Positions 1 through 58,184 of a stretch of DNA of 58,184 nucleotides are shown one piece after another. This DNA comes from Gemmatimonadota bacterium (GTDB lineage: Bacteria > Gemmatimonadota > Gemmatimonadetes > Palauibacterales > Palauibacteraceae), in contig JAJDUL010000041.1 of the NCBI GenBank assembly GCA_022826685.1, positions 1-58,184 of the forward strand, written 5' to 3'. A model generated the notes under the pieces. The model ran no database searches, was not told the DNA's origin, and saw nothing but the letters and a program-made list of their open reading frames with translations. Made by a program: the position numbers and the translations under genes. Each line of letters starts with the position of its first letter. Position 1 is the first letter of the stretch.

Positions 1-33
1 AGCAACGCAGAGCGCAGCGATTCAGGCGAAATG

Positions 34-74
34 CATCGCCGCTCGAACGCAGCAGGGGTTTTGCCACGGACTGC
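34..74. repeat. intergenic repeat, copy A (half element)
   Basis: These 41 bases match the reverse complement of 28213-28253 at 39 of 41 positions. The block ends in the motif TTTTGCCACGGACTGC, touching the stop codon of the Nif3-family gene. Only one arm of the palindrome seen at copy B is present. The 33 bases before it, up to the window edge, show no gene. Confidence 0.7.
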
Positions 75-871
75 TAGAGGCCGGTGGGAACGTCGAAGAA
101 GGCGTGCTCCACCCCGAAACGCTCCGCCGCGCGCTTCGCCAGAGCCCGGACGCCGAGCGTTTCCGTCCCGTAGTGGCCGGCGTAGATCACGTTGATCCCG
201 AGTTCCATCGCCTCGTGGTACGTGTGGTGGTTGCCCTCTCCCGTGAGGAAGGTGTCGGCTCCGGCCGTGGCGGCGGCCTCGATCATCGAGCCCGCGCCGC
301 CCGTGACGATGGCGAGCCGCGACACGCGTTCCGGGCCGCCGGCGATCACGAAGGGCGCCCCCCCGCACGCGACTTCCGCCCGAGCCGCGAGTTCGCGGCG
401 AGAGGTGTCGACCGCGCCGATGACGCCGATCCCGTCATTCCCCTTGAAGGACCCGAACGGTTCGACATCCGCGACGCCGAGCTCCGCGGCGAGGAGGACG
501 TTGTTTCCGATCCCGGGATGCGCGTCGAGCGGGAGGTGCGCCGAGTACAGCCCCATCCCGCTCTCCACGAGCCGGCGGCAGCGCTCGTACGCGGGACCGA
601 CGAAGGGACGCAGGCCGCCCCAGAACAGTCCGTGGTGAACGAGGAGGATCCCGCACCCGGCGTCGGCCGCGAGGTCGATCGTGGCCTGGCAGGCATCCGT
701 CGCCGCCCCGATGCGGACGACGGCGCCGCGCCCGTCGACCTGCAGCCCGTTGAGGGCGAACGGGTAGTCCTCTATCCGGGCTACGTCCAGAAAATCGTCG
801 AGCCAGGCGGCGACTTCCCGGCAGTTCGGGCCGCTCCCGGCACCGGATGACGGCACGGAGGCTACTCCCAC
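74..871 (-). CDS. Nif3-like dinuclear metal center hexameric protein
   Basis: This 265-residue protein has the Nif3/YqfO/YbgI layout. An N-terminal half carries the metal-ligand motif [11 protein letters not shown] (about residues 76-86) and SAHLPLDAH (about 110-118). A C-terminal half ends with the second ligand set, [12 protein letters not shown] and GHYGTE. These His, Asp and Glu residues bind two metal ions in family members, which form toroidal hexamers. The cellular role is not settled; GTP cyclohydrolase-like activity has been proposed for relatives. The insert found in longer Nif3 proteins is absent. The start is GTG overlapping the 3' end of guaA by 10 bases, so it is probably translated with guaA; a second in-frame GTG 15 bases later is possible. 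The stop codon abuts an intergenic repeat. Confidence 0.9.
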
Positions 872-2397
872 TCGATCGTGGCGGGGGGCTTCGAGGACAC
901 GTCGTAGGTCACCCGGTTCACTCCCTTCACTTCGTTGATGATGCGGTTGGAGATCCGGCCCAGCACGTCGTGGGGGAACTGGAACCAGTCCGCCGTCATT
1001 CCGTCCAGCGAGGTCACCGCGCGCAGCGCGACGACGTTCTCGTACGTGCGCGCATCCCCCATGACGCCGACCGACTGCACCGGCAGCAGAATGGCGAACG
1101 CCTGCCAGATCTCATCATAGAGGCCCGCCGCGCGAATCTCGTCGAGATAGATCGCGTCCACCTCTCGCAGCGCATCCAGCTTTTCCCGCGTCACGTCGCC
1201 GAGAATCCGGATGGCGAGGCCGGGACCGGGGAAGGGGTGGCGCCCCACGATCTCCTCCGAAAGGCCCAGTTCGCGGCCCACGGCGCGCACCTCGTCCTTG
1301 AAGAGTTCACGAAGCGGCTCGATGAGTTCGAACGGGTGATCGGGACGGAGGCCGCCCACGTTGTGGTGGGACTTGATCTTCACCGATGGTCCCCACACGG
1401 AGACGGATTCGATGACGTCGGGGTAGAGCGTTCCCTGCACGAGGTAACGCGCGTCACCGTACCGGCCCGCCGCCTCCTCGAACACGTCGATGAAGGTGTG
1501 GCCGATGATGACCCGCTTCTCCTCGGGTTCCTCGACGCCGGCGAGCCGGTCGACGAAGAGGTCGGCCGCGTCGACGACCTCGAGCCGCATCCCCATGTGC
1601 TCGCCGAACACCGCCTCCACGGCATCGCGTTCACCTTTCCGCAGCATGCCCGTGTCGACGAAGATGCAGGTGAGCTGGTCTCCCACGGCCCGCTGCACGA
1701 GCGCCGCGGCCACGGAGCTGTCCACTCCGCCGGAGAGGCCGCAGATCACCTGTCCGCCGCCTACGGTCTCACGAACCGCGGTGAGCTGGTGGTCGATGAT
1801 GTTCGCGGCGTTCCAGCTCATCTCGCAGTCGGCGATCTCGAACAGGAAATTCCGCAGCATCTCGCCGCCGCGCGTCGTGTGGGCGACTTCCGGATGGAAC
1901 TGCACGCCCCAGATCCGCAGCTCCTCGGACCGGATCGCGGCGATGGAGTTCTCGGTGGTCGCGGAGACCTCGAAGCCCGGCGGCAGGGCGTGGAGGGAGT
2001 CGCCGTGGCTCATCCAGACCTGCGTGGGCTCGTCGTCGTCGAACCCGTGAAAGAGGGGGTCCGTCGACCGGACCCGGAGTTCGGCCCGCCCATACTCCCG
2101 GCGCTCGGCCTGTTGCACCTCGCCCCCGACGAGATCCGCGACGAGCTGCATTCCGTAGCAGATCCCGAGAATCGGGACGCCCATGGCGAGGGTCTCGCGC
2201 CGGGCCGTGGGGACGCCTTCGTCGTAGACGCTCGCCGGCCCTCCGGACAGGACGATGGCCGCCGGATCGTAGCGGCGGACCCACGCCGGACTCCGCGTCG
2301 GCGGATGCACCTCGCAGTACACACCCTCCTCGCGAATGCGTCGCGCGATGAGTTGGGTGAACTGGGATCCGAAATCGAGGATGAGAACGCGACTCAC
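862..2397 (-). CDS. guaA: GMP synthase (glutamine-hydrolysing)
   Basis: GuaA converts XMP to GMP using glutamine and ATP, the last step of guanine nucleotide synthesis. The N-terminal class I amidotransferase domain has the nucleophile elbow GICYGMQL and the later His/Glu in [10 protein letters not shown]. The ATP pyrophosphatase domain has the P-loop SGGVDSS. The C-terminal dimerisation domain has [11 protein letters not shown] and ends in TIEWE, the usual GuaA tail. Length is 511 residues, normal for the family. The start is GTG inside a GTGA overlap with the hisS stop, preceded by GGAGGAAG at good spacing. Longer in-frame extension upstream lies inside hisS and does not look like GuaA. Translational coupling to hisS is likely. 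Confidence 0.98.
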
Positions 2398-3710
2398 GGC
2401 ACTTCCTCCCCTCTCGTCTCGCCGGCGCGTGCTCCGGCCAGGCTCTCGATCGCGACTTCCCGTTCCTCGCCGGACGCCATGTCCCGGAGCACCGCGACGC
2501 CCCGCTCGACCTCCTGCGGCCCGAGTACGATGGTCCGGCCGGCGCCCGCCTGGTTGGCGGCCTTGAACTGACGTCCGACCCCGCGCGACCGAAGGTCGTA
2601 GAGCACGCGCCGTCCCCGGTCGCGCAGCGCGCGGGCCAGACCGAGTGCGAGCGGGCGCTCCGCATCGGATACGCATACGATGTAGTCGTCCACGCGGCGG
2701 GCCGCCTCGGGCACGAGCCCCCGGTCCCTGAGCAGTTCCGCGAGGACCACATCCCCCATGCCGAAGCCGAGAGCCGGCAGATCCACGCCTCCCAGCGCCT
2801 TCAGAAGGTCATCGTAGCGGCCGCCTCCGCAGATCGCGCGCAGCTCGTCCCGGCGATCCCAGATCTCGAACACCGTCCCCGTGTAGTAGGCAAGTCCGCG
2901 GACGAGGCCCGCGTCGAAGCTGACGAAGTCCGCGAAGCCCGTCGCGCCGAGATGCGCGAACACGGTGGACAGCCGGTCGGCCGCCTCGGCGACCGCTTCG
3001 TCTCCCCCGTGCGCCGCCGCCAGTTCCTCGAGCGGGAGCCGGATGGCCGCCAGCAGCCGCGTCGCCGCTTCCCCGTCCACGCCGTTCTCCGCGAGGCGCG
3101 CGCGGACCCCGTCCTCCCCTTCCTTCTCGAGCCGGTCGAGGGCCCCGAACACCGCGACATGGTCTTCGGAGGAGACTCCGTGGACGTCGAGAAGCGCGCC
3201 GATGAGGCGCCGGTCCGAGATGCGGACCACGATGTCCGCGGCTCCCAGACCAAGTTCCCGCAGCGCGTCGATGCCCGCGCTGATGATCTCCGAATCGGCG
3301 AGCGGGTTCGTCTCGCCGACGATGTCCATGTTGAGCTGGAAGTGCTCGCGGAGTCGACCGCGCTGCGGCCGTTCGTAGCGAAAGAGTTGCGGGATCGAGA
3401 ACCAGCGGACCGGCTTCGCGAGCCCGGCGGCCCGGGCGGCGATCATGCGGGCGAAGGTCGGCGTCATCTCGGGCCGCAGCGCCACGGCCCGCCCTCCCCT
3501 GTCCTCGAACTCGTACAGCTGCCCTACGATCTCTTCGCCGGACTTCCGCGTGTAGAGTTCGAGCGCCTCGAGCGGAGGTCCGTCGTACTCCGTGAATCCA
3601 TAGCGGGCGCCGACCCTGCGCCAGGCCGAGAAGATGTGTCGGCGGAGGGCGAGTTCCTCGGGAAAGAAATCTCGAAAACCGGGCAGACCGCGGATCTCTC
3701 CGGAGGTCAC
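2394..3710 (-). CDS. hisS: histidine--tRNA ligase
   Basis: HisRS charges tRNA-His. At 438 residues it has the normal class II layout. Motif 1 lies in the N-terminal region after [12 protein letters not shown], motif 2 includes RYERPQRGR, the histidine-specific signature is [16 protein letters not shown], and motif 3 includes [10 protein letters not shown]-terminal anticodon-binding domain follows ([17 protein letters not shown] onward). The start codon is GTG at 3710. No good Shine-Dalgarno lies upstream; instead a copy of the intergenic repeat sits about 18 bases before the start. It overlaps guaA by 4 bases downstream and follows brxA after 43 bases, so it is part of the long mreB-to-nif3 run. 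Confidence 0.97.
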
Positions 3711-3727
3711 GGCCCGAAGAGCGGCGG

Positions 3728-3750
3728 CAGCCCGTGGCGCAAACCCCGCT
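3728..3750. repeat. intergenic repeat, copy C (single arm)
   Basis: A 23-base segment in the 43-base brxA-hisS gap matches one arm of copy B (CAGCCCGTGGC...AAACCCC) with a 2-base insertion. It lies where the hisS ribosome binding site would be expected. Confidence 0.5.
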
Positions 3751-3753
3751 GGG

Positions 3754-4176
3754 CTAGCTCGTCGCGCAGTATCGGTCGTACGCCTTTGTCAGGTCGGACG
3801 CGATGTCGCGCGCCTCGCGGCCCTCGATCTGGTGGCGCTCGAGCATGAACTGCAGTTCTCCGTCCGAGAGCAGCGCGAGAGCCGGGGACGAGGGCCGGAC
3901 GCCGACGAAATACTGCCGCGCGCGCGCCGTCGCTTCCACATCCTGTCCCGCGAAGACCGTGACGACGCGGTCGGGCTGCTCTCCGTGGCTCATGGCCATC
4001 GCCACGGCGGGTCGCGCGTTGCGCGCCGCGCAGCCGCAGACGGAGTTCACGACGACGAGCGTCTCTCCGCCGGCTCCGAGAGCTTCGTCCACTTCATCGG
4101 AGGTCCGAAGCTCACGCACGCCGATGCGGGTGAGTTCGTCTCTCATCGGTTGTACCAGTCTGGGATCGTACAGCAT
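3754..4176 (-). CDS. BrxA/BrxB-family bacilliredoxin
   Basis: This 140-residue protein belongs to the YphP/YqiW (BrxA/BrxB) family, thioredoxin-fold proteins that remove bacillithiol from S-bacillithiolated proteins in Firmicutes. The diagnostic CGC motif is in NSVCGCAARNARPA near residue 55, followed by FAGQDVEATARARQYF and a C-terminal helix. The start chosen is the ATG at 4176, giving MLYDPRLVQPM and a good AGGAG upstream; the open frame continues upstream into folC but that part has no family similarity. It begins 3 bases after the folC stop, so co-transcription is likely. Whether this organism makes bacillithiol cannot be judged here, since no bshA/B/C gene is present. Confidence 0.93.
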   Translation of the reverse strand: MLYDPRLVQPMRDELTRIGVRELRTSDEVDEALGAGGETLVVVNSVCGCAARNARPAVAMAMSHGEQPDRVVTVFAGQDVEATARARQYFVGVRPSSPALALLSDGELQFMLERHQIEGREARDIASDLTKAYDRYCATS

Positions 4177-4178
4177 CT

Positions 4179-5495
4179 TCAGTCTCCTGTCCGTACGCCG
4201 GCGAGTTCCGGCAATGCCCGGGCCTCGCCCACGGTGGTTGCGGATCCCGTGACCAGCAGCGTTCCGGCTCCGGCGAGCGTCAGCCCACGCGAGACCGCCT
4301 CGGCCACGTTCCGGCACACGATCGACTCACGGCCCCGTTCACGCGACAGCCACTCCTGCGCCCGGGACGGGTCCCACCGCCTCTCCGCGGGGGCGGCGGA
4401 CCGCGTCAGAATCATAGCGTCGCTGTCAAGCGCGAGCCGGGTCAACGTCTTCTTCCAGTCCTTGTCGGCCAGCATTCCGACCACGGCGATGAGCGGGCGC
4501 GCCACGGACAGCTCCGCCACCGTCTCGCAGAGCGTTGCGATGGCCGCCGGATTGTGCGCGATATCGAACACGCAGCCCGGGCGTCCGCCGCGCGGAGGCC
4601 GGATCTCGAAGCGGCCGGCCAGGCGCGCGCGCGCGATCCCGCGGCGCGCGGAGCCTTCGTCCGGCGGATGGCCAGAACAGTCCAGCAGCAGGAGGGCGAG
4701 AGCCGCGTTGTCCGCCTGGTGCCGGCCGGGCAGGCCGGTAGCGAGCCGCAAGCCGCCGGGCCGTGACCTCGAAACGTAGCGGAAGGTCGTTCCCAGGGGT
4801 TCGGTCCGCACCTCCACATCCGACACCTCCGCCTCCCTTCCGAGGCGCGCAACCGGCGACCCGACGCGGCTCGCGACCCGCTCGAGCGCCGCGAGCGGAA
4901 GCGGATCGATACGACCCAGGCAGGCCGGCGCGCCCGGCTTGATGATCCCGGCTTTTTCCCTCGCGATCGCCTCGGGAGATCCGCCGAGCCACTCCGTGTG
5001 GTCGAGGCTGATCGGGGTGATCGCCGTGCCGGCGGGACGCAGCACGTTCGTCGCGTCGAGCCGGCCGCCGAGACCGGTCTCGACGACCGCCACTTCCACG
5101 CCGCACTCCGCGAAGCAGGTGAAGGCGAGCGCGGTGGCCAACTCGAAGTACGTACAGTGTTCGGCCGTCTCGCAGCCGAGGACGCGGGCGGCGGCGGACT
5201 GGAGCGCCGACTCCTCCACCCAGGCCCCGTCGATCAGAAAACGCTCCCGAACGTCCTCGAGGTGCGGCGAGGTATAGAGGCCGGTGCGCGTGCCGCCGTC
5301 TTCGAGCACCGACGCCGCGAAGCACGCGGTCGACCCCTTGCCGTTCGTGCCCGCGATATGGAGAGCGTCGAAGGTCCGTTCCGGCCGGCCCAACTCCGCG
5401 AGGAGCGCTTCGGTTCTTTCGAGACCCCAGCGGATCGTGGTGACCGGACGGAGGTCGAACAGGGCCGCGAGGGCGTCCCCGCCCGCGATCAGCAC
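4179..5495 (-). CDS. folC: bifunctional folylpolyglutamate/dihydrofolate synthase
   Basis: FolC adds glutamate to folates and, in bifunctional forms, makes dihydrofolate from dihydropteroate. At 438 residues it shows the Mur ligase fold: the P-loop GTNGKGSTACFAAS near residues 49-62, TSPHLEDVRERF shortly after, the VVETGLGGRLDATN segment, SLDHTEWLGGS, and a C-terminal domain with FDIAHNPAAIATL. The start is GTG overlapping the accD stop by 7 bases; no better start follows before conserved sequence. It ends 2 bases before the brxA start codon. Adjacent accD-folC is a common bacterial pair. Whether it has both activities is not visible from motifs. Confidence 0.96.
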   Translation of the reverse strand: MLIAGGDALAALFDLRPVTTIRWGLERTEALLAELGRPERTFDALHIAGTNGKGSTACFAASVLEDGGTRTGLYTSPHLEDVRERFLIDGAWVEESALQSAAARVLGCETAEHCTYFELATALAFTCFAECGVEVAVVETGLGGRLDATNVLRPAGTAITPISLDHTEWLGGSPEAIAREKAGIIKPGAPACLGRIDPLPLAALERVASRVGSPVARLGREAEVSDVEVRTEPLGTTFRYVSRSRPGGLRLATGLPGRHQADNAALALLLLDCSGHPPDEGSARRGIARARLAGRFEIRPPRGGRPGCVFDIAHNPAAIATLCETVAELSVARPLIAVVGMLADKDWKKTLTRLALDSDAMILTRSAAPAERRWDPSRAQEWLSRERGRESIVCRNVAEAVSRGLTLAGAGTLLVTGSATTVGEARALPELAGVRTGD

Positions 5496-6325
5496 ATGTG
5501 ATCCAGGAGGCTCGCGAGGGCGTCGCGCATCTCCGGCCGCGGGACGATGCGGTCGATCATCCCGTGCTCCTCCAGAAACTCCGCCGTCTGGAAACCCTCC
5601 GGAAGGTCCTGCCGGATCGTTTCCTTGATGACCCGCGGGCCGGCGAAGCCGATGAGGGCGCCAGGCTCCGCGAGAATCACATCCCCCAGCATCGCATACG
5701 AGGCCGTCACCCCGCCCGTGGTCGGGTTCGTGAGGACGCTCACGTAGGGGATGCCGGCACTCGCGAGCTGCTCGAGCGCGGCCGCCGTCTTGCCCATCTG
5801 CATGAGGGAGAGGATCCCTTCCTGCATCCGCGCTCCGCCCGAAGCGGAGACGATGATGAGCGGCACCCGCCGCTCGAGAGAGCGGTCGGCGAGACGACGA
5901 ATCTTCTCACCCACCACCGAACCCATCGACCCGCCGATGAAGCGGAAATCCATGGTCCCGAGGTGGACTTCCCTGCCCCCGATCTCACCCCGCCCGGTCC
6001 GAATGGCATCCTGGTCGCCGCCTCCCTGCTCGGCCTGCACGATGCGTTCGGCATAGCTGCGGGAATCGACGAACCCGAGCGGATCGGCGGAGCGCAGGTG
6101 CCCATCGTGGAGTTCGGCGAGACCTTCGCCGTCGAGCAGCATGGCCTCGTAGGACTCCGCGGTGATGCGAAAATGATGGCCGCAGTGAGGACAGACGTGG
6201 AGATTCTCCTCCAGTCGTCCGCTGTAGAGGATCTCGCCGCATCCCGCGCACCGATCCCACACGTCGCCCGGAAGCTCACGCTTCTGTGAGACCAGCTTGC
6301 GCTTTGGTTTGCTGAACCAGGACAC
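5489..6325 (-). CDS. accD: acetyl-CoA carboxylase carboxyltransferase subunit beta
   Basis: AccD is the beta half of the carboxyltransferase that moves CO2 from carboxybiotin to acetyl-CoA, the first committed step of fatty acid synthesis. The N-terminus carries the four-cysteine zinc ribbon CAGCGEILYSG...CPHCGHHF (about residues 26-50). The crotonase-fold core has GGSMGSVVGEKIRRL, SASGGARMQEG and GGVTASYAMLGD, the oxyanion/CoA-binding segments. At 278 residues it is normal. The start is GTG, one base after the rodA stop. The partner accA is not in the window. Confidence 0.97.
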   Translation of the reverse strand: MSWFSKPKRKLVSQKRELPGDVWDRCAGCGEILYSGRLEENLHVCPHCGHHFRITAESYEAMLLDGEGLAELHDGHLRSADPLGFVDSRSYAERIVQAEQGGGDQDAIRTGRGEIGGREVHLGTMDFRFIGGSMGSVVGEKIRRLADRSLERRVPLIIVSASGGARMQEGILSLMQMGKTAAALEQLASAGIPYVSVLTNPTTGGVTASYAMLGDVILAEPGALIGFAGPRVIKETIRQDLPEGFQTAEFLEEHGMIDRIVPRPEMRDALASLLDHMC

Positions 6326-6326
6326 T

Positions 6327-7541
6327 TCAGGCCTCCCAGGCCACGCGCTGTACGATCCCGAAGCCCGCGTAGAGCACGAGCAGGAAGCTCCCCCCGTAGC
6401 TGAGGAGCGGCAAGGGCAGTCCGATGACCGGCATCATGCCGACCGCCATCCCCAGGTTCACCACGATGTGCGTGAGGAGGACCGCAAAGAGGCAGAATGC
6501 GATGAGGCTTCCGAACCGGTCGTCCATCGAGGATGCGACATGAAGCACGCGCCAGAGGAGGAAGGCGAAGAGCACCAGGAACAGTATCACGCCGATGAAT
6601 CCGAACTCCTCCCCCACGACGGAGAAGATGAAGTCCGTGTGCTGCTCCGGGAGGAAGGCGAGCCGCTTCTGCGGGCCGTTGGCGAAACCGGCGCCGATGA
6701 ATCCGCCGGAGCCGATCGCGACCTTCGACTGGATGAGATGCCAGCCGGCGCCGAGGGGATCGATATCCGGATCCAGGAAGACGAGGAGCCGGTTCCGCTG
6801 ATAGTCGGCGAGCGAATCCCAGATGCGGAGCGTGAACGCGCCCGTGAAGACGTTAGCGAGGAGCACGCCCACCGTCTCCAGGATGAAGAGGCGGTGCACG
6901 TACAGGCCGGCCGCGACGACGAGGAACCCGACACCCCACGCGATCCAGTTGAAGCCGAGGAGGAGACTGAGTCCCGGAGACGCGAGCAGGAAGATCTTGA
7001 ACAGCGGGACGCCGCTCCAGAACAGCGCGGCGAGCAGGAGCGCTCCGAAGATCATCGCGCTCCCGAGGTCCGGTTGCAGCAGCACGAGCGCGAACGGAAC
7101 GAGCGTGATGGCAGCGGGCTTCCAGAGCTCCAACAACCGCTCGTACGGTCCCGGCGCGCCTCCCAGCACGCGCGCCAGCATGAGGATCGTCCCCAGCTTC
7201 GCGACCTCCGCCGGCTGCAGCCGTCCGGGGCCGAGTTCGAGCCAGCTCCCGTTCGGACCCGTCCCGATGAACAGCACGAGGATGAGGAGTAGCACGGAGA
7301 TCCCGTAGGCCCACGGCGCCAGCCACTCGACGAAACGGAGCGAGAAGCGGGAGGTCACGGCGAGCGCGACGATCGCCACCCCGAACCAGTAGAGCTGGCG
7401 AACCCAGATGCCCGTGGCCAGCGACGGCACGTCGACGAGTCCGGCCGAATAGATCATCGCGATCCCGAGCCCGGTCATGAACAGGACCAGCGCGAGGAGC
7501 GTGGGATCTCCCACGCCCGGGATTCGCAATCGGGCGATCAT
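6327..7541 (-). CDS. rodA: peptidoglycan glycosyltransferase RodA
   Basis: RodA is the SEDS-family glycosyltransferase of the elongasome and polymerises lipid II together with PBP2. The 404-residue protein is almost entirely hydrophobic helices, about ten. It carries the SEDS signature near its C-terminus (GMMPVIGLPLPLLSYGGS) and a central loop with FANGPQKRLAFLPEQHTDFIF. Placement directly after the PBP2 gene, with an ATGA overlap, identifies it as RodA and not FtsW. It is the last mre/mrd gene before accD. Confidence 0.96.
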   Translation of the reverse strand: MIARLRIPGVGDPTLLALVLFMTGLGIAMIYSAGLVDVPSLATGIWVRQLYWFGVAIVALAVTSRFSLRFVEWLAPWAYGISVLLLILVLFIGTGPNGSWLELGPGRLQPAEVAKLGTILMLARVLGGAPGPYERLLELWKPAAITLVPFALVLLQPDLGSAMIFGALLLAALFWSGVPLFKIFLLASPGLSLLLGFNWIAWGVGFLVVAAGLYVHRLFILETVGVLLANVFTGAFTLRIWDSLADYQRNRLLVFLDPDIDPLGAGWHLIQSKVAIGSGGFIGAGFANGPQKRLAFLPEQHTDFIFSVVGEEFGFIGVILFLVLFAFLLWRVLHVASSMDDRFGSLIAFCLFAVLLTHIVVNLGMAVGMMPVIGLPLPLLSYGGSFLLVLYAGFGIVQRVAWEA

Positions 7542-9376
7542 CCGCCCGCCTGTACCCGAAGCGCTTCCGTCGGACGGACGCCGGGCGTTTCCTCCGGCGG
7601 CAGCCCGAGCGCCTCGAGGTGGCGGTCCACGATTCCGGCCGCGAGCGGTACGGCGAGCGACGGGGCCCCGTCGGGGTGCCCGTGCTCCACGACCGCGGCG
7701 ATCACGATGCGCGGGTCGTAGGCGGGCGCGAAGCCCACGAACCAGGAATGGGGCTCGCCGTGCGGGTTCTGGGCCGTGCCGGTCTTCCCGGCCAGCGTCC
7801 AGCGGGCCAGGCGGTTGCCGTACGCGGTGCCTCCGGGTTCGTTCACGACGCGCGCCAGCGCGTCGACGAGCTGGCGCCGCTGGATTTCGGGGAGATCGAG
7901 CGTCCAGTCCGCGCGCTGCTGCGCGAGCATCTCATCCCTTACGAGGTGGGGTATGACGGGCGACCTCCCCGTCGCCAGCGCCGCGTAGAACTGGGCCATG
8001 GCGAGCAGCGTCTGCTCGTTTTCGCCCTGCCCGATCGAGAGGTTCCAGACGACGGCTTCGGTCCACCGGCCGCGCCCCAGCCGGTCGTCGTACCACTGTC
8101 GCGAGTCGGGGAAGAGGCCCGGCCTCTCGGACGGGAGGTCGATCCCCGTCCTGCGCCCGAAGCCGAATTCCCCGACCCCCGCCAGGAGCGGGTCGAGACC
8201 GATCCTCTGCCCCGCCTGGTAGAACCAGACGTTGCACGAGTGCTTGATCGCTTCGGAGAGGTTCAGTCGACCATGTCCCCTCGACAGCCAGCAGCGGAAG
8301 CGGCGGGTGTGATACCAGAGCCCACCATCGCATGTGTCGGTTTGGTAGGTATCGATCGCAAGGTCGGCCGTCTTCATCCCGATGGCCGACATCACGAGCT
8401 TCCAAGTGGACCCCGGAGGGTAGGAAGCCATGGAGACCCGGTCGAGCAGGGGCTCGTCCGGGTGCTCGCGAAGCGCGTTCCACAAATCGAGAGGGATGCC
8501 GCCGATGAACGCGTTGGGGTCGAAGGTGGGGTGGCTGTAGAGGAGGAGCACTTCTCCGGTGGCCGGGTCCAGCGCCACCACGCCGCCCCGCATCCCTTCG
8601 GGAAACACCGAGTCGGCGTACACCTGCAGGTCGAGATCGATGCCGAGATGCAGGTCATCTCCGGGGACCGGCGCCTGCGCCTGCCCGACCCCCAGGTCCC
8701 GCACGACCGTGCCCAGGGCGTTCACTTCCGCGTAGCGGATCCCGTTGCGCCCGGCCAGCCTGTGCTCGTACTGCTGTTCGAGCCCCGCCTTCCCGACCGA
8801 CTGGCCGGATTCGTAGCCGGCATACTCGGGTCGATCCAGTTCCTCCTGACTGATCTCCCCCACGTATCCGATCATGTGCGCGATCGAGGGTCCCGCCGGA
8901 TAGCGCCGGTGCGGCCTCTGATCCACGACGATGCGCCGAAACCGGGGTCGGCGCTCCTCGATGAACGCGACCTGCTCGAAGTTCGCGTTCTCGCGCACGA
9001 CGAGAGCCTCGCCCGGACGGTCCCGATTGCGCGACAACAACGCGGCGCGGCGCTCGGGCGACAGTTCCAGCCGCTCCGCGAGGCGATCGAGTCCGGCGGA
9101 GATGGAATCGCGGGGACCGGGCAGCATCGACACGTCGTACCCGGGCACGTTGTCCGCGATGGCCCGTCCATGGCGGTCGTAGATGGTCCCGCGCGGCGCC
9201 GGCACCGTGATGGTCCGCAGCCGGTTCTCGCTCGAACGGAGCGTGTACAGGTCGGTGCTGAAGATCTGGAGATTGATGAACCCGGCGGCGACGACCGAAA
9301 GGCAGAAGAAGATCGCGCGCGCCGCCCAGCGGCCTCGCTGTCTCCGGATCGAGCGGTGTTCGTTGTCGCCCTTCAC
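7538..9376 (-). CDS. mrdA: penicillin-binding protein 2 (elongasome transpeptidase)
   Basis: This 612-residue class B PBP crosslinks peptidoglycan during elongation. It has a short cytoplasmic N-terminus, one membrane anchor (about residues 20-38), a dimerisation/pedestal domain starting at APRGTIYDRHGR, and a C-terminal transpeptidase with all three catalytic motifs: SxxK as PGSTWK, SxN as SCN in KHSCNVWFYQ, and KTG as AGKTGTAQNPHG. The GTG start has GGGGAGG just upstream. It overlaps rodA by 4 bases and follows mreD after 10 bases. The last ~40 residues after the transpeptidase are Pro/Glu rich and probably disordered. Confidence 0.97.
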   Translation of the reverse strand: MKGDNEHRSIRRQRGRWAARAIFFCLSVVAAGFINLQIFSTDLYTLRSSENRLRTITVPAPRGTIYDRHGRAIADNVPGYDVSMLPGPRDSISAGLDRLAERLELSPERRAALLSRNRDRPGEALVVRENANFEQVAFIEERRPRFRRIVVDQRPHRRYPAGPSIAHMIGYVGEISQEELDRPEYAGYESGQSVGKAGLEQQYEHRLAGRNGIRYAEVNALGTVVRDLGVGQAQAPVPGDDLHLGIDLDLQVYADSVFPEGMRGGVVALDPATGEVLLLYSHPTFDPNAFIGGIPLDLWNALREHPDEPLLDRVSMASYPPGSTWKLVMSAIGMKTADLAIDTYQTDTCDGGLWYHTRRFRCWLSRGHGRLNLSEAIKHSCNVWFYQAGQRIGLDPLLAGVGEFGFGRRTGIDLPSERPGLFPDSRQWYDDRLGRGRWTEAVVWNLSIGQGENEQTLLAMAQFYAALATGRSPVIPHLVRDEMLAQQRADWTLDLPEIQRRQLVDALARVVNEPGGTAYGNRLARWTLAGKTGTAQNPHGEPHSWFVGFAPAYDPRIVIAAVVEHGHPDGAPSLAVPLAAGIVDRHLEALGLPPEETPGVRPTEALRVQAGG

Positions 9377-9386
9377 ATCCTCCCCT

Positions 9387-9848
9387 TCACCTCGTGACGG
9401 CCGAAACCAGCCTTGCCACGACCCAGCACCCCGCCGTAGTCAGCGCGGCGGATCCGACACTGTCGACGAGCAGGGCGCCTGCCGACCAGTCTCGGACGAC
9501 GAAGATCGCGACCGCAGACCGCAGGAGCCACGTCCCGAAGAAGACGAAAACCGGCGTGACCCTGTCCGAGTCCGAATAGATCAGGTGCCGCACCCACCCG
9601 ACGATCGCCCCCGTCAACGAGAAGAGTAACATCGTGGGGCCCATCGGTCCCAGCGAGATCGCTGCCTCCATGAGGCCGATGACGCACCCGAAGCCCGCGG
9701 CCCGTCCCCAGCGGAGTTGCAGCGAGCCCAGTATCAAGCCGCCTGCAACGAGGTCGGGCGCGACCGGCCAGCGGCTCCAGAGCGGATGCAGGGCGAAGTG
9801 CAGAAGCAGCAGGAGCGCGGCGACAAACCACCTTCCGGCCGGACTCAT
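9387..9848 (-). CDS. mreD: rod shape-determining protein MreD
   Basis: MreD is a small inner-membrane scaffold of the elongasome. The 153-residue protein shows about five hydrophobic helices, starting with FVAALLLLLHFALHPLW and including MGPTMLLFSLTGAIVGWV and VFVFFGTWLLRSAVAIFVV. Sequence conservation in this family is low, so the call leans on length, membrane layout and position between mreC and mrdA. The ATG overlaps the mreC stop in ATGA. Confidence 0.92.
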   Translation of the reverse strand: MSPAGRWFVAALLLLLHFALHPLWSRWPVAPDLVAGGLILGSLQLRWGRAAGFGCVIGLMEAAISLGPMGPTMLLFSLTGAIVGWVRHLIYSDSDRVTPVFVFFGTWLLRSAVAIFVVRDWSAGALLVDSVGSAALTTAGCWVVARLVSAVTR

Positions 9849-10759
9849 CGACGGACCGAAGCGGCGTCGGTCGGCGCAGTATCAGGTTCCGTCGGCGCAG
9901 GCTCGGGCTCCGTCGGCGCAGACGCCGTGTCCGCCTCGACGTTGGCCGGCAACGCGGGCCGATTCCACACGAACACGTCCCTGACCTCTTCCGGGCGCAC
10001 GGAGGGCTCCACGAAATAGCGCTTCATCCAGCCCGCTTCCGCCTCGGCGGGTTCGCGGATGTGCCCGACCGGCACGCCCGGCGGATAGACGCCGGCGATC
10101 CCCGTCGTCACGAGCAGAGTCCCTGCCGGGATGTCCGCCTGGAAGGGCGCACCCTCGAGGAGGAGCACCGGCTGCCCTCCATCCGCGCGCTCCGACCGCA
10201 CGAGCCCCGATACGCCTTCCCCTTCGGCCAGAACGCTGACCCGGAAGTCGGGATGGCTCCAGAATTCGCCACGCCCCCCTCGACCGTGAGGGGCTCTGAC
10301 GACGCCGACCAGCCCGATGCCGGTGAAGACAGCGACGGGAAACTCGCGACCCCGAAAATCAGGTCCCGACAACACGAACAGGTCCGGATTGCCGACGTTG
10401 GGCCGTCCCGGGTAGACGACCGCCGCCTCGACCGAGCCCGCGGGAAGCGCCGCGAGCACCTGCGCCGAAGACTCTTCCACGACCGGCGTCGCGCGGTCCC
10501 GGTAGCGCAGCAGGAGTTCCGTGAGGGAGTCCCGCTCCGCCAGCAGGCCCTCGACGCGGCGCTCCATCTGTCCCCGCTCGGCGGCGAGGCGATGGAGCAG
10601 AAGGAACGGATAAAGGGCGGTGGCGCGGACCGCGGACTCCACCTGGCTCTGAAGTGCGCTGGACAGACCCCCGGCGATGCCGCTGAGGATGAGGGCGAGA
10701 GAGAAGACCACGACATCGAGCAGCTTGCGACCCTGCGGCCGGACGGCCTGGTAACTCAC
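9845..10759 (-). CDS. mreC: rod shape-determining protein MreC
   Basis: MreC is a bitopic protein that links MreB to periplasmic PBP2. The 304 residues comprise a short cytoplasmic tail, one membrane helix (about residues 14-30), a coiled coil (about 50-85, RRVEGLLAERDSLTELLL) and the two beta-barrel domains (VVYPGRPNVGNPDLFVLSG onward, with GVYPPGVPVGHI). The extreme C-terminus is a Thr/Glu/Pro/Ala tail encoded by 21-bp tandem repeats. It starts with ATG 27 bases after mreB and overlaps mreD. Confidence 0.95.
   Translation of the reverse strand: MSYQAVRPQGRKLLDVVVFSLALILSGIAGGLSSALQSQVESAVRATALYPFLLLHRLAAERGQMERRVEGLLAERDSLTELLLRYRDRATPVVEESSAQVLAALPAGSVEAAVVYPGRPNVGNPDLFVLSGPDFRGREFPVAVFTGIGLVGVVRAPHGRGGRGEFWSHPDFRVSVLAEGEGVSGLVRSERADGGQPVLLLEGAPFQADIPAGTLLVTTGIAGVYPPGVPVGHIREPAEAEAGWMKRYFVEPSVRPEEVRDVFVWNRPALPANVEADTASAPTEPEPAPTEPDTAPTDAASVRR
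9870..9926. repeat. 21-bp tandem repeat in the mreC 3' end
   Basis: Two full 21-base units (9870-9890 and 9891-9911) and a partial third begin with GTCGGCGCAG. They encode the repeating Ala-Pro-Thr-Glu-Pro residues of the MreC tail. Such repeats can vary in copy number by slippage. Confidence 0.75.
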
Positions 10760-10786
10760 AGGGGGCGATTCAGAACGGGCTCGGCG

Positions 10787-11821
10787 TCAACTCGTGAGAA
10801 CTCCACGATACCGTCCGAATTCCTCGAGGATTTTTCCGCAACCCCGAACGACGCACGTGAGCGGTTCCGCGTCGACGTGGATCGGGAGTCCCGTCTCCTC
10901 GCCCAGCAACGTATCCAGCCCTCGCACGAGGGCGCCGCCCCCCGTCATGACGACCCCCCGGTCCACGATATCGGAGGCGAGTTCCGGCGGCGTGATCTCG
11001 AGCGCCCGCCGCACCGCCGCCACGATCTGCTGGATCGGCTCCTGCAGACACTCGCGGACTTCGGCCGAATGGATCCGCACGGTCTTCGGAATGCCGGAGA
11101 CCAGATCCCGACCCTTGACCAGCATCTCCTTGTCGTCGTCCGTGGGATAGGCCGATCCGATCTGGATCTTGACGGCTTCCGCGGTCGGCTCGCCGATGAG
11201 GAGGTTGTAGTTCTTGCGGAGGAAGGAGACGATGGTCGAGTCCAGTTCGTCGCCGCCGACCCGGATCGACGTGTCCGCGACCGATCCCGAGAGCGCAATC
11301 ACGGCGATTTCGCTCGTCCCGCCGCCGACATCGATGATCATATTGCCCGTCGGCGTTTCCACCGGCAGTCCGACGCCGACGGCCGCCGCCATCGGTTCCG
11401 CCACCATGTAGACTTCCTTGGCGCCGGCGGCATGCGCGCTGGACCGGACGGCCCGGCGTTCGAGTTCCGTGATCCCGGACGGCACGCCGACCACGACGAG
11501 CGGCCGGATCTTGAAGAACCGCGTGGTCATCACTTCCTTGAGGAAGTAGCGGATCATCATCTCCGTGATGTCCACGTCGGCGATGACGCCGTCCTTCAGC
11601 GGTCGGACCGCTTCGATCCCGCTCGGCGTGCGGCCGAGCATGCGCTTGGCAGCAAGGCCGATCCCTTCAATGCGTCCGGTTTCCTTTCGAACCGCGACGA
11701 CCGACGGTTCGTTGAGGACGATGCCCTCGCCTTCCACGTGCACGAGCGTGTTCGCGGTCCCCAGATCCACTCCGATCTTGCTGATCGGCAGGAAGTTACC
11801 CCGCAGCGACCACGTTGCCAT
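10787..11821 (-). CDS. mreB: rod shape-determining protein MreB (bacterial actin)
   Basis: MreB forms membrane-bound actin-like filaments that steer cell wall synthesis. The 344-residue protein has the actin ATPase motifs: phosphate 1 IGVDLGTANTLV (about residues 16-27), phosphate 2 IDVGGGTSEIAVI, and adenosine VVMTGGGALVRGLD. YMVAEPMAAAVGVGLP, the conserved hinge segment, precedes phosphate 2. The ATG at 11821 lacks a strong Shine-Dalgarno. It is the first gene of the mre/mrd run, with a 242-base gap upstream that holds a candidate promoter at 11898-11927. Confidence 0.98.
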   Translation of the reverse strand: MATWSLRGNFLPISKIGVDLGTANTLVHVEGEGIVLNEPSVVAVRKETGRIEGIGLAAKRMLGRTPSGIEAVRPLKDGVIADVDITEMMIRYFLKEVMTTRFFKIRPLVVVGVPSGITELERRAVRSSAHAAGAKEVYMVAEPMAAAVGVGLPVETPTGNMIIDVGGGTSEIAVIALSGSVADTSIRVGGDELDSTIVSFLRKNYNLLIGEPTAEAVKIQIGSAYPTDDDKEMLVKGRDLVSGIPKTVRIHSAEVRECLQEPIQQIVAAVRRALEITPPELASDIVDRGVVMTGGGALVRGLDTLLGEETGLPIHVDAEPLTCVVRGCGKILEEFGRYRGVLTS

Positions 11822-11897
11822 CTAGAGGGCCGCTCTTCCGGGCCGGCGCAAGATCGGTGGGCTGAAGGACACGGGTGGGACCCCTCCAAGGCGGCGA

Positions 11898-11927
11898 ATC
11901 TTACCGGAGACAGCCAGTCCGGGTGAA
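11898..11927 (-). promoter_or_regulatory. candidate promoter for mreB
   Basis: Read on the minus strand: TTCACC, an 18-base spacer, then TAAGAT, each matching 4 of 6 consensus bases, about 75 bases before the mreB start. It is the best pair I see in this gap. Confidence 0.35.
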
Positions 11928-11987
11928 GGACGCCGAAATGTAAACGTACTTTCGAATGCAGGAAAGTCGCTCCGCGGCTCCTCCGGC

Positions 11988-12008
11988 GGCCCGTGGCTCA
12001 ACCCCGCG
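11988..12008. repeat. intergenic repeat, weak copy D
   Basis: GGCCCGTGGCTCAACCCCGC in the ald-mreB gap resembles one arm of copy B. The match is short, and relatedness is uncertain. The rest of the 242-base gap shows no gene. Confidence 0.3.
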
Positions 12009-12063
12009 CCGGCGCCGACAGCGGTGCGGCGTTCGCCTGACGAGGCCCCCCGGCATTCGAGAC

Positions 12064-13179
12064 TCACGCGGGGGGCACCTCGAGCGGCGTGTATTCGAGA
12101 TCGAACGCCTGCGCGACCGCCTCGTACGTCACCCGTCCTCCCGCGATATTGACTCCCAGGGCGAGATCCGGATCCTCGTCGCATGCAGCCTTCCACCCTC
12201 GATTCGCCAGGTTCAGCACGTAGGGGAACGTCGCGTTCGTCAGGGCCAGAGTGGAGGTTCTCGGGACGGCCCCCGGCATGTTCGCCACGCAGTAATGGAT
12301 GACTCCGTGGACGGTGTAGATGGGGTCGTTGTGCGTGGTCGGGCGGGCGGATTCGACGCAGCCGCCCTGATCCACGGCCACGTCGACGATCACGGAACCG
12401 TCCTTCATCCGCCGCAGGTCGTCGTGTCGCACGAGCTTCGGCGCCTTCCCGCCGGGGACGAGCACGGCGCCGATCACGACATCCGCGCGTTCGATCTGCT
12501 CCAGGATCGAGTGGCGGTTCGAGTAGAGCGTATCCACGTTGGCCGGCATGACGTCGGCCAGATACCTGAGACGCGGGAGGTTGACGTCGAGGACCGTCAC
12601 GTGGGCGCCGAAACCCGCCGCGATCGTCGCCGCGTTCGCGCCGACGACGCCTCCCCCGAGGATGACGACTTCAGCCGGGAGGACGCCCGGCACGCCGCCG
12701 AGGAGGATCCCGTACCCGCCCGCGACCCGCTCCAGATTCTTGGCTGCCTGCTGGATCGCCATGCGCCCCGCCACCTCGGACATCGGCGTCAGAAGGGGGA
12801 GTTCGCCGGTCGGAAGCTGGACCGTCTCGTAGGCGATCGCGACGCAGCCGCTCTCCAGTGTACGGTGGGTAAGGCGTTCGTCCGCCGCGAAGTGGAAGTA
12901 CGTGAAGATGACCTGGTCGGCCCGCATCCGATCGTATTCGGACTCGATGGGCTCCTTAACCTTCACGACGAGTTCGGCCCGGTCCCATACCTCGTCGGCC
13001 GTCCCCAGCATCTGCGCCCCCGCGGCGACGTACATGTCGTCCGGAAAGCCGCTGCGTAGCCCCGCGTCACGTTCGACGCACACCTCGTGTCCCGCCGCGA
13101 CGAGGGCGGTCGCGCCGGCCGGAACGAGGGCCACGCGGTTCTCGTCCGTCTTTATCTCCTTCGGTACGCCAACGATCAT
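12064..13179 (-). CDS. ald: alanine dehydrogenase
   Basis: Ald interconverts L-alanine and pyruvate plus ammonia with NAD(H). The 371-residue protein has the Ald/PNT N-terminal signature MIVGVPKEIKTDENRVALVP and the substrate-site residues in VKVKEPIESEYD (Lys) and FTYFHFAAD (His). The Rossmann NAD motif is VILGGGVVGANAAT, and the catalytic Asp region is VIVDVAVDQGGC. I chose the ATG at 13179 because GGGAGG lies 8 bases upstream; an in-frame ATG 6 bases earlier (13185) sits too close to that site. It is flanked by mreB (downstream, 242 bases) and the M16 protease (upstream, 24 bases). Length fits the homohexameric enzymes. Confidence 0.96.
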   Translation of the reverse strand: MIVGVPKEIKTDENRVALVPAGATALVAAGHEVCVERDAGLRSGFPDDMYVAAGAQMLGTADEVWDRAELVVKVKEPIESEYDRMRADQVIFTYFHFAADERLTHRTLESGCVAIAYETVQLPTGELPLLTPMSEVAGRMAIQQAAKNLERVAGGYGILLGGVPGVLPAEVVILGGGVVGANAATIAAGFGAHVTVLDVNLPRLRYLADVMPANVDTLYSNRHSILEQIERADVVIGAVLVPGGKAPKLVRHDDLRRMKDGSVIVDVAVDQGGCVESARPTTHNDPIYTVHGVIHYCVANMPGAVPRTSTLALTNATFPYVLNLANRGWKAACDEDPDLALGVNIAGGRVTYEAVAQAFDLEYTPLEVPPA

Positions 13180-13203
13180 CTTCATTCCCTCCCAGGGGGA
13201 TGC

Positions 13204-14454
13204 TCACGTCGCGTCCGTTGCGGGCCGTTCCCGGGCGGGGCCGGGCGCCAACTCGAGCGTCGCGAGCCGTTCGGGTGAGAAGTATGCGGCGGCTTCGAGA
13301 CATTGCGCACGGTCGACCGCGTCGATTCTCGCCGCCACCTCGTCCAGGGTGCGATACTCGTGGCCGTAGAGGGCGACTCCGGCAAGCCGGTTCATTCGGC
13401 TTGCCGGCGATTCGAGCGAAATCAGGACCTGTCCCTTCAGCTGACTGCGGGTGTCGTCCAGCTCCTGACGCGTCAATCCCTCCCGTGCGAGGAGGGCCAG
13501 CTCCTCATCCAGCGCCTCGCGCGCATCCTTCGAGGTCTCGGGCCGGGTCCCGACGTAGGCACCGACGTGGCCCGCCTGCGCATAGAACCCGTGGAAGCAA
13601 TACACGGCGTAGGCGAGGCCGCGCGTTTCCCGGATTCTCTGGAAGAGCCGTGAACTCATTCCACCGCCGAGAGCGGTCGCGGTCACATGAATGGCGTAGC
13701 GAAGCGGATCGCGGTACGGCACCGAGAGCCCCCCCGTCACGATGTGGGTCTGTCGGCCGCCCTCGCGTCGCATGCGCCGGAAGCCCGATTCACCGACCGG
13801 GGGCGGCGGGTCGGCGGGTCCGGGGGCGGCGGGCCGGTCGGGGAGCCAGCGCGCGAGTCCGTCCACGAGATCCTCGTGCCCCACCGCTCCCGCCGCCGCC
13901 ACGACGACGTTCCCCGGCCGGTACGCGCGTTCGTGGACCTCGGCCAGCGCGGACACGGTGAGTCCCCGCACCGACTCGCGGGTGCCGAGGATCGGTTCGC
14001 CATACGGATGTCCGCCATAGAGAGAGCGCGCGTGCGCCTCGAAGGCGATGTCCTCCGGCACCTCCGCCGCAGAAGCGATCTCTTCCAGCACGACCTCGCG
14101 TTCCACGTCCAGGTCCCGCTCCGAGAGCCGTGGAAAGAAGGCGAGATCGCACAGCACATCGAGCGCGGTATGGAGAGCGCCCGCCGGCACGCGCGCCTGG
14201 AATGCGGTGAACTCGTGGGTCGTATAGGCGTCCAGCGCGCCGCCGAGCCGTTCCAGCTCCCAGGCGAGCTCGCGCGCGGACCGCCGGCGCGTCCCCTTGA
14301 AGACCATGTGCTCCAGCAGATGGGACACGCCGCCGTGCCCGGCATCCTCGTGAACACGACCCTGCCGCACCCAGAAGCCGATGGCGACGGACCGCACGGA
14401 ATCCATGCGCTCGCTGAGCACGACCGGGCCATCCGGGAGACAGGTTCGGTACAC
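13204..14454 (-). CDS. M16 family zinc metallopeptidase (processing-protease-like)
   Basis: This 416-residue protein is a single-chain M16B peptidase of the YmxG/mitochondrial processing peptidase type. The inverted zinc motif HxxEH is HLLEH (about residues 45-49), with the third ligand Glu in REVVLEEI about 76 residues on. The C-terminal half has the M16_C region with RETRGLAYAVYCFHGFY. Homology places the start at the GTG at 14454 (MYRTCLPDG), but that GTG directly abuts GGGAGG, so Shine-Dalgarno spacing is zero. No ATG/GTG/TTG exists between it and the pnp stop 86 bases upstream. A pnp-M16 pair is common in many phyla. The natural substrate is unknown. Confidence 0.93.
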   Translation of the reverse strand: MYRTCLPDGPVVLSERMDSVRSVAIGFWVRQGRVHEDAGHGGVSHLLEHMVFKGTRRRSARELAWELERLGGALDAYTTHEFTAFQARVPAGALHTALDVLCDLAFFPRLSERDLDVEREVVLEEIASAAEVPEDIAFEAHARSLYGGHPYGEPILGTRESVRGLTVSALAEVHERAYRPGNVVVAAAGAVGHEDLVDGLARWLPDRPAAPGPADPPPPVGESGFRRMRREGGRQTHIVTGGLSVPYRDPLRYAIHVTATALGGGMSSRLFQRIRETRGLAYAVYCFHGFYAQAGHVGAYVGTRPETSKDAREALDEELALLAREGLTRQELDDTRSQLKGQVLISLESPASRMNRLAGVALYGHEYRTLDEVAARIDAVDRAQCLEAAAYFSPERLATLELAPGPARERPATDAT

Positions 14455-14540
14455 CTCCCGGTCGAGCCGCGCTTCCGTGCCGGCGAGCAGCCGCAGGTCC
14501 CGAGCCGGCCCGCGCGCAGGCGGGCCGGGAGGTGACGTGG

Positions 14541-16637
14541 TCAGGCCTTCTCGGCCGGGGCGAGGGCCGCGCGCCGGGAGAGCTTGAGACGGCCGCGGTC
14601 ATCCACGGCGAGCAGCTTCACCTTCACCTCGTCGCCGGGGCTCACCACATCCTCCGTCCTAGCGGTGCGGCCCTCCTCGAGTTCCGAGATGTGGCACAGG
14701 CCCTCGACCCCGGGGATGATCTCGACGAAGGCGCCGAAGTCCGTGGTGTTCTTTACGACGCCGCGGTACACGCGGCCGACCTCCGGCTCCTGGACGATGC
14801 CTTCCACCATCTCGCGCGCATGCTGCGCACCCGCGCCCGAGGGCGCCGCGATGGTGACCGTGCCCGAGTCGTCGATGTTGACCTCGGTGCCCGTCTCCTC
14901 CTGGATCATCCGGATCGTCTTCCCCTTCGGCCCGATGACCTCGCCGATCTTCTGGGGGTTGATCTGAAGCGTGACGATCCGCGGCGCGTGCGGCGACATC
15001 TCTTCGCGGGCCGCCTCGAGCGTCTCATTCATCGCCTCGAGGATCCGCAGCCGGGCTTCGCGCGCCCGGGCCAACGCCTCCCGCAGCGTGTCGACGGAGA
15101 GCCCGTCGGCCTTGATATCCATCTGGACGGCCGTGATCCCGCGCTCGGTGCCGGCGATCTTGAAGTCCATGTCGCCGAGGGCATCCTCCACGCCGAGGAT
15201 GTCGGTCAGCACCTCGACCTTGTCGCCCTCCTTGACGAGCCCCATCGCGATCCCCGCGCAGGGAGCCCGCATCGGTACACCGGCATCCATGAGGGAGAGC
15301 GATCCGCCGCAGACGGAAGCCATCGAACTCGACCCGTTCGACTCCAGGATATCGGACACGACCCTGATCGTGTACGGAAAGTCCTCGTACGCCGGGAGCA
15401 GGGCCTGGAGCGCGCGCTCGGCGAGCATGCCGTGGCCCGTCTCCCGCCGGCTCGTGCCCCGGAACATCCGCACTTCGCCCGTGGAAAAGCCGGGGAAATT
15501 GTAGTGGAGCATGAAGGACTTCGAGGTCTCTTCGCGCACATCGACGGAATCGATCCGCTGCTCGTCCCTCACCGTTCCGAGCGTCGTCACCGCAAGCGCC
15601 TGCGTCTGACCTCGCGTGAAGAGCGCCGAACCGTGCGTTCGCGGCAGGAGGCCGACGTCGCAGGTGATGTCGCGGACGTCGTTCATGCCGCGACCGTCGA
15701 TACGCTCGCCGTCTTCGAGAATGCGGCGGCGCATGATCCCCTTCTCCAGTTTGCGCAGGGCTGCGCCGACATCGCCGGAGCAGTCGGGGTGGTCCGCTTC
15801 GAGCCTTTCCGTGAGAGCTTCGCGCAGGGCCGACAGGGCGCGCCCGCGCTCTTCCTTGTCGGCGATCCTCAGCGCATCCCCGACCTGTCCGGCCGCCTGC
15901 TCCGCGACCTTGCTCACAACCTCCGGATCGGGTCCGACGGGCTCGTACTCGAACGTGTCCGGGGCTCCGGCCATCCGAACCAACTCGCGCTGGAGCCCGA
16001 TCAACTCGACGATCGCCTTCTGCCCCACCTGCATCGCCTCGAGGAATTCGTCCTCGGTGGCTTCCAGGCAGGCACCCTCGACCATCACGATCGAGTCCTC
16101 GGATCCGGCGACCACGATCTCCAGGTCGCACATCTCGAGGTCGTCGAAGGTCGGGTTGACGAGCCAGTCGCCGTCGCGGCGCGCGACGCGGACGCCGGCG
16201 ATGGGCCCGCCCCACGGAATTGGCGACAGGAGGAGCGCGGTAGAAGCGCCCAGCATCCCGATAACATCCGCGTCGTTCTCCTGATCCGCGGAGATGATGA
16301 AACAGACGACCTGCGTGTCGTTGCGGTAGTCCTCCGGGAAGAGCGGCCGAAGGGGCCGGTCGATCTGCCGCGCCGAGATCGTCTCCTTCTCGCCGGGCCG
16401 GGTTTCACGCTTGATGAACCCGCCGGGGAACTTGCCGGCGGCGTAGGTCTTCTCGCGGTACTCGACCGTGAGAGGAAAGAAGGGGAGGTGCGTCGGCTTG
16501 CGATCCGCCGTGGCGGTAACGAGCACGGCGGTCTCCCCGTACTGCACATAGACGGCGCCATCGGCCTGCCGGGCCATCCTGCCCGTCTCCAGGATCAGGG
16601 GCCGTCCGTGGAATTCAGTTTCGATTCGGTGTGTCAT
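14541..16637 (-). CDS. pnp: polyribonucleotide nucleotidyltransferase (PNPase)
   Basis: PNPase is the phosphorolytic 3'-5' exoribonuclease of the RNA degradosome. The 698 residues comprise a first RNase PH domain (from [10 protein letters not shown]), the helical linker, a second catalytic RNase PH domain with [20 protein letters not shown] and the Asp-rich MDFKIAG, a KH domain ([19 protein letters not shown]) and an S1 domain ([20 protein letters not shown]). The start is ATG at 16637; the open frame runs 22 codons further upstream but lacks family similarity. The upstream 226-base leader to rpsO contains hairpins, which fits the RNase III/PNPase autoregulation known in E. coli. Confidence 0.98.
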
Positions 16638-16863
16638 TCTGTTTTTCTCTTCTTCTTTCGAGTGTGGCGCCGCGGGATTCCGCGCGCCGCGCCGGCCTCT
16701 CACCGGACCGGACGCTCATGGTTTCTTATCGACCTTGCATCGGCTTCTTCGATTCAGCACCCCGGTTGGGGGGATCCGGCGCGGTACGAGGGAAGGAAGG
16801 CGGAGGCCCGACGATGCGGGCCGGCGGAAGCGGAGGCGGAAGTCTGCGGAGCGGGACGGCGCC
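16638..16863 (-). promoter_or_regulatory. rpsO-pnp intergenic leader with hairpins
   Basis: No gene is seen in these 226 bases. A 6-bp stem with a 6-base loop (GGCCCG/CGGGCC) lies at 16805-16822, and a second G/C stem near 16669-16685 (CGCGG/CCGCG). No U-tract follows either, so they look like processing or pnp-autoregulation structures and not terminators. This is inference from E. coli rpsO-pnp. Confidence 0.35.
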
Positions 16864-17127
16864 TCAATGGCGTAGCCCGAGCTCCTCAATGACCGTTCGG
16901 TAGCGGTCGAGATCCGTCCGGCGGAGGTAGTTCAACAGTCGACGGCGTCGGCCAACCATCTTCAGTAGTCCGCGACGGCTGTGATGATCCTTTGGATGAT
17001 CCCGGAAATGCCCGGTCAACTCTTCGATGCGAGCCGTGAGCAGTGCGATCTGCACCGGAGCCGACCCCTGGTCGTTCTCGCGCCGCGAGAACTCCTCTAT
17101 GATTTCCTGCTTCTTTGTCTTTTCCAC
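16864..17127 (-). CDS. rpsO: 30S ribosomal protein S15
   Basis: S15 binds the 16S rRNA central domain and nucleates platform assembly. The 87-residue sequence has the family features: [20 protein letters not shown] at the N-terminus, then [40 protein letters not shown] and a basic tail ending LGLRH. The Asp-His-His and Ser contacts to rRNA are present. It starts with ATG and sits between the propeller gene and pnp. S15 represses its own translation in several bacteria through a leader structure; the upstream 142 bases could hold one, but I cannot assign a fold. Confidence 0.98.
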
Positions 17128-17269
17128 GTCTCTCTATTATCCCTCGATCCGCCGCCCCGCTTCAGCCCGCGGAGCGACCGGCAAGATGGCGAAGCTCTGC
17201 CGTGCCGCTTCACATACAATCCATAAAACTAGAATCGACACGTGTCTCTGTAAAGGTAAGCTCCCGCGC
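17128..17269 (-). promoter_or_regulatory. rpsO upstream region with candidate promoter
   Basis: This gap is locally AT-richer than its surroundings. On the minus strand it contains TTTACA, a 17-base spacer with the palindrome ACACGTGT, and TAGTTT. It may give rpsO-pnp a promoter separate from the propeller gene. The -10 match is weak. Confidence 0.3.
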
Positions 17270-18391
17270 TCACCTGCCGGACGGGTTCGCCGCCGGGCAA
17301 TCGGGGCCGGCGAGCGCGGGCTCGAAAAGGACGGCGCGGGCGATCCCGCCTTCTTCCCGGACGCCGAACAGGAGCTGATCATCTCCCGTGCCTCTCAGCG
17401 CTTCGTCGCGCCGGGTACGCGCGATGAGTGCGCCGGTCGCGGGATCGATCACATCCAGGATGGTGTCGAGGAGCCGGTCGAGGTCGAGCGGCGATGGCGC
17501 GGTGGCAGCGTTTGCCTCCCGGTTTTCGTCGGCGACCCAGGTGCCCGCCCACAACAGGCCGCGGTCGATACGAAGACTGATGACGATGGAGGGGGCCGGC
17601 GCCGAGACGGGCGCCCCCGGGCGTGGCGGTCCCGGGTCGAACCACTGCGGGTCCCCGGCCAGGCGCGTGACGGGCTCGCTCCCGTCTTCCGGATCCCACG
17701 CCTCGAACCCGTATCCCCCGGCCCGGGTCGTCCATACGCTGCCCTGCCCGTCCAGGGCGACGGGGGCGCGGAAGAAGTTCACGACCCACGATGCCACGGG
17801 CACGGCACCGAGGCTCGCAAGTCGGACTCCGTCGCGGCCGACGATTTCCGTCGTCGCACTCAGTTGATCGTCGATCTGGCCGAACCCGGAGACGGCATGC
17901 CGCTCCCCGGCCCCAAGGGTCACGAAGTCGAGCCCGTGAAGGCTTCGGATATCCGTCGTTTCGAGCAGTCCCCCATCCGCCGAGACGTGCGTGATGCGGC
18001 GGTTGACGAGGTCGAGGATCCGCAGACCGCCATCGGATCCGGGACGCACGCGTCCCGGGACGCGATATTCGCCGGGCCCGTCTCCGTTCCCTCCAAGGGC
18101 CTCCCTGAACGCGCCGTCCGGGTCGAATACGAGCAGTTGTCCGCGGTTCTCCACGCTCGCCACCACGTAGTGACCCACCACCGTGCGCGTGATCTCCGGG
18201 CGGCTTCCGATCGTCCCGGGGTCGCCGGGAGCGCCGAGGCGAAGGACTTCCCGGAGCTGCACCGCACATTCCCCCGCTTCGCCCGCAATCGCCACGAGCG
18301 ACTGGGCATGGGACGGCTGCGGCACTCCCGCGCAGACGACGATGGCGATGAGCCACGGATGTCCGGCCCGTACCGTCAGCTTGCCGCTCAT
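17270..18391 (-). CDS. secreted beta-propeller-like protein, function unknown
   Basis: This 373-residue protein has a signal peptide: charged start, hydrophobic LIAIVVCAGV, and a likely cleavage after SHAQ near residue 30. The mature part shows repeated blade-like motifs (GQLLVFDPDGAFREALGGNG, GGLRILDLVNRRITHVSADG, GSVWTTRAGGYGFEAWDPED), as in six-bladed NHL/TolB-like propellers. No catalytic residues are recognisable. The ATG overlaps the ribF stop (ATGA), so it is coupled to ribF even though infB-rbfA-truB-ribF-rpsO-pnp usually has no such member. It may be periplasmic or secreted; ligand and role are unknown. Confidence 0.75.
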   Translation of the reverse strand: MSGKLTVRAGHPWLIAIVVCAGVPQPSHAQSLVAIAGEAGECAVQLREVLRLGAPGDPGTIGSRPEITRTVVGHYVVASVENRGQLLVFDPDGAFREALGGNGDGPGEYRVPGRVRPGSDGGLRILDLVNRRITHVSADGGLLETTDIRSLHGLDFVTLGAGERHAVSGFGQIDDQLSATTEIVGRDGVRLASLGAVPVASWVVNFFRAPVALDGQGSVWTTRAGGYGFEAWDPEDGSEPVTRLAGDPQWFDPGPPRPGAPVSAPAPSIVISLRIDRGLLWAGTWVADENREANAATAPSPLDLDRLLDTILDVIDPATGALIARTRRDEALRGTGDDQLLFGVREEGGIARAVLFEPALAGPDCPAANPSGR

Positions 18392-19308
18392 CTACCCGTT
18401 TCCCTGAAGTATTCGAGGCCGTCTGCGAGGTCCCGGCGCATCTGCGCGGCAAGATCGTCCCCCGAGGCGAACGTCCGCACCTCGCGGAGCCGGTGGAGGA
18501 CGTCGACGATCACGCGTTCTCCGTAGATGTCGCGCTCGAAGTCGATGAGAAAGAGTTCGATGGCCGGCGGAGAGCCCGCAAAGGTCGGCCGGGCGCCGAG
18601 GTGGAGCAGTCCGTCGGCGCGTTCGGAGCCGAGCGTGGCGCGCACCGTGTAGATGCCCTCGGCAGGAAGGAGTTTATCGGGAGGGGGAGGCGTGAGATTG
18701 GCCGTCGGAAAACCGAGCGTCCTGCCCCGCCCGAGTCCCCGGATCACGGTGCCGCGGAACGAATACGGACGACCGAGGCCCGCGGCCGCTCCCTCCATGT
18801 CGCCCTCCGACACGGCCTGCCGAACCCGCGTGGATGAGACGGGGGATCCGTCCGTCTCGACGCCTCCGACGACGGAGACTTCGAACCCGTGGATTCCGCC
18901 CAGCCGTTCAAGCACGGAGACATCTCCCGCGCGCCCGCGCCCGAAGCCGTGGTCGTACCCGATCACGACCTCCGCCGGGCGGAAGCGCGGAACGACGATG
19001 TCCTCCACGAATTCCTCGGGAGAGTAACGGGAGAGCTCGGGCGTGAAGGCAACGAACGCGACGTAGTCCAGGCCGAGTTGGGCGAGGATCTCCTTCTTCT
19101 CGTTCGGCAGCGTGAGAAGCGGGGGGGCAACCTCGGGACGCACGACACGGAGGGGATGCGGGTCGAAGGTAAGGAGCACCGCCCGGCCGCTCCGCGCGCG
19201 CGCGCGACGCCCGACATCGCGCAGGATCGCCTGGTGTCCGAGGTGGACCCCGTCGAACGTCCCCACGGTGACGATGGTGCCCCGAACGTACGGGGGGAGC
19301 CCGCTCAC
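18388..19308 (-). CDS. ribF: bifunctional riboflavin kinase / FAD synthetase
   Basis: RibF phosphorylates riboflavin to FMN and adenylates FMN to FAD. The 306-residue protein has the N-terminal nucleotidyltransferase domain (VTVGTFDGVHLGHQAIL, VVIGYDHGFGRGRAGD, VSSTRVRQAVSEGD) and the C-terminal kinase domain (GRGRTLGFPTANL, then AEGIYTVRA and the Glu of IELFLIDFERDIYGE). The start is GTG in a GTGA overlap with truB. The longer open frame upstream is inside truB. It overlaps the propeller gene by 4 bases downstream. Confidence 0.97.
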   Translation of the reverse strand: MSGLPPYVRGTIVTVGTFDGVHLGHQAILRDVGRRARARSGRAVLLTFDPHPLRVVRPEVAPPLLTLPNEKKEILAQLGLDYVAFVAFTPELSRYSPEEFVEDIVVPRFRPAEVVIGYDHGFGRGRAGDVSVLERLGGIHGFEVSVVGGVETDGSPVSSTRVRQAVSEGDMEGAAAGLGRPYSFRGTVIRGLGRGRTLGFPTANLTPPPPDKLLPAEGIYTVRATLGSERADGLLHLGARPTFAGSPPAIELFLIDFERDIYGERVIVDVLHRLREVRTFASGDDLAAQMRRDLADGLEYFRETGR

Positions 19309-20219
19309 GCGGCAAACACCTTCTTCGGATGGAGGCGACCGTCGCGCTCCTCGGCAATGGCGAGGAGGTCGTCGGAGGCGTACAGCGCGACCGGACCCCC
19401 GGTGGCCTCCCCCGAGTCGCGCGCGCACCCCGGCGGGGGCAGCACCTCTCCGCGCTCGACCGATCTTCCGTGGCGGATCTCGTCCCGCTCCCCGTCGCTC
19501 AGCTCCCGCCGCCACACCCACGGCAGCGCGGCCATCCCGGGGCGCCAGGCCGTGGACGCGGCGGCCACGGCTTCCGCCGCCGCGGCGGGAGAGGTCGCCT
19601 CGTCCACCCCGAAGGGGCCGATCGCGGTGCGGCGCAGCGCCGTCAGGTGCGCCCCCGGTCCGAGATCCCGCCCGATGTCACGGGCGAGCGCACGCATGTA
19701 GGTACCGGTGGAAACGCTCGCGCGGAAGCGAACCCGGGGGAGATCGACCTCCGTAACCGCGATCTCGTGGATCGTCACCTCGCGTGCCTCGAGCCGGGGA
19801 CGCTCCCCTCGGCGGGCCACCGCGTAGGCGCGCTCGCCACCGGCGCGGCGCGCGGAGTAGGCGGACGGCACCTGTCGTCCGACGCCCTCGCGAGCCGCCA
19901 GGGAAGCCCGGATCGCCTCCGCATCCAGCTCCCGCCAGGCAGCGTCTTCCGATACGGTCTTTCCCATGAGATCGTCCGTGTCGGTCTCACGCCCGAGCGC
20001 CATCGTCGCATCGTAGGATTTCGGGAGCCCGTGGTAGAGATCGGCGAGTCGGGTGAAAGACCCGACGAGCGACAGGAGGAGCCCCGTCGCGAAGGGGTCG
20101 AGCGTCCCGGTGTGACCGACCCGGCGCACGCCCAGCGCCCGGCGGACCCGAAGGACGATGTCGTGCGAGGTGGCTCCGGCCGGCTTGTCGACGAGGAGCA
20201 GACCGGCTTCAGCCGTCAC
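19305..20219 (-). CDS. truB: tRNA pseudouridine(55) synthase
   Basis: TruB makes pseudouridine 55 in the T loop of tRNAs. The 304-residue protein has the N-terminal GLLLVDKPAGATSHD and the catalytic-Asp motif GHTGTLDPFATGLL near residue 40. KSYDATMALGRETDTDD follows, then RRAGGERAYAVARRG, VSTGTYMRALARDIG and a C-terminal PUA-like region. The start is GTG at 20219, overlapping rbfA by 11 bases. The upstream open frame lies within rbfA and is not TruB-like. Confidence 0.97.
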   Translation of the reverse strand: MTAEAGLLLVDKPAGATSHDIVLRVRRALGVRRVGHTGTLDPFATGLLLSLVGSFTRLADLYHGLPKSYDATMALGRETDTDDLMGKTVSEDAAWRELDAEAIRASLAAREGVGRQVPSAYSARRAGGERAYAVARRGERPRLEAREVTIHEIAVTEVDLPRVRFRASVSTGTYMRALARDIGRDLGPGAHLTALRRTAIGPFGVDEATSPAAAAEAVAAASTAWRPGMAALPWVWRRELSDGERDEIRHGRSVERGEVLPPPGCARDSGEATGGPVALYASDDLLAIAEERDGRLHPKKVFAA

Positions 20220-20565
20220 GCGACCCCTCGTCCTCGCGAGCCTGGCGCAGCAGTTCCTCGATCCGGCTCGCGTGCTCGGGCGTTTCGTCGGGCAGAAAGC
20301 GGAATTCGGGGATCTTCCGCAACCGGAGCGACCGGCCGAGTTCCCGTCGTATGAACCCCACCGCGTGTTCCAGACCCTCGATACCCTCAGATACGTCCTC
20401 GTCGGAGCGAATGTAGACGGTGGCGAAGGAAAGATCTCTCGTCGCCCGCACATCGGTCACGACCACGCCGTCGAGACGTGGGTCCTTGAGCGACCCGAGA
20501 AGGAGGCGCGTGAGTTCGCGCCGGAACAGTTCGCCCAGCCGTTCGCTCCGGTGACGATGGCTCAC
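20209..20565 (-). CDS. rbfA: 30S ribosome-binding factor A
   Basis: RbfA is a KH-fold protein needed for late 30S maturation and cold adaptation. The 118 residues include the conserved RSERLGELFRRELTRLL start, DPRLDGVVVTDVRATRDLS and ATVYIRSDED in the core, and RRELGRSLRLRKIPEFRFLP near the end. The start is GTG, 28 bases after DUF503. It overlaps truB. Gene order infB-rbfA-truB supports the call. Confidence 0.96.
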   Translation of the reverse strand: MSHRHRSERLGELFRRELTRLLLGSLKDPRLDGVVVTDVRATRDLSFATVYIRSDEDVSEGIEGLEHAVGFIRRELGRSLRLRKIPEFRFLPDETPEHASRIEELLRQAREDEGSRDG

Positions 20566-20593
20566 GCGCTCTCCCGCGCCGGGTAGCCGGCCT

Positions 20594-20878
20594 TCACAGG
20601 AACTCGGTCTCGGACTCGATGACCTGCGCCCGCGGGTCGGACCTCAGGAAGAGGTCGACGCGTCCGAGAACGGACTCGGCGTGCCGACGTTCGCCCGATA
20701 CGACGCAGGCCGTGATCTCGGCCATCGAGGCCCGGTCGCGAAGCCCGGTCTCGGCGGCGGAAACCCGGAACTTCAGGATCGTGCGCTCACGCAGACCGCG
20801 GATCACCGACCGCTTCGCCTTGAGCGACCGGCAGCCCGGGAGGTGAAATACCCAGCGGCGCACCCCGATGACGGCCAT
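20594..20878 (-). CDS. DUF503 domain-containing protein
   Basis: This 94-residue protein matches the DUF503 (YlxP-like) family, small ferredoxin-fold proteins often found between infB and rbfA. The family core is visible as HLPGCRSLKAKRSVIRGLRE (residues 12-31), then FRVSAAETG, and ITACVVSGERRHAESVLGRV in the last third. The function is unknown; operon position suggests a role in translation or ribosome maturation. The ATG lies 16 bases after infB. Confidence 0.93.
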   Translation of the reverse strand: MAVIGVRRWVFHLPGCRSLKAKRSVIRGLRERTILKFRVSAAETGLRDRASMAEITACVVSGERRHAESVLGRVDLFLRSDPRAQVIESETEFL

Positions 20879-20894
20879 GACGCCCCGCGGAAGG

Positions 20895-23612
20895 TCAGCC
20901 CGCCGGTGCTCCGGAGAGGGTGCGCGCGACCTCCACCACCTCGTAGCACTCGATCACATCGCCGACCTTGATGTCGTTGTAGTTCTCGATCGAGATGCCG
21001 CACTCGTAGCCGTCTTTCACCTCGCGCACATCCTCCTTGAACCGCCGCAGGCTGTCGATCCGACCCTGGTAGATCTGGATCTGGTCGCGCAGGAGGCGGA
21101 TCGGAAGGTTGCGCCGCATCGTGCCGGACTGGACGTAACAGCCCGCGATCGTCCCCGCCTTCGGAACGCGGAAGAGTTCACGGATCTCGGCCATGCCGGC
21201 CGTGATCTCGCGCTGCTCGGGCGCGAGCAGCCCTTCGAGCGCGAGGCGGATCTCCTCGACCGCCTCGTAGATCACGTTGTAGATCCGGATCTCGATCGAC
21301 TCCCGTTCCGCGGCGGCCGCCGCTCCGGCGTCGGGTCGGACGTGGAAGCCGACGATGATCGCCTCCGAAGTCGAGGCCAGCAGAATGTCGGATTCGTTGA
21401 TGCCGCCGACGGCCCGGTGGATGACCTCGACCGAAACCTCGTCGGTCGACAGCCGCTCGAGGCTGTCGGAGAGCGCCTGGACCGACCCATCCGTGTCGCC
21501 CTTGATGACGACGTTGAGACGCGCGCCCTCGCCCGCCTTGACCGCGGCGAAGACATCCTCGAGCCGCGTTCCGGTCGCCCTGCGGCGGATGTCCTTCTCC
21601 CGCTCCAGTTGCTGGCGCCGCGAGACGATCTCGCGAACCCTCGACGCGGAGAGGGCGACGAGGGAGTCGCCCGCCTGCGGCACGCCCTCGATCCCGAGCA
21701 CTCGCACGGGGATTCCCGGGCCGGCGCTCGTGACTTTTCGGCCCCGCTCATCGAGGAGCGCGCGGACGCGCCCGCCGTGGAGTCCGCAGACGAAGTCGGC
21801 GCCCACCTCCAGCGTCCCCCGCTCCACGAGCACGGTCGCGACCGGGCCCATGCCGCGGTCCAGCTGCGCCTCGACGACGGTCCCGCGGGCTTCTCTCTCC
21901 GGGTTCGCCTTCAGCTCGAGGATCTCCGCCTGGAGAAGGACCTTCTCGAGAAGGTCGTCCAGCCCTTCGCCCGTCTTCGCCGAGACGTCCGCGCCGAGAA
22001 TCTCGCCGCCGAAGTCCTCGAGGACGACCTCGCGCGCCAGGAGTTCCCTCTTGACGCGATCCACATCCGCCGACGGAAGGTCGACCTTGTTCACCGCGAC
22101 GATGATCGGTACCGACGCGTTCCGGGCGTGGCTGATCGCTTCGATCGTCTGGGGCATCACGGAGTCGTCGGCAGCCACCACGAGGATCACGATGTCCGTG
22201 ACCTCCGCGCCGCGTGCCCGCATCGCCGTGAACGCCTCGTGGCCGGGCGTGTCGAGGAAGGTGATCGTCCGACCCTCCGCGAGGACCACGTGATACGCGC
22301 CGATGTGCTGCGTGATGCCTCCCGCCTCTCCCGCGATCACGTTCGTACTCCGGATACGGTCGAGCAACGAAGTCTTTCCATGGTCGACGTGGCCCATCAC
22401 GGTCACGATCGGCGGCCGGGACACCAACTGGCTCTCGTCCTCGGGCAGGTCTTCGTCGTCGCTCGCGAGGTCCGCCTCGAACCCCTCCTCCCGGATCGCC
22501 GTGAAGCCGGCCTCTTCGCAGATGAGTTCGATCTGGCCGAAGTCGAGCCGCTGATTGATCGTCACCATGAGGCCGAGGTTCTTGAACGCCGAGGTGATGA
22601 TGGCCTGCGGCGGGACCTCGATCAGGTCGGCGAGCTCGGACACGGTGAGGAACTCGTTGACCCGAACCGTCGCCTTCTCGGTGCGCTGTTCGAGTTCGCG
22701 CTGCTCGCGCTCCGCCTCGCGCTGCTGTTGCTGCGTTTCGCGACGCCGCTTCCGCGGCGAGGATTGCCCCATCGCGGCGAGCGTCTTGCGGAAATTCTGC
22801 TGGACGGCGTTTCGATCCACCCGACGCCGCTTCTTCCCGTCTCCGCCGCGAGATTTCTTGCGACCGTCGACGGTGTAGCCTTCGGCCGAGATTCGCACCT
22901 TGCCGCCGGGACCCGCCGAAGCCCTCGGGCCCGAGGGCGCGGGGGGGGCCGCGGGCGACGGCATGTCACGGCGGACCGGCTTCGGCCGACGCGCGGGGCG
23001 CGCCGGAGCGGCCGGCTCCTCCGCTGCCGCTTCCGTCTCCTCCGGTTCCGCTTCGAGTTCGGCGATTTCCGTCTCTGCCGACTCCGCGATCTCGACGGGC
23101 GCTTCCGCCGCCGCCGGCTCGTCCGCCTCCGGGGCGGGCTCCTCGGGCGCGTCGGCGGGCTCCGGAGCGATTTCGGCCTCAGGCTCGACTTCGGGCTCAG
23201 GCTGTGGCGTCTCGGTCACGACTTCGGGCTCGGGCCCGACCTCGGTTCCGACCCCGGTCTCGGCCTCGACCGGAGATTCGATCTCCGTCACACCGGTGGC
23301 CGCCGCAATTTCCTCTTCCGCCGTCTCGGGGGGCGGTTGGACCTCTTCTTCGGACTCGGTCTCCGTCGTCGCGGTCGTGAGCGACGCGGGAGCGGCCCTC
23401 CGCCGGCGACGGCGTCGCCGCACGGGGGCCGCGGTACCGGTGACCGCCTCACCCCGCCGCTCGCGCTCGAGCCGCGCATGAAGACGCGCCACACTCGCGG
23501 AGTCCACGCTCGACATGTGGCTTCGCACAGGCACATCCATCTCACGCAGCAACTGGATGAGGTGACTCGTGTCGAGTCTCAGCTCCTCCGCGACCTCGAA
23601 GACACGCTTCAT
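20895..23612 (-). CDS. infB: translation initiation factor IF-2
   Basis: IF-2 is the GTPase that brings fMet-tRNA to the 30S subunit. The 905 residues start with a short IF2_N helix region ([20 protein letters not shown]). A long low-complexity Glu/Ala/Pro linker (about residues 70-230) and a basic patch rich in Arg/Lys follow. The G domain has G1 [13 protein letters not shown]3 DTPGHEAF, and NKVD. Domains II-IV follow, ending [12 protein letters not shown]. Length and order are normal for IF-2. The ATG overlaps the ylxQ stop (ATGA). The acidic linker is the only variable part. Confidence 0.98.
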
Positions 23613-23896
23613 TGTCCAGGCACCTGCCCTTCCGGATCTCCTTGCGACCCGGAGCTCTCGTCACGCCGCGAGGGCGCGCGCTCCCCTTCGAGAATTCGCC
23701 GCGCCAGCGCCGAATCCGTGACGCCGACCACAGCTACGTCGTTCCGTCCCAGCGCCCGTCCGAGCGCTCTGCGACTCGCCACCGTTACACGCGACGCCCG
23801 CCGCGCCTGTGGAGTCAGGCGGCCCAGCGCATGCCTCGATGCGTCTCCCGCAACCACGAGCAGGGCGAGCCTTCCCCTGCGCGCCGCGATGTCCAC
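23609..23896 (-). CDS. L7Ae/YlxQ-family ribosomal-protein-like protein
   Basis: This small L7Ae-fold protein lies between nusA and infB, where YlxQ is normally found; the fold binds kink-turn RNA. The GTG start at 23896 gives only 95 residues and begins inside the fold (DIAARRGRLALLVVAGDAS). The same frame upstream encodes LSLLGIATRAGRVALGTRAV, which is the expected N-terminal helix of the family. The real gene therefore probably begins near 23953, but no ATG, GTG or TTG exists in that frame between the nusA stop and 23896. A CTG at 23953 has GGAGGT 18 bases upstream. Translation of infB overlaps its stop. The last ~20 residues are polar and likely disordered. Confidence 0.75.
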   Translation of the reverse strand: MDIAARRGRLALLVVAGDASRHALGRLTPQARRASRVTVASRRALGRALGRNDVAVVGVTDSALARRILEGERAPSRRDESSGSQGDPEGQVPGQ

Positions 23897-23985
23897 GGCC
23901 CGCGTTCCGAGAGCGACCCGGCCCGCGCGCGTCGCGATCCCGAGCAGGCTCAGGGTACCCCCCCGTGCCCGACCTCCGCCGCGCT

Positions 23986-25443
23986 TCAGGAGGTCCCCTC
24001 GCCCGAGGCCGCCGTGCTCATCGTTTCGGCCGCTTCCGCGGACGCCGCCTCCACAGGCGTAGCGGGCACCGCCGCCTCCGGGGGTGCATCCGGCGCCTCC
24101 GCCTCCGCGGACGCCTCGGCAGCGGTCTTCGCAGCCGCGGCGACCTCGGCCTGCGCCTCGTCCACAACGGTGAGTTCGTCGATGAGCGCTTCCAGTGTGT
24201 CCGCCTCATCGGGACCGATCCCCGGGACCTGAAGGAAATCGCTCCGATCCATGTCGAGGAGTCCGTAAAAGCTGCTGACCCCGGCCGCCTCGAGGGCCGC
24301 CAGCGTCGCCGGGGCGATCCCTTCGAGCTCGGAGAGCGGGAAGTCGGACATCTCGTACTCGTCGTCGCCTCCGAACAGGCCGGCCTCTCCGCCGCGCTCC
24401 ATCCAGTCACGGCTGGAATACAGGTCGATCTGCCATCCGATGAGCTGTGACGCCAGCCGCACGTTCTGCCCGTTCCGTCCGATCGCCAGCGACAGCTGGT
24501 CCTCGTCCACGATCGCCGTAATGACGTGCCGCTCCTGATCCGAGATCACCTTGGCGACCCGGGCCGGAGCCAGGGCTCGGCGCGCGAAGATCTCCGGGTC
24601 CGGGTGCCACGGGACGATGTCGATGCGTTCGCCGCTCAGCTCCGACACGACCGCCTGGACGCGCGACCCCTTGAGGCCGACGCAGGCTCCGACCGGATCG
24701 ACGGACTCATCGCGGGATGCAACCGCCACCTTGGTGCGTCCGCCCGCTTCACGGACGATCTCCTTGATGTCGACGATATTCTGGTAGATCTCCGGCACTT
24801 CGAGCGCGAACAACGACGCGACGAACTGGGGATCCGCCCGCGACAGGATGAGCCGCGGGCCGCGCGGCGTCTCCTCCAGCAGCTTCAACACGGCGCGGAT
24901 CGGCTCGCCCTGCCGGAAGCGTTCCCGCGGGTTCTGCTCCCGCCACGGGATGATCGCCTCCGCTTCACGGGACCGGTTCAGCATGACGACGAGCTTTCCG
25001 CGCTCGCTCGCCTGCACTTCGCCGGAAACGAGGTCTCCCACCCGATCGTTGAATTCCATGCGGATCCGGTCGCGTTCTCCTTCGCGGATGCGCTGGATAA
25101 TTCTCTGCTTGGCGGCCATGACCGCGCTGCGCCCGAAATCCCTGAAATCGACGGGGATCTCCATGAGGTCGCCGACCTGGAAATCGGGGTCATCCCAGCG
25201 GGCCTGCTCGAGCGTCACTTCCCGGGCCGGATCCTCGACTTCCTCGACGACTTCCTTGAGGACGACGATCGAGATGTCGCCTTCCTCGGTGACGTCGATT
25301 TCCGCTTCGACCGGACCGCCGAAACGACGGGCGAGCGCCGCATGGATCCCTTCGCGGATGAGATCATGCAACTCCAGCTCCGTCAGCGACTTGTTCGCCG
25401 CCATCATGCGGAATGCTTCAACGATCGGGATCTGATCGCTCAT
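23986..25443 (-). CDS. nusA: transcription termination/antitermination protein NusA
   Basis: NusA binds RNA polymerase and modulates pausing, termination and antitermination. The 485 residues contain the N-terminal RNAP-binding domain, an S1 domain (about 133-200, RVGDLVSGEVQASERGKLVVML) and KH1/KH2 (KIVREAGG-like EIVREAGGRTKVAVAS, GLKGSRVQAV, AIGRNGQNVRLASQL). A helix-hairpin-helix AR-like repeat follows (FLQVPGIGPDEADTL), then a roughly 60-residue Ala/Glu/Pro tail. Long C-terminal extensions occur in several phyla. The ATG is at 25443, 9 bases after rimP. A terminator in the rimP leader may let NusA control its own operon. Confidence 0.97.
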   Translation of the reverse strand: MSDQIPIVEAFRMMAANKSLTELELHDLIREGIHAALARRFGGPVEAEIDVTEEGDISIVVLKEVVEEVEDPAREVTLEQARWDDPDFQVGDLMEIPVDFRDFGRSAVMAAKQRIIQRIREGERDRIRMEFNDRVGDLVSGEVQASERGKLVVMLNRSREAEAIIPWREQNPRERFRQGEPIRAVLKLLEETPRGPRLILSRADPQFVASLFALEVPEIYQNIVDIKEIVREAGGRTKVAVASRDESVDPVGACVGLKGSRVQAVVSELSGERIDIVPWHPDPEIFARRALAPARVAKVISDQERHVITAIVDEDQLSLAIGRNGQNVRLASQLIGWQIDLYSSRDWMERGGEAGLFGGDDEYEMSDFPLSELEGIAPATLAALEAAGVSSFYGLLDMDRSDFLQVPGIGPDEADTLEALIDELTVVDEAQAEVAAAAKTAAEASAEAEAPDAPPEAAVPATPVEAASAEAAETMSTAASGEGTS

Positions 25444-25452
25444 TGCGTCTCT

Positions 25453-25944
25453 CTATCTCCCACCCACGCCTCCAGCCGCGTCCCAGTCATAGACCAGGCG
25501 GGCGGAGGCCACGAGCTCCAGCGGGATCTCCACACGATCCCCTTCGATCTCCAGCGCGAACGTCCCGGGAAGTCCGTCCACCGTCCCGAGCAGCGTCCCT
25601 TCCAGTTTGCGGCCGCGGTCAGCCAGTGGGCCGTAGCCCCGCACGCGGATCCGCGACCCGGCGAAGCGGTCGTAGTCCGCAGCCCTGACCAGCGGCCGGT
25701 CCACTCCCGGCGACGACACTTCGAGCACCCAGTCGTCGGCCGCCCCATCTTCAAGTGCGCCACGCAGTTCCCTCGTCACCGCGACGCAATCGTCGACGGT
25801 GACGCCCGACCGCGCGGACGACGGACCCGGCCGATCGATCCGGAGCCTGAGCAACGGCCGGCGACGGCCTCCGCCCCGCTCCATCTGCACGACCTCGAAG
25901 CCGAGGGCTTCGACCGCGCGTTCGATGTCCGCCGAGTCCAGCAT
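25453..25944 (-). CDS. rimP: ribosome maturation factor RimP
   Basis: RimP assists 30S maturation. The 163-residue protein has the N-terminal alpha/beta domain (IERAVEALGFEVVQME, LRLRIDRPG, TVDDCVAVTRELRGALE), the signature LEVSSPGVDRPLVRAADYDRFAG, and the C-terminal SH3-like barrel. The ATG at 25944 has only a weak GAAAGGG upstream. It heads the rimP-nusA-infB cluster, 37 bases after an intrinsic terminator. See the promoter and terminator entries for the likely attenuation arrangement. Confidence 0.95.
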   Translation of the reverse strand: MLDSADIERAVEALGFEVVQMERGGGRRRPLLRLRIDRPGPSSARSGVTVDDCVAVTRELRGALEDGAADDWVLEVSSPGVDRPLVRAADYDRFAGSRIRVRGYGPLADRGRKLEGTLLGTVDGLPGTFALEIEGDRVEIPLELVASARLVYDWDAAGGVGGR

Positions 25945-25981
25945 GACCGACCCTTTCGGCGAATCCGGTTCGCCCTACTGC

Positions 25982-26015
25982 AAAAAAAAGTGGGGCCCGT
26001 ACAGCTTCCCCACTT
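25982..26015 (-). terminator. intrinsic terminator upstream of rimP
   Basis: On the minus strand an 8-bp stem (AAGTGGGG pairs with CCCCACTT) with a 12-base loop runs directly into T residues (8 As on the plus strand at 25982-25989). This is the only textbook Rho-independent terminator I see in the window. It would end murA-pgeF transcription. Because it lies inside the rimP leader, it would also attenuate any transcript from the candidate promoter at 26071-26099. Confidence 0.88.
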
Positions 26016-26070
26016 CGAGTAACGCCATCGCCCGCCGGCCCGCGCGGACGTATGTGGACATGCGACCCGG

Positions 26071-26099
26071 AACATACGGCGGGGTCCGACCCGCTGCAA
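26071..26099 (-). promoter_or_regulatory. candidate promoter for rimP-nusA-infB
   Basis: Minus strand: TTGCAG, 17-base spacer, TATGTT. An inverted repeat CGTATGT/ACATACG (26049-26055 and 26072-26078) overlaps the -10 and could be an operator. Transcription starting near 26064 would cross the terminator at 25982-26015 before reaching rimP. Confidence 0.45.
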
Positions 26100-26129
26100 C
26101 AGGCCGGGCCGCTTGTCGGCGCCTCCGGC

Positions 26130-26891
26130 TCAGTCGCTCCGCAGCCCGAGGAAGGCGGCCATCCGTCCCGCCGTCCCGCCGCTCGCGCGGTGCGAATGAA
26201 GGTCGCCGGGGCCGCACGACGTGCAGAAGCGGGAACTCGATAGGGCGTCGGGTGCGACGCCGGCCGTCGCGGCCTGGGCGGCGAGGATTCCCCTCAGATC
26301 GAGTTGCGCGCGCGTGCCGCCGAGGCCGAAAGCGGAAAGCACGGGGGTGTCGACCTCGTAGCAGCGCCCACAGATCGCAGGCCCCAGATGGACGCGGAGA
26401 TCCCCGACGGCGTCAGGTGGGCGGCGGTCGAGGCCGCGAACGAGCCGGGAGATCGCGTGCGGCAGGATGCCGGCCGCGGCCCCGCGCCATCCCGCGTGGA
26501 TCAGCCCGATGCGCCCGAGTTCGCGCGACCACAGGTAGACGGGTACGCAATCGGCGGCCGTCGCGGCCAGGAGCCAACCGGGCCCGTCGACGAGCTGGCC
26601 GTCCACGCGACCCGCCCGGTCGACGGTGCAGACCTCCGAGTCCGGGACGGGCGCGGCGCTGATCTCCCGAAGATCCGTGCCGTGGACCTGAGTCGGCACC
26701 GAGACCCGGCGGAAGCCGAGTTCCCGGGCGAGATCCGCGTAGACCGCGGTCACGCGCTCCGGCGAGGTCTCACCGACCGCGAGGTCTCCGCGCTCCGCCG
26801 TCGTGATCCCGCACACGACGTTCGGATCGAGCGATTCCCACTGCGACAACCGCAGCAGGCCATCCCTCGGGGTCTCCGCGACCTCCGTCAT
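26130..26891 (-). CDS. pgeF: YfiH/PgeF-family multicopper oxidoreductase (laccase domain)
   Basis: The 253-residue protein belongs to the YfiH/YlmD/PgeF family. E. coli PgeF removes wrongly incorporated L-serine from peptidoglycan precursors; other members act on purine nucleosides. The zinc/copper ligands are in VPTQVHGTDL, AATAADCVPVYL and HAGWRGAAAGIL. GPAICGRCYEVD and the C-terminal SSRFCTSCGPGDLHSHR follow, with a closing helix. The ATG at 26891 overlaps the murA stop (ATGA); a longer open frame upstream is inside murA. Coupling to murA favours a cell wall role, though catalysis cannot be fixed from sequence. Confidence 0.92.
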   Translation of the reverse strand: MTEVAETPRDGLLRLSQWESLDPNVVCGITTAERGDLAVGETSPERVTAVYADLARELGFRRVSVPTQVHGTDLREISAAPVPDSEVCTVDRAGRVDGQLVDGPGWLLAATAADCVPVYLWSRELGRIGLIHAGWRGAAAGILPHAISRLVRGLDRRPPDAVGDLRVHLGPAICGRCYEVDTPVLSAFGLGGTRAQLDLRGILAAQAATAGVAPDALSSSRFCTSCGPGDLHSHRASGGTAGRMAAFLGLRSD

Positions 26892-28177
26892 CCCCCTTCC
26901 GGCCCCACGCGTTCGATGCGGGCCCCCAGCGACGCCAGACGCTCGTGGATTCGCTCGTAGCCACGCTCGATCTGCCCGATATTGTGCACGCGACTCGTGC
27001 CTTCCGCCGCGAGCGCCGCGATGAGGAGCGCCATGCCGGCCCGGATGTCGGGGCTCTCGAGGATCGCCGCGCGCAGCGGCGAAGGCCCCACGACGACGGC
27101 CCTGTGCGGGTCGCAGAGGACGATGCGTGCGCCCATCGCGATCACCTTGTCGACGAAGAACATCCGCGACTCGAACATCTTCTCGTGGATGAGGACGGTG
27201 CCGCGGCACTGGGTCGCGGCCACCAGCGCGATGCTGATGAGGTCCGCGGGGAACGCCGGCCATGGCCCGTCGTCGATCTTCGGGATCTGGCCGCCGAGGT
27301 CGGGCTGGATCTCGAGTTCTCCCCCGCCGCGCACGACGAGCTGGTCATCGCGCCACGCGAATTCGAGGCCGAGGCGCTGGAATCCGACGCGCAGCGGGTC
27401 GAAGTGGGCCGCGTCCACTCCGGCGATCCCGAGCGTCGAGCCCGTCGCCGCCGTCAGGCCGATCAGGCTTCCGATCTCGATGTGATCCGGCCCGATCCGG
27501 AACGTCCCGCCTCCCAGATCCTCCACGCCTTCGATGACGAGCCGCGAGGTCCCGATGCCATCGATGCGGGCGCCCAGCGCGACGAGAAAGCGGCACAGAT
27601 CCTGCACGTGGGGTTCCGTGGCGGCGTTGCGGAGCTCCGTCGTCCCCATCGCCGTCGCCGCCGCGAGCACTGCGTTCTCCGTCCCGGTCACGGACGGCTC
27701 ATCCAGAAAGATGGAAGCGCCGCGGAGACGCGGAGCGCGCAGGAAGTAGCGGTCTCCGACGTCGACGGTCGCGCCGAGCGCCCGCAGTGCGAGCATGTGG
27801 GTGTCCAGACGGCGGCGCCCGATGAAATCCCCTCCGGGGTGCGGAAGCTGGCACGTCCCCAGGCGGGCGAGCATGGGGCCCGCGAGCAGCACCGATCCGC
27901 GGATCCGGCCGGCCAGGTCCGCGTCCGGGTTCGCCTCCGGGTTCACGCCGGCGGCGTCGAGTTCGAGAACGCCGGGCGCCGTCCAGCCGCCCTCGACGCC
28001 GAGACTGCGGAGGAGGTCGAGCAGCGTCTCCACGTCGGTGATGCGCGGGACGTTCTCGATTCGCACCGGCTCGCGCGCGAGGAGCGTGGCGGCGAGGATC
28101 GGGAGGGCGGCGTTCTTGTTGCCGGCCGGCGTGAACACGCCGCTCAGCTCGTTTCCGCCCTCGATCCGGTAGTACAT
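26888..28177 (-). CDS. murA: UDP-N-acetylglucosamine 1-carboxyvinyltransferase, Asp-type
   Basis: MurA moves enolpyruvate from PEP to UDP-GlcNAc, the first committed step of peptidoglycan synthesis. The 429-residue protein has the inside-out barrel signatures: GNKNAALPILAA near residues 19-30, SVLLAGPMLARLG, and the DPLRVGFQRLGLEF region. KVIAMGARI and the ADLRAGMALLIAAL-like segment DIRAGMALLIAALAAEG follow. The catalytic loop reads HPGGDFIGRRRLD: residue 117 (codon 27827-27829, GAT) is Asp where most MurA have Cys115. That change makes MurA insensitive to fosfomycin in Mycobacterium tuberculosis, Chlamydia and Borrelia. The ATG at 28177 has GGAGGAGG upstream; the 31 extra codons upstream are not MurA-like. 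Confidence 0.97.
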   Translation of the reverse strand: MYYRIEGGNELSGVFTPAGNKNAALPILAATLLAREPVRIENVPRITDVETLLDLLRSLGVEGGWTAPGVLELDAAGVNPEANPDADLAGRIRGSVLLAGPMLARLGTCQLPHPGGDFIGRRRLDTHMLALRALGATVDVGDRYFLRAPRLRGASIFLDEPSVTGTENAVLAAATAMGTTELRNAATEPHVQDLCRFLVALGARIDGIGTSRLVIEGVEDLGGGTFRIGPDHIEIGSLIGLTAATGSTLGIAGVDAAHFDPLRVGFQRLGLEFAWRDDQLVVRGGGELEIQPDLGGQIPKIDDGPWPAFPADLISIALVAATQCRGTVLIHEKMFESRMFFVDKVIAMGARIVLCDPHRAVVVGPSPLRAAILESPDIRAGMALLIAALAAEGTSRVHNIGQIERGYERIHERLASLGARIERVGPEGG

Positions 28178-28212
28178 CGCGCCTCCTCCCGCCCGTTCCC
28201 GCATCCGGCCCT

Positions 28213-28276
28213 GCAGCCCGTGGCAAACCCCCTGCTGCGTTCGAGCGGCGATGACGCGGGGTTTTGCCACGGACTG
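28213..28276. repeat. intergenic palindromic repeat, copy B (full)
   Basis: Arms CAGCCCGTGGCAAACCCCC (28214-28232) and GGGGTTTTGCCACGGACTG (28258-28276) are imperfect reverse complements around a 25-base centre, so the element can form a long hairpin. It lies in the murA leader, 36 bases before the murA start codon. 28213-28253 is shared with copy A. Confidence 0.75.
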
Positions 28277-28295
28277 TCAGCCGGCACCGCGCGCC

Positions 28296-28323
28296 AAAGT
28301 AGCCGGCGGGCCGAGGGCGGCAA
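28296..28323 (-). promoter_or_regulatory. candidate promoter for murA-pgeF
   Basis: Minus strand: TTGCCG, 16-base spacer, TACTTT. Transcripts would start near 28289 and carry the palindromic repeat in a roughly 110-base leader. Confidence 0.4.
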
Positions 28324-28341
28324 ACGTCGCGGCAAACGCGG

Positions 28342-28370
28342 TTGAGCCCCACGGGAACCAGACCTATACT
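28342..28370 (+). promoter_or_regulatory. promoter for the DUF948 gene
   Basis: TTGAGC, 17-base spacer, TATACT. This is one of the best promoter matches in the window, 43 bases before the GTG start, with GAAGGAG at 28401-28407 as ribosome binding site. Confidence 0.65.
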
Positions 28371-28412
28371 CTCCTCCCGTAGTCCTTCCGACCGTCCTTC
28401 GAAGGAGCCGCA

Positions 28413-28880
28413 GTGACCACATTCGAGATCGCGGTCGTCGCCGGGATGGCGGTCTGGCTCGTCGTCGCGCTGGCGATCCTCATCGTCCTGCTGCACGCGA
28501 TCCGCCTGTTGCGGGAAACGCGGCAGCCTCTGGGACAGATCTCGGGCACGGTCACCGATCTGAGCGACCGCCTCAAACCCGTGCTGCACAACGTCGAACA
28601 GGCGAGCGATCAGGCTCGACGCATCGCGGGCCGGCTGCGGGACGACGCGGACGGCGTGGGACAGGCGCTGAAGAACGCGAGCGAATCCACCGGCCGCATG
28701 GTGGATCTGGTCGAGGAGCGGGTGGTGGAGGTCGCGGCGCTGCTCGCGGTCGTCCAGGAGGAGGCCGAGGAGACCTTCGTCACGACGGCCTCCCTGCTGC
28801 GGGGACTCCGGCGCGGCAAGGACAACGTCTCGACGGCGAAGCGGGTGGCTCGAGCCCTGGGGGACCGCGGCGGAGAGTGA
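28413..28880 (+). CDS. DUF948-like single-pass membrane protein
   Basis: This 155-residue protein has one N-terminal membrane helix (about residues 5-28, AVVAGMAVWLVVALAILIVLL). A long amphipathic helical region follows with DLSDRLKPVLHNVEQASDQA repeats, as in DUF948 proteins. Such proteins resemble methyl-accepting-type coiled coils, but no function is established. The GTG at 28413 has GAAGGAG five bases upstream. It is the only gene of its transcription unit, divergent from murA and convergent with pcrA, whose stop codon lies one base away. A G/C hairpin (28886-28902) just past its stop might end transcription but has no U-tract. Confidence 0.75.
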   Translation: MTTFEIAVVAGMAVWLVVALAILIVLLHAIRLLRETRQPLGQISGTVTDLSDRLKPVLHNVEQASDQARRIAGRLRDDADGVGQALKNASESTGRMVDLVEERVVEVAALLAVVQEEAEETFVTTASLLRGLRRGKDNVSTAKRVARALGDRGGE

Positions 28881-28881
28881 C

Positions 28882-31173
28882 CTAGGCCGGGCGCAGCCCG
28901 GCGTACGCCACGACGACCTTCTTCCGACCGACCTCCTCGAACGCGATGTCGGCTTTGGCCTCCCTCCCGAAGCCGTACACCTGCAGCACCTCGCCGGCCC
29001 CGAAGCGCGGATGTATGACACGTACGCCCGGCGTGAGCGCGAGCGGCACCTGTGAATCGTCGTAGTCATACTCGAGTTCGCCCGGAGGCGCCGACCTTCC
29101 ACCCCCGGCGCGGCTGCCGGGGCCGCCGACGCGGCCGGATCCCCGCTCCACCCTCCTCTGCCAGGCGAAGGTGCGGTCGGGCTCCACCGCGCCTGCCCGG
29201 CGGGTGTGGCGCCGCCTCCAATGCGGCGCGGCGAGCCGCGGGAGCACGTGTTCCTCCGGGAGTTCGTCGATGAAGCTCGAGGGGGCCGAGCGGCTCGCCA
29301 TCCCCGCCCGCCAGCGGTGGTCCGCGTACGTCAGGCTCAGCCGGTCCATCGCGCGCGTGACCCCGACGTAGAACAGGCGCCGTTCCTCCTCCAGCCCGCC
29401 CGGCGCCTCCATTGCCCTCGAGAGGGGAAAGAGCCCCTCCTCCAGCCCCCCCAGGAAGACCACGGGGAACTCGAGTCCCTTTGCGTTGTGCAGGGTGATC
29501 ATCGTCACCGCTTCGCCATCGAAGTCGGCCTCATCGAGGTCGGAGCGCAGCGAGACGGACTGCAGGAACAACTCGAGATCCGTGGCCTCGTCATCGGGGT
29601 CCTCCACATCGTCGCGCTCGAACGCCTCCGCCGCCGCAAACAGCTCGCTCACGTTCTCGAGCCGGTCTGCGCCGTCCTCCTCCTCCGCCAACGCCGTGGC
29701 CAGGCCGAAGGTCGCCACGCACGCCTCGAGCGCCTCCCGGGCGCCGCAGGCGGGGAGCGAGGCCCGCACATCCGCGAGCCCGTCGGAGAATCGCCTCAAG
29801 CCGCGTGCCGCCATCTTCGGGATGCCGTCCTCGTGCCGCGCCCGCGCCGCGACGAGCGCGAGGGGCTCGACGGTCTCGTCCGCGTCGCCGCCCCCGCGGG
29901 CGAGATCCTCCAGCCGCTCCAGACTCTTCGCCCCGACCCCGCGCCTCGGCCAGCCCACGGCACGCAGGAACGCGACGTCGTCCGCCGGGTTCACGAGAAG
30001 GCGCAGATAGGCGATGACATCCTTCACCTCGCGACGTTCGTAGAACGGGACGCCTCCCACGATCCGGTACGGAATGCCGGACCGCCGGAACGCCTCCTCG
30101 AACGCCCGCGACTGGGCGTTGGTCCGATAGAGCACCGCGAACTCGTTCAGCCCCCGGTTGCCGCGGCCGGCCTCGATCTGCGACGATACCCATGCCGCCT
30201 CGGCCCGCTCGTCATCGCAGCGGACGACCTCGATCGGATCGCCGGCCTCCCGCTCCGTGTGCAGCCGCTTCGGTTTCCTCGCGAGGTTCCGCGAGATCAC
30301 GGAGTTCGCGACCTCGAGGATCGACGCCGTCGAGCGATAGTTGCGTTCCAGCCGCACGACGTGCGCGCCGTGGAAATCGGCCTCGAAGTCGAGGATGTTC
30401 CGAATATCCGCTCCGCGCCATCCGTACACCGCCTGATCGTCATCCCCCACGACGCACAGGTTCCCGTGTTTCGAGGCCAGCGCCTTCACCATCCGGTACT
30501 GGGCGTGGTTCGTGTCCTGGTATTCGTCCACGAGCACGTAGGCGAAGCGGGCGGCGTAGCGATCCCGCACGCTGTCGACGGTCTCGAGCAGGCGCACCGT
30601 CTCGAAGAGGAGGTCGTCGAAGTCGTAGGCGTTGCGCCGCGCGAGCTCGCGCTGGTACGCCGGATAGACCTTCGTCACGACCTCCGAGAGCAGGTCGAAG
30701 GCCTCGGACTCGTATTCGGCGGGCCCCATGAGCGCGTTCTTCGCGCTGGAGATCCGGCCGCGCAGAGCTCGAGGCGCCCAGCGCCTTGGGTCGTAGCCCA
30801 CCGACTCCATCACGTCCTTCAGCGTGCGGGTGGAGTCATCCTCGTCATAGATCGTGAAGGCGCGCGTGCGGGACGTGTGCGGGGCCTCAATGCGAAGGAT
30901 GCGCGCGGCGACCGAGTGGAAGGTGCCGATCCACAGGCCCCGCGTGGAACGGCCGATGAGTCCCTCGATCCGTTCCCGCATCTCGCCGGCGGCCTTGTTC
31001 GTGAAGGTGACGGCGAGAAGGCGCGTGGGCTCCAGCCCCTCCTCGATGAGGCGGGCGGCCCGGGCCGTGAGCACCCGCGTCTTGCCGGAGCCCGCGCCGG
31101 CGAGGACCAGCAGCGGCCCTTCGCCGTGTTCGACCGCGTCCCGCTGCTCCGGGTTGAGGCGGAGTCCCCTCAC
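28882..31173 (-). CDS. pcrA: ATP-dependent DNA helicase, PcrA/UvrD family
   Basis: This 763-residue SF1A helicase unwinds DNA 3'-5' in nucleotide excision repair and recombination control. Motifs: Q motif LNPEQRDAV, I AGAGSGKTRVL, Ia TFTNKAAGEMRER, II VDEYQDTNHAQY, III VVGDDDQAVYGWRGA, IV VRLERNYRS, V ITLHNAKGLEFPVVFLGGL, VI RRLFYVGVTRAMDRL. The C-terminal tail (VIHPRFGAGEVLQVYG) is the Tudor-like RNAP-binding domain typical of PcrA/UvrD. The start is GTG in a GTGA overlap with the histidine kinase gene; the longer open frame upstream lies inside that gene. Position gives no special function. Confidence 0.96.
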   Translation of the reverse strand: MRGLRLNPEQRDAVEHGEGPLLVLAGAGSGKTRVLTARAARLIEEGLEPTRLLAVTFTNKAAGEMRERIEGLIGRSTRGLWIGTFHSVAARILRIEAPHTSRTRAFTIYDEDDSTRTLKDVMESVGYDPRRWAPRALRGRISSAKNALMGPAEYESEAFDLLSEVVTKVYPAYQRELARRNAYDFDDLLFETVRLLETVDSVRDRYAARFAYVLVDEYQDTNHAQYRMVKALASKHGNLCVVGDDDQAVYGWRGADIRNILDFEADFHGAHVVRLERNYRSTASILEVANSVISRNLARKPKRLHTEREAGDPIEVVRCDDERAEAAWVSSQIEAGRGNRGLNEFAVLYRTNAQSRAFEEAFRRSGIPYRIVGGVPFYERREVKDVIAYLRLLVNPADDVAFLRAVGWPRRGVGAKSLERLEDLARGGGDADETVEPLALVAARARHEDGIPKMAARGLRRFSDGLADVRASLPACGAREALEACVATFGLATALAEEEDGADRLENVSELFAAAEAFERDDVEDPDDEATDLELFLQSVSLRSDLDEADFDGEAVTMITLHNAKGLEFPVVFLGGLEEGLFPLSRAMEAPGGLEEERRLFYVGVTRAMDRLSLTYADHRWRAGMASRSAPSSFIDELPEEHVLPRLAAPHWRRRHTRRAGAVEPDRTFAWQRRVERGSGRVGGPGSRAGGGRSAPPGELEYDYDDSQVPLALTPGVRVIHPRFGAGEVLQVYGFGREAKADIAFEEVGRKKVVVAYAGLRPA

Positions 31174-32399
31174 GTCCCCCGTTTCCCGGGACGGTAACGC
31201 GGGAGTTCGATCCGGAAGCTCGCGCCCCGCCCCGTGTCCTCGAGGCGGATGGAGCCATCGTGCATGTCTTCGATGATGCGCCGCACGAGGGACAGGCCGA
31301 CGCCCCAGCCATGCTTCTTCGTCGTGACGCCGATGTTGAAGATCTTGTCCCGGAGCGCGGGAGGGATTCCCGGACCGGTGTCGAGCACCCGGAACACCGA
31401 ACGCTTGCCGTTCGGGCCGAGGTGGGAGATCACGATCCGGCCGCCATCCGGGGCCAGGGCGTCGATCGCGTTCTTGATCAGATTCTCGAACGCCCACTCC
31501 AGGAGCGTCGCGTTGCCCAGCACCTCGGGCGACTCGGGTTCCATCTCCACCGCGATCTCGATCTTGCCGGTGCGGGAGAGCGTGGGGAGGCGGGCCTCGA
31601 AGTACTGCCGGAGCTGGATGGCCGTGGCGCGCACGGACAGGGGCTCCAGCTTCGGCTTGTGGCCGATGAGTTCGAAGCGGCGCGAGACCTTTTGCAGGCG
31701 CGTCACATCCGCCGCCATCTCGTCGATGAGGTCGGGCTCCCCGACCTCCGATCCGCGCGGGCGCGGCCGCGCCTCGAGCACCTCCAGCCAGCCTACGAGC
31801 GAACTCAGCGGGGTTCCCATCTGATGGGCCGACTCCCTGGCCATGGCGGACCAGATACGCTCACGCTCGCTCCGGAAGGAGAGGAAGAGGAGCCAGCCGC
31901 CGCTGCCGAGGATCACGAGGAGCGACGCCGCCTGCAGCCACGGGATCAGGCGGAGGCGGCTCGTGAATTCGGGGTCGCCGAAATGGACCTGGAGGCCGGG
32001 TGCCTCGAAGGGCGGCCTCAGCGCGTCGAGCTCGGCCACGAATTCGCGCAGCGCCTGGTCGTCCGGGTCGCCGGCCGGGCCGCGCGGGAAGTCGTCGGGC
32101 AGGTGCGCCCAGCTGCTCGGATTGCCCAGCGTGTCCGTGATCACGATGGGGATGCGGAGGCGCCGGACCTGGGCGCCCACCTGCTGCGAGGCCTGATTCC
32201 ATAGTTCGTTCTGTTCCTCGACCGTGAGATTGCCCGCCGCGGCCGCCGTGCTCACCGCCATCAACTGCCCGAGGACCGCGGCGTCGAGGCGGCGTTCCTC
32301 TGCCTGCTGACGCGAGAAGATGGCGGACGAGACGAGAACACCCGTGGACAGCACCGCGAGCAGAAGCGCGCCCCCGCGCCGGTTCCAGAGCCGGATCAC
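31170..32399 (-). CDS. two-pass membrane sensor histidine kinase (orphan)
   Basis: The 409-residue protein has two membrane helices (about 10-27 and 157-175) around a periplasmic sensor region of roughly 130 residues with no recognised domain. A DHp domain follows with the H-box ARESAHQMGTPLSSLVGWLE (phospho-acceptor His near 191), then a HATPase with N-box WAFENLIKNAIDAL, G1 VLDTGPGIP, and G2 KKHGWGVGLSLVRRI. No response regulator lies nearby, so the partner is unknown. The start is GTG overlapping the serS stop (GTGA), and the stop overlaps pcrA. The His-x-x-Gly-Thr-Pro H-box is typical of a subfamily seen in FCB bacteria. Confidence 0.9.
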   Translation of the reverse strand: MIRLWNRRGGALLLAVLSTGVLVSSAIFSRQQAEERRLDAAVLGQLMAVSTAAAAGNLTVEEQNELWNQASQQVGAQVRRLRIPIVITDTLGNPSSWAHLPDDFPRGPAGDPDDQALREFVAELDALRPPFEAPGLQVHFGDPEFTSRLRLIPWLQAASLLVILGSGGWLLFLSFRSERERIWSAMARESAHQMGTPLSSLVGWLEVLEARPRPRGSEVGEPDLIDEMAADVTRLQKVSRRFELIGHKPKLEPLSVRATAIQLRQYFEARLPTLSRTGKIEIAVEMEPESPEVLGNATLLEWAFENLIKNAIDALAPDGGRIVISHLGPNGKRSVFRVLDTGPGIPPALRDKIFNIGVTTKKHGWGVGLSLVRRIIEDMHDGSIRLEDTGRGASFRIELPRYRPGKRGT

Positions 32400-33718
32400 C
32401 GGCAGAACTCGAGCCGCTCGAACCCGAGGTAGGGGTGGAGGATCTCCGGCAGCAGAATCCCCTCACCCTCGCGGAAGCCGGTCTCGAGCAGCACCACGAT
32501 GAGCCGGGCGAGGGCCAGCGCCGAACCGTTCAGCGTATGCACGTGGGCGGGGCGTCCGCCGCCCTCGGGCCGGAAACGGATATCGGAGCGTCGTGCCTGA
32601 AAGTCCCCGTATGATGAACAGCTGGACACCTCGAGCCATGCCTCGACGCCGGGAGCCCAGATCTCCAGGTCGTACGTGATCGCGTTCGCGAATCCGAGAT
32701 CGCCCAGCGGAAGCAGGACCCGCCGGTACGGGACGTCCAGCAGCTCGAGCACGCGCTCCGCATGGCGGGTGAGAAGCTCGAGTTGCGCCTCCGACTCCTC
32801 GGGACGGCAGATGCGGACGATCTCCACCTTGTCGAACTGATGGACCCGCAGGAGCCCGCGCGTATCGCGGCCCGCCGCACCGGCTTCCCGCCGGAAGCAG
32901 GGCGTGTGCGCGACGTACGCGAGCGGCAGGTCGTCCGCGGACAGCATCTCTCCGCGATGCAGATTCGTGAGGGGCACCTCGGCGGTGGGCACGAGGAAGA
33001 GGTCGTCGGGGTCCGTCCGGTAGGCGTCGTCCTCGAACTTGGGGATGTGCCCCGTCCCCGTCATCGAATCGCGGGAGACGACGAGGGGTGGCAGGACCTC
33101 CAGGTATCCGTGCTCGCGTACATGAAGGTCCAGCATGAACTGGACGAGCGCGCGGCTGAGGCGGGCGCCGCCCCCGACGAGGAGGGGAAAGCCGGAGCCC
33201 GCGATCTTCGCCCCGCGCTCGATATCCAGCAGCGGCGTCCGTCCTCCGGGGAGCGCGGAACCGCCGGGCTCCGCGTGGCCGTGCGTCGCCCCGAGGACCC
33301 AGTGCGGCGGCACCTCGCCCTTCCGCGGGGTGCCCCATTCCGCGACCGTCGGCCCCTCCCCTTCCTCGCCTGGCGGGACGCGGGGGTCCGGGATGTTCGG
33401 GATCTGCAGGAGGTGATCGCGCAGTTCCGCCTCGGTGCGCGCGAGGTCGGCGTCGAGGGCCTTGATGCGGGCGGCCACGCGGCGCATCGCGTCGATCTCC
33501 GCCGATGCGTCCTCGCCCCGGCCCTTCGCGGCGCCGATCTCCTTCGACGCGGTGTTCCGCTCGGCCTTGAGGACTTCCACTTCCCGGATCAGGCGGCGGC
33601 GGACCTGATCCGCCTTCAACGTCTCCTCGACGAGGCCCGCCGCGTGCTCGTCGCCGCGTTTCCGCATGGCGTCGCGGACGAGTTCGGCGTCGTCGCGGAG
33701 GGTTCTGAGGTCAAGCAT
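32396..33718 (-). CDS. serS: serine--tRNA ligase
   Basis: SerRS charges tRNA-Ser and tRNA-Sec. The 440 residues have the N-terminal coiled-coil arm that grips the long variable arm (about residues 28-100), then the class II catalytic core: motif 1 around FMLDLHVREHGYLEVLPP, motif 2 FRREAGAAGRDTRGLLRVHQ and motif 3 NGSALALARLIVVLLE. TAEVPLT and the serine-binding SSCSSYGDFQARR are also present. The ATG at 33718 lies 33 bases after the lipoprotein stop. Length is normal. Confidence 0.97.
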   Translation of the reverse strand: MLDLRTLRDDAELVRDAMRKRGDEHAAGLVEETLKADQVRRRLIREVEVLKAERNTASKEIGAAKGRGEDASAEIDAMRRVAARIKALDADLARTEAELRDHLLQIPNIPDPRVPPGEEGEGPTVAEWGTPRKGEVPPHWVLGATHGHAEPGGSALPGGRTPLLDIERGAKIAGSGFPLLVGGGARLSRALVQFMLDLHVREHGYLEVLPPLVVSRDSMTGTGHIPKFEDDAYRTDPDDLFLVPTAEVPLTNLHRGEMLSADDLPLAYVAHTPCFRREAGAAGRDTRGLLRVHQFDKVEIVRICRPEESEAQLELLTRHAERVLELLDVPYRRVLLPLGDLGFANAITYDLEIWAPGVEAWLEVSSCSSYGDFQARRSDIRFRPEGGGRPAHVHTLNGSALALARLIVVLLETGFREGEGILLPEILHPYLGFERLEFCR

Positions 33719-33751
33719 GTCGATGCGGGGCGTAGTCGGCCGGACAGGGCG

Positions 33752-34324
33752 TCACAGGGAACCGTGCGTTCCCGGTTCGAGGACGATGTCTCCGCAGTTC
33801 GGGTTGACCAGATGGCGGAAGGTGATCGTTCCCTCTTCGGGATCGATGGAGAGAACCTGCAGCTTCGCATAGCGGCTGCAGGCGAGAAAATTGTTCGGGT
33901 CGACGCGACTGCGGGCGACGAGCACGTCCCCGGGCCGGACGGCGAGGGGCGCGTTCAGGGTGTACCCGTCCTCCGGGGCCTCGAGCACGGCGTCGAAGCG
34001 CTCGCCGGTGATCTGCAGACCTGCGTCCGTCACGCTGTCGGCGACCGCCGAAAAGGGGACGAGTTCCGCCGCCCCGTCCCGGATCTGGAAGAGGAAATCC
34101 CAGTTCAGCGTCTGGTCCACCCGGGCCGGAACCGCGAGTACGATATCGAAAGCGGGAGGATCTTCGAGGCGACCCGTGACGTAGTCATACAGCGTCACTT
34201 CCGTCGGCGTGAGCGGAACATCGCCGAGGAAGGCATCGAACGGATCGTCGCAGGCGGTCGCCGCGAGCGCGAGGATCAGCGCTCCGAGCCGTGCAGTCAG
34301 GCGGATTCGGTGTCGGGGTAACAT
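33752..34324 (-). CDS. secreted lipoprotein, function unknown
   Basis: The 190-residue product starts with a lipoprotein signal: charged MLPRHRIRL, hydrophobic LGALILALAA and lipobox LAATAC, giving a mature N-terminal Cys near residue 24. The mature part has no recognised domain; it contains DYVTGRLEDPPAFDIVL and two further Cys near the C-terminus. The start chosen is the ATG at 34324; a longer open frame overlaps the divergent promoter region. It lies 33 bases upstream of serS and divergently from manC. I cannot assign a function. Confidence 0.65.
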   Translation of the reverse strand: MLPRHRIRLTARLGALILALAATACDDPFDAFLGDVPLTPTEVTLYDYVTGRLEDPPAFDIVLAVPARVDQTLNWDFLFQIRDGAAELVPFSAVADSVTDAGLQITGERFDAVLEAPEDGYTLNAPLAVRPGDVLVARSRVDPNNFLACSRYAKLQVLSIDPEEGTITFRHLVNPNCGDIVLEPGTHGSL

Positions 34325-34337
34325 GGCGCGAAAACTG

Positions 34338-34378
34338 TCGTCCGGGCGGGACTCGGGCAAGAAAAAACACCCGGACGA
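34338..34378. promoter_or_regulatory. inverted repeat in the lipoprotein-manC divergent gap
   Basis: Nine-base arms TCGTCCGGG and CCCGGACGA flank a 23-base centre that contains AAAAAA. It could be an operator for the divergent genes. No confident promoter is seen for manC; the rest of the 193-base gap is featureless apart from a GGAGGGAGG ribosome binding site. Confidence 0.3.
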
Positions 34379-34517
34379 AGGCGGATCGACGGGCCGGATC
34401 GGCAACGTGGCGCGGCACCCGCGGCGTCCGTAGCTTGCCCGCGTCGCGGCCGGCCCGCGGCGGGAAGATCCCGCGCAGGCAACGGGCGGTTCGGAGGACG
34501 GGAGGGAGGCTCTGTCG

Positions 34518-35564
34518 GTGCACCTCGAGGCGTACTGCGCGGTCCTCGCGGGCGGGATCGGCCGCCGGTTCTGGCCCGCTTCGACCCCGGCCCGTCCCAA
34601 GCAACTCCTGCCCCTCGCGGGCCCCGACCCGCTCATCGACGATACGCTCGCGCGTGCCGTCGCGCTGGTGGGCGCCCCGCGCGTCCGGGTCGTCGCGGCC
34701 GAACCCCTGGTGGAACTCATGCGCCCGAGCCTCGATGCGGCGGGCGTCGATGCGCTTGTCGAACCGGGGGCGCGCGGAACGGGACCCGCCCTCGTCTGGG
34801 CGGCCTCCGAGATCGAGCGGGCTCAACCGGGAGCCCTGATGATCTCCATGCACGCGGACCACCGCATCGAGCCTGTGGAGGCCCTTCACGAGACGCTGCG
34901 GCCGGCGCTCCGGGCGGCCCGGGAAGGATACCTGTGCTGCGTCGGCGTGCGGCCGGACCGTGCGGAGACGGGATTCGGATACCTGGAGACCGGGCGGGAG
35001 ACGACGTCCGGAGCACGGGAGGTGCGGCGCTTTGTTGAGAAGCCGGGTCCCGCGAGGGCCCGGGAATACCTGAAGTCGGGACGCTTCCTGTGGAACTCCG
35101 GCATCTTCGCGTGGCGGGCGGCCGATCTGATCGAGGCCGCCCGACGCTGCGCACGCGAACTCCAGGGGGCGTGGCCGGCCCTCGAGCGCGGCGATGCGGA
35201 GGATTTCTTCGCGCGTGCCGAGCCGGTCGCGATCGATGTCTGCGTGATGGAGCGCGCCGAACGCGTGGCTGCCGTCGAGGCCCGATTCGCCTGGGATGAT
35301 CTCGGCGTGTGGAGCGCGCTCCTGCGCGCCCGGCAGGTGGACGAGGCCGGGAACGCCTCGGTCGGCTCCGCGCGTCTCCTCGACGCGGCGGACAACGTCG
35401 TGTGGACGGAGTCCCGCCGGGCCACGGTCATCGGGGTTTCGGGCCTCGTCATCGTGGAGGCGAACGGCGAACTCCTCGTGATGCCGCGCGAAGAGGCCGC
35501 GGGGCTGGACGCCCGTCTGCGAAAGATCGACACGGACTCCTCCTCCTCCGAACCGCCGCGTTGA
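34518..35564 (+). CDS. manC: mannose-1-phosphate guanylyltransferase
   Basis: The 348-residue enzyme makes GDP-mannose from mannose-1-phosphate and GTP for polysaccharide synthesis. It has the nucleotidyltransferase signature LAGGIGRRFWPASTPARPKQ at residues 10-29, PGARGTGPALVW, SMHADHRIE, the EKPGPARAREYL catalytic segment and WNSGIFAWRA. The C-terminal isomerase cupin of bifunctional ManC/AlgA is absent, so it is monofunctional. The GTG at 34518 has GGAGGGAGG about 10 bases upstream. Its stop overlaps the start of the next gene by 4 bases. Confidence 0.93.
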   Translation: MHLEAYCAVLAGGIGRRFWPASTPARPKQLLPLAGPDPLIDDTLARAVALVGAPRVRVVAAEPLVELMRPSLDAAGVDALVEPGARGTGPALVWAASEIERAQPGALMISMHADHRIEPVEALHETLRPALRAAREGYLCCVGVRPDRAETGFGYLETGRETTSGAREVRRFVEKPGPARAREYLKSGRFLWNSGIFAWRAADLIEAARRCARELQGAWPALERGDAEDFFARAEPVAIDVCVMERAERVAAVEARFAWDDLGVWSALLRARQVDEAGNASVGSARLLDAADNVVWTESRRATVIGVSGLVIVEANGELLVMPREEAAGLDARLRKIDTDSSSSEPPR

Positions 35565-36757
35565 CGACGCTGGTCATGTTCGACGATGAGCGGGCGGACG
35601 GATGGGCGCCTTTCGCGCTCACCCGGCCGTGCGGCGAACTCGTCTTCGGCCGCTGGACGTTGCGCGAGCGGCTGGAACGGGTCGCGCGAATGCGCGTCGC
35701 CGGTCACGTGACGCGCCCCTGGCTGCGCCGGTACGCGGAGCCCGGAGCGCCGCGCTGCCTGGACGCGGGCGGGCTGGGTGCGCCGTGCACCGCATGGAAC
35801 GCCCGGGCCGTGCCGTCACTCGAAGCGGCATGGAACCACGCGCCCGCCAACCTCTGGGTCGCCGGCGAGCTGGCGGGCGTCCGCCTGGGCGCCGGCGCGG
35901 AGCCGCCGCGAGCGGACTGGTTCGCCGCTCCGCGCCCGCGGTCCGGGCTGCCGGACCGCGAGGTGCCCGGCGCCTGGCTTCGATACCCGTGGGACCTCGT
36001 GTCGGCGGGACCCGACCGGCTCGGCGCCGACCTGGCGGCCAGCTCGGGCACGGAGGCGGCGGCGCTGCCGAGCGGCTGCTGGCGCCTCGGCGACGCCCCG
36101 ATCCGCCTCGGCGAGGGGGCGCGTGTCGAACCCGGCGTGCTGTTCGATGCGCGCGAAGGCCCGATCGAACTCGGTTCCGGAGTCGAGGTCCGCGGCGGCA
36201 CGCGCCTCGGCGGGCCGCTCTACGCGGGGTCCGGCTCGCAGCTCCTCGGCGGCCACATCTCGCGCTTTTCGGGCGGACCCGGCTCCCGTGTGCGGGGCGA
36301 AGTCGACCGCGTCACGATGCTGGGCCATTCGAACAAGGCGCACGACGGGTTTCTCGGACATGCGTACCTCGGCTCCTGGATCAACCTCGGTGCGTCCACC
36401 GTCAACAGCGATCTCAAACACACCTACGGCTCGATCCGGGTGGGACCGCCGGGCGCGCGACGGGACACCGGACTCATGAAGTTCGGCTGCCTGCTCGGCG
36501 ATCACGTGAAGACCGGCGTCGGCACTCGACTCGAGACCGGCACGGTCGTCGGCGCCGGCTCGAGCCTGTTCGGAGCGGAGCCGCCGCCCCGGTGGGTGGA
36601 ACCCTTCTCCTGGGGAGGGGGCCGGAGCCCGGACCTCCACCGCCGCGGCGATTTCCTCTCCACCGCCGTCCGGGTCGTCGAGCGCCGGGGACGCGAAGGA
36701 AGCCCGGAACTCCGGAACTGGCTGGGCGACGTCTGGGACGAGGCCCGCCGCTCATGA
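35561..36757 (+). CDS. GlmU-like sugar nucleotidyltransferase with left-handed beta-helix
   Basis: The 398-residue protein resembles GlmU-related putative sugar nucleotidyltransferases common in FCB bacteria. The N-terminal half has the family motif VMFDDERADGWAPFALTRP and a variable middle. The C-terminal half is a hexapeptide left-handed beta-helix (IRLGEGARVEPGVLF, IELGSGVEVRGGTRLGG, HTYGSIRVG, HVKTGVGTRLETGTVVGAG). The start is taken as TTG at 35561 overlapping the manC stop (TTGA); an in-frame ATG at 35576 is possible. Substrate is unknown. It is coupled to manC and to the hydrolase gene that follows, so the three may act together. Confidence 0.78.
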   Translation: MTTLVMFDDERADGWAPFALTRPCGELVFGRWTLRERLERVARMRVAGHVTRPWLRRYAEPGAPRCLDAGGLGAPCTAWNARAVPSLEAAWNHAPANLWVAGELAGVRLGAGAEPPRADWFAAPRPRSGLPDREVPGAWLRYPWDLVSAGPDRLGADLAASSGTEAAALPSGCWRLGDAPIRLGEGARVEPGVLFDAREGPIELGSGVEVRGGTRLGGPLYAGSGSQLLGGHISRFSGGPGSRVRGEVDRVTMLGHSNKAHDGFLGHAYLGSWINLGASTVNSDLKHTYGSIRVGPPGARRDTGLMKFGCLLGDHVKTGVGTRLETGTVVGAGSSLFGAEPPPRWVEPFSWGGGRSPDLHRRGDFLSTAVRVVERRGREGSPELRNWLGDVWDEARRS

Positions 36758-37584
36758 GCCTGACCGTCGCGTCGCTGGGCTCGGGGAGCCGCGGCAACGC
36801 TTTCCTCGTGCAGAGCGACCGCGCCCGCGTGCTCGTCGATGCGGGGTTCTCCGGGGTTCAACTTGCCCGCCGACTCGCCGAACTCGATGTGGAGCCGGAA
36901 GCCGTCGACCTCGTCGTCGTCACGCACGAGCACCGGGATCACGCCGCGGGCGCCGGCATCGGGGCACGCCGCTGGGGCTGGCGTCTCGCGATGAACCCGC
37001 CGACCCGCCGCGCCTGCGCTCCCCTCCTGCGCGGGCAGGAGCGATGCGAGGATCTGCCGCGCACGGGACTCGAGGTCGGCGACCTCGCGATCGAGGCCGC
37101 CCCCACCGCGCACGACGCCGCGAAACCCGTCGCCATCACGGTTCTGCACGGACCCACGGGCCTGCGGGTGGGGATTGCGACGGACCTCGGGAGACCGACG
37201 ACACCCGTCCGCGTGGCGCTCCGGGAGTGCGCCTTTCTCGTCATGGAAGCGAACCACGATGAACACCGTCTTCGGGCGGCTTCCTATCCCTGGCGGGTCA
37301 AGCAGCGGATCGGAGGCAGTCGCGGACACCTCTCCAATCGCCACGCGGCCGAGTTCGCGCGCGAACTCGCGCACCCCGGGCTGGGCGGGATCCTGCTCGC
37401 CCACCTGAGCCAGGAGTGCAACGACCGGGAAACCGCTCTCGAAAGAGTCGCGGGGGGCCTCGCGCCGACGGGGTACGATGGGCTGTTGGATGCCGCCGCG
37501 CAGGAGGAACCCAGCCCGCGCTATGACGTGGTCGCGCTCGCGAGGGCTCGCGGCGCCGCCGAACAACTCTCTCTCCCGATCTGA
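36754..37584 (+). CDS. metallo-beta-lactamase fold hydrolase, WalJ/YycJ-like
   Basis: The 276-residue protein is a metallo-beta-lactamase fold hydrolase. It starts MSLTVASLGSGSRGNAFLVQ, typical of the YycJ/WalJ group, and has the metal motif THEHRDHAAG (HxHxDH near residues 59-64), later AHDAAKPVAITV, IATDLGR and LVMEANHDEH. In Gram-positive relatives WalJ is linked to the WalRK wall-stress system, and some members are nucleases; no walRK genes lie here. The ATG overlaps the preceding stop (ATGA). It ends the plus-strand cluster, converging on rseP 42 bases away. Substrate is unknown. Confidence 0.82.
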   Translation: MSLTVASLGSGSRGNAFLVQSDRARVLVDAGFSGVQLARRLAELDVEPEAVDLVVVTHEHRDHAAGAGIGARRWGWRLAMNPPTRRACAPLLRGQERCEDLPRTGLEVGDLAIEAAPTAHDAAKPVAITVLHGPTGLRVGIATDLGRPTTPVRVALRECAFLVMEANHDEHRLRAASYPWRVKQRIGGSRGHLSNRHAAEFARELAHPGLGGILLAHLSQECNDRETALERVAGGLAPTGYDGLLDAAAQEEPSPRYDVVALARARGAAEQLSLPI

Positions 37585-37626
37585 TCCCGGCCCGGGCGCG
37601 CAGGCCACGCGTCCCCGGCCCGCTGC

Positions 37627-38736
37627 CTATCGGAGAATCACTCGGAGCACGTCGTTTCCCACGGCCCAAACCATGAGGGCGAGGACGAAAACCATCCCCA
37701 CCGTCGTGAACCGCATGCGCGCCTGGACGCTGAGCGCCCGGCCCCGGATCGCCTCGATCCCCAGGAAGAGGAGGTGTCCTCCGTCGAGGACGGGAATCGG
37801 CAGCAGGTTGAAGATGGCGAGATTGATGCTGATGATCGCCATGAAACTCAGGAGTTCCCAGAATCCCGCGCGCGCCGCGCGTCCGGAGATCTCCCCGATC
37901 AGGATCGGCCCGCCGACGTCTCGCGCCGAACTTCGTCCGGTGACGAGATCTGCGAGGAACTGAAGGACGGCGCCGCCCCAGTAGTTCGCGTTCGACCAGC
38001 CCTGCCCCAGCGCCGCGACGGGGCCCGCTCGACCTCCATCGGCGCCGACGGTGATCCCGACCCGCCCGACCGTCCTCGATTCTCCCGTGAGGTCCGAATA
38101 CTGCTCGACCGCCTCGGGCGTCGCGACGAAGGTGAGCTGCTCCCCTCCCCGCTCCACGACGATGTCGACGGGTTCGCCGGCCCGGCGCTCGATCCGCATC
38201 GTCACCTGGGCGGGGTCGTGCACCGCCGCGCCATCCACGCGCAGGACCAGATCGTCGCTCCGAAGTCCCGCCTCCGCGGCGGGTGACCCCGGCGCGACCT
38301 CGGCGATCCGCGGCTCGAACACGCCACGCCCCATCGCGATCGCGGCGAAGGCGACGACCGCGAACATCCAGTTCATGATCACGCCGGCCGAGATGGCGAA
38401 AAAGCGGGCCCAGAGCGGCTTTCCGTCGAAGTCTCCGGGCCCCGGACGCGCTTCGCTCCGCGCCGTCTCGTGAGACGCGCCCCCGCCGCCGCCCTCGAGC
38501 GTCGACGTCACCTCCTCGTCCGCCATCCCCGCCATCTTGACGTAGCCGCCGAGCGGGATCCACGAGAGGACATACTCCGTTCCGCCGCGCCGGAACCCCA
38601 CCATCTTCGGGCCCAGGCCGATCGAAAACCGCGGCACGTCGATCCCGACGCTCTTCGCAGCGGCGAAATGCCCCAGCTCGTGCACGAAGATGAGCACGCC
38701 CAGGACAATGAGGGTCACCAGAATCGTTACGATCAC
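37627..38736 (-). CDS. rseP: RIP metalloprotease RseP
   Basis: RseP is a site-2 intramembrane zinc protease that cleaves anti-sigma factors and cleared signal peptides. The 369-residue protein has HELGH at residues 19-23 in the first membrane helix, GGYVKMAGM after it, a periplasmic PDZ domain (RIAEVAPGSPAAEAGLRSDD), and the third zinc ligand in PIPVLDGGHLLF near residues 312-323. A Gly/Glu-rich loop precedes the PDZ domain. The ATG overlaps the dxr stop (ATGA), in the usual uppS-cdsA-dxr-rseP order. Confidence 0.96.
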   Translation of the reverse strand: MIVTILVTLIVLGVLIFVHELGHFAAAKSVGIDVPRFSIGLGPKMVGFRRGGTEYVLSWIPLGGYVKMAGMADEEVTSTLEGGGGGASHETARSEARPGPGDFDGKPLWARFFAISAGVIMNWMFAVVAFAAIAMGRGVFEPRIAEVAPGSPAAEAGLRSDDLVLRVDGAAVHDPAQVTMRIERRAGEPVDIVVERGGEQLTFVATPEAVEQYSDLTGESRTVGRVGITVGADGGRAGPVAALGQGWSNANYWGGAVLQFLADLVTGRSSARDVGGPILIGEISGRAARAGFWELLSFMAIISINLAIFNLLPIPVLDGGHLLFLGIEAIRGRALSVQARMRFTTVGMVFVLALMVWAVGNDVLRVILR

Positions 38737-39899
38737 TCAGCGTCTCCCGACTTGGACTCCCCGTGTGGGTCGCGGGCGATGGCGCGCGCCCGCGCGTCGA
38801 CACGCCGCGCATCCTCGACCGATTCGATGGCGCGCGACGAGAACCGTTCAAGTGTACGAAGCACGACGTCGGCGAGTTCCCTGAAGCCGACGTCCCCGGA
38901 GAGGAACCGCTCGACCGCCACCTCGTTGGCCGCGTTGAAGGCCACCGGAAACTCGCCTCCCGCGCTTCCCGCCGCGACCCCCGCGCGGAAGAGGGGAAAA
39001 TCGTCCTCCCGCACGGGCTCGAACTCCAGCGGACCGTCCCGCACGGGGTCGAACCCCGCCTCCTGCCGCGCGTCGTCCAGCCGGTCGGGGTAGCCGAGAG
39101 CCCACAGGATCGGGATCTCCATCGATGGCCTGCCCAGCTGCGCCAGTGAAGAACCGTCCCTGAATTCGACGAGGGAATGGACGATCGATGTGGGGTGCAC
39201 GACGACCTCGATACGCTCGTACGGGAGGTCGAACAGCGTGTGCGCCTCGATGACCTCGAGCGCCTTGTTCGCCAGCGTCGCGGAATCGATCGTGATCTTG
39301 GCTCCCATCGACCACGTGGGATGCCGCAGGGCATCGGCCGGCGTGACGGTGGTGAGCCGACCCGCCGGCCACTCGCGGAAGGGACCGCCCGAAGCCGTGA
39401 GGGTAACGCGCGCGACCTCCGACACCGGACGCCCGGCCAGACACTGGTGGACCGCGGAGTGTTCGCTGTCCACCGGCAGGAGTTCACCGCCTCCGCGGCG
39501 CAGCGCACGCATCACGAGCTCTCCGCCCGCCACGAGCGACTCCTTGTTGGCAAGTGCCAGCCGCTTCCCCGCTCCAAGCGCCGCCAGCGTCGCGTCGAGC
39601 CCGGCAAACCCGACGATTGCATTGAGAACGATGTCGATCCCCGGCGATCCGGCGGCCTCCGCGAGCGCATCGGCGCCGAACCGCCACTCTCCGGCCCATT
39701 GCGGCGCGAAGTCGTCCGGAGGCGGGGTCCCGAGTACGACGAAATCGGGGTCCCGGTCGAGCGCCAGCGCGTCGAGCGCCTCCCAGCTGCGGTTCGCCGT
39801 CAGGACGGCGGCGCGAAACCGCGCCGGGTGGCGGCGGATCACTTCGAGCGTGCCCGCGCCGACGGATCCCGTGGCGCCGAGGACGGCGACGCGCTTCAC
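38733..39899 (-). CDS. dxr: 1-deoxy-D-xylulose 5-phosphate reductoisomerase
   Basis: Dxr makes MEP in the non-mevalonate isoprenoid pathway and uses NADPH. The 388 residues have the N-terminal Rossmann motif GATGSVGAGTLEVIRRHP, the ALANKESLVAGGELV segment, the catalytic loop LLPVDSEHSAVHQCL, the fosmidomycin-loop region SGGPFREW, and DWSMG-like TWSMGAKITIDSATL. The start is GTG overlapping the cdsA stop (GTGA). The longer open frame reaches into cdsA and is not Dxr-like. Confidence 0.97.
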   Translation of the reverse strand: MKRVAVLGATGSVGAGTLEVIRRHPARFRAAVLTANRSWEALDALALDRDPDFVVLGTPPPDDFAPQWAGEWRFGADALAEAAGSPGIDIVLNAIVGFAGLDATLAALGAGKRLALANKESLVAGGELVMRALRRGGGELLPVDSEHSAVHQCLAGRPVSEVARVTLTASGGPFREWPAGRLTTVTPADALRHPTWSMGAKITIDSATLANKALEVIEAHTLFDLPYERIEVVVHPTSIVHSLVEFRDGSSLAQLGRPSMEIPILWALGYPDRLDDARQEAGFDPVRDGPLEFEPVREDDFPLFRAGVAAGSAGGEFPVAFNAANEVAVERFLSGDVGFRELADVVLRTLERFSSRAIESVEDARRVDARARAIARDPHGESKSGDAE

Positions 39900-40750
39900 G
39901 CGAAGAGGACGAGGAAGAGGAACGCGGCCGGGACCGCCCACAGGATGGAATCGAGCCGGTCCAACATCCCGCCGTGCCCCGGAAGCAGACCCGATGAGTC
40001 CTTTACGCCGCACTCGCGCTTGAGGGCGGATTCCGCGAGATCGCCGACGATCGCCAACCCCGTCACGACCAGTCCGAAGGCCAGCGTGGGCGCCAGTTCC
40101 AGCGTCCAGAGCTCCGGAAGGAGGAATCGCGGATAGAGGACGGCGGTGGCGAGGCCCGCCAGCAGCGCACTCACGGCTCCCGCCACCGTCTTGTTGGGGC
40201 TGATGCGCGGGGCGAGCGGGCGCTTCCCGAGGGCTCGTCCGCCGAGGTACGCCGCGGTGTCGGCGAGCCACGTGATGACGACCGGAAGGAAGAACAGGAG
40301 CGTACCGGCCATCCGGCCGGCGCTCGCATCGGTGCCGGCCGGCAGCAGGAGTCCACCTTCGCGCAGGGGGAGCCCCAACGCGAGCAGCCCCCCGACGTAG
40401 AACACTCCGAACGTCGTGCAGGCGGCGGCACGGATCGGCCGCTCCGAAAGGTCCGCGATCACGAGCGCGAGCACGGGGAAGACGAGCATCAGGCCCACCG
40501 CATAGAATCCAACACCCTCGAGACCGCCCGCGAAAACGGCGAAGGGGAAGAGAAACGCCGCTCCCGTTCCCGGCAGGGCGAGAACTCGCGTCCCGGTACC
40601 GCGCATCATCGCGGCAAATTCCCGGTAACCGAGCGCCGCCGCCACCCCCAGCCCGGTGACGAAAACGACGCCGCCGGCGTAGGTCACCAGCGCGCAGAGG
40701 GGGACTCCGACACCCGCGACCGCGAGTCTCTTGCGGAGGTTCGAACTCAT
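39896..40750 (-). CDS. cdsA: phosphatidate cytidylyltransferase
   Basis: CdsA makes CDP-diacylglycerol, the branch point of phospholipid synthesis. The 284-residue protein has about eight membrane helices and ends with the family signature SALKRECGVKDSS...PGHGGMLDRLDS. The intervening WLADTAAYLGGR is also conserved. The ATG at 40750 lies 16 bases after uppS. Dxr overlaps its stop. Confidence 0.96.
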   Translation of the reverse strand: MSSNLRKRLAVAGVGVPLCALVTYAGGVVFVTGLGVAAALGYREFAAMMRGTGTRVLALPGTGAAFLFPFAVFAGGLEGVGFYAVGLMLVFPVLALVIADLSERPIRAAACTTFGVFYVGGLLALGLPLREGGLLLPAGTDASAGRMAGTLLFFLPVVITWLADTAAYLGGRALGKRPLAPRISPNKTVAGAVSALLAGLATAVLYPRFLLPELWTLELAPTLAFGLVVTGLAIVGDLAESALKRECGVKDSSGLLPGHGGMLDRLDSILWAVPAAFLFLVLFA

Positions 40751-40766
40751 GCCGGACCCGGCCGCC

Positions 40767-41501
40767 TCACGTCTTCACCAGCCCGAATCTCCGCTCCCGG
40801 CGCCGGTAGTCGACGAGCGCGCCGAAGAGGTGCTGCCGGGTGAAGTCGGGCCACAGGACGTCCGTCACGAAGAGTTCGGCGTACGCGAGCTGCCAGAGGA
40901 GGAAGTTGGAGATGCGCTGCTCCCCCGAGGTCCGGATCAGGAGATCGGGATCCGGCCAGTCCCTCGTCAGGAGTTCGGCCGCGAAGAGTTCGGCATCGAT
41001 CTCCTCCGGGGCCAGCTCGCCTTCCAGGCAACGCTGTGCGAGCGTTCGCGCCACACCCGCGAGCTCCGCCCGCGATCCGTAGCTGATCGCGAGGTGCACT
41101 TCCAGGGCCGTTCCGCCCTCCGTCGACGCCTCGAGCTCGGAGATCGCCCGGCGGGCCTCCCCGGGAAGCCGCAGCCGGTCGCCGAACACGGTGACCCGCA
41201 CTCCGTGTCTGACCAGGGCTTCGCGCTGGCTCCGCACGTACTCCTGGAGGAGGGTCATCAGCGCTTCCACCTCCATTGAAGGCCGGAACCAGTTTTCGTC
41301 CGAGAAGGCGTACAGGGTAAGGTGGGCCACGCCGGCCTCCACCGACCCTTCGATGATCTCGCGCACCGCCGTCATGCCCGCGCGGTGCCCCTCCCATCTC
41401 GGCAGGCCACGCTGTCTCGCCCAGCGGCCGTTCCCGTCCATGATGACGGCGACATGGGTCGGCACTTCTCCCTGCCGGACGGTTTCCAGGGCCGCCGTCA
41501 T
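40767..41501 (-). CDS. uppS: isoprenyl transferase (undecaprenyl diphosphate synthase)
   Basis: UppS condenses isopentenyl diphosphate into the C55 carrier for peptidoglycan. The 244-residue protein has the cis-prenyltransferase regions I VAVIMDGNGRWARQRGLP, II GVAHLTLYAFSDENWFRP, III ALEVHLAISYGSRAEL, and V PDPDLLIRTSGEQRISNFL with ELFVTDVLWPDF. I chose the ATG at 41501 because GGGGAG lies about 8 bases upstream; an ATG at 41522 would add 7 residues (MSGEKNG) with a poor ribosome binding site. Confidence 0.95.
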   Translation of the reverse strand: MTAALETVRQGEVPTHVAVIMDGNGRWARQRGLPRWEGHRAGMTAVREIIEGSVEAGVAHLTLYAFSDENWFRPSMEVEALMTLLQEYVRSQREALVRHGVRVTVFGDRLRLPGEARRAISELEASTEGGTALEVHLAISYGSRAELAGVARTLAQRCLEGELAPEEIDAELFAAELLTRDWPDPDLLIRTSGEQRISNFLLWQLAYAELFVTDVLWPDFTRQHLFGALVDYRRRERRFGLVKT

Positions 41502-41571
41502 GCCGTTCTTCTCCCCGCTCATGCGGCCCAAGCTCGCTCCGCACGGGCGGGGGTGTCAAAGCAGGAGGCGA

Positions 41572-43059
41572 TCAGTCGATCTCCGCCCCGCCTCGCGCGA
41601 CGCGCCGCATGCGGGGCGCCCCACCGAGGAAGGAATAGGCCTCGTATCCCGCGCGCTGCATGACCTCGGCCAGGTAGGCCGTTCGCACACCCTCGGTACA
41701 GCAGAGCACGTAGGTCGTGTCGCGATCGAGTTCGCCGAAATTCCGCTCGAGTTGCGGGAGGTCGCGACGGGTCGCCCCCGGCCAGTGCCAGGCCTCGAAC
41801 GCGTCGCGGGCGCGGGTGTCGAGGATGACCGCGCCGTCGGGCACCTCGGCCACGTACAGGGACGCTCCGACCATGGACTCCGGACGCAGGGCGCGCACGT
41901 CGTGCACCGTCGCGCCGGCGACCGCCGCGCCCAGTTCCTCGAAGCCCACGGCCGACTCCTGCGCCTCCGCGGCCTCCGGCGATGACGCGGTGACCGGGCG
42001 TTGCGGCACGAGGTCGCAGTACTCGCGCACACGGGCGGACAGGTCGTGCGTGCCGATCTCCCGCGCCCGGTCGAGAATCTCCTCCTTGTGGAATCCGAGC
42101 AGGGGTCGGAGCACCGGAAGCGAGGAGGCATTCTCGATCGCGCGGAGATTGCGGAGCGTCTGCGAGGAGACCTGTCCGACCGACTCGCCCGTGACGATCG
42201 CCTCGGCGCCGATGCGTTCCCCGATCTTCGCGGCGGCCCGGTACATCATCCGCTTGAGGACGACCTGCAGGTATGCGGGTTTGGCGCGGGCCCGCATGGC
42301 CTCCACGACCGGGCCGAACTCGAGGACGTGCAGCCGGGGACGGGTTCCGTAGCTCCAGCGGTCGGCCAGCACCTTCGTCACCTCCACCACCATCCGCTCG
42401 TACGCGCTTCCGCCGAGGTTGCAGAAGACGTAGTCGAGGCGAATCCCCCGGCGCAGCGCCATCCAGGCGGCCACGGCCGAATCGAAACCGCCGGAGATGA
42501 GGGCGAGCGCATGTCCCTGTACTCCGAGCGGCAGGCCGGACGGTCCCCGAACCCGGTCCTCGTGAAAGAACACCCGGTCATCGCGGACTTCGACGAACAC
42601 GGTGATGTCAGGATGCCCAAGATCCACGGTGGCGCCGGGGTTGAGGGCCGCCCCGAGACGCTGCTGGATATCCGAGGACGAGAAGCCGTGTGAACCGGAG
42701 CGGCGCGCCCGCACCGCATAGCTCCGGCCCCGCACGGACTCTGCGAAGAGGACCGTGCCCGTGGCGACGATCGTGTCGAGGTCCGCTTCGCACTCGCCGG
42801 CCAGCAGGGAACAACTGGACACCCCGAAGGTGCGCAGCAGGGGGTCGAGAAAGGCCGGGTTCGGGCCTTCGATATGGAAACGGCTCCAGCCGGGCTCGAG
42901 GACCGCGTCGATCCCTTCGGCCTCGAACGCGTCGCGCAGGTTGGTTGCGAGCCGGTTCTGGAAGCGCGACCGCGTCCGGCGCGCCTTGGTCGAGAGCTCG
43001 CCGGAGAATCGTACGAGGGCCCGAACGGGCCCGGCTCCGAGTTCGTGTTGCACCGCCAT
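41572..43059 (-). CDS. thiI: tRNA 4-thiouridine synthase ThiI with rhodanese domain
   Basis: ThiI puts sulfur into U8 of tRNA and, in many bacteria, also supplies sulfur for thiamin thiazole. The 495-residue protein has an N-terminal ferredoxin-like and THUMP region (to ~165), the PP-loop ATPase with SGGFDSAVAAWMALRRG near residues 190-206, and a C-terminal rhodanese-like domain. The expected persulfide site lies in YVLCCTEGVRTAYLAEV. The rhodanese domain supports thiazole synthesis as in E. coli. The ATG lies only 6 bases after the mature 3' end of the tRNA-Met gene, so a normal Shine-Dalgarno would lie inside the tRNA. Confidence 0.95.
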   Translation of the reverse strand: MAVQHELGAGPVRALVRFSGELSTKARRTRSRFQNRLATNLRDAFEAEGIDAVLEPGWSRFHIEGPNPAFLDPLLRTFGVSSCSLLAGECEADLDTIVATGTVLFAESVRGRSYAVRARRSGSHGFSSSDIQQRLGAALNPGATVDLGHPDITVFVEVRDDRVFFHEDRVRGPSGLPLGVQGHALALISGGFDSAVAAWMALRRGIRLDYVFCNLGGSAYERMVVEVTKVLADRWSYGTRPRLHVLEFGPVVEAMRARAKPAYLQVVLKRMMYRAAAKIGERIGAEAIVTGESVGQVSSQTLRNLRAIENASSLPVLRPLLGFHKEEILDRAREIGTHDLSARVREYCDLVPQRPVTASSPEAAEAQESAVGFEELGAAVAGATVHDVRALRPESMVGASLYVAEVPDGAVILDTRARDAFEAWHWPGATRRDLPQLERNFGELDRDTTYVLCCTEGVRTAYLAEVMQRAGYEAYSFLGGAPRMRRVARGGAEID

Positions 43060-43065
43060 AACGAG

Positions 43066-43139
43066 TGGCAGGGGGGGGATTTGAACCCCCGACCCAGGGC
43101 TTATGAGTCCCTTGCTCTACCAAGCTGAGCTACCCTGCC
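43066..43139 (-). tRNA. tRNA-Met (CAT)
   Basis: A 74-base cloverleaf on the minus strand. The acceptor is a perfect 7-bp stem (GGCAGGG/CCCTGCC), the D stem GCTC/GAGC, the anticodon loop CTCATAA with anticodon CAT, and the T arm GGGGG-TTCAAAT-CCCCC. The discriminator is A and no CCA is encoded. U8 is present, the target of ThiI. The loop context and the paired first acceptor base favour the elongator tRNA over the initiator, but tRNA-Ile(CAU), made by TilS, cannot be excluded. The anticodon stem has a 31A-39G mismatch. Confidence 0.93.
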
Positions 43140-43151
43140 GGTGGGTGGGCT

Positions 43152-43179
43152 ATCCTACACGTCGTGGCGCTTGGGGCAA
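43152..43179 (-). promoter_or_regulatory. promoter for tRNA-Met (and thiI)
   Basis: Minus strand: TTGCCC, 16-base spacer, TAGGAT, ending 12 bases before the tRNA 5' end. It separates tRNA-thiI from eno-divIC. Confidence 0.5.
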
Positions 43180-43222
43180 GCCGCCGGCCCCGGGTGCGTC
43201 CGGGCGCGGGTCTTGCCGCATA

Positions 43223-43566
43223 TCAGGGTACGTTCACCTGCGGGGGCGTCGCGGAGGCAGCCTCCCCCCGGTCTCCCAGGTCGACGAACCGCACCAGGAT
43301 CTCCTGCGGCCGGACGAACCCGTACCGTTCCCGAGCGACGCGCTCGATCGCCCAGGCGTTCGACACGAGACTGTCGGCCCAGGCCCGGATCGACGCGAGT
43401 TCATCGTTACGGGCCGTCATCTCCGCTTTCCTCGATTCGATTTCCCCCTCCAGTCGGACCAGATCGGCTCTCGTGTATTCTCCGCCCACCATCCAGTAGT
43501 ACCCCGCTCCGATGAGGGCGATGAAGGTGATGGCCCGCGTGAGCCGACGGTTGGCCGCCTCCGCCA

Positions 43567-43567
<1 letters not shown>
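43223..43567 (-). CDS. FtsB/DivIC-family septum formation initiator
   Basis: The 114-residue protein has a short cytoplasmic N-terminus, one membrane helix (about residues 12-28, AITFIALIGAGYYWMVGG), a coiled coil (RLEGEIESRKAEMTARNDEL) and a tail with ERYGFVRPQEILVRF, the FtsB/DivIC pattern. These proteins link early and late divisome parts. The ATG overlaps the eno stop by one base (TGATG); the open frame 35 codons upstream lies inside eno. Eno-divIC is a common pair. Confidence 0.88.
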
Positions 43568-45009
<1,442 letters not shown>

Positions 45010-45741
45010 CTATCCGGACGCACCGCCGCTCGATCCTCCCTCCGGGAGCATCGCCTCGATGGCGGCGCGGGTCCTGCGCAGCAACGTCTTCCGGTCGGCC
45101 GGCTCGGCGCCTTCCGACTGAATCGCCGGTCCCAGCCGCACGGTGATGGAGCCGGGCCTCACCCGCTTCGCTCCGGGTGGATAGATGCGCTGGCCGCCAT
45201 CGAGCGCCGCGGGAACCAGGGGCGCCGGCGTCGCCAGGGCGAGGGCGAAGGAACCTCGCCGGAAACGCCCCAGCTCGCCGTCACGCGACCGGGTCCCCTC
45301 CGGAAACAGCACGAGAGTCAGCTGCTCGGCCTGCATCCGGTCGCCTGCTTCCCGAAGCGTTTCCCTCGCGCTGCGGGCCCGGTCGCGGTCGATGAGCACG
45401 TGCCCCGCGGAACGCATCCCCACCGAGAGCATCGGAATGTTCGCCAACTCCTGCTTCGCGATGAAGCGCACGGACGCGGGGAGACCCGCGATGAGCGCCC
45501 AGATGTCGAAGTACGACTGGTGGTTCGCGGCAATGATCTGAGTCCCGGAGGGATGGAGGTGCTCGAGGCCGTGCACCGTGACGCGCACACCTGCGCCCGC
45601 AAGGGCGGAGCGAGCCCAGCCGCGATTCGCACGATCCATCCAGGCCCGCCCGCCGCCGACGAGAGCAACGACCGCCGCCATGGCCCCGAAGAAGATCGTT
45701 GCAAGCACGAGCGTGACGTAGAAGATCGCCGTCCTGATCAA
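45010..45741 (-). CDS. plsC: 1-acyl-sn-glycerol-3-phosphate acyltransferase
   Basis: PlsC acylates lysophosphatidate to phosphatidate, feeding CdsA. The 243-residue protein has an N-terminal membrane helix, the catalytic NHxxxxD as AANHQSYFDIWAL (His near residue 73), the acyl-phosphate motif LFPEGTRSRDGE, and PLVPAALDGGQRIY. The start is TTG at 45741, overlapping the thiL stop (TTGA). Co-transcription with thiL is likely. Substrate specificity within the family is not decided by motif. Confidence 0.92.
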   Translation of the reverse strand: MIRTAIFYVTLVLATIFFGAMAAVVALVGGGRAWMDRANRGWARSALAGAGVRVTVHGLEHLHPSGTQIIAANHQSYFDIWALIAGLPASVRFIAKQELANIPMLSVGMRSAGHVLIDRDRARSARETLREAGDRMQAEQLTLVLFPEGTRSRDGELGRFRRGSFALALATPAPLVPAALDGGQRIYPPGAKRVRPGSITVRLGPAIQSEGAEPADRKTLLRRTRAAIEAMLPEGGSSGGASG

Positions 45742-46751
45742 CGCCCGCCCTCGAAATGATCGAATCCCGCGGGAAGCACCGCGTTCAACCGCCCGCTCAC
45801 GGTCAGCCCTTCCCCTTCGCGCGCCCTCCCGACCCGTGTGAGCGGGAGATCGAAGGCGACGGCGAAGGCCCGCTCCGTCCCCTTCATGGCGCCGGCCGGT
45901 ACGGCGAAGAGCAGTTCGTAATCCTCACCGCCGGCAAGGAGGAGGTGTTCCGCCGCCGGCGTCTGACGAAATCCGTCGAGGGCGGGGGCGGCCGGGAGGC
46001 GATCCGCCTCGATTTCCAGAGCGACTCCGGAAGCCGCCGCGAGGTGGCGCGCATCCCGCATCACGCCGTCCGAAAGATCGATCGCCGCGTGGATCCGGAC
46101 CCGGTCCCGCAGCCACAGCGCTTCCTCGATCCTGGGGCGCGGGCGGTCGAAGTCTCGACGGGCCCGTGGGTCCGGCTCCAGCCCCCGCTCCAGATCGCGC
46201 AGGGCAGCCGCGGCCGCCCCGAGTTCGCCGGTCACCCACAACTCGTCGCCCGGGCGGACGCCGCGCCGCGTCGCCGGTGCCGCCGCGCAGCCGAGGACGG
46301 TGACGTCGAGAAAGGCGGGACCCGGCGACGCGACGAGGTCGCCGCCGAGAACCTCCGCGCCGACCCGCCCGGCGATCTCTCCCACGCCCCGTCCGAGCGC
46401 CGCGGCGATCTCGACGTCCAGTTCGGGGGGCAGCGCCGCCGCCACGACGAGGCCGACGGGGGTCGCGGCCATGGCCGCGAGATCACTCAGCGCCGACGCA
46501 GCCGCACGGTACCCGATCGTCTCCCACGTCATCCATTCGCGGCGAAAGTGGATCCCCTCCACGCTCGCGTCGCAGCTCACCACGACCTGCGTATCGTCCG
46601 GAGGACGGAAGGCCGCGGCGTCATCCCCCACCGGCAACGTGATGGTGACGGCCGGGTCCCCGCGGGGGGCGTGCGCGCCCGCTCCGTCCAGGAAGGCCTG
46701 AATGCGCGCGGTTTCGGGCCCCTCCGCGAGCGCCGGACCGGTGACGTTCAT
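45738..46751 (-). CDS. thiL: thiamine-phosphate kinase
   Basis: ThiL phosphorylates thiamin phosphate to the active diphosphate. The 337-residue PurM-like ATPase has GDDAAAFRPPDD near residues 42-53 and CDASVEGIHFRREWMT. AASALSDLAAMAA and the Gly-rich VGAEVLGGDLVASPG follow, then HAAIDLSDGVMRDARHLA and LLLAGGEDYELLFAVP. The ATG overlaps the nnrDE stop (ATGA), and its stop overlaps plsC. Confidence 0.95.
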   Translation of the reverse strand: MNVTGPALAEGPETARIQAFLDGAGAHAPRGDPAVTITLPVGDDAAAFRPPDDTQVVVSCDASVEGIHFRREWMTWETIGYRAAASALSDLAAMAATPVGLVVAAALPPELDVEIAAALGRGVGEIAGRVGAEVLGGDLVASPGPAFLDVTVLGCAAAPATRRGVRPGDELWVTGELGAAAAALRDLERGLEPDPRARRDFDRPRPRIEEALWLRDRVRIHAAIDLSDGVMRDARHLAAASGVALEIEADRLPAAPALDGFRQTPAAEHLLLAGGEDYELLFAVPAGAMKGTERAFAVAFDLPLTRVGRAREGEGLTVSGRLNAVLPAGFDHFEGGR

Positions 46752-48298
46752 CCGACCTGGTTCCCGGTCGCGGCCCCGGGCAACGCGGGGAGGGCAAGGT
46801 TGACGCCCGGCCAGGCTCCGGATCGCAATCTTCCCAGCGCCCGCCGCGCCTCCGGCAGCGCATCCGGCACGTCCGCCGCGGATCCGCCAATCTCGTCCAC
46901 GCCGCGCAGAATGGCGAGCGCCGTGAGCGTCAGGGCGGCGGACGCCGCGTCGGCGGGGCCGAGGCCGGACGCGAGGCAGGCGCCACAGACGCCGGTCAGC
47001 ACGTCCCCCATACCCCCGCTCGCGAACGCCGGACTCACAAGCGTCGTCGCGCGCAGTTCACCCCCGGGCCGCGCCACCCAGGTCGGTGCGCCCTTGAGCA
47101 GCACGGTCGCCTGCGTCGCGTCGGCCAGCCGCCGGGCCGCGGCCGGGGCATCCCCGCGCACTTCGCCGACGGAGGTTCCGAGCAGCCGGGCCATCTCGCC
47201 GGGATGCGGCGTCAGGAGGACGGATCGCCGCGGAGCCGGCGGACCGAACGGCGCCCCTCCCTCCGCCGCCTTCGCCGAGAGCACGTTCAGGGCGTCCGCG
47301 TCGATGACCAGCGGGACGGACCCGACCTCCAGTACGCGCTGCATCAACGCTGTTCGCTCCGGCCCCGTTCCCAGACCCGGTCCGACCGCGACCGCGCCGG
47401 CCCAGCTCAGCGCCGACCGCACCGCTTCGGACGTGGACCAGTCCACGAATACGGCCTCCGGCACGCTGGTCTGCACGACCTCCCGGTTCTCCGGGGCGCT
47501 CACGACGCGCACGATGCCGGCCCCCGCCCGGATCGCCGCGCGCGCCGCAAGCACCACGGCCCCGGCCATGCCCCGCTCCCCGCCGACGATCGCGAGATAG
47601 CCCGCGTCGCCCTTGTGGCCATCTGCGGGCCGCACCCCGAGCAAGCCGGCCACCCACGCCGCCGTCACCGCCCGCGCCGACGGCGGCGCAGCCGGTGGCG
47701 GAAAGCCGATTTCAACGGAGACAAGGTCGCCGATGCGTTCGCGAGCCGGGAACTTCAGAAGGCCCATTTTCGGCCAGCCGAAGGTGATGGTCAGGTCGGC
47801 CCGAATCGCGGCACCCGGCACGCGGCCCGTCGTAAAGTTCACGCCGCTGGGACCATCCGCGGAGACCACGGCGACCCGGGCGGCGTTCACGCGCCCGATC
47901 ATCCTCGCCTGGGGCGGACGCGGCGCCGACGTCAGGCCCGTCCCCAGGATGCCGTCGATGACGATGTCCGCCGCTGCAAGTTCCCGATCCAGCGCTTCCG
48001 ACGGCTCGAGCGTCAGTTCCCAGCCCGCGAGGACGTCCGGATCCGGAGCGCGGCTTCCGCACTGGACGAACCCGACGGTTCGCCCCCAGGCGGAAAGGGT
48101 CCGTCCGGCCACGAGGGCGTCCGCGCCGTTGTGGCCGCTTCCCGCAAGCACCGCGACGCGACCGGCCGGGAACCGTTCGTGCACGTGCCGCGCCAGGGCG
48201 CGTCCGGCGTTTTCGATCAGCGCGCGTTCGGGTATCGCCCCCGATTCGACGGCGACGCGATCGATCTCCGCCATCTCGGCCGCGGTGGGTAGCCACAC
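46748..48298 (-). CDS. nnr: bifunctional NAD(P)H-hydrate epimerase/dehydratase
   Basis: Nnr repairs hydrated NAD(P)H: the N-terminal YjeF_N domain epimerises R/S forms and the C-terminal carbohydrate-kinase-like domain dehydrates the S form with ADP or ATP. The 516 residues show AEMAEIDRVAVESGAIP, AGSGHNGADALVAGRTL, DGILGTGLTS and DGPSGVNFTTG (domain 1). Domain 2 has GDAGYLAIVGGERGMAGAV, GPGLGTGPERT, LLTPHPGEMARLLG and FASGGMGDVLTGVCG. The start is GTG at 48298, where homology begins (MWLPTAAEM), but it abuts GGGAGG with no spacer. No other start lies downstream of the previous stop 97 bases away. Confidence 0.94.
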   Translation of the reverse strand: MWLPTAAEMAEIDRVAVESGAIPERALIENAGRALARHVHERFPAGRVAVLAGSGHNGADALVAGRTLSAWGRTVGFVQCGSRAPDPDVLAGWELTLEPSEALDRELAAADIVIDGILGTGLTSAPRPPQARMIGRVNAARVAVVSADGPSGVNFTTGRVPGAAIRADLTITFGWPKMGLLKFPARERIGDLVSVEIGFPPPAAPPSARAVTAAWVAGLLGVRPADGHKGDAGYLAIVGGERGMAGAVVLAARAAIRAGAGIVRVVSAPENREVVQTSVPEAVFVDWSTSEAVRSALSWAGAVAVGPGLGTGPERTALMQRVLEVGSVPLVIDADALNVLSAKAAEGGAPFGPPAPRRSVLLTPHPGEMARLLGTSVGEVRGDAPAAARRLADATQATVLLKGAPTWVARPGGELRATTLVSPAFASGGMGDVLTGVCGACLASGLGPADAASAALTLTALAILRGVDEIGGSAADVPDALPEARRALGRLRSGAWPGVNLALPALPGAATGNQVG

Positions 48299-48395
48299 CT
48301 CCCGCGCGGCACAGCGCCACCAGTCCGCTGACGAGTAGGCAGGAGCCCGGCTGGCGGGACTCCGCGCGGTATCGACGGAGTCTCCGCCGGAGAGG

Positions 48396-48593
48396 TTACT
48401 TGTAGGACTGCTGGACGTTGCGTCCGAAGCTGATCTCACCGTTGTCGATCCGGATGTTGAACCCGCAGTCGGGGTTCGAGCAGACCCATGCCTTGTACCG
48501 GATCGGCGCCCCGTCGCGTCCGTAGTCCGAAAGCGGGAGCAGGACCCCCTTCGTGCAACTCAAGCACTCCGTGAACGGCCCCGAATCGGCCAC
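48396..48593 (-). CDS. small zinc-ribbon-like protein
   Basis: The 65-residue product has two Cys pairs, CLSCTKG (CxxC) and CSNPDCGF (CxxxxC), consistent with a zinc ribbon. They flank VLLPLSDYGRDGAPIRYKAW. The GTG at 48593 is preceded by GGGGAGGGGGTGA. A longer frame reaching 48653 starts inside the next gene and lacks support. It may be a nucleic-acid or protein-interaction module; function is unknown. It sits between the Minf_1886 family gene and nnrDE. Confidence 0.7.
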   Translation of the reverse strand: MADSGPFTECLSCTKGVLLPLSDYGRDGAPIRYKAWVCSNPDCGFNIRIDNGEISFGRNVQQSYK

Positions 48594-48624
48594 GCGCTCA
48601 CCCCCTCCCCTTCCAGTTCCTCCC

Positions 48625-48987
48625 CTACGCGCTCCAGGGGTAGCTGTCCTCAAAAGCTTCGTCGAAGCTGAAGAGCCCCTCGAAGTCCTCTCGCGAATCG
48701 TCGGGTTGTTTGATCAGCACTCCACATTCAACCAGCGCGAAGACGATCTCGCCGATGTCCGTCGTGCCGTGCACACCCCAATGTTCGAGTACGGTCCGCG
48801 CCAGAGGGCCGAACCGCTCCAGCGCGAGTTCCCGGACCGCGTCTGCGACCTCGGCGCCGCTGATGTGACGAGGCAGTTCGAGGCTGGACAGCCGGCGCTG
48901 GAGGGCGGAGAGCAGAAACAGGTATGCGGCTTCCGTATACCTGGGGTTGCCCTTCCTGATGCCCGTCAGAACCCCCGCTGTGTCCAC
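48625..48987 (-). CDS. Minf_1886 family protein, function unknown
   Basis: This 120-residue protein resembles the Minf_1886 (Planctomycetes/Verrucomicrobia-type) uncharacterised family. Visible features are RYTEAAYLFLLSALQRRL (N-terminal helix), RHISGAEVADAVRELALERFG, ARTVLEHWGVHGTTDIGEIVF and an acidic tail ending YPWSA. No catalytic residues are evident. The start is GTG at 48987 with GAGGTGAG upstream, and a promoter lies at 49060-49087. It heads the unit that continues with the zinc ribbon, nnrDE, thiL and plsC. Confidence 0.78.
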   Translation of the reverse strand: MDTAGVLTGIRKGNPRYTEAAYLFLLSALQRRLSSLELPRHISGAEVADAVRELALERFGPLARTVLEHWGVHGTTDIGEIVFALVECGVLIKQPDDSREDFEGLFSFDEAFEDSYPWSA

Positions 48988-49059
48988 CTTTTCTCACCTC
49001 GTCCCGGGCCCCTTTTTCCGGCCTTGGCGTGCACTGCCCACAAGGACATGAAGGGCAAA

Positions 49060-49087
49060 GTTAGACAGGGGAAAAAGTTGGCGTCAA
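49060..49087 (-). promoter_or_regulatory. promoter for the Minf_1886-nnrDE-thiL-plsC unit
   Basis: Minus strand: TTGACG (5 of 6), 16-base spacer, TCTAAC (4 of 6). It lies between the glyA stop and the Minf_1886 gene. Confidence 0.55.
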
Positions 49088-49116
49088 GCTACGCTCTCGC
49101 CGCGAACGCCGTCGTT

Positions 49117-50394
49117 CTACGGATAAAGCGGGTAATCCGCGCACAACGCCCGGACCTCGGAGTCCACCGCCGAGAGCGTCCCATCATCGCCTTCGGAGCG
49201 CAGCGCACGGTGCATGAGGTCGGCGATTCTCTCCATTTCGTTCTCGCCCATGGAGCGGGTCGACACCGCCGCCGTCCCGATCCTGATGCCGGAGGCCACG
49301 AAGGGCGAACGGGTCTCGAACGGCACGGTGTTCTTGTTGACGGTGATGCCCGCCCGACCCAGGAGAGCCTCCGCATCCCTGCCGGTGAGATCCGTCGTCC
49401 GGAGGTCCACGAGGAGGAGGTGCGTATCCGTCCCTCCCGCCACGAGGTCGTAGCCGTGTTCGGCGAGCCGCCGTCCCAGAGCGCGGGCGTTGCGCACGAC
49501 GAGGTCCGAGTATTCGCCGAACTCGGGGCGCAGTGCCTCCCCGAGTGCGACCGCCTTTGCGGCGATCACATGCATCAGGGGACCGCCCTGGAGTCCGGGG
49601 AACACGGCCTTGTCGACCGCCTTCGCGTGCTCCTCGCGGCACAGGATGAGCCCGCCCCGCGGCCCGCGCAGCGTCTTGTGCGTCGTCGTCGTCACGACAT
49701 CCGCGTGCGGCACCGGGGATGGATGGTGTCCCGTCGCCACGAGACCCGCGATGTGCGCCATGTCCACGAGGACGGCGGCGCCGCATTCCTCGGCGATCTC
49801 CGCGAAACGGCCGAAATCGATGCGTCGCGGGTAGGCGCTGGCGCCCGCGATGATGACGGAGGGACGCACCTCCAGCGCGGTCGCCCGGAGGGCGTCGTAG
49901 TCGATCGTCCGGTCCGAGGCTCGCACTCCATAGGGGACGACGCGGTACCAGAGACCCGAGAAGTTCACGTGCGAACCGTGCGTCAGGTGCCCGCCGTGCG
50001 AGAGATCCATCCCGAGGAGCGTCGCCCCGGGTTCGGTGAGCGCCTGAAGCGCGGTCATGTTCGCTCCGGAGCCGCTGTGCGTCTGGACGTTGCTGTGGTC
50101 CGCCCCGAACAGCCGGTGCGCGCGCTCACGGGCAAGATTCTCGACCTCGTCCACGAACTCGCAGCCGCCGTAGTAACGGCGCCCGGGATAGCCCTCCGCG
50201 TACTTGTTCGTCATCACGGAGCCGGTCGCCTCGAGCACTCCCCGCGACACGAAGTTCTCGCTCGCGATCAACTCGAGACCCGTGCGCTGTCTCTCGAGCT
50301 CCCGGTCAATCGAGGCCGCCACCGCGGGATCCGTCTCGCGGAGCGGGCGTGGGTCCAAGGCGCCGATGGCTCTGCGTTCGGCCGTCGCACTCAC
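49117..50394 (-). CDS. glyA: serine hydroxymethyltransferase
   Basis: GlyA interconverts serine and glycine with tetrahydrofolate and is the main one-carbon source. The 425-residue PLP enzyme has [60 protein letters not shown] and the PLP Lys in [29 protein letters not shown] lies near the C-terminus. The start is GTG overlapping the acyl-CoA dehydrogenase stop (GTGA). It is the last gene of the run that starts with rex. Confidence 0.97.
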
Positions 50395-51584
50395 ACGTAT
50401 CCCCTCTCTCTGTAGAGTTGCCGCGCGATCAGGCTGCGGTGCATTTCGTTGGCTCCCTCGTAGATCTCGGTGACCTTCGCGTCCCGGAAGAGACGTTCGA
50501 CGGGGTATTCCCGCGAGTATCCATAGCCCCCGAACACCTGCACGGCTTCGCGGGCGTTCGTCATCGCGGTCTCGCTCGCGAACAACTTGGCCACGCTGGA
50601 GAGGCGGCGCGCCCGCGGGTCGCCCAATGTGTGCGCGGCGGCCGCACGCTCGAGGAGTCCCCGGGCGGCCTCGAGCCGGGTCACCATGTCGCCGAGCTTG
50701 AATTCCATCCCCTGAAAGTCGCGAAGTGAACTCCCGAACTGGCGTCGAGTCTCCGCGTATTCGAACGCCGCGTCCACCGCAGCCGAGGCGATCCCGAGCG
50801 CCTGCGCCGCGATCCCGAGCCGGCCCGCCTCGAGGCCTTCGAGCGCGTAGCTGAAGCCCCGGTTCACCTCTCCGACCATAAGTTCTTGCGGTAAAAAGAC
50901 ATCCTTCAGAGACAAAGCAACCGTCTCCGAACCTCGCTGTCCCATCTTTTTCTCTTTCCTGCCGACCGACAATCCGTCCGTCCCGGCCGGCAGGAGAAAG
51001 GCGCTGATGCCCCGCGATCCACGCCGGTCATCCGCCGTGTCCGTCCTGGCGAAAATCAACACGACATCGGCGGACGCGCCGTTCGTCACCCACATCTTCT
51101 CCCCGTTGAGAATCCAGCCGCCGTCCGCGGGTGTGGCCTGCGTCCGAAGCGCCGCGGCATCCGTTCCGGAATCGGCTTCGGAGAGGGAGAAGGCGCCGAG
51201 CAGCTCTCCACTGGCCATCCTGGGGAGCCACTCCTCTCGCTGTGCCTCGCTTCCCCGGCGCAGGAGAATCGCGGCGGCGAGCGAATTGTGAATGCTGACG
51301 GAGACCGCGACCCCGGCATCGCCCCACGCGAGTTCCTCCAGCACGTAGAGGTACGTGACGAGATCGAGCCCGAGGCCGTCGTACCGCTCCGGCACCCGCA
51401 TGGCGAGGAAGCCGAGCTCGCCCAGTTCCCGGTGGATCGCGGCATCGAAGCGGTCCTCGTTCGCGTCCCGGGCTTCCGCCGTGGGCTGCAAGCGCTCTTC
51501 GGCGAACTGGCGGGCGAGCGTGAGAATCTGCTCCGCCTCGGAGGAGAGTTCGAGGGCAGACCAGGAGCGGCGGCCGGTCATCAT
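50391..51584 (-). CDS. acyl-CoA dehydrogenase (short-chain type likely)
   Basis: The 397-residue flavoprotein removes two hydrogens from acyl-CoA and passes electrons to ETF. The N-terminal helical domain is followed by [20 protein letters not shown] and [18 protein letters not shown] (FAD and substrate contacts). [34 protein letters not shown] and [20 protein letters not shown] follow, with the catalytic Glu in [11 protein letters not shown]. The last motif is typical of short/branched-chain enzymes; butyryl-CoA activity would fit the neighbouring genes but is inference. Two adjacent ATGs (51584 and 51581) are possible starts; the stop of the hbd-like gene lies within them. Bases 50875-50975 use AT-rich codons unlike the rest. 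Confidence 0.93.
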
Positions 51585-52447
51585 GCCGCGGGGTAGTCGT
51601 AGAAGCCACGACCGGACTTCCGGCCCAGCCGTCCGGCGGCGACGTACTTCGCGAGCAGCGGACAGGGACGGTACTTGGAGTCGCCGAGTTCCGCGTGCAG
51701 GACGCGCATGATCGCGAGGCACGTGTCCAGTCCGATGAGGTCGGCGAGCGCAAGCGGTCCCATGGGGTGGTTCATGCCGAGCTTCATCACGGTGTCCACC
51801 GCCTCGGCCTCCGCCACGCCCTCCATGAGACAATACACGGCTTCGTTGATCATCGGCATCAGGATCCGGTTGGCGATGAAGCCGGGATAGTCGTTCGCCA
51901 GGACCGCCGTCTTCGAGAGCCGCGCGCAGAGGCCGAGTGTCAGGTCGGCCGTGTCGTCGGAGGTCTCGAGCCCCCGAATGACCTCGACGAGACGCATGAC
52001 GGGCACGGGGTTCATGAAGTGCATCCCGATCACGCGCCCCGGGTCGGCGGCGTGCGAGGCGATGAGGGTGATGGAGATCGAACTCGTGTTCGACGCGAGC
52101 AGCGTCTCCGGACTCACGACGGCGGACAACTCCTCGAAGAGCCTGAACTTGAGCGTCGGGTCCTCGCTGGCGGCCTCCACGACGACTTCCGCGTCACCGA
52201 GCGCCCCCAGCGACCGCTCCGTCGTGATCCGGTCGAGCGCCGCCCCGGCCTCTTCGGTGGAGATGAACTCCCGGCGGGCCTGGCGCTCGAGGTTTCGCTC
52301 GATGGAGGCGCGCGCGCGGCCGAGCGCTTCCGGCGCCACGTCCACGAGGCGGACCTCGATGCCGGCGAGCGCGAAGACGTGGGCAATGCCGCTTCCCATC
52401 GTCCCCGCGCCGACGACGCCGACGCGCGACACTTCACCCGCTCGCAT
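51581..52447 (-). CDS. 3-hydroxybutyryl-CoA dehydrogenase
   Basis: This 288-residue enzyme interconverts 3-hydroxyacyl-CoA and 3-oxoacyl-CoA with NAD(H). The N-terminal Rossmann motif is [20 protein letters not shown], followed by [27 protein letters not shown] and [15 protein letters not shown] (catalytic His). [19 protein letters not shown] and [14 protein letters not shown] follow. The hydratase part of bifunctional FadB is absent. The start is ATG at 52447 with GGGAG upstream, overlapping the CPBP gene by 14 bases; an ATG at 52468 is less likely. Confidence 0.95.
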
Positions 52448-53339
52448 CGAGACTCCCACCATTGTCATCGGGGCTTCCCGTCGTCGTCGACAACCGGGAA
52501 CCGGATCGGCTTCGCGACCCCGCGACCCGCCACAGCCACGCGGTCCCGAGTACCGTCACGAAGGTGATCATCAGCGCCCCCTCCGGCCCGAACGCACCGC
52601 CCGTCCACAGTACCGGGCCCGTGACGGCGGCTTCGAGGCCGGAGACCGACACGTCGAGCCCGCTCACGGGCAGACCACTCGCCGCCATCACCCAGTTCCA
52701 GCCGAAGTGGAGCCCCGTGACGAACCACAGGCTGCCCGAACGCCAGTACGCCACGCCGAGCAACACGCCGGCAAGCGTCAGGTTGACGAGCGCGAGCGGT
52801 GTCACCCCCGGGTTGGCGCCGTGCACGAGGCCGAACGCCACCGAGGTCGCGGCCACGGCGGGAACGGGCCCGAACCGGAGGTGGAGGACGCGGAACGGAT
52901 ACCCGCGAAAAAGGAGTTCCTCCGTGAACGCCGCCACCAGCAGGAGGGCCGAGATGTTCAATCCCTCGAGGATCGGTGCGGCTGACACGGTCCACGAGAC
53001 CCAGCCCGGTGCGATCAGGGCGAGAATGGCGGCGCCGATGATCGCTAGGCCCGCCAGCACGCCGGAACCGAGTTCCAGGAGGCCCGGTGGTCCGGGCCTC
53101 AACCCGAGCGCGGACAGTGGACGCCTGTCGATGCCGACCGCCAGCAGCCAGGTGGCCGCGCACGCGGCGACGAGCACGGGCGCGACGGTCCGCCAGTCGA
53201 TGGACTCCGCCGCCTCGGCGCCCGGCAGCCCGGCGATGACCGCGGTCGCGAACCCGAACACGAGCCCGAAGGCGATGAAGAGACCGGCGAATGCCGCCAG
53301 CCGCCCGGCCCAGGCCAAGCCTTCGGGCTTCACGTTCAT
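52434..53339 (-). CDS. CPBP-family intramembrane metalloprotease
   Basis: The 301-residue membrane protein has about seven or eight helices and the CPBP (Abi) motifs: EExxxR as [22 protein letters not shown], and HFGWNW. Family members include CAAX-type proteases and putative bacteriocin-immunity proteins. The N-terminal ~120 residues are extra helices. The ATG at 53339 overlaps the thiolase stop (ATGA), and its end overlaps the hbd-like gene. Why a protease sits inside a fatty-acid cluster is unclear; it may be a passenger. Confidence 0.88.
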
Positions 53340-54547
53340 CGCCGCTCCACGCTCAGCGCGACGGCGTTGCCTCCGCCAAGACACAGGGTGGCCATCCCCT
53401 GCTCGACGTCACGGTCCCGCATGGCATGGAGGAGCGTCGTGAGGATCTTCGCGCCCGAAGCCCCGATCGGGTGACCGAGGGCGATCGCCCCGCCGCGGAC
53501 GTTCACGCGACCGAGATCCAGCCCCAGTTCGCGGGCGTCCGCGAGACACTGCACGGCGAACGCCTCGTTCATCTCCACGAGTCCGTAGTCGGCGACCACC
53601 GTCCCATCGAGCGTCATGAGCTTCCGCACGGCGGCGACGGGCGCGAAGAAGAGGTCGCGGGGCGCCATCGCACCCACGGAATAGGCCCGGATCCGCCCGA
53701 GGACCGGAAGGCCGTGCGCCGCGGCGTACGCTTCGGACGTGACGAGCGTGGCAGCCCCCCCGTCGTTGAGGCCGGGCGCGTTTCCGGCCGTGACGCTGGG
53801 CTCGGTGACCTCCGGCGGAGCATCGCCCGCGAAGGCGGGCCTCAGCTTTGCGAGCGCCTCGAGCGACGTGCCGCGACGCGGAGGCTCGTCCGCCTCGACC
53901 GTCACGGTCCCCCGGCGCGTCTCGATGTGGACGGGGACGACTTCCTCGGCGAATTCCCCCCCATCGATCGCGCGGATCGCCTTCTTGTGGCTACCGAGCG
54001 CGAAGGCGTCCTGGTCCTCGCGGCTCACGCCCGCCTTGTGGGCCGTGTACTCGGCGTGGCCACCCATGTGACAAGTACCGAAGGCGCACCACAGACCGTC
54101 GTGTATGAGACCGTCGACGAGCGACCGGTCTCCGAACTTCACTCCCTCCCGGTGTCCCCGGAGGAGATACGGGGCGTTCGACATCGACTCCATTCCGCCG
54201 GCCACGACGACCCGGGCGTCACCCGCCTTTATCGCCTGCGCCGCCAGCATGACGGCTTTCAGGCCGGAACCGCAGACCTTGTTCACGGTCACCGCCGGGA
54301 CCGTCACGGGCACCCCGCCCCGGATCGCCGCCTGGCGGGCGGGCGCCTGTCCGACCCCCGCCTGCACGACGTTCCCCATGATCACATCGTCGATCTCCTC
54401 CGGGTCGACGCCGGACCGGTCGACCGCTGCCGAAATCGCGAGACCGCCGAGATCCGGGGCCGCGAGGGAGGAGAGTCCGCCCATGAAGCGACCCGTGGGG
54501 AGCCGCGCGGCGGAGACGATGACCGGGGTTCTTTCGCTATCGCTCAT
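53336..54547 (-). CDS. acetyl-CoA C-acetyltransferase (thiolase)
   Basis: This 403-residue thiolase interconverts two acetyl-CoA and acetoacetyl-CoA. The nucleophile Cys92 is in [36 protein letters not shown] and [12 protein letters not shown] are conserved thiolase segments. The catalytic His is in [17 protein letters not shown], and the general-base Cys in [12 protein letters not shown]. The sequence fits a biosynthetic (acetoacetyl-CoA) type over a long-chain beta-oxidation type, but motifs alone do not decide direction. The ATG lies 6 bases after the exonuclease stop. It overlaps the CPBP gene. Confidence 0.94.
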
Positions 54548-54553
54548 GTTCCA

Positions 54554-55447
54554 TCACTCATGCCGTCGTTCGTGTTTTTCAACCCGTTCGGAAGGCCGAT
54601 CCCGCCGTTTGTCGCGCTCGCGTCGCGGAACCGGCCCGAGAGCTTTTCGGAGCGCAGGCCACGTCGTCCAGCCACGTCGTTCCGCGTCCTCGAGCATGCG
54701 GACGAGGATCCGGGCCGTAGCGACCGCGTCGCCCCGCGCGCGGTGCCGTTCGCGGATCTCGATCCCGTAGTAGTCGGCGACCGAGTCCAGGCCTCGACGC
54801 TCGAGTCCCGGCAGCAGCCGGCGCGCCATGTGAACCGTGCACAGCCGAGGTCCGCGCGGCAGGCCGGCCCCTGCCCGCCGCATCTCGGCCCGCACGAAAC
54901 CCCAATCGTACGCCGCGTTATGTGCAACGAAAACCCGGCCGCGCAGGTGCTCGCGCACCGGATCGCAGATCTGGGAGAAACTCGGTGCCCCGTGCGTCAT
55001 CTCCGTGCGGATGCCGGTGAGGCGCGTGATCCATGGGGGAATCGCCACGCCGGCATCCACGAGCGTCGAATAGCATCCGCCGATGGCGCCACGATCCACG
55101 TCCACGATCGCGATCTCCACGACCCGGCCGTTCCCCCCCGCGACACCGCCGTTGGTCTCGACGTCCACGACCGCGTATCGGAGGTCGCGCAGCCCCCTGG
55201 CCGCCGCCTTGCGGGTCCGCCGGCTTTCCCCGGCCAGCCGCCAGGCGTCGCCGTCCTCCCCGTCGCGGGCGACCTCGGGAATCCCTTCAAGCAACTGTGC
55301 GACGAGCCGCCCGGCCATGGTCGGCGGACACCCGTGCATTCCGAGCACCTCGGCGGCGAGATCCACGGACGAGCGGGGACCATCCTCGAGGCGGCGCAGC
55401 GCCTTGCGCACCAGCACCCCGTCGGGCGCGAAGTGCATGCCCGTCAC
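54554..55447 (-). CDS. DEDDh 3'-5' exonuclease with N-terminal wHTH-like region
   Basis: The 297-residue protein has an N-terminal part of about 75 residues with winged-helix-like character (VRKALRRLEDGPRSSVDLAA), then a DnaQ/PolC-type exonuclease. Exo I is VVDVETNGG, Exo II VFVAHNAAYDWGFVRAEM, and Exo III HRARGDAVATARIL with the DEDDh His. A basic Lys/Arg/Glu tail follows. The GTG at 55447 overlaps the rex stop (GTGA) and has GGGAG at good spacing; an in-frame ATG at 55438 is possible. It could serve as DNA polymerase III epsilon-like proofreader or RNase T-like enzyme. Its place between rex and thiolase is unusual. Confidence 0.82.
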   Translation of the reverse strand: MTGMHFAPDGVLVRKALRRLEDGPRSSVDLAAEVLGMHGCPPTMAGRLVAQLLEGIPEVARDGEDGDAWRLAGESRRTRKAAARGLRDLRYAVVDVETNGGVAGGNGRVVEIAIVDVDRGAIGGCYSTLVDAGVAIPPWITRLTGIRTEMTHGAPSFSQICDPVREHLRGRVFVAHNAAYDWGFVRAEMRRAGAGLPRGPRLCTVHMARRLLPGLERRGLDSVADYYGIEIRERHRARGDAVATARILVRMLEDAERRGWTTWPALRKALGPVPRRERDKRRDRPSERVEKHERRHE

Positions 55448-56091
55448 CCATCGCTCCCGGTACGCCGACCCGCCTCGGACATCAGGTAGCTCAGGCCTTC
55501 CAGTTCGAGCACGATGTCCACGGTCCGGATCGGCACGCCATTGACCTCGGAGAGTTCGATCGGCGCGAAGTTGAGGATCGCGCCCACCCCCGCGCGCTCG
55601 AGTTCCGCAGCGACCTCGGCGGCCACCTCCGTGGGGGTTGCGACGACCCCGATCTCCGCTCCGCACTCCGCGATGGCCGGCCGCAGTTCCCTCATGGGAC
55701 GAATCCTGAGCCCGTGCGCCCGTGTCCCGATCTTGGCCTCGTCGACGTCGAAGGCCGCGACGACATCGAAGCCGCGCGCCGCAAGCCCGCCGTACCCGAG
55801 CAGCGCGGACCCGATCTTGCCGACACCCACCAGCGCGAGCCGCCAACTGCGCGAAAGCCCGAGGATTTCCTCCAGCGCCCGGACGAGCCCGTCGACCGAG
55901 TATCCGCGCCCGCGTTTCCCGAACGAGCCGAAGTGGCTCAGATCTTTCCGGACCTGGGCCGAGGTGGCCCCTGAAGGTTCGGCAAGCTGCGAACTGGACA
56001 CGAACTCGACGCCGGCTCGCTCGAGGTCGCGCAACATGCGGAGATACAGGGAGAGGCGCCGAACCGTCGAATCGGAAATTCTGCCGCTCAT
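55444..56091 (-). CDS. rex: redox-sensing transcriptional repressor Rex
   Basis: Rex represses genes of fermentation and respiration and leaves DNA when NADH is high. The 215-residue protein has the N-terminal winged helix (STVRRLSLYLRMLRDLER, VRKDLSHFGSFGKRGRGYSV) and the Rossmann NAD(H)-binding domain (LVGVGKIGSALLGY, FDVVAAFDVDEAKIG). GVGAILNFAPIELS and the C-terminal swapped helix follow. The chosen ATG is 56091; an upstream GTG in frame at 56115 lies within the operator and is unlikely. A consensus Rex operator ends 9 bases before the start codon, indicating autoregulation. Confidence 0.95.
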   Translation of the reverse strand: MSGRISDSTVRRLSLYLRMLRDLERAGVEFVSSSQLAEPSGATSAQVRKDLSHFGSFGKRGRGYSVDGLVRALEEILGLSRSWRLALVGVGKIGSALLGYGGLAARGFDVVAAFDVDEAKIGTRAHGLRIRPMRELRPAIAECGAEIGVVATPTEVAAEVAAELERAGVGAILNFAPIELSEVNGVPIRTVDIVLELEGLSYLMSEAGRRTGSDG

Positions 56092-56099
56092 GCCCGCCC

Positions 56100-56117
56100 T
56101 TGTGAAAGGTTTCACAA
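56100..56117. promoter_or_regulatory. Rex operator (ROP)
   Basis: TTGTGAAAGGTTTCACAA matches the Rex consensus TTGTGAAnnnnTTCACAA at all 14 defined positions. The 8-base arms are perfect inverse repeats. It lies between the candidate -10 and the rex start, over the predicted transcription start, so bound Rex would block initiation. Confidence 0.9.
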
Positions 56118-56120
56118 ACC

Positions 56121-56149
56121 AAGATAGGGCCGGCCCGTGCTCAACTCAA
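56121..56149 (-). promoter_or_regulatory. promoter of the rex operon
   Basis: Minus strand: TTGAGT, 17-base spacer, TATCTT. The predicted start falls inside the Rex operator. It overlaps the last codons of ksgA. Confidence 0.65.
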
Positions 56150-56982
56150 CGCGACGCGCCCCCTTCCTTTCCGGCCCGAAGCGCCGCCGCCAGGCGCACG
56201 AAGGTCGGAGGATCCAGCATCTCGGGTCGCACCGCGGGATCGATCGAGAGTCGCCCCAATACCGCATCCACATCTCCGGCGAAACTCAGCTCTGGAGCCG
56301 TGCGCAGCGTCTTCTGGAGTTGCTTCCGGCGGCGGTTGAAACACGCGCGCGTCAGCGTCCTGAGCGCCACGCGGTCCACGTCGGCGGCGTCCGGCCGCGG
56401 TTCCAGGCGAACCACCGCCGAATCGACCGCGGGGACGGGACGGAACGCCTGGCGGCCCACCCGGAAGGCAAGCGAGGCGACGGCGATCGCCTGTACCCCC
56501 ACGGAGAGCGCGCCGTACGCCTTGATGCCCGGCGGCGCGACGATACGTTCCGCCACCTCTCTCTGCACCGTGAGCACGATACGACCGGCCGCCGGCTCGA
56601 GTTCGAGAAAGGTGAAGACGAGAGGCGACGTGATGTTGTAGGGGACATTCGACACCACGCGAACTGCGGCGGCATCCCGCACGAACTCCGAGAGTCCGAT
56701 GCGAAGCGCGTCGCCTTCCACGACCTCCACGTCCGGCCGGTCCCCCCAGCGGGCGCGGAGCCCCCGGGCAAGGTCGTGATCCTTCTCGACGAGGATGAGG
56801 CGACGGCAACGGCCGACGAGGTACTGGCTGAGCTCTCCGTGCCCCGGTCCAACCTCGAGCACTACATCCGCGAGCCGCGGTTCGAGTTCCCGCACGATCT
56901 TGCGCTGGATGTTCGGGTCGACCAGGAAGTTCTGGCCGAGCGCGCGCTTCGGCCGGGTGCCCTCGGCCTTCCCGGCGCTCAC
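56146..56982 (-). CDS. rsmA: 16S rRNA (adenine(1518)-N6/adenine(1519)-N6)-dimethyltransferase
   Basis: RsmA/KsgA dimethylates two adjacent adenosines in the 3' helix of 16S rRNA. The 278 residues have LGQNFLVDPNIQRKIVRE at the N-terminus and the SAM-binding EVGPGHGELSQYLV. VEKDHDLARGL and the catalytic SNVPYNITSPLVFTFL (the NxxY loop) follow, then PVPAVDSAVVRL. The start is GTG overlapping the stop of the phosphatase gene (GTGA). It ends just inside the rex promoter. Loss of RsmA gives kasugamycin resistance in other bacteria. Confidence 0.96.
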   Translation of the reverse strand: MSAGKAEGTRPKRALGQNFLVDPNIQRKIVRELEPRLADVVLEVGPGHGELSQYLVGRCRRLILVEKDHDLARGLRARWGDRPDVEVVEGDALRIGLSEFVRDAAAVRVVSNVPYNITSPLVFTFLELEPAAGRIVLTVQREVAERIVAPPGIKAYGALSVGVQAIAVASLAFRVGRQAFRPVPAVDSAVVRLEPRPDAADVDRVALRTLTRACFNRRRKQLQKTLRTAPELSFAGDVDAVLGRLSIDPAVRPEMLDPPTFVRLAAALRAGKEGGASR

Positions 56983-58184
56983 AGGGAAGCCGCGACGGCC
57001 GTCCGATCGTCCAGCCTCATCTCGTCATCGCTGTCCGCGAAGAGGGCCGCCACGAGGAGCTCGGGATCGAAGTCCCCGCGGTCGATACACCTCCGCACCC
57101 GGGCATCGGGCGTCTCGAGAGGATCGCTGAGCTCGGCGAGACCATCGGTGAACGCCAGCAGCGTTTCCCCGGCCGACGGAACCCGTGCCTGCCGGTACGA
57201 CCGAACGGTCGCCACGCCGATCGGGGGATCCAGCGCGGCGAGACGGCGTGTCCCGTCCGATCCGAGCAGGTACGCATACGGGTGGCCCGCGTTCGCGTAG
57301 CGCAGTTCTCCACGCTCGGGATCGATGACTCCGTAGACGAGCGTCATGTACATCTCGGTCGCGTCGAGCGCCGCCCGGAGCTGCCCGTGCATGGCGTCCA
57401 GGACGGCCGCGGGCTCGGTCTCCACGCCCGTCGCCAGGACCACGGCACTCAGCGTGCGGGCCATGATGAGGGCGGCGGAGGGACCGTGTGAACTCACGTC
57501 GCCGAGCATGACGCCCAGACAACCGTCCGCGAGCCGGACGAGGTAGTAGAAATCGCCGCCCAGGGAGAGCGCGGGATCGCACCGGGCCGCTATCCGTCCG
57601 AGATCGCGAAAATCCTCGGGGGGCGGCAGAAGTTTCAGTTGCAGATCCCGTGCGATCTCCAGTTCGGCCAGCACGCGCTCCCGGCGCAACCGTCGTGCGA
57701 GGAGGCGCTCCCGCGAATGTTCGCCCTCGGCCACGGCGCCGATCCAGCCCGCGAGCAGCGTGGCGGCGGCATCGCCGCTGCTCGCCGGCTCGTGGACGAG
57801 CCGCAGCCGTCCCGCATCGCCCAGCGGCCACGTCTCCCGAACCTCCTGCGGGCCGTTCGACTCCTCGTCATTCTCCCAGCTGTCGAACAACACCTGCGAG
57901 CCGTCCTCGAAGCGCCGGTCGAGGCGAAATCTGAGACCCGTGACATCGGCGAAACGCCTCAGGAGGGGTTCGATCCTCACAAGGGGATCCGGCGCGCCCC
58001 GGAACGAGAGCGTGACCCTGTTGCCGGTTTCGTTGAACGTCACGCCATCGGCGAGCTGCCTCAGCAGAAAGAGGCCCCGCCCCCGCGGCCGCCCAATGCC
58101 CTCCTCCGATACGGGGTCCGGCACGGCATCGGGATCGAATCCGCTCCCCCCGTCCGAGACCTTCACGCGCAGCCCGTCCGCGTG
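56979..58184 (-). CDS. HATPase-SpoIIE fusion phosphatase (5' end outside window)
   Basis: The visible part, 401 residues, is cut by the window edge at its N-terminus. It starts in a HATPase_c_2 (anti-sigma/RsbW-like) domain with G1 VSDGGSGFDPD and the G2-like GRGLFLLRQLADGVTFNETG. A central region of about 110 residues has no clear domain. The C-terminal SpoIIE/PP2C-type phosphatase has LSLGGDFYYLVRLADGCLGVMLGDVSSHG, split here as SLGGDFYYLVR and GVMLGDVSSHGPSAALI, plus LAFTDGLAELSD. Such fusions work in partner-switching control of sigma factors. No STAS or sigma gene is in the window. Confidence 0.85.
   Translation of the reverse strand, partial: HADGLRVKVSDGGSGFDPDAVPDPVSEEGIGRPRGRGLFLLRQLADGVTFNETGNRVTLSFRGAPDPLVRIEPLLRRFADVTGLRFRLDRRFEDGSQVLFDSWENDEESNGPQEVRETWPLGDAGRLRLVHEPASSGDAAATLLAGWIGAVAEGEHSRERLLARRLRRERVLAELEIARDLQLKLLPPPEDFRDLGRIAARCDPALSLGGDFYYLVRLADGCLGVMLGDVSSHGPSAALIMARTLSAVVLATGVETEPAAVLDAMHGQLRAALDATEMYMTLVYGVIDPERGELRYANAGHPYAYLLGSDGTRRLAALDPPIGVATVRSYRQARVPSAGETLLAFTDGLAELSDPLETPDARVRRCIDRGDFDPELLVAALFADSDDEMRLDDRTAVAASL

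Follow-up and report, generated by a model that had tools for sequence, protein, structure and literature searches.

The seven genes rex-exo-thl-CPBP-hbd-acd-glyA of a Palauibacteraceae genome (Gemmatimonadota) probably form an operon repressed by its own first product, the redox sensor Rex. The Rex protein, an exact Rex site, the placement of this site at a promoter that relatives also have, the tight packing of the genes and the phylum-wide co-occurrence of site and regulator were all read from DNA; from them we infer the NADH response, the repression and the single transcript. The arrangement is real and common to many relatives; it varies a type of redox control that is already known and is not wholly new.

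Gene content and packing of the rex unit

We analyzed a stretch of 58,184 nucleotides (contig JAJDUL010000041.1; hereafter the window) from a 3.28 Mb genome that is 91% complete and whose host is related to marine and sponge-dwelling Gemmatimonadota. The features of the unit and its surroundings, in the direction of transcription, are as follows.

56146..56982, minus strand: ksgA/rsmA, same-strand upstream neighbour (TIGR00755, 246.8 bits)
56144..56149, minus strand: -35 element TTGAGT (window sequence; upstream DNA of relatives)
56121..56126, minus strand: -10 element TATCTT, 3 nt before the operator (window sequence; upstream DNA of relatives)
56100..56117, no strand: Rex operator, exact TTGTGAA-N4-TTCACAA palindrome (motif match, conserved in relatives)
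55444..56091, minus strand: rex, redox-sensing transcriptional repressor, 215 aa, ATG start (NF003995, PF06971, PF02629)
54554..55447, minus strand: exo, DEDDh 3'-5' exonuclease domain protein, start at GTG 55447 or ATG 55438 (PF00929, 97.5 bits)
53336..54547, minus strand: thl, acetyl-CoA acyltransferase (TIGR01930, 427.7 bits, cut-off 240.6; PDB thiolases)
52434..53339, minus strand: CPBP/Rce1-like intramembrane protease homologue (PF02517, 76 bits, cut-off 22.4)
51581..52447, minus strand: hbd, 3-hydroxybutyryl-CoA dehydrogenase, start at ATG 52447, with ATG 52468 possible (NF005715, PDB HBD)
50391..51584, minus strand: acd, short-chain-type acyl-CoA dehydrogenase (PF00441, PF02770, PF02771)
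49117..50394, minus strand: glyA, serine hydroxymethyltransferase, GTG start (NF000586, 602 bits, cut-off 335)
48625..48987, minus strand: Minf_1886-family protein, 129 bp after glyA (TIGR04138, 121.9 bits)

A preliminary description of this DNA had named the seven genes from rex to glyA, and family models confirmed each of them. The hbd product scored 404 bits with NF005715, slightly below the cut-off of 420, and matched PDB HBD with a best E value of 5.5e-98. The acd product matched PDB acyl-CoA dehydrogenases, SCAD and butyryl-CoA dehydrogenase among them. The tight packing claimed for the genes was also borne out: the junctions are 4-bp overlaps at thl/CPBP, hbd/acd and acd/glyA, a 6-bp gap at exo/thl, a 4-bp overlap (GTG 55447) or 5-bp gap (ATG 55438) at rex/exo, and a 14-bp (ATG 52447) or 35-bp (ATG 52468) overlap at CPBP/hbd. 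This packing supports reading rex to glyA as one unit. The Minf_1886-family gene follows glyA in relatives as well and is possibly the tail of the unit.

The Rex protein and its operator

The first gene encodes a Rex protein with an N-terminal DNA-binding domain and an NAD-binding Rossmann domain (NF003995, 237.5 bits against a cut-off of 126; PF06971 and PF02629 above their curated cut-offs). It matched eight distinct Rex sequences in the PDB, with a best E value of 4.4e-46. GxGxxG and an acidic residue after the second strand serve in nucleotide binding. In an alignment of 14 Rex sequences, G89 and G91 of the motif GVGKIG (residues 89-94) and the acidic residue D115 after the second strand were invariant, and G94 nearly so. 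In the DNA-binding domain, VRKDLS was likewise invariant, as were the G, G, RG and GY positions after it.

The sequence at 56100-56117, TTGTGAAAGGTTTCACAA, is an exact match to the Rex consensus TTGTGAANNNNTTCACAA and lies in the rex promoter. The perfect operator proposed earlier therefore stands. No second exact site occurs in the host's 3.28 Mb genome, and in the window no other position matched with three or fewer mismatches (shuffle mean 0.14).

We then determined how the site is distributed in the phylum. An exact Rex site was present in 102 of 121 Gemmatimonadota genomes, and the reversed control in none of the 121. The site goes with the regulator: it was found in 100 of the 109 rex-bearing genomes (absent from the other nine) and in 2 of the 12 that lack rex (Fisher p 4e-8, with shared ancestry ignored). 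Two genomes without rex, G035 and G040, have kept exo-MBL-thl and lack the Rex site. The rex loci themselves were read in two sets that share contigs. Of 48 other genomes with a Rex match, 46 were fetched (all but G023 and the partial G028). The first set comprised 47 rex loci, with an exact site in 31, one mismatch in nine, two mismatches in five, no site in one and a short upstream region in one. The named set of 80 rex loci held 66 exact, nine one-mismatch and two two-mismatch sites, and three loci had none.

The consensus sequences of Rex and CRP/FNR overlap, so the palindrome could also be read as a CRP/FNR-family site (TGTGA-N6-TCACA), but this is very improbable, as the palindrome sits at rex phylum-wide and tracks its presence, and the only match of the host genome to the Crp-type HTH model PF13545 falls below the cut-off (24.7 versus 27 bits), which makes CRP an unlikely binder.

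Promoter and terminators

The proposed promoter TTGAGT-17-TATCTT is present, and the ksgA/rsmA stop codon overlaps its -35 element. Counted by hand, it agrees with the sigma-70 consensus at only 8 of 12 positions and was therefore not listed by a simple scan with a threshold of 9. Its support comes from conservation. A TTG-N15-19-TANNNT pair ending at most 8 nt from the operator was found in 35 of 45 first-set loci versus 9 of 35,429 control positions, but the same geometry stood beside the operator in only 20 of 76 loci of the named set. Because this promoter-operator pairing is kept in relatives and the site co-occurs with rex, Rex autoregulation is well supported at the level of sequence.

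The sole promoter-like site that the scan listed in 48800-56600 lies at 56106-56078 and overlaps the operator (shuffles mean 0.4). Terminator-like sites occurred at chance level (three, against a shuffle mean of 3.1); two of them are on the operon strand, inside acd and exo. Weak internal promoters may nevertheless be present in the window.

These features suggest the following mechanism. At low NADH/NAD+, a Rex dimer would occupy the palindrome, which directly follows the -10 box and covers the point where transcription is expected to start, and would block initiation at the rex promoter; bound Rex could also block read-through from ksgA. A rise in NADH would release Rex, and all seven genes from rex to glyA would be co-transcribed.

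The thl-to-glyA block on and off the rex promoter

The preliminary description had suggested searching related genomes for rex-exonuclease-thiolase-hbd-acd synteny and the operator, and both were found in many relatives. The order in the window abridges a longer cluster of as many as eleven genes, rex-ADI-exo-MBL-thl-bioY-CPBP-hbd-acd-amino-acid dehydrogenase-glyA, which is fullest in the family of the host and partial in other families. Gene order was counted in loci read for 7 kb or more behind rex: thl and hbd followed rex on its own strand in 27 of the 35 such loci in the first set and in 17 of the 51 in the named set. First-set junctions were short, although the choice of starts favours short gaps. 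In relatives with MBL, the MBL-thl junction exceeded 100 bp in 7 of 15, long enough to contain another promoter.

The block also occurs away from rex. We examined 20 regions of approximately 8 kb (one of 4.4 kb), taken from 20 of 27 genomes, in which thl-(bioY)-CPBP-hbd-acd-dehydrogenase-glyA lies elsewhere; judged by eye, it stands directly behind thrS in about eight of the 20 (two proteins confirmed by family model). None of the 20 regions upstream of hbd held a Rex site with two or fewer mismatches. In 27 shorter off-rex loci, the only Rex matches were two with three mismatches, of which the first falls within acd and the second at the end of CPBP, approximately 90 bp before hbd. Rex control is therefore not a general need of the thl-hbd-acd enzymes. 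The run from thl to glyA is a separate conserved block that stands behind the rex promoter in some families only; its putative control by Rex would thus be lineage-specific and may come from position alone.

These data bear on the reading that the control by Rex is limited to its own gene, or at most extends to the long-standing neighbour exo, with thl to glyA as passengers that have their own promoter or whose link to NADH is without function. Besides the operator-free blocks, it is favoured by the tendency of exo to stay by rex where thl and hbd are absent: among the 51 named loci, exo lay behind rex without thl/hbd in 14, and on the opposite strand across the operator in 16. However, with the junctions found in the window, a separate promoter would have to sit inside coding sequence. 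Moreover, rex-exo-thl-hbd-acd-glyA is kept in 12 congeners with 92-99% identical Rex, and the order rex-exo-thl-CPBP-hbd-acd reaches as far as the families of G046 and G049. We consider the passenger reading unlikely, and the Rex-repressed seven-gene operon remains our preferred interpretation.

Direction of the acyl-CoA chemistry

A reductive C4 route as in Clostridium, in which high NADH would switch on thl-hbd-acd to form butyryl-CoA and regenerate NAD+, is a further reading of the unit. The hbd product carries an Asp after the second strand in the alignment to PDB HBD, and an Asp at this position marks NAD(H) use. Nine matches to enoyl-CoA hydratase-family stretches lie elsewhere in the genome, ETF alpha scored slightly higher to bifurcating ETFs, and the sign of Rex regulation, as given in excerpts of PMC5367854, fits an NADH-consuming route. 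Against it, the seven genes fill 49117-56091 without crt or etfBA, which mark the clostridial rex-bcd operon; both ETF matches found in the genome lie on contig C66, and ETF beta is closest to a respiratory ETF (1efp, nearly full-length match). Two possible exits for the product, PHA synthase and acetate/butyrate kinase, were not found in the 91% complete genome, and the extra genes of relatives, ADI and a Glu/Leu/Phe/Val-type dehydrogenase, suggest amino-acid catabolism. Given that neither exit was found and that ETF beta best matches respiratory ETF, the clostridial reductive route is not supported, and we regard it as improbable. For some species, the Palauibacterales paper predicts acetate fermentation. 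In view of the exits not found and the 20 operator-free blocks, the wider claim that the unit ties NADH/NAD+ to C4 acyl-CoA chemistry and one-carbon supply describes a putative link.

Comparison with known Rex systems

The main comparative survey of Rex is reportedly that of Ravcheev (2012). In C. acetobutylicum and C. pasteurianum, according to excerpts of PMC5367854, the gene immediately 5' of crt-bcd-etfAB-hbd is rex, and in C. kluyveri rex regulates itself. A rex gene directly upstream of bcd/hbd genes is thus shared with Clostridium (PMC5367854 and PMC9600882, in excerpt), and this part of the distinct arrangement claimed earlier did not hold. What sets the present unit apart is the presence of thl, exo, CPBP and glyA, the lack of crt and etf, the different phylum, and the respiratory genes among the other Rex sites. 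The operator is also of the TTGTGAA type, whereas the type given for Clostridiaceae is TTGTTAA; the clostridial-type TTGTTAA-N4-TTAACAA has two mismatches at 56100-56117, where the TTGTGAA type is exact.

The Rex regulon of S. avermitilis, as far as excerpts of PMC5355995 describe it, includes rex-hemAC1DB, cydA1B1CD, nuoA1-N1, ndh2 and atpIBEFHAGDC, and Rex also binds the enoyl-CoA hydratase gene echA7. The 18-bp consensus, an autoregulated rex-led operon and atp, cyd and ndh2 targets are shared with our system, but rex leads haem genes there and short-chain acyl-CoA genes with glyA here. In Caldithrix abyssi, rex likewise leads its operon and has a candidate site 38 bp upstream, but hydrogenase genes follow it (PMC5317091, in excerpt).

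Among the sites listed, other Rex operators in Gemmatimonadota precede cupredoxin, multihaem cytochrome, cydA and NDH-2 genes, and the host genome has a tandem pair of one-mismatch sites before atpI/atpB. The non-rex sites read are a selection (40 regions fetched from the sites listed), and the tally rests on 38 other sites, nine of them without an assigned target. It leaves out 27 distinct non-rex operator sites of genus g17, where a crude choice of ORFs revealed no consistent set of targets. Within the sample of sites read, Rex in Gemmatimonadota looks mainly like a respiratory regulator.

Implications

Tentatively, we propose a phylum-wide respiratory Rex regulon (a plastocyanin-like cupredoxin, multihaem cytochrome, bd oxidase, NDH-2, ATP synthase) in which, in several families, the rex promoter took over up to ten more genes that belong to amino-acid and short-chain acyl-CoA catabolism or neighbour such genes (arginine deiminase, exonuclease, MBL hydrolase, thiolase, BioY, CPBP, hbd, acd, amino-acid dehydrogenase and glyA), with linkage gained or lost between lineages. 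No description of a Rex regulon in Gemmatimonadota was found in the open-licence PMC literature, where, among the matches listed, only the Caldithrix paper pairs the words Gemmatimonadetes and Rex; nearly all of the Rex papers found there concern Gram-positive bacteria. If the proposal is true, these lineages would form a natural series of a regulator gaining or losing a metabolic module. Genomes with the block on and off the rex promoter would be natural pairs for asking if selection, or just a neighbour effect, accounts for redox control of short-chain acyl-CoA chemistry, and the Rex regulon of Gemmatimonadota would tell how bacteria known mostly from metagenomes sense their respiratory state.

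Operator and promoter of the seven-gene unit

The minus strand at 49117–56091 of the window is occupied by all seven genes that the preliminary description had reported, and family models agree with its gene names: Rex, a DEDDh exonuclease (exo), an acetyl-CoA acyltransferase (thiolase, thl), a CPBP/Rce1-like protein, 3-hydroxybutyryl-CoA dehydrogenase (hbd), a short-chain-type acyl-CoA dehydrogenase (acd), and serine hydroxymethyltransferase (glyA). PDB relatives were found for Rex, Hbd, Acd, and Thl. Read from the sequence, neighboring genes overlap by 4 bp, or by 14 or 35 bp at one junction, and a 6-bp gap separates one pair; exo may start at GTG 55447, overlapping rex by 4 bp, or at ATG 55438. 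Upstream of ksgA, a gene for a SpoIIE-type phosphatase (56979–58166) begins with part of a histidine-kinase-like ATPase domain and may be truncated where the contig ends (58184); many loci have a relative upstream of ksgA-rex.

An exact 18-bp palindrome, TTGTGAA-N4-TTCACAA, was found at 56100–56117, 3 nt beyond a TATCTT −10 box. The window's own 3.28-Mb genome has no other exact operator match, and at up to three mismatches the window gave this match alone (shuffle mean 0.14). Across the phylum Gemmatimonadota, at least one exact operator was present in 102/121 genomes, versus 0/121 for the reversed control pattern. rex was detected in 109 of the same genomes; 100 of these had an exact site, compared with 2 of the 12 rex-less genomes (Fisher p 4e-8, shared ancestry ignored, with four of the rex-less genomes coming from a single genus and three from a distant family). 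As other members of their genera carry rex, the gene is possibly missing from these two (G082 and G099) through an assembly gap. The Crp-type HTH model PF13545 had no match above cut-off in the window's own genome.

In the first set (46 relatives and the window), the rex-adjacent site was exact in 31 of 47 loci, had one mismatch in nine and two in five, and was absent from one, in genome G037, whose Rex is only 33% identical; the upstream sequence was too short in the last. In the named set (80 named loci), which has contigs in common with the first, the site was exact in 66, had one mismatch in nine and two in two, and was absent from three, two of them titled Candidatus Eisenbacteria.

A simple promoter scan (threshold 9) omitted the TATCTT promoter, which scores 8/12 by hand count, and the single promoter-like site that it listed overlaps the operator itself. 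In the relatives, TTGAG and TATCTT/TATGTT are kept beside the operator while many intervening bases drift, most clearly in the window's family. In 35 of the 45 first-set loci with a site, which include many near relatives and are not independent, a TTG-15 to 19-TANNNT pair ends no more than 8 nt from the operator, versus 9 of 35,429 control positions taken from those loci; the named set has such a pair in only 20/76. On the best reading, Rex would repress its own gene at the transcription start site, and NADH would relieve this repression.

Gene order in relatives

The nearest named loci, from Gemmatimonadales/Gemmatimonadetes MAGs and Candidatus Palauibacter species, encode Rex proteins 92–99% identical to that of the window; PMC10469786, a paper on the Palauibacterales, does not contain the word Rex. 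Relatives keep the gene order, with extra genes inserted at fixed places in their loci:

Between rex and exo: arginine deiminase
Between exo and thl: MBL-fold hydrolase
Between thl and CPBP: BioY
Between acd and glyA: Glu/Leu/Phe/Val-type dehydrogenase
Above ksgA, in some loci: pta

The complete eleven-gene rex-to-glyA set was found in one locus of the window's family (L111), with subsets in others; neither the window nor any of its 12 closest congeners has the extra cluster genes. Among loci with at least 7 kb read, thl and hbd lay behind rex on the same strand in 27/35 of the first set and 17/51 of the named set. The remaining 34 named loci had exo on the far side of the operator and encoded on the other strand (16), exo behind rex but not the pair of thl (up to 5.5 kb away) and hbd (up to 10 kb away) (14), or neither (4). 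At L104/L056 (genome G013), thl directly follows rex, and exo was not found between them. In the first-set linked clusters, junctions of at most 40 bp, from a script that takes the start nearest the preceding stop and is thus biased to short values, were found for rex-exo in 21/21 and acd-glyA in 15/16; MBL-thl exceeded 100 bp in 7/15, and the median from glyA to a Minf_1886-family gene was 96 bp.

The proposal that a rex-led unit of this kind is a distinct arrangement proved weaker than stated, because rex is known directly 5′ of crt-bcd-etfAB-hbd in clostridia (PMC5367854). Against the literature examined, the novelty lies in the phylum, the gene set, and the patchy linkage.

The thl-glyA block away from rex

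We looked for hbd in a group of 27 genomes. Most belong to families f5 and f7, in whose members from the earlier sets no thl had been seen behind rex; the others are of f2, f4, f8, and f10. For most of the 27, the rex neighborhood had not been read in advance. hbd was present in 27/27, again with thl, BioY, CPBP, acd, the dehydrogenase, or glyA as neighbors. In 20 of these genomes, the stretch read upstream of hbd, approximately 8 kb long (4.4 kb in one case), contained neither rex nor a site at up to two mismatches (0/20). thrS stands directly before thl in approximately 8 of the 20 regions (L308–L327; by eye), and two of these proteins were confirmed as thrS. Examples of this order are:

L311, 3406–5343: thrS before thl
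L324, 3556–5523: thrS before thl

Genomes G035 and G040, where no rex was detected, retain the exo-MBL-thl order and lack the site. From these genomes and the block-only regions, we concluded that the operator belongs to rex and that the metabolic block falls under the operator only when it sits behind rex.

Other Rex sites

The operator-bearing loci examined, a selection among the sites listed, contain 86 distinct sites; of these, 65 are away from rex, including 27 in one genus (g17). When the ORFs near the other 38 were clustered, and one or two representatives compared with Pfam or NCBIfam, these sites fell beside genes for a plastocyanin-like cupredoxin (19), a multihaem cytochrome (5), clpX (3), cydA (1), and NDH-2 (1), with 9 lacking an assignment. 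Exact sites lie beside the cytochrome gene, QrcA-like but below cut-off, at L201, L229, L231, L232, and L234, and beside the cupredoxin gene at loci such as L206 and L236; at 5/19 cupredoxin sites, a hisG-like ORF (named by eye) is on the other side. Four g17 genomes, G046, G106, G102, and G098, carry 17, 12, 11, and 6 exact sites (L246–L277), more than any non-g17 genome of the 121; no coherent gene set was found at these sites.

The window's own genome also contains two one-mismatch Rex-like sites in tandem, 33 bp apart, upstream of minus-strand AtpI-type, atpB (ATP synthase A), and atpF (ATP synthase B) genes:

Contig C29, 64963–65013: tandem Rex-like sites (locus L089, 6964–6981 and 6997–7014)

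A MoxR-type AAA gene lies on their other side. The Rex of Streptomyces avermitilis directly targets cyd, ndh2, and atp, and it also bound echA7, an enoyl-CoA hydratase gene (PMC5355995).

Metabolic meaning of the unit

The metabolic meaning of the unit is less clear than its proposed autorepression. Rex logic favors NADH-consuming routes (PMC5367854), and the ETF alpha of the window's own genome gave slightly higher scores to bifurcating ETFs. Crotonase and ETF genes are absent from the seven-gene unit, ETF beta, encoded elsewhere in the genome, matches respiratory ETF along almost its entire length, and neither PHA synthase nor acetate/butyrate kinase was found in this genome (91% complete). 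Position alone may explain the linkage of the block to rex. These observations, together with the amino-acid genes of the relatives, make the oxidation of short-chain acyl-CoA and amino acids to supply a respiratory chain under Rex control no less likely than a reductive sink.
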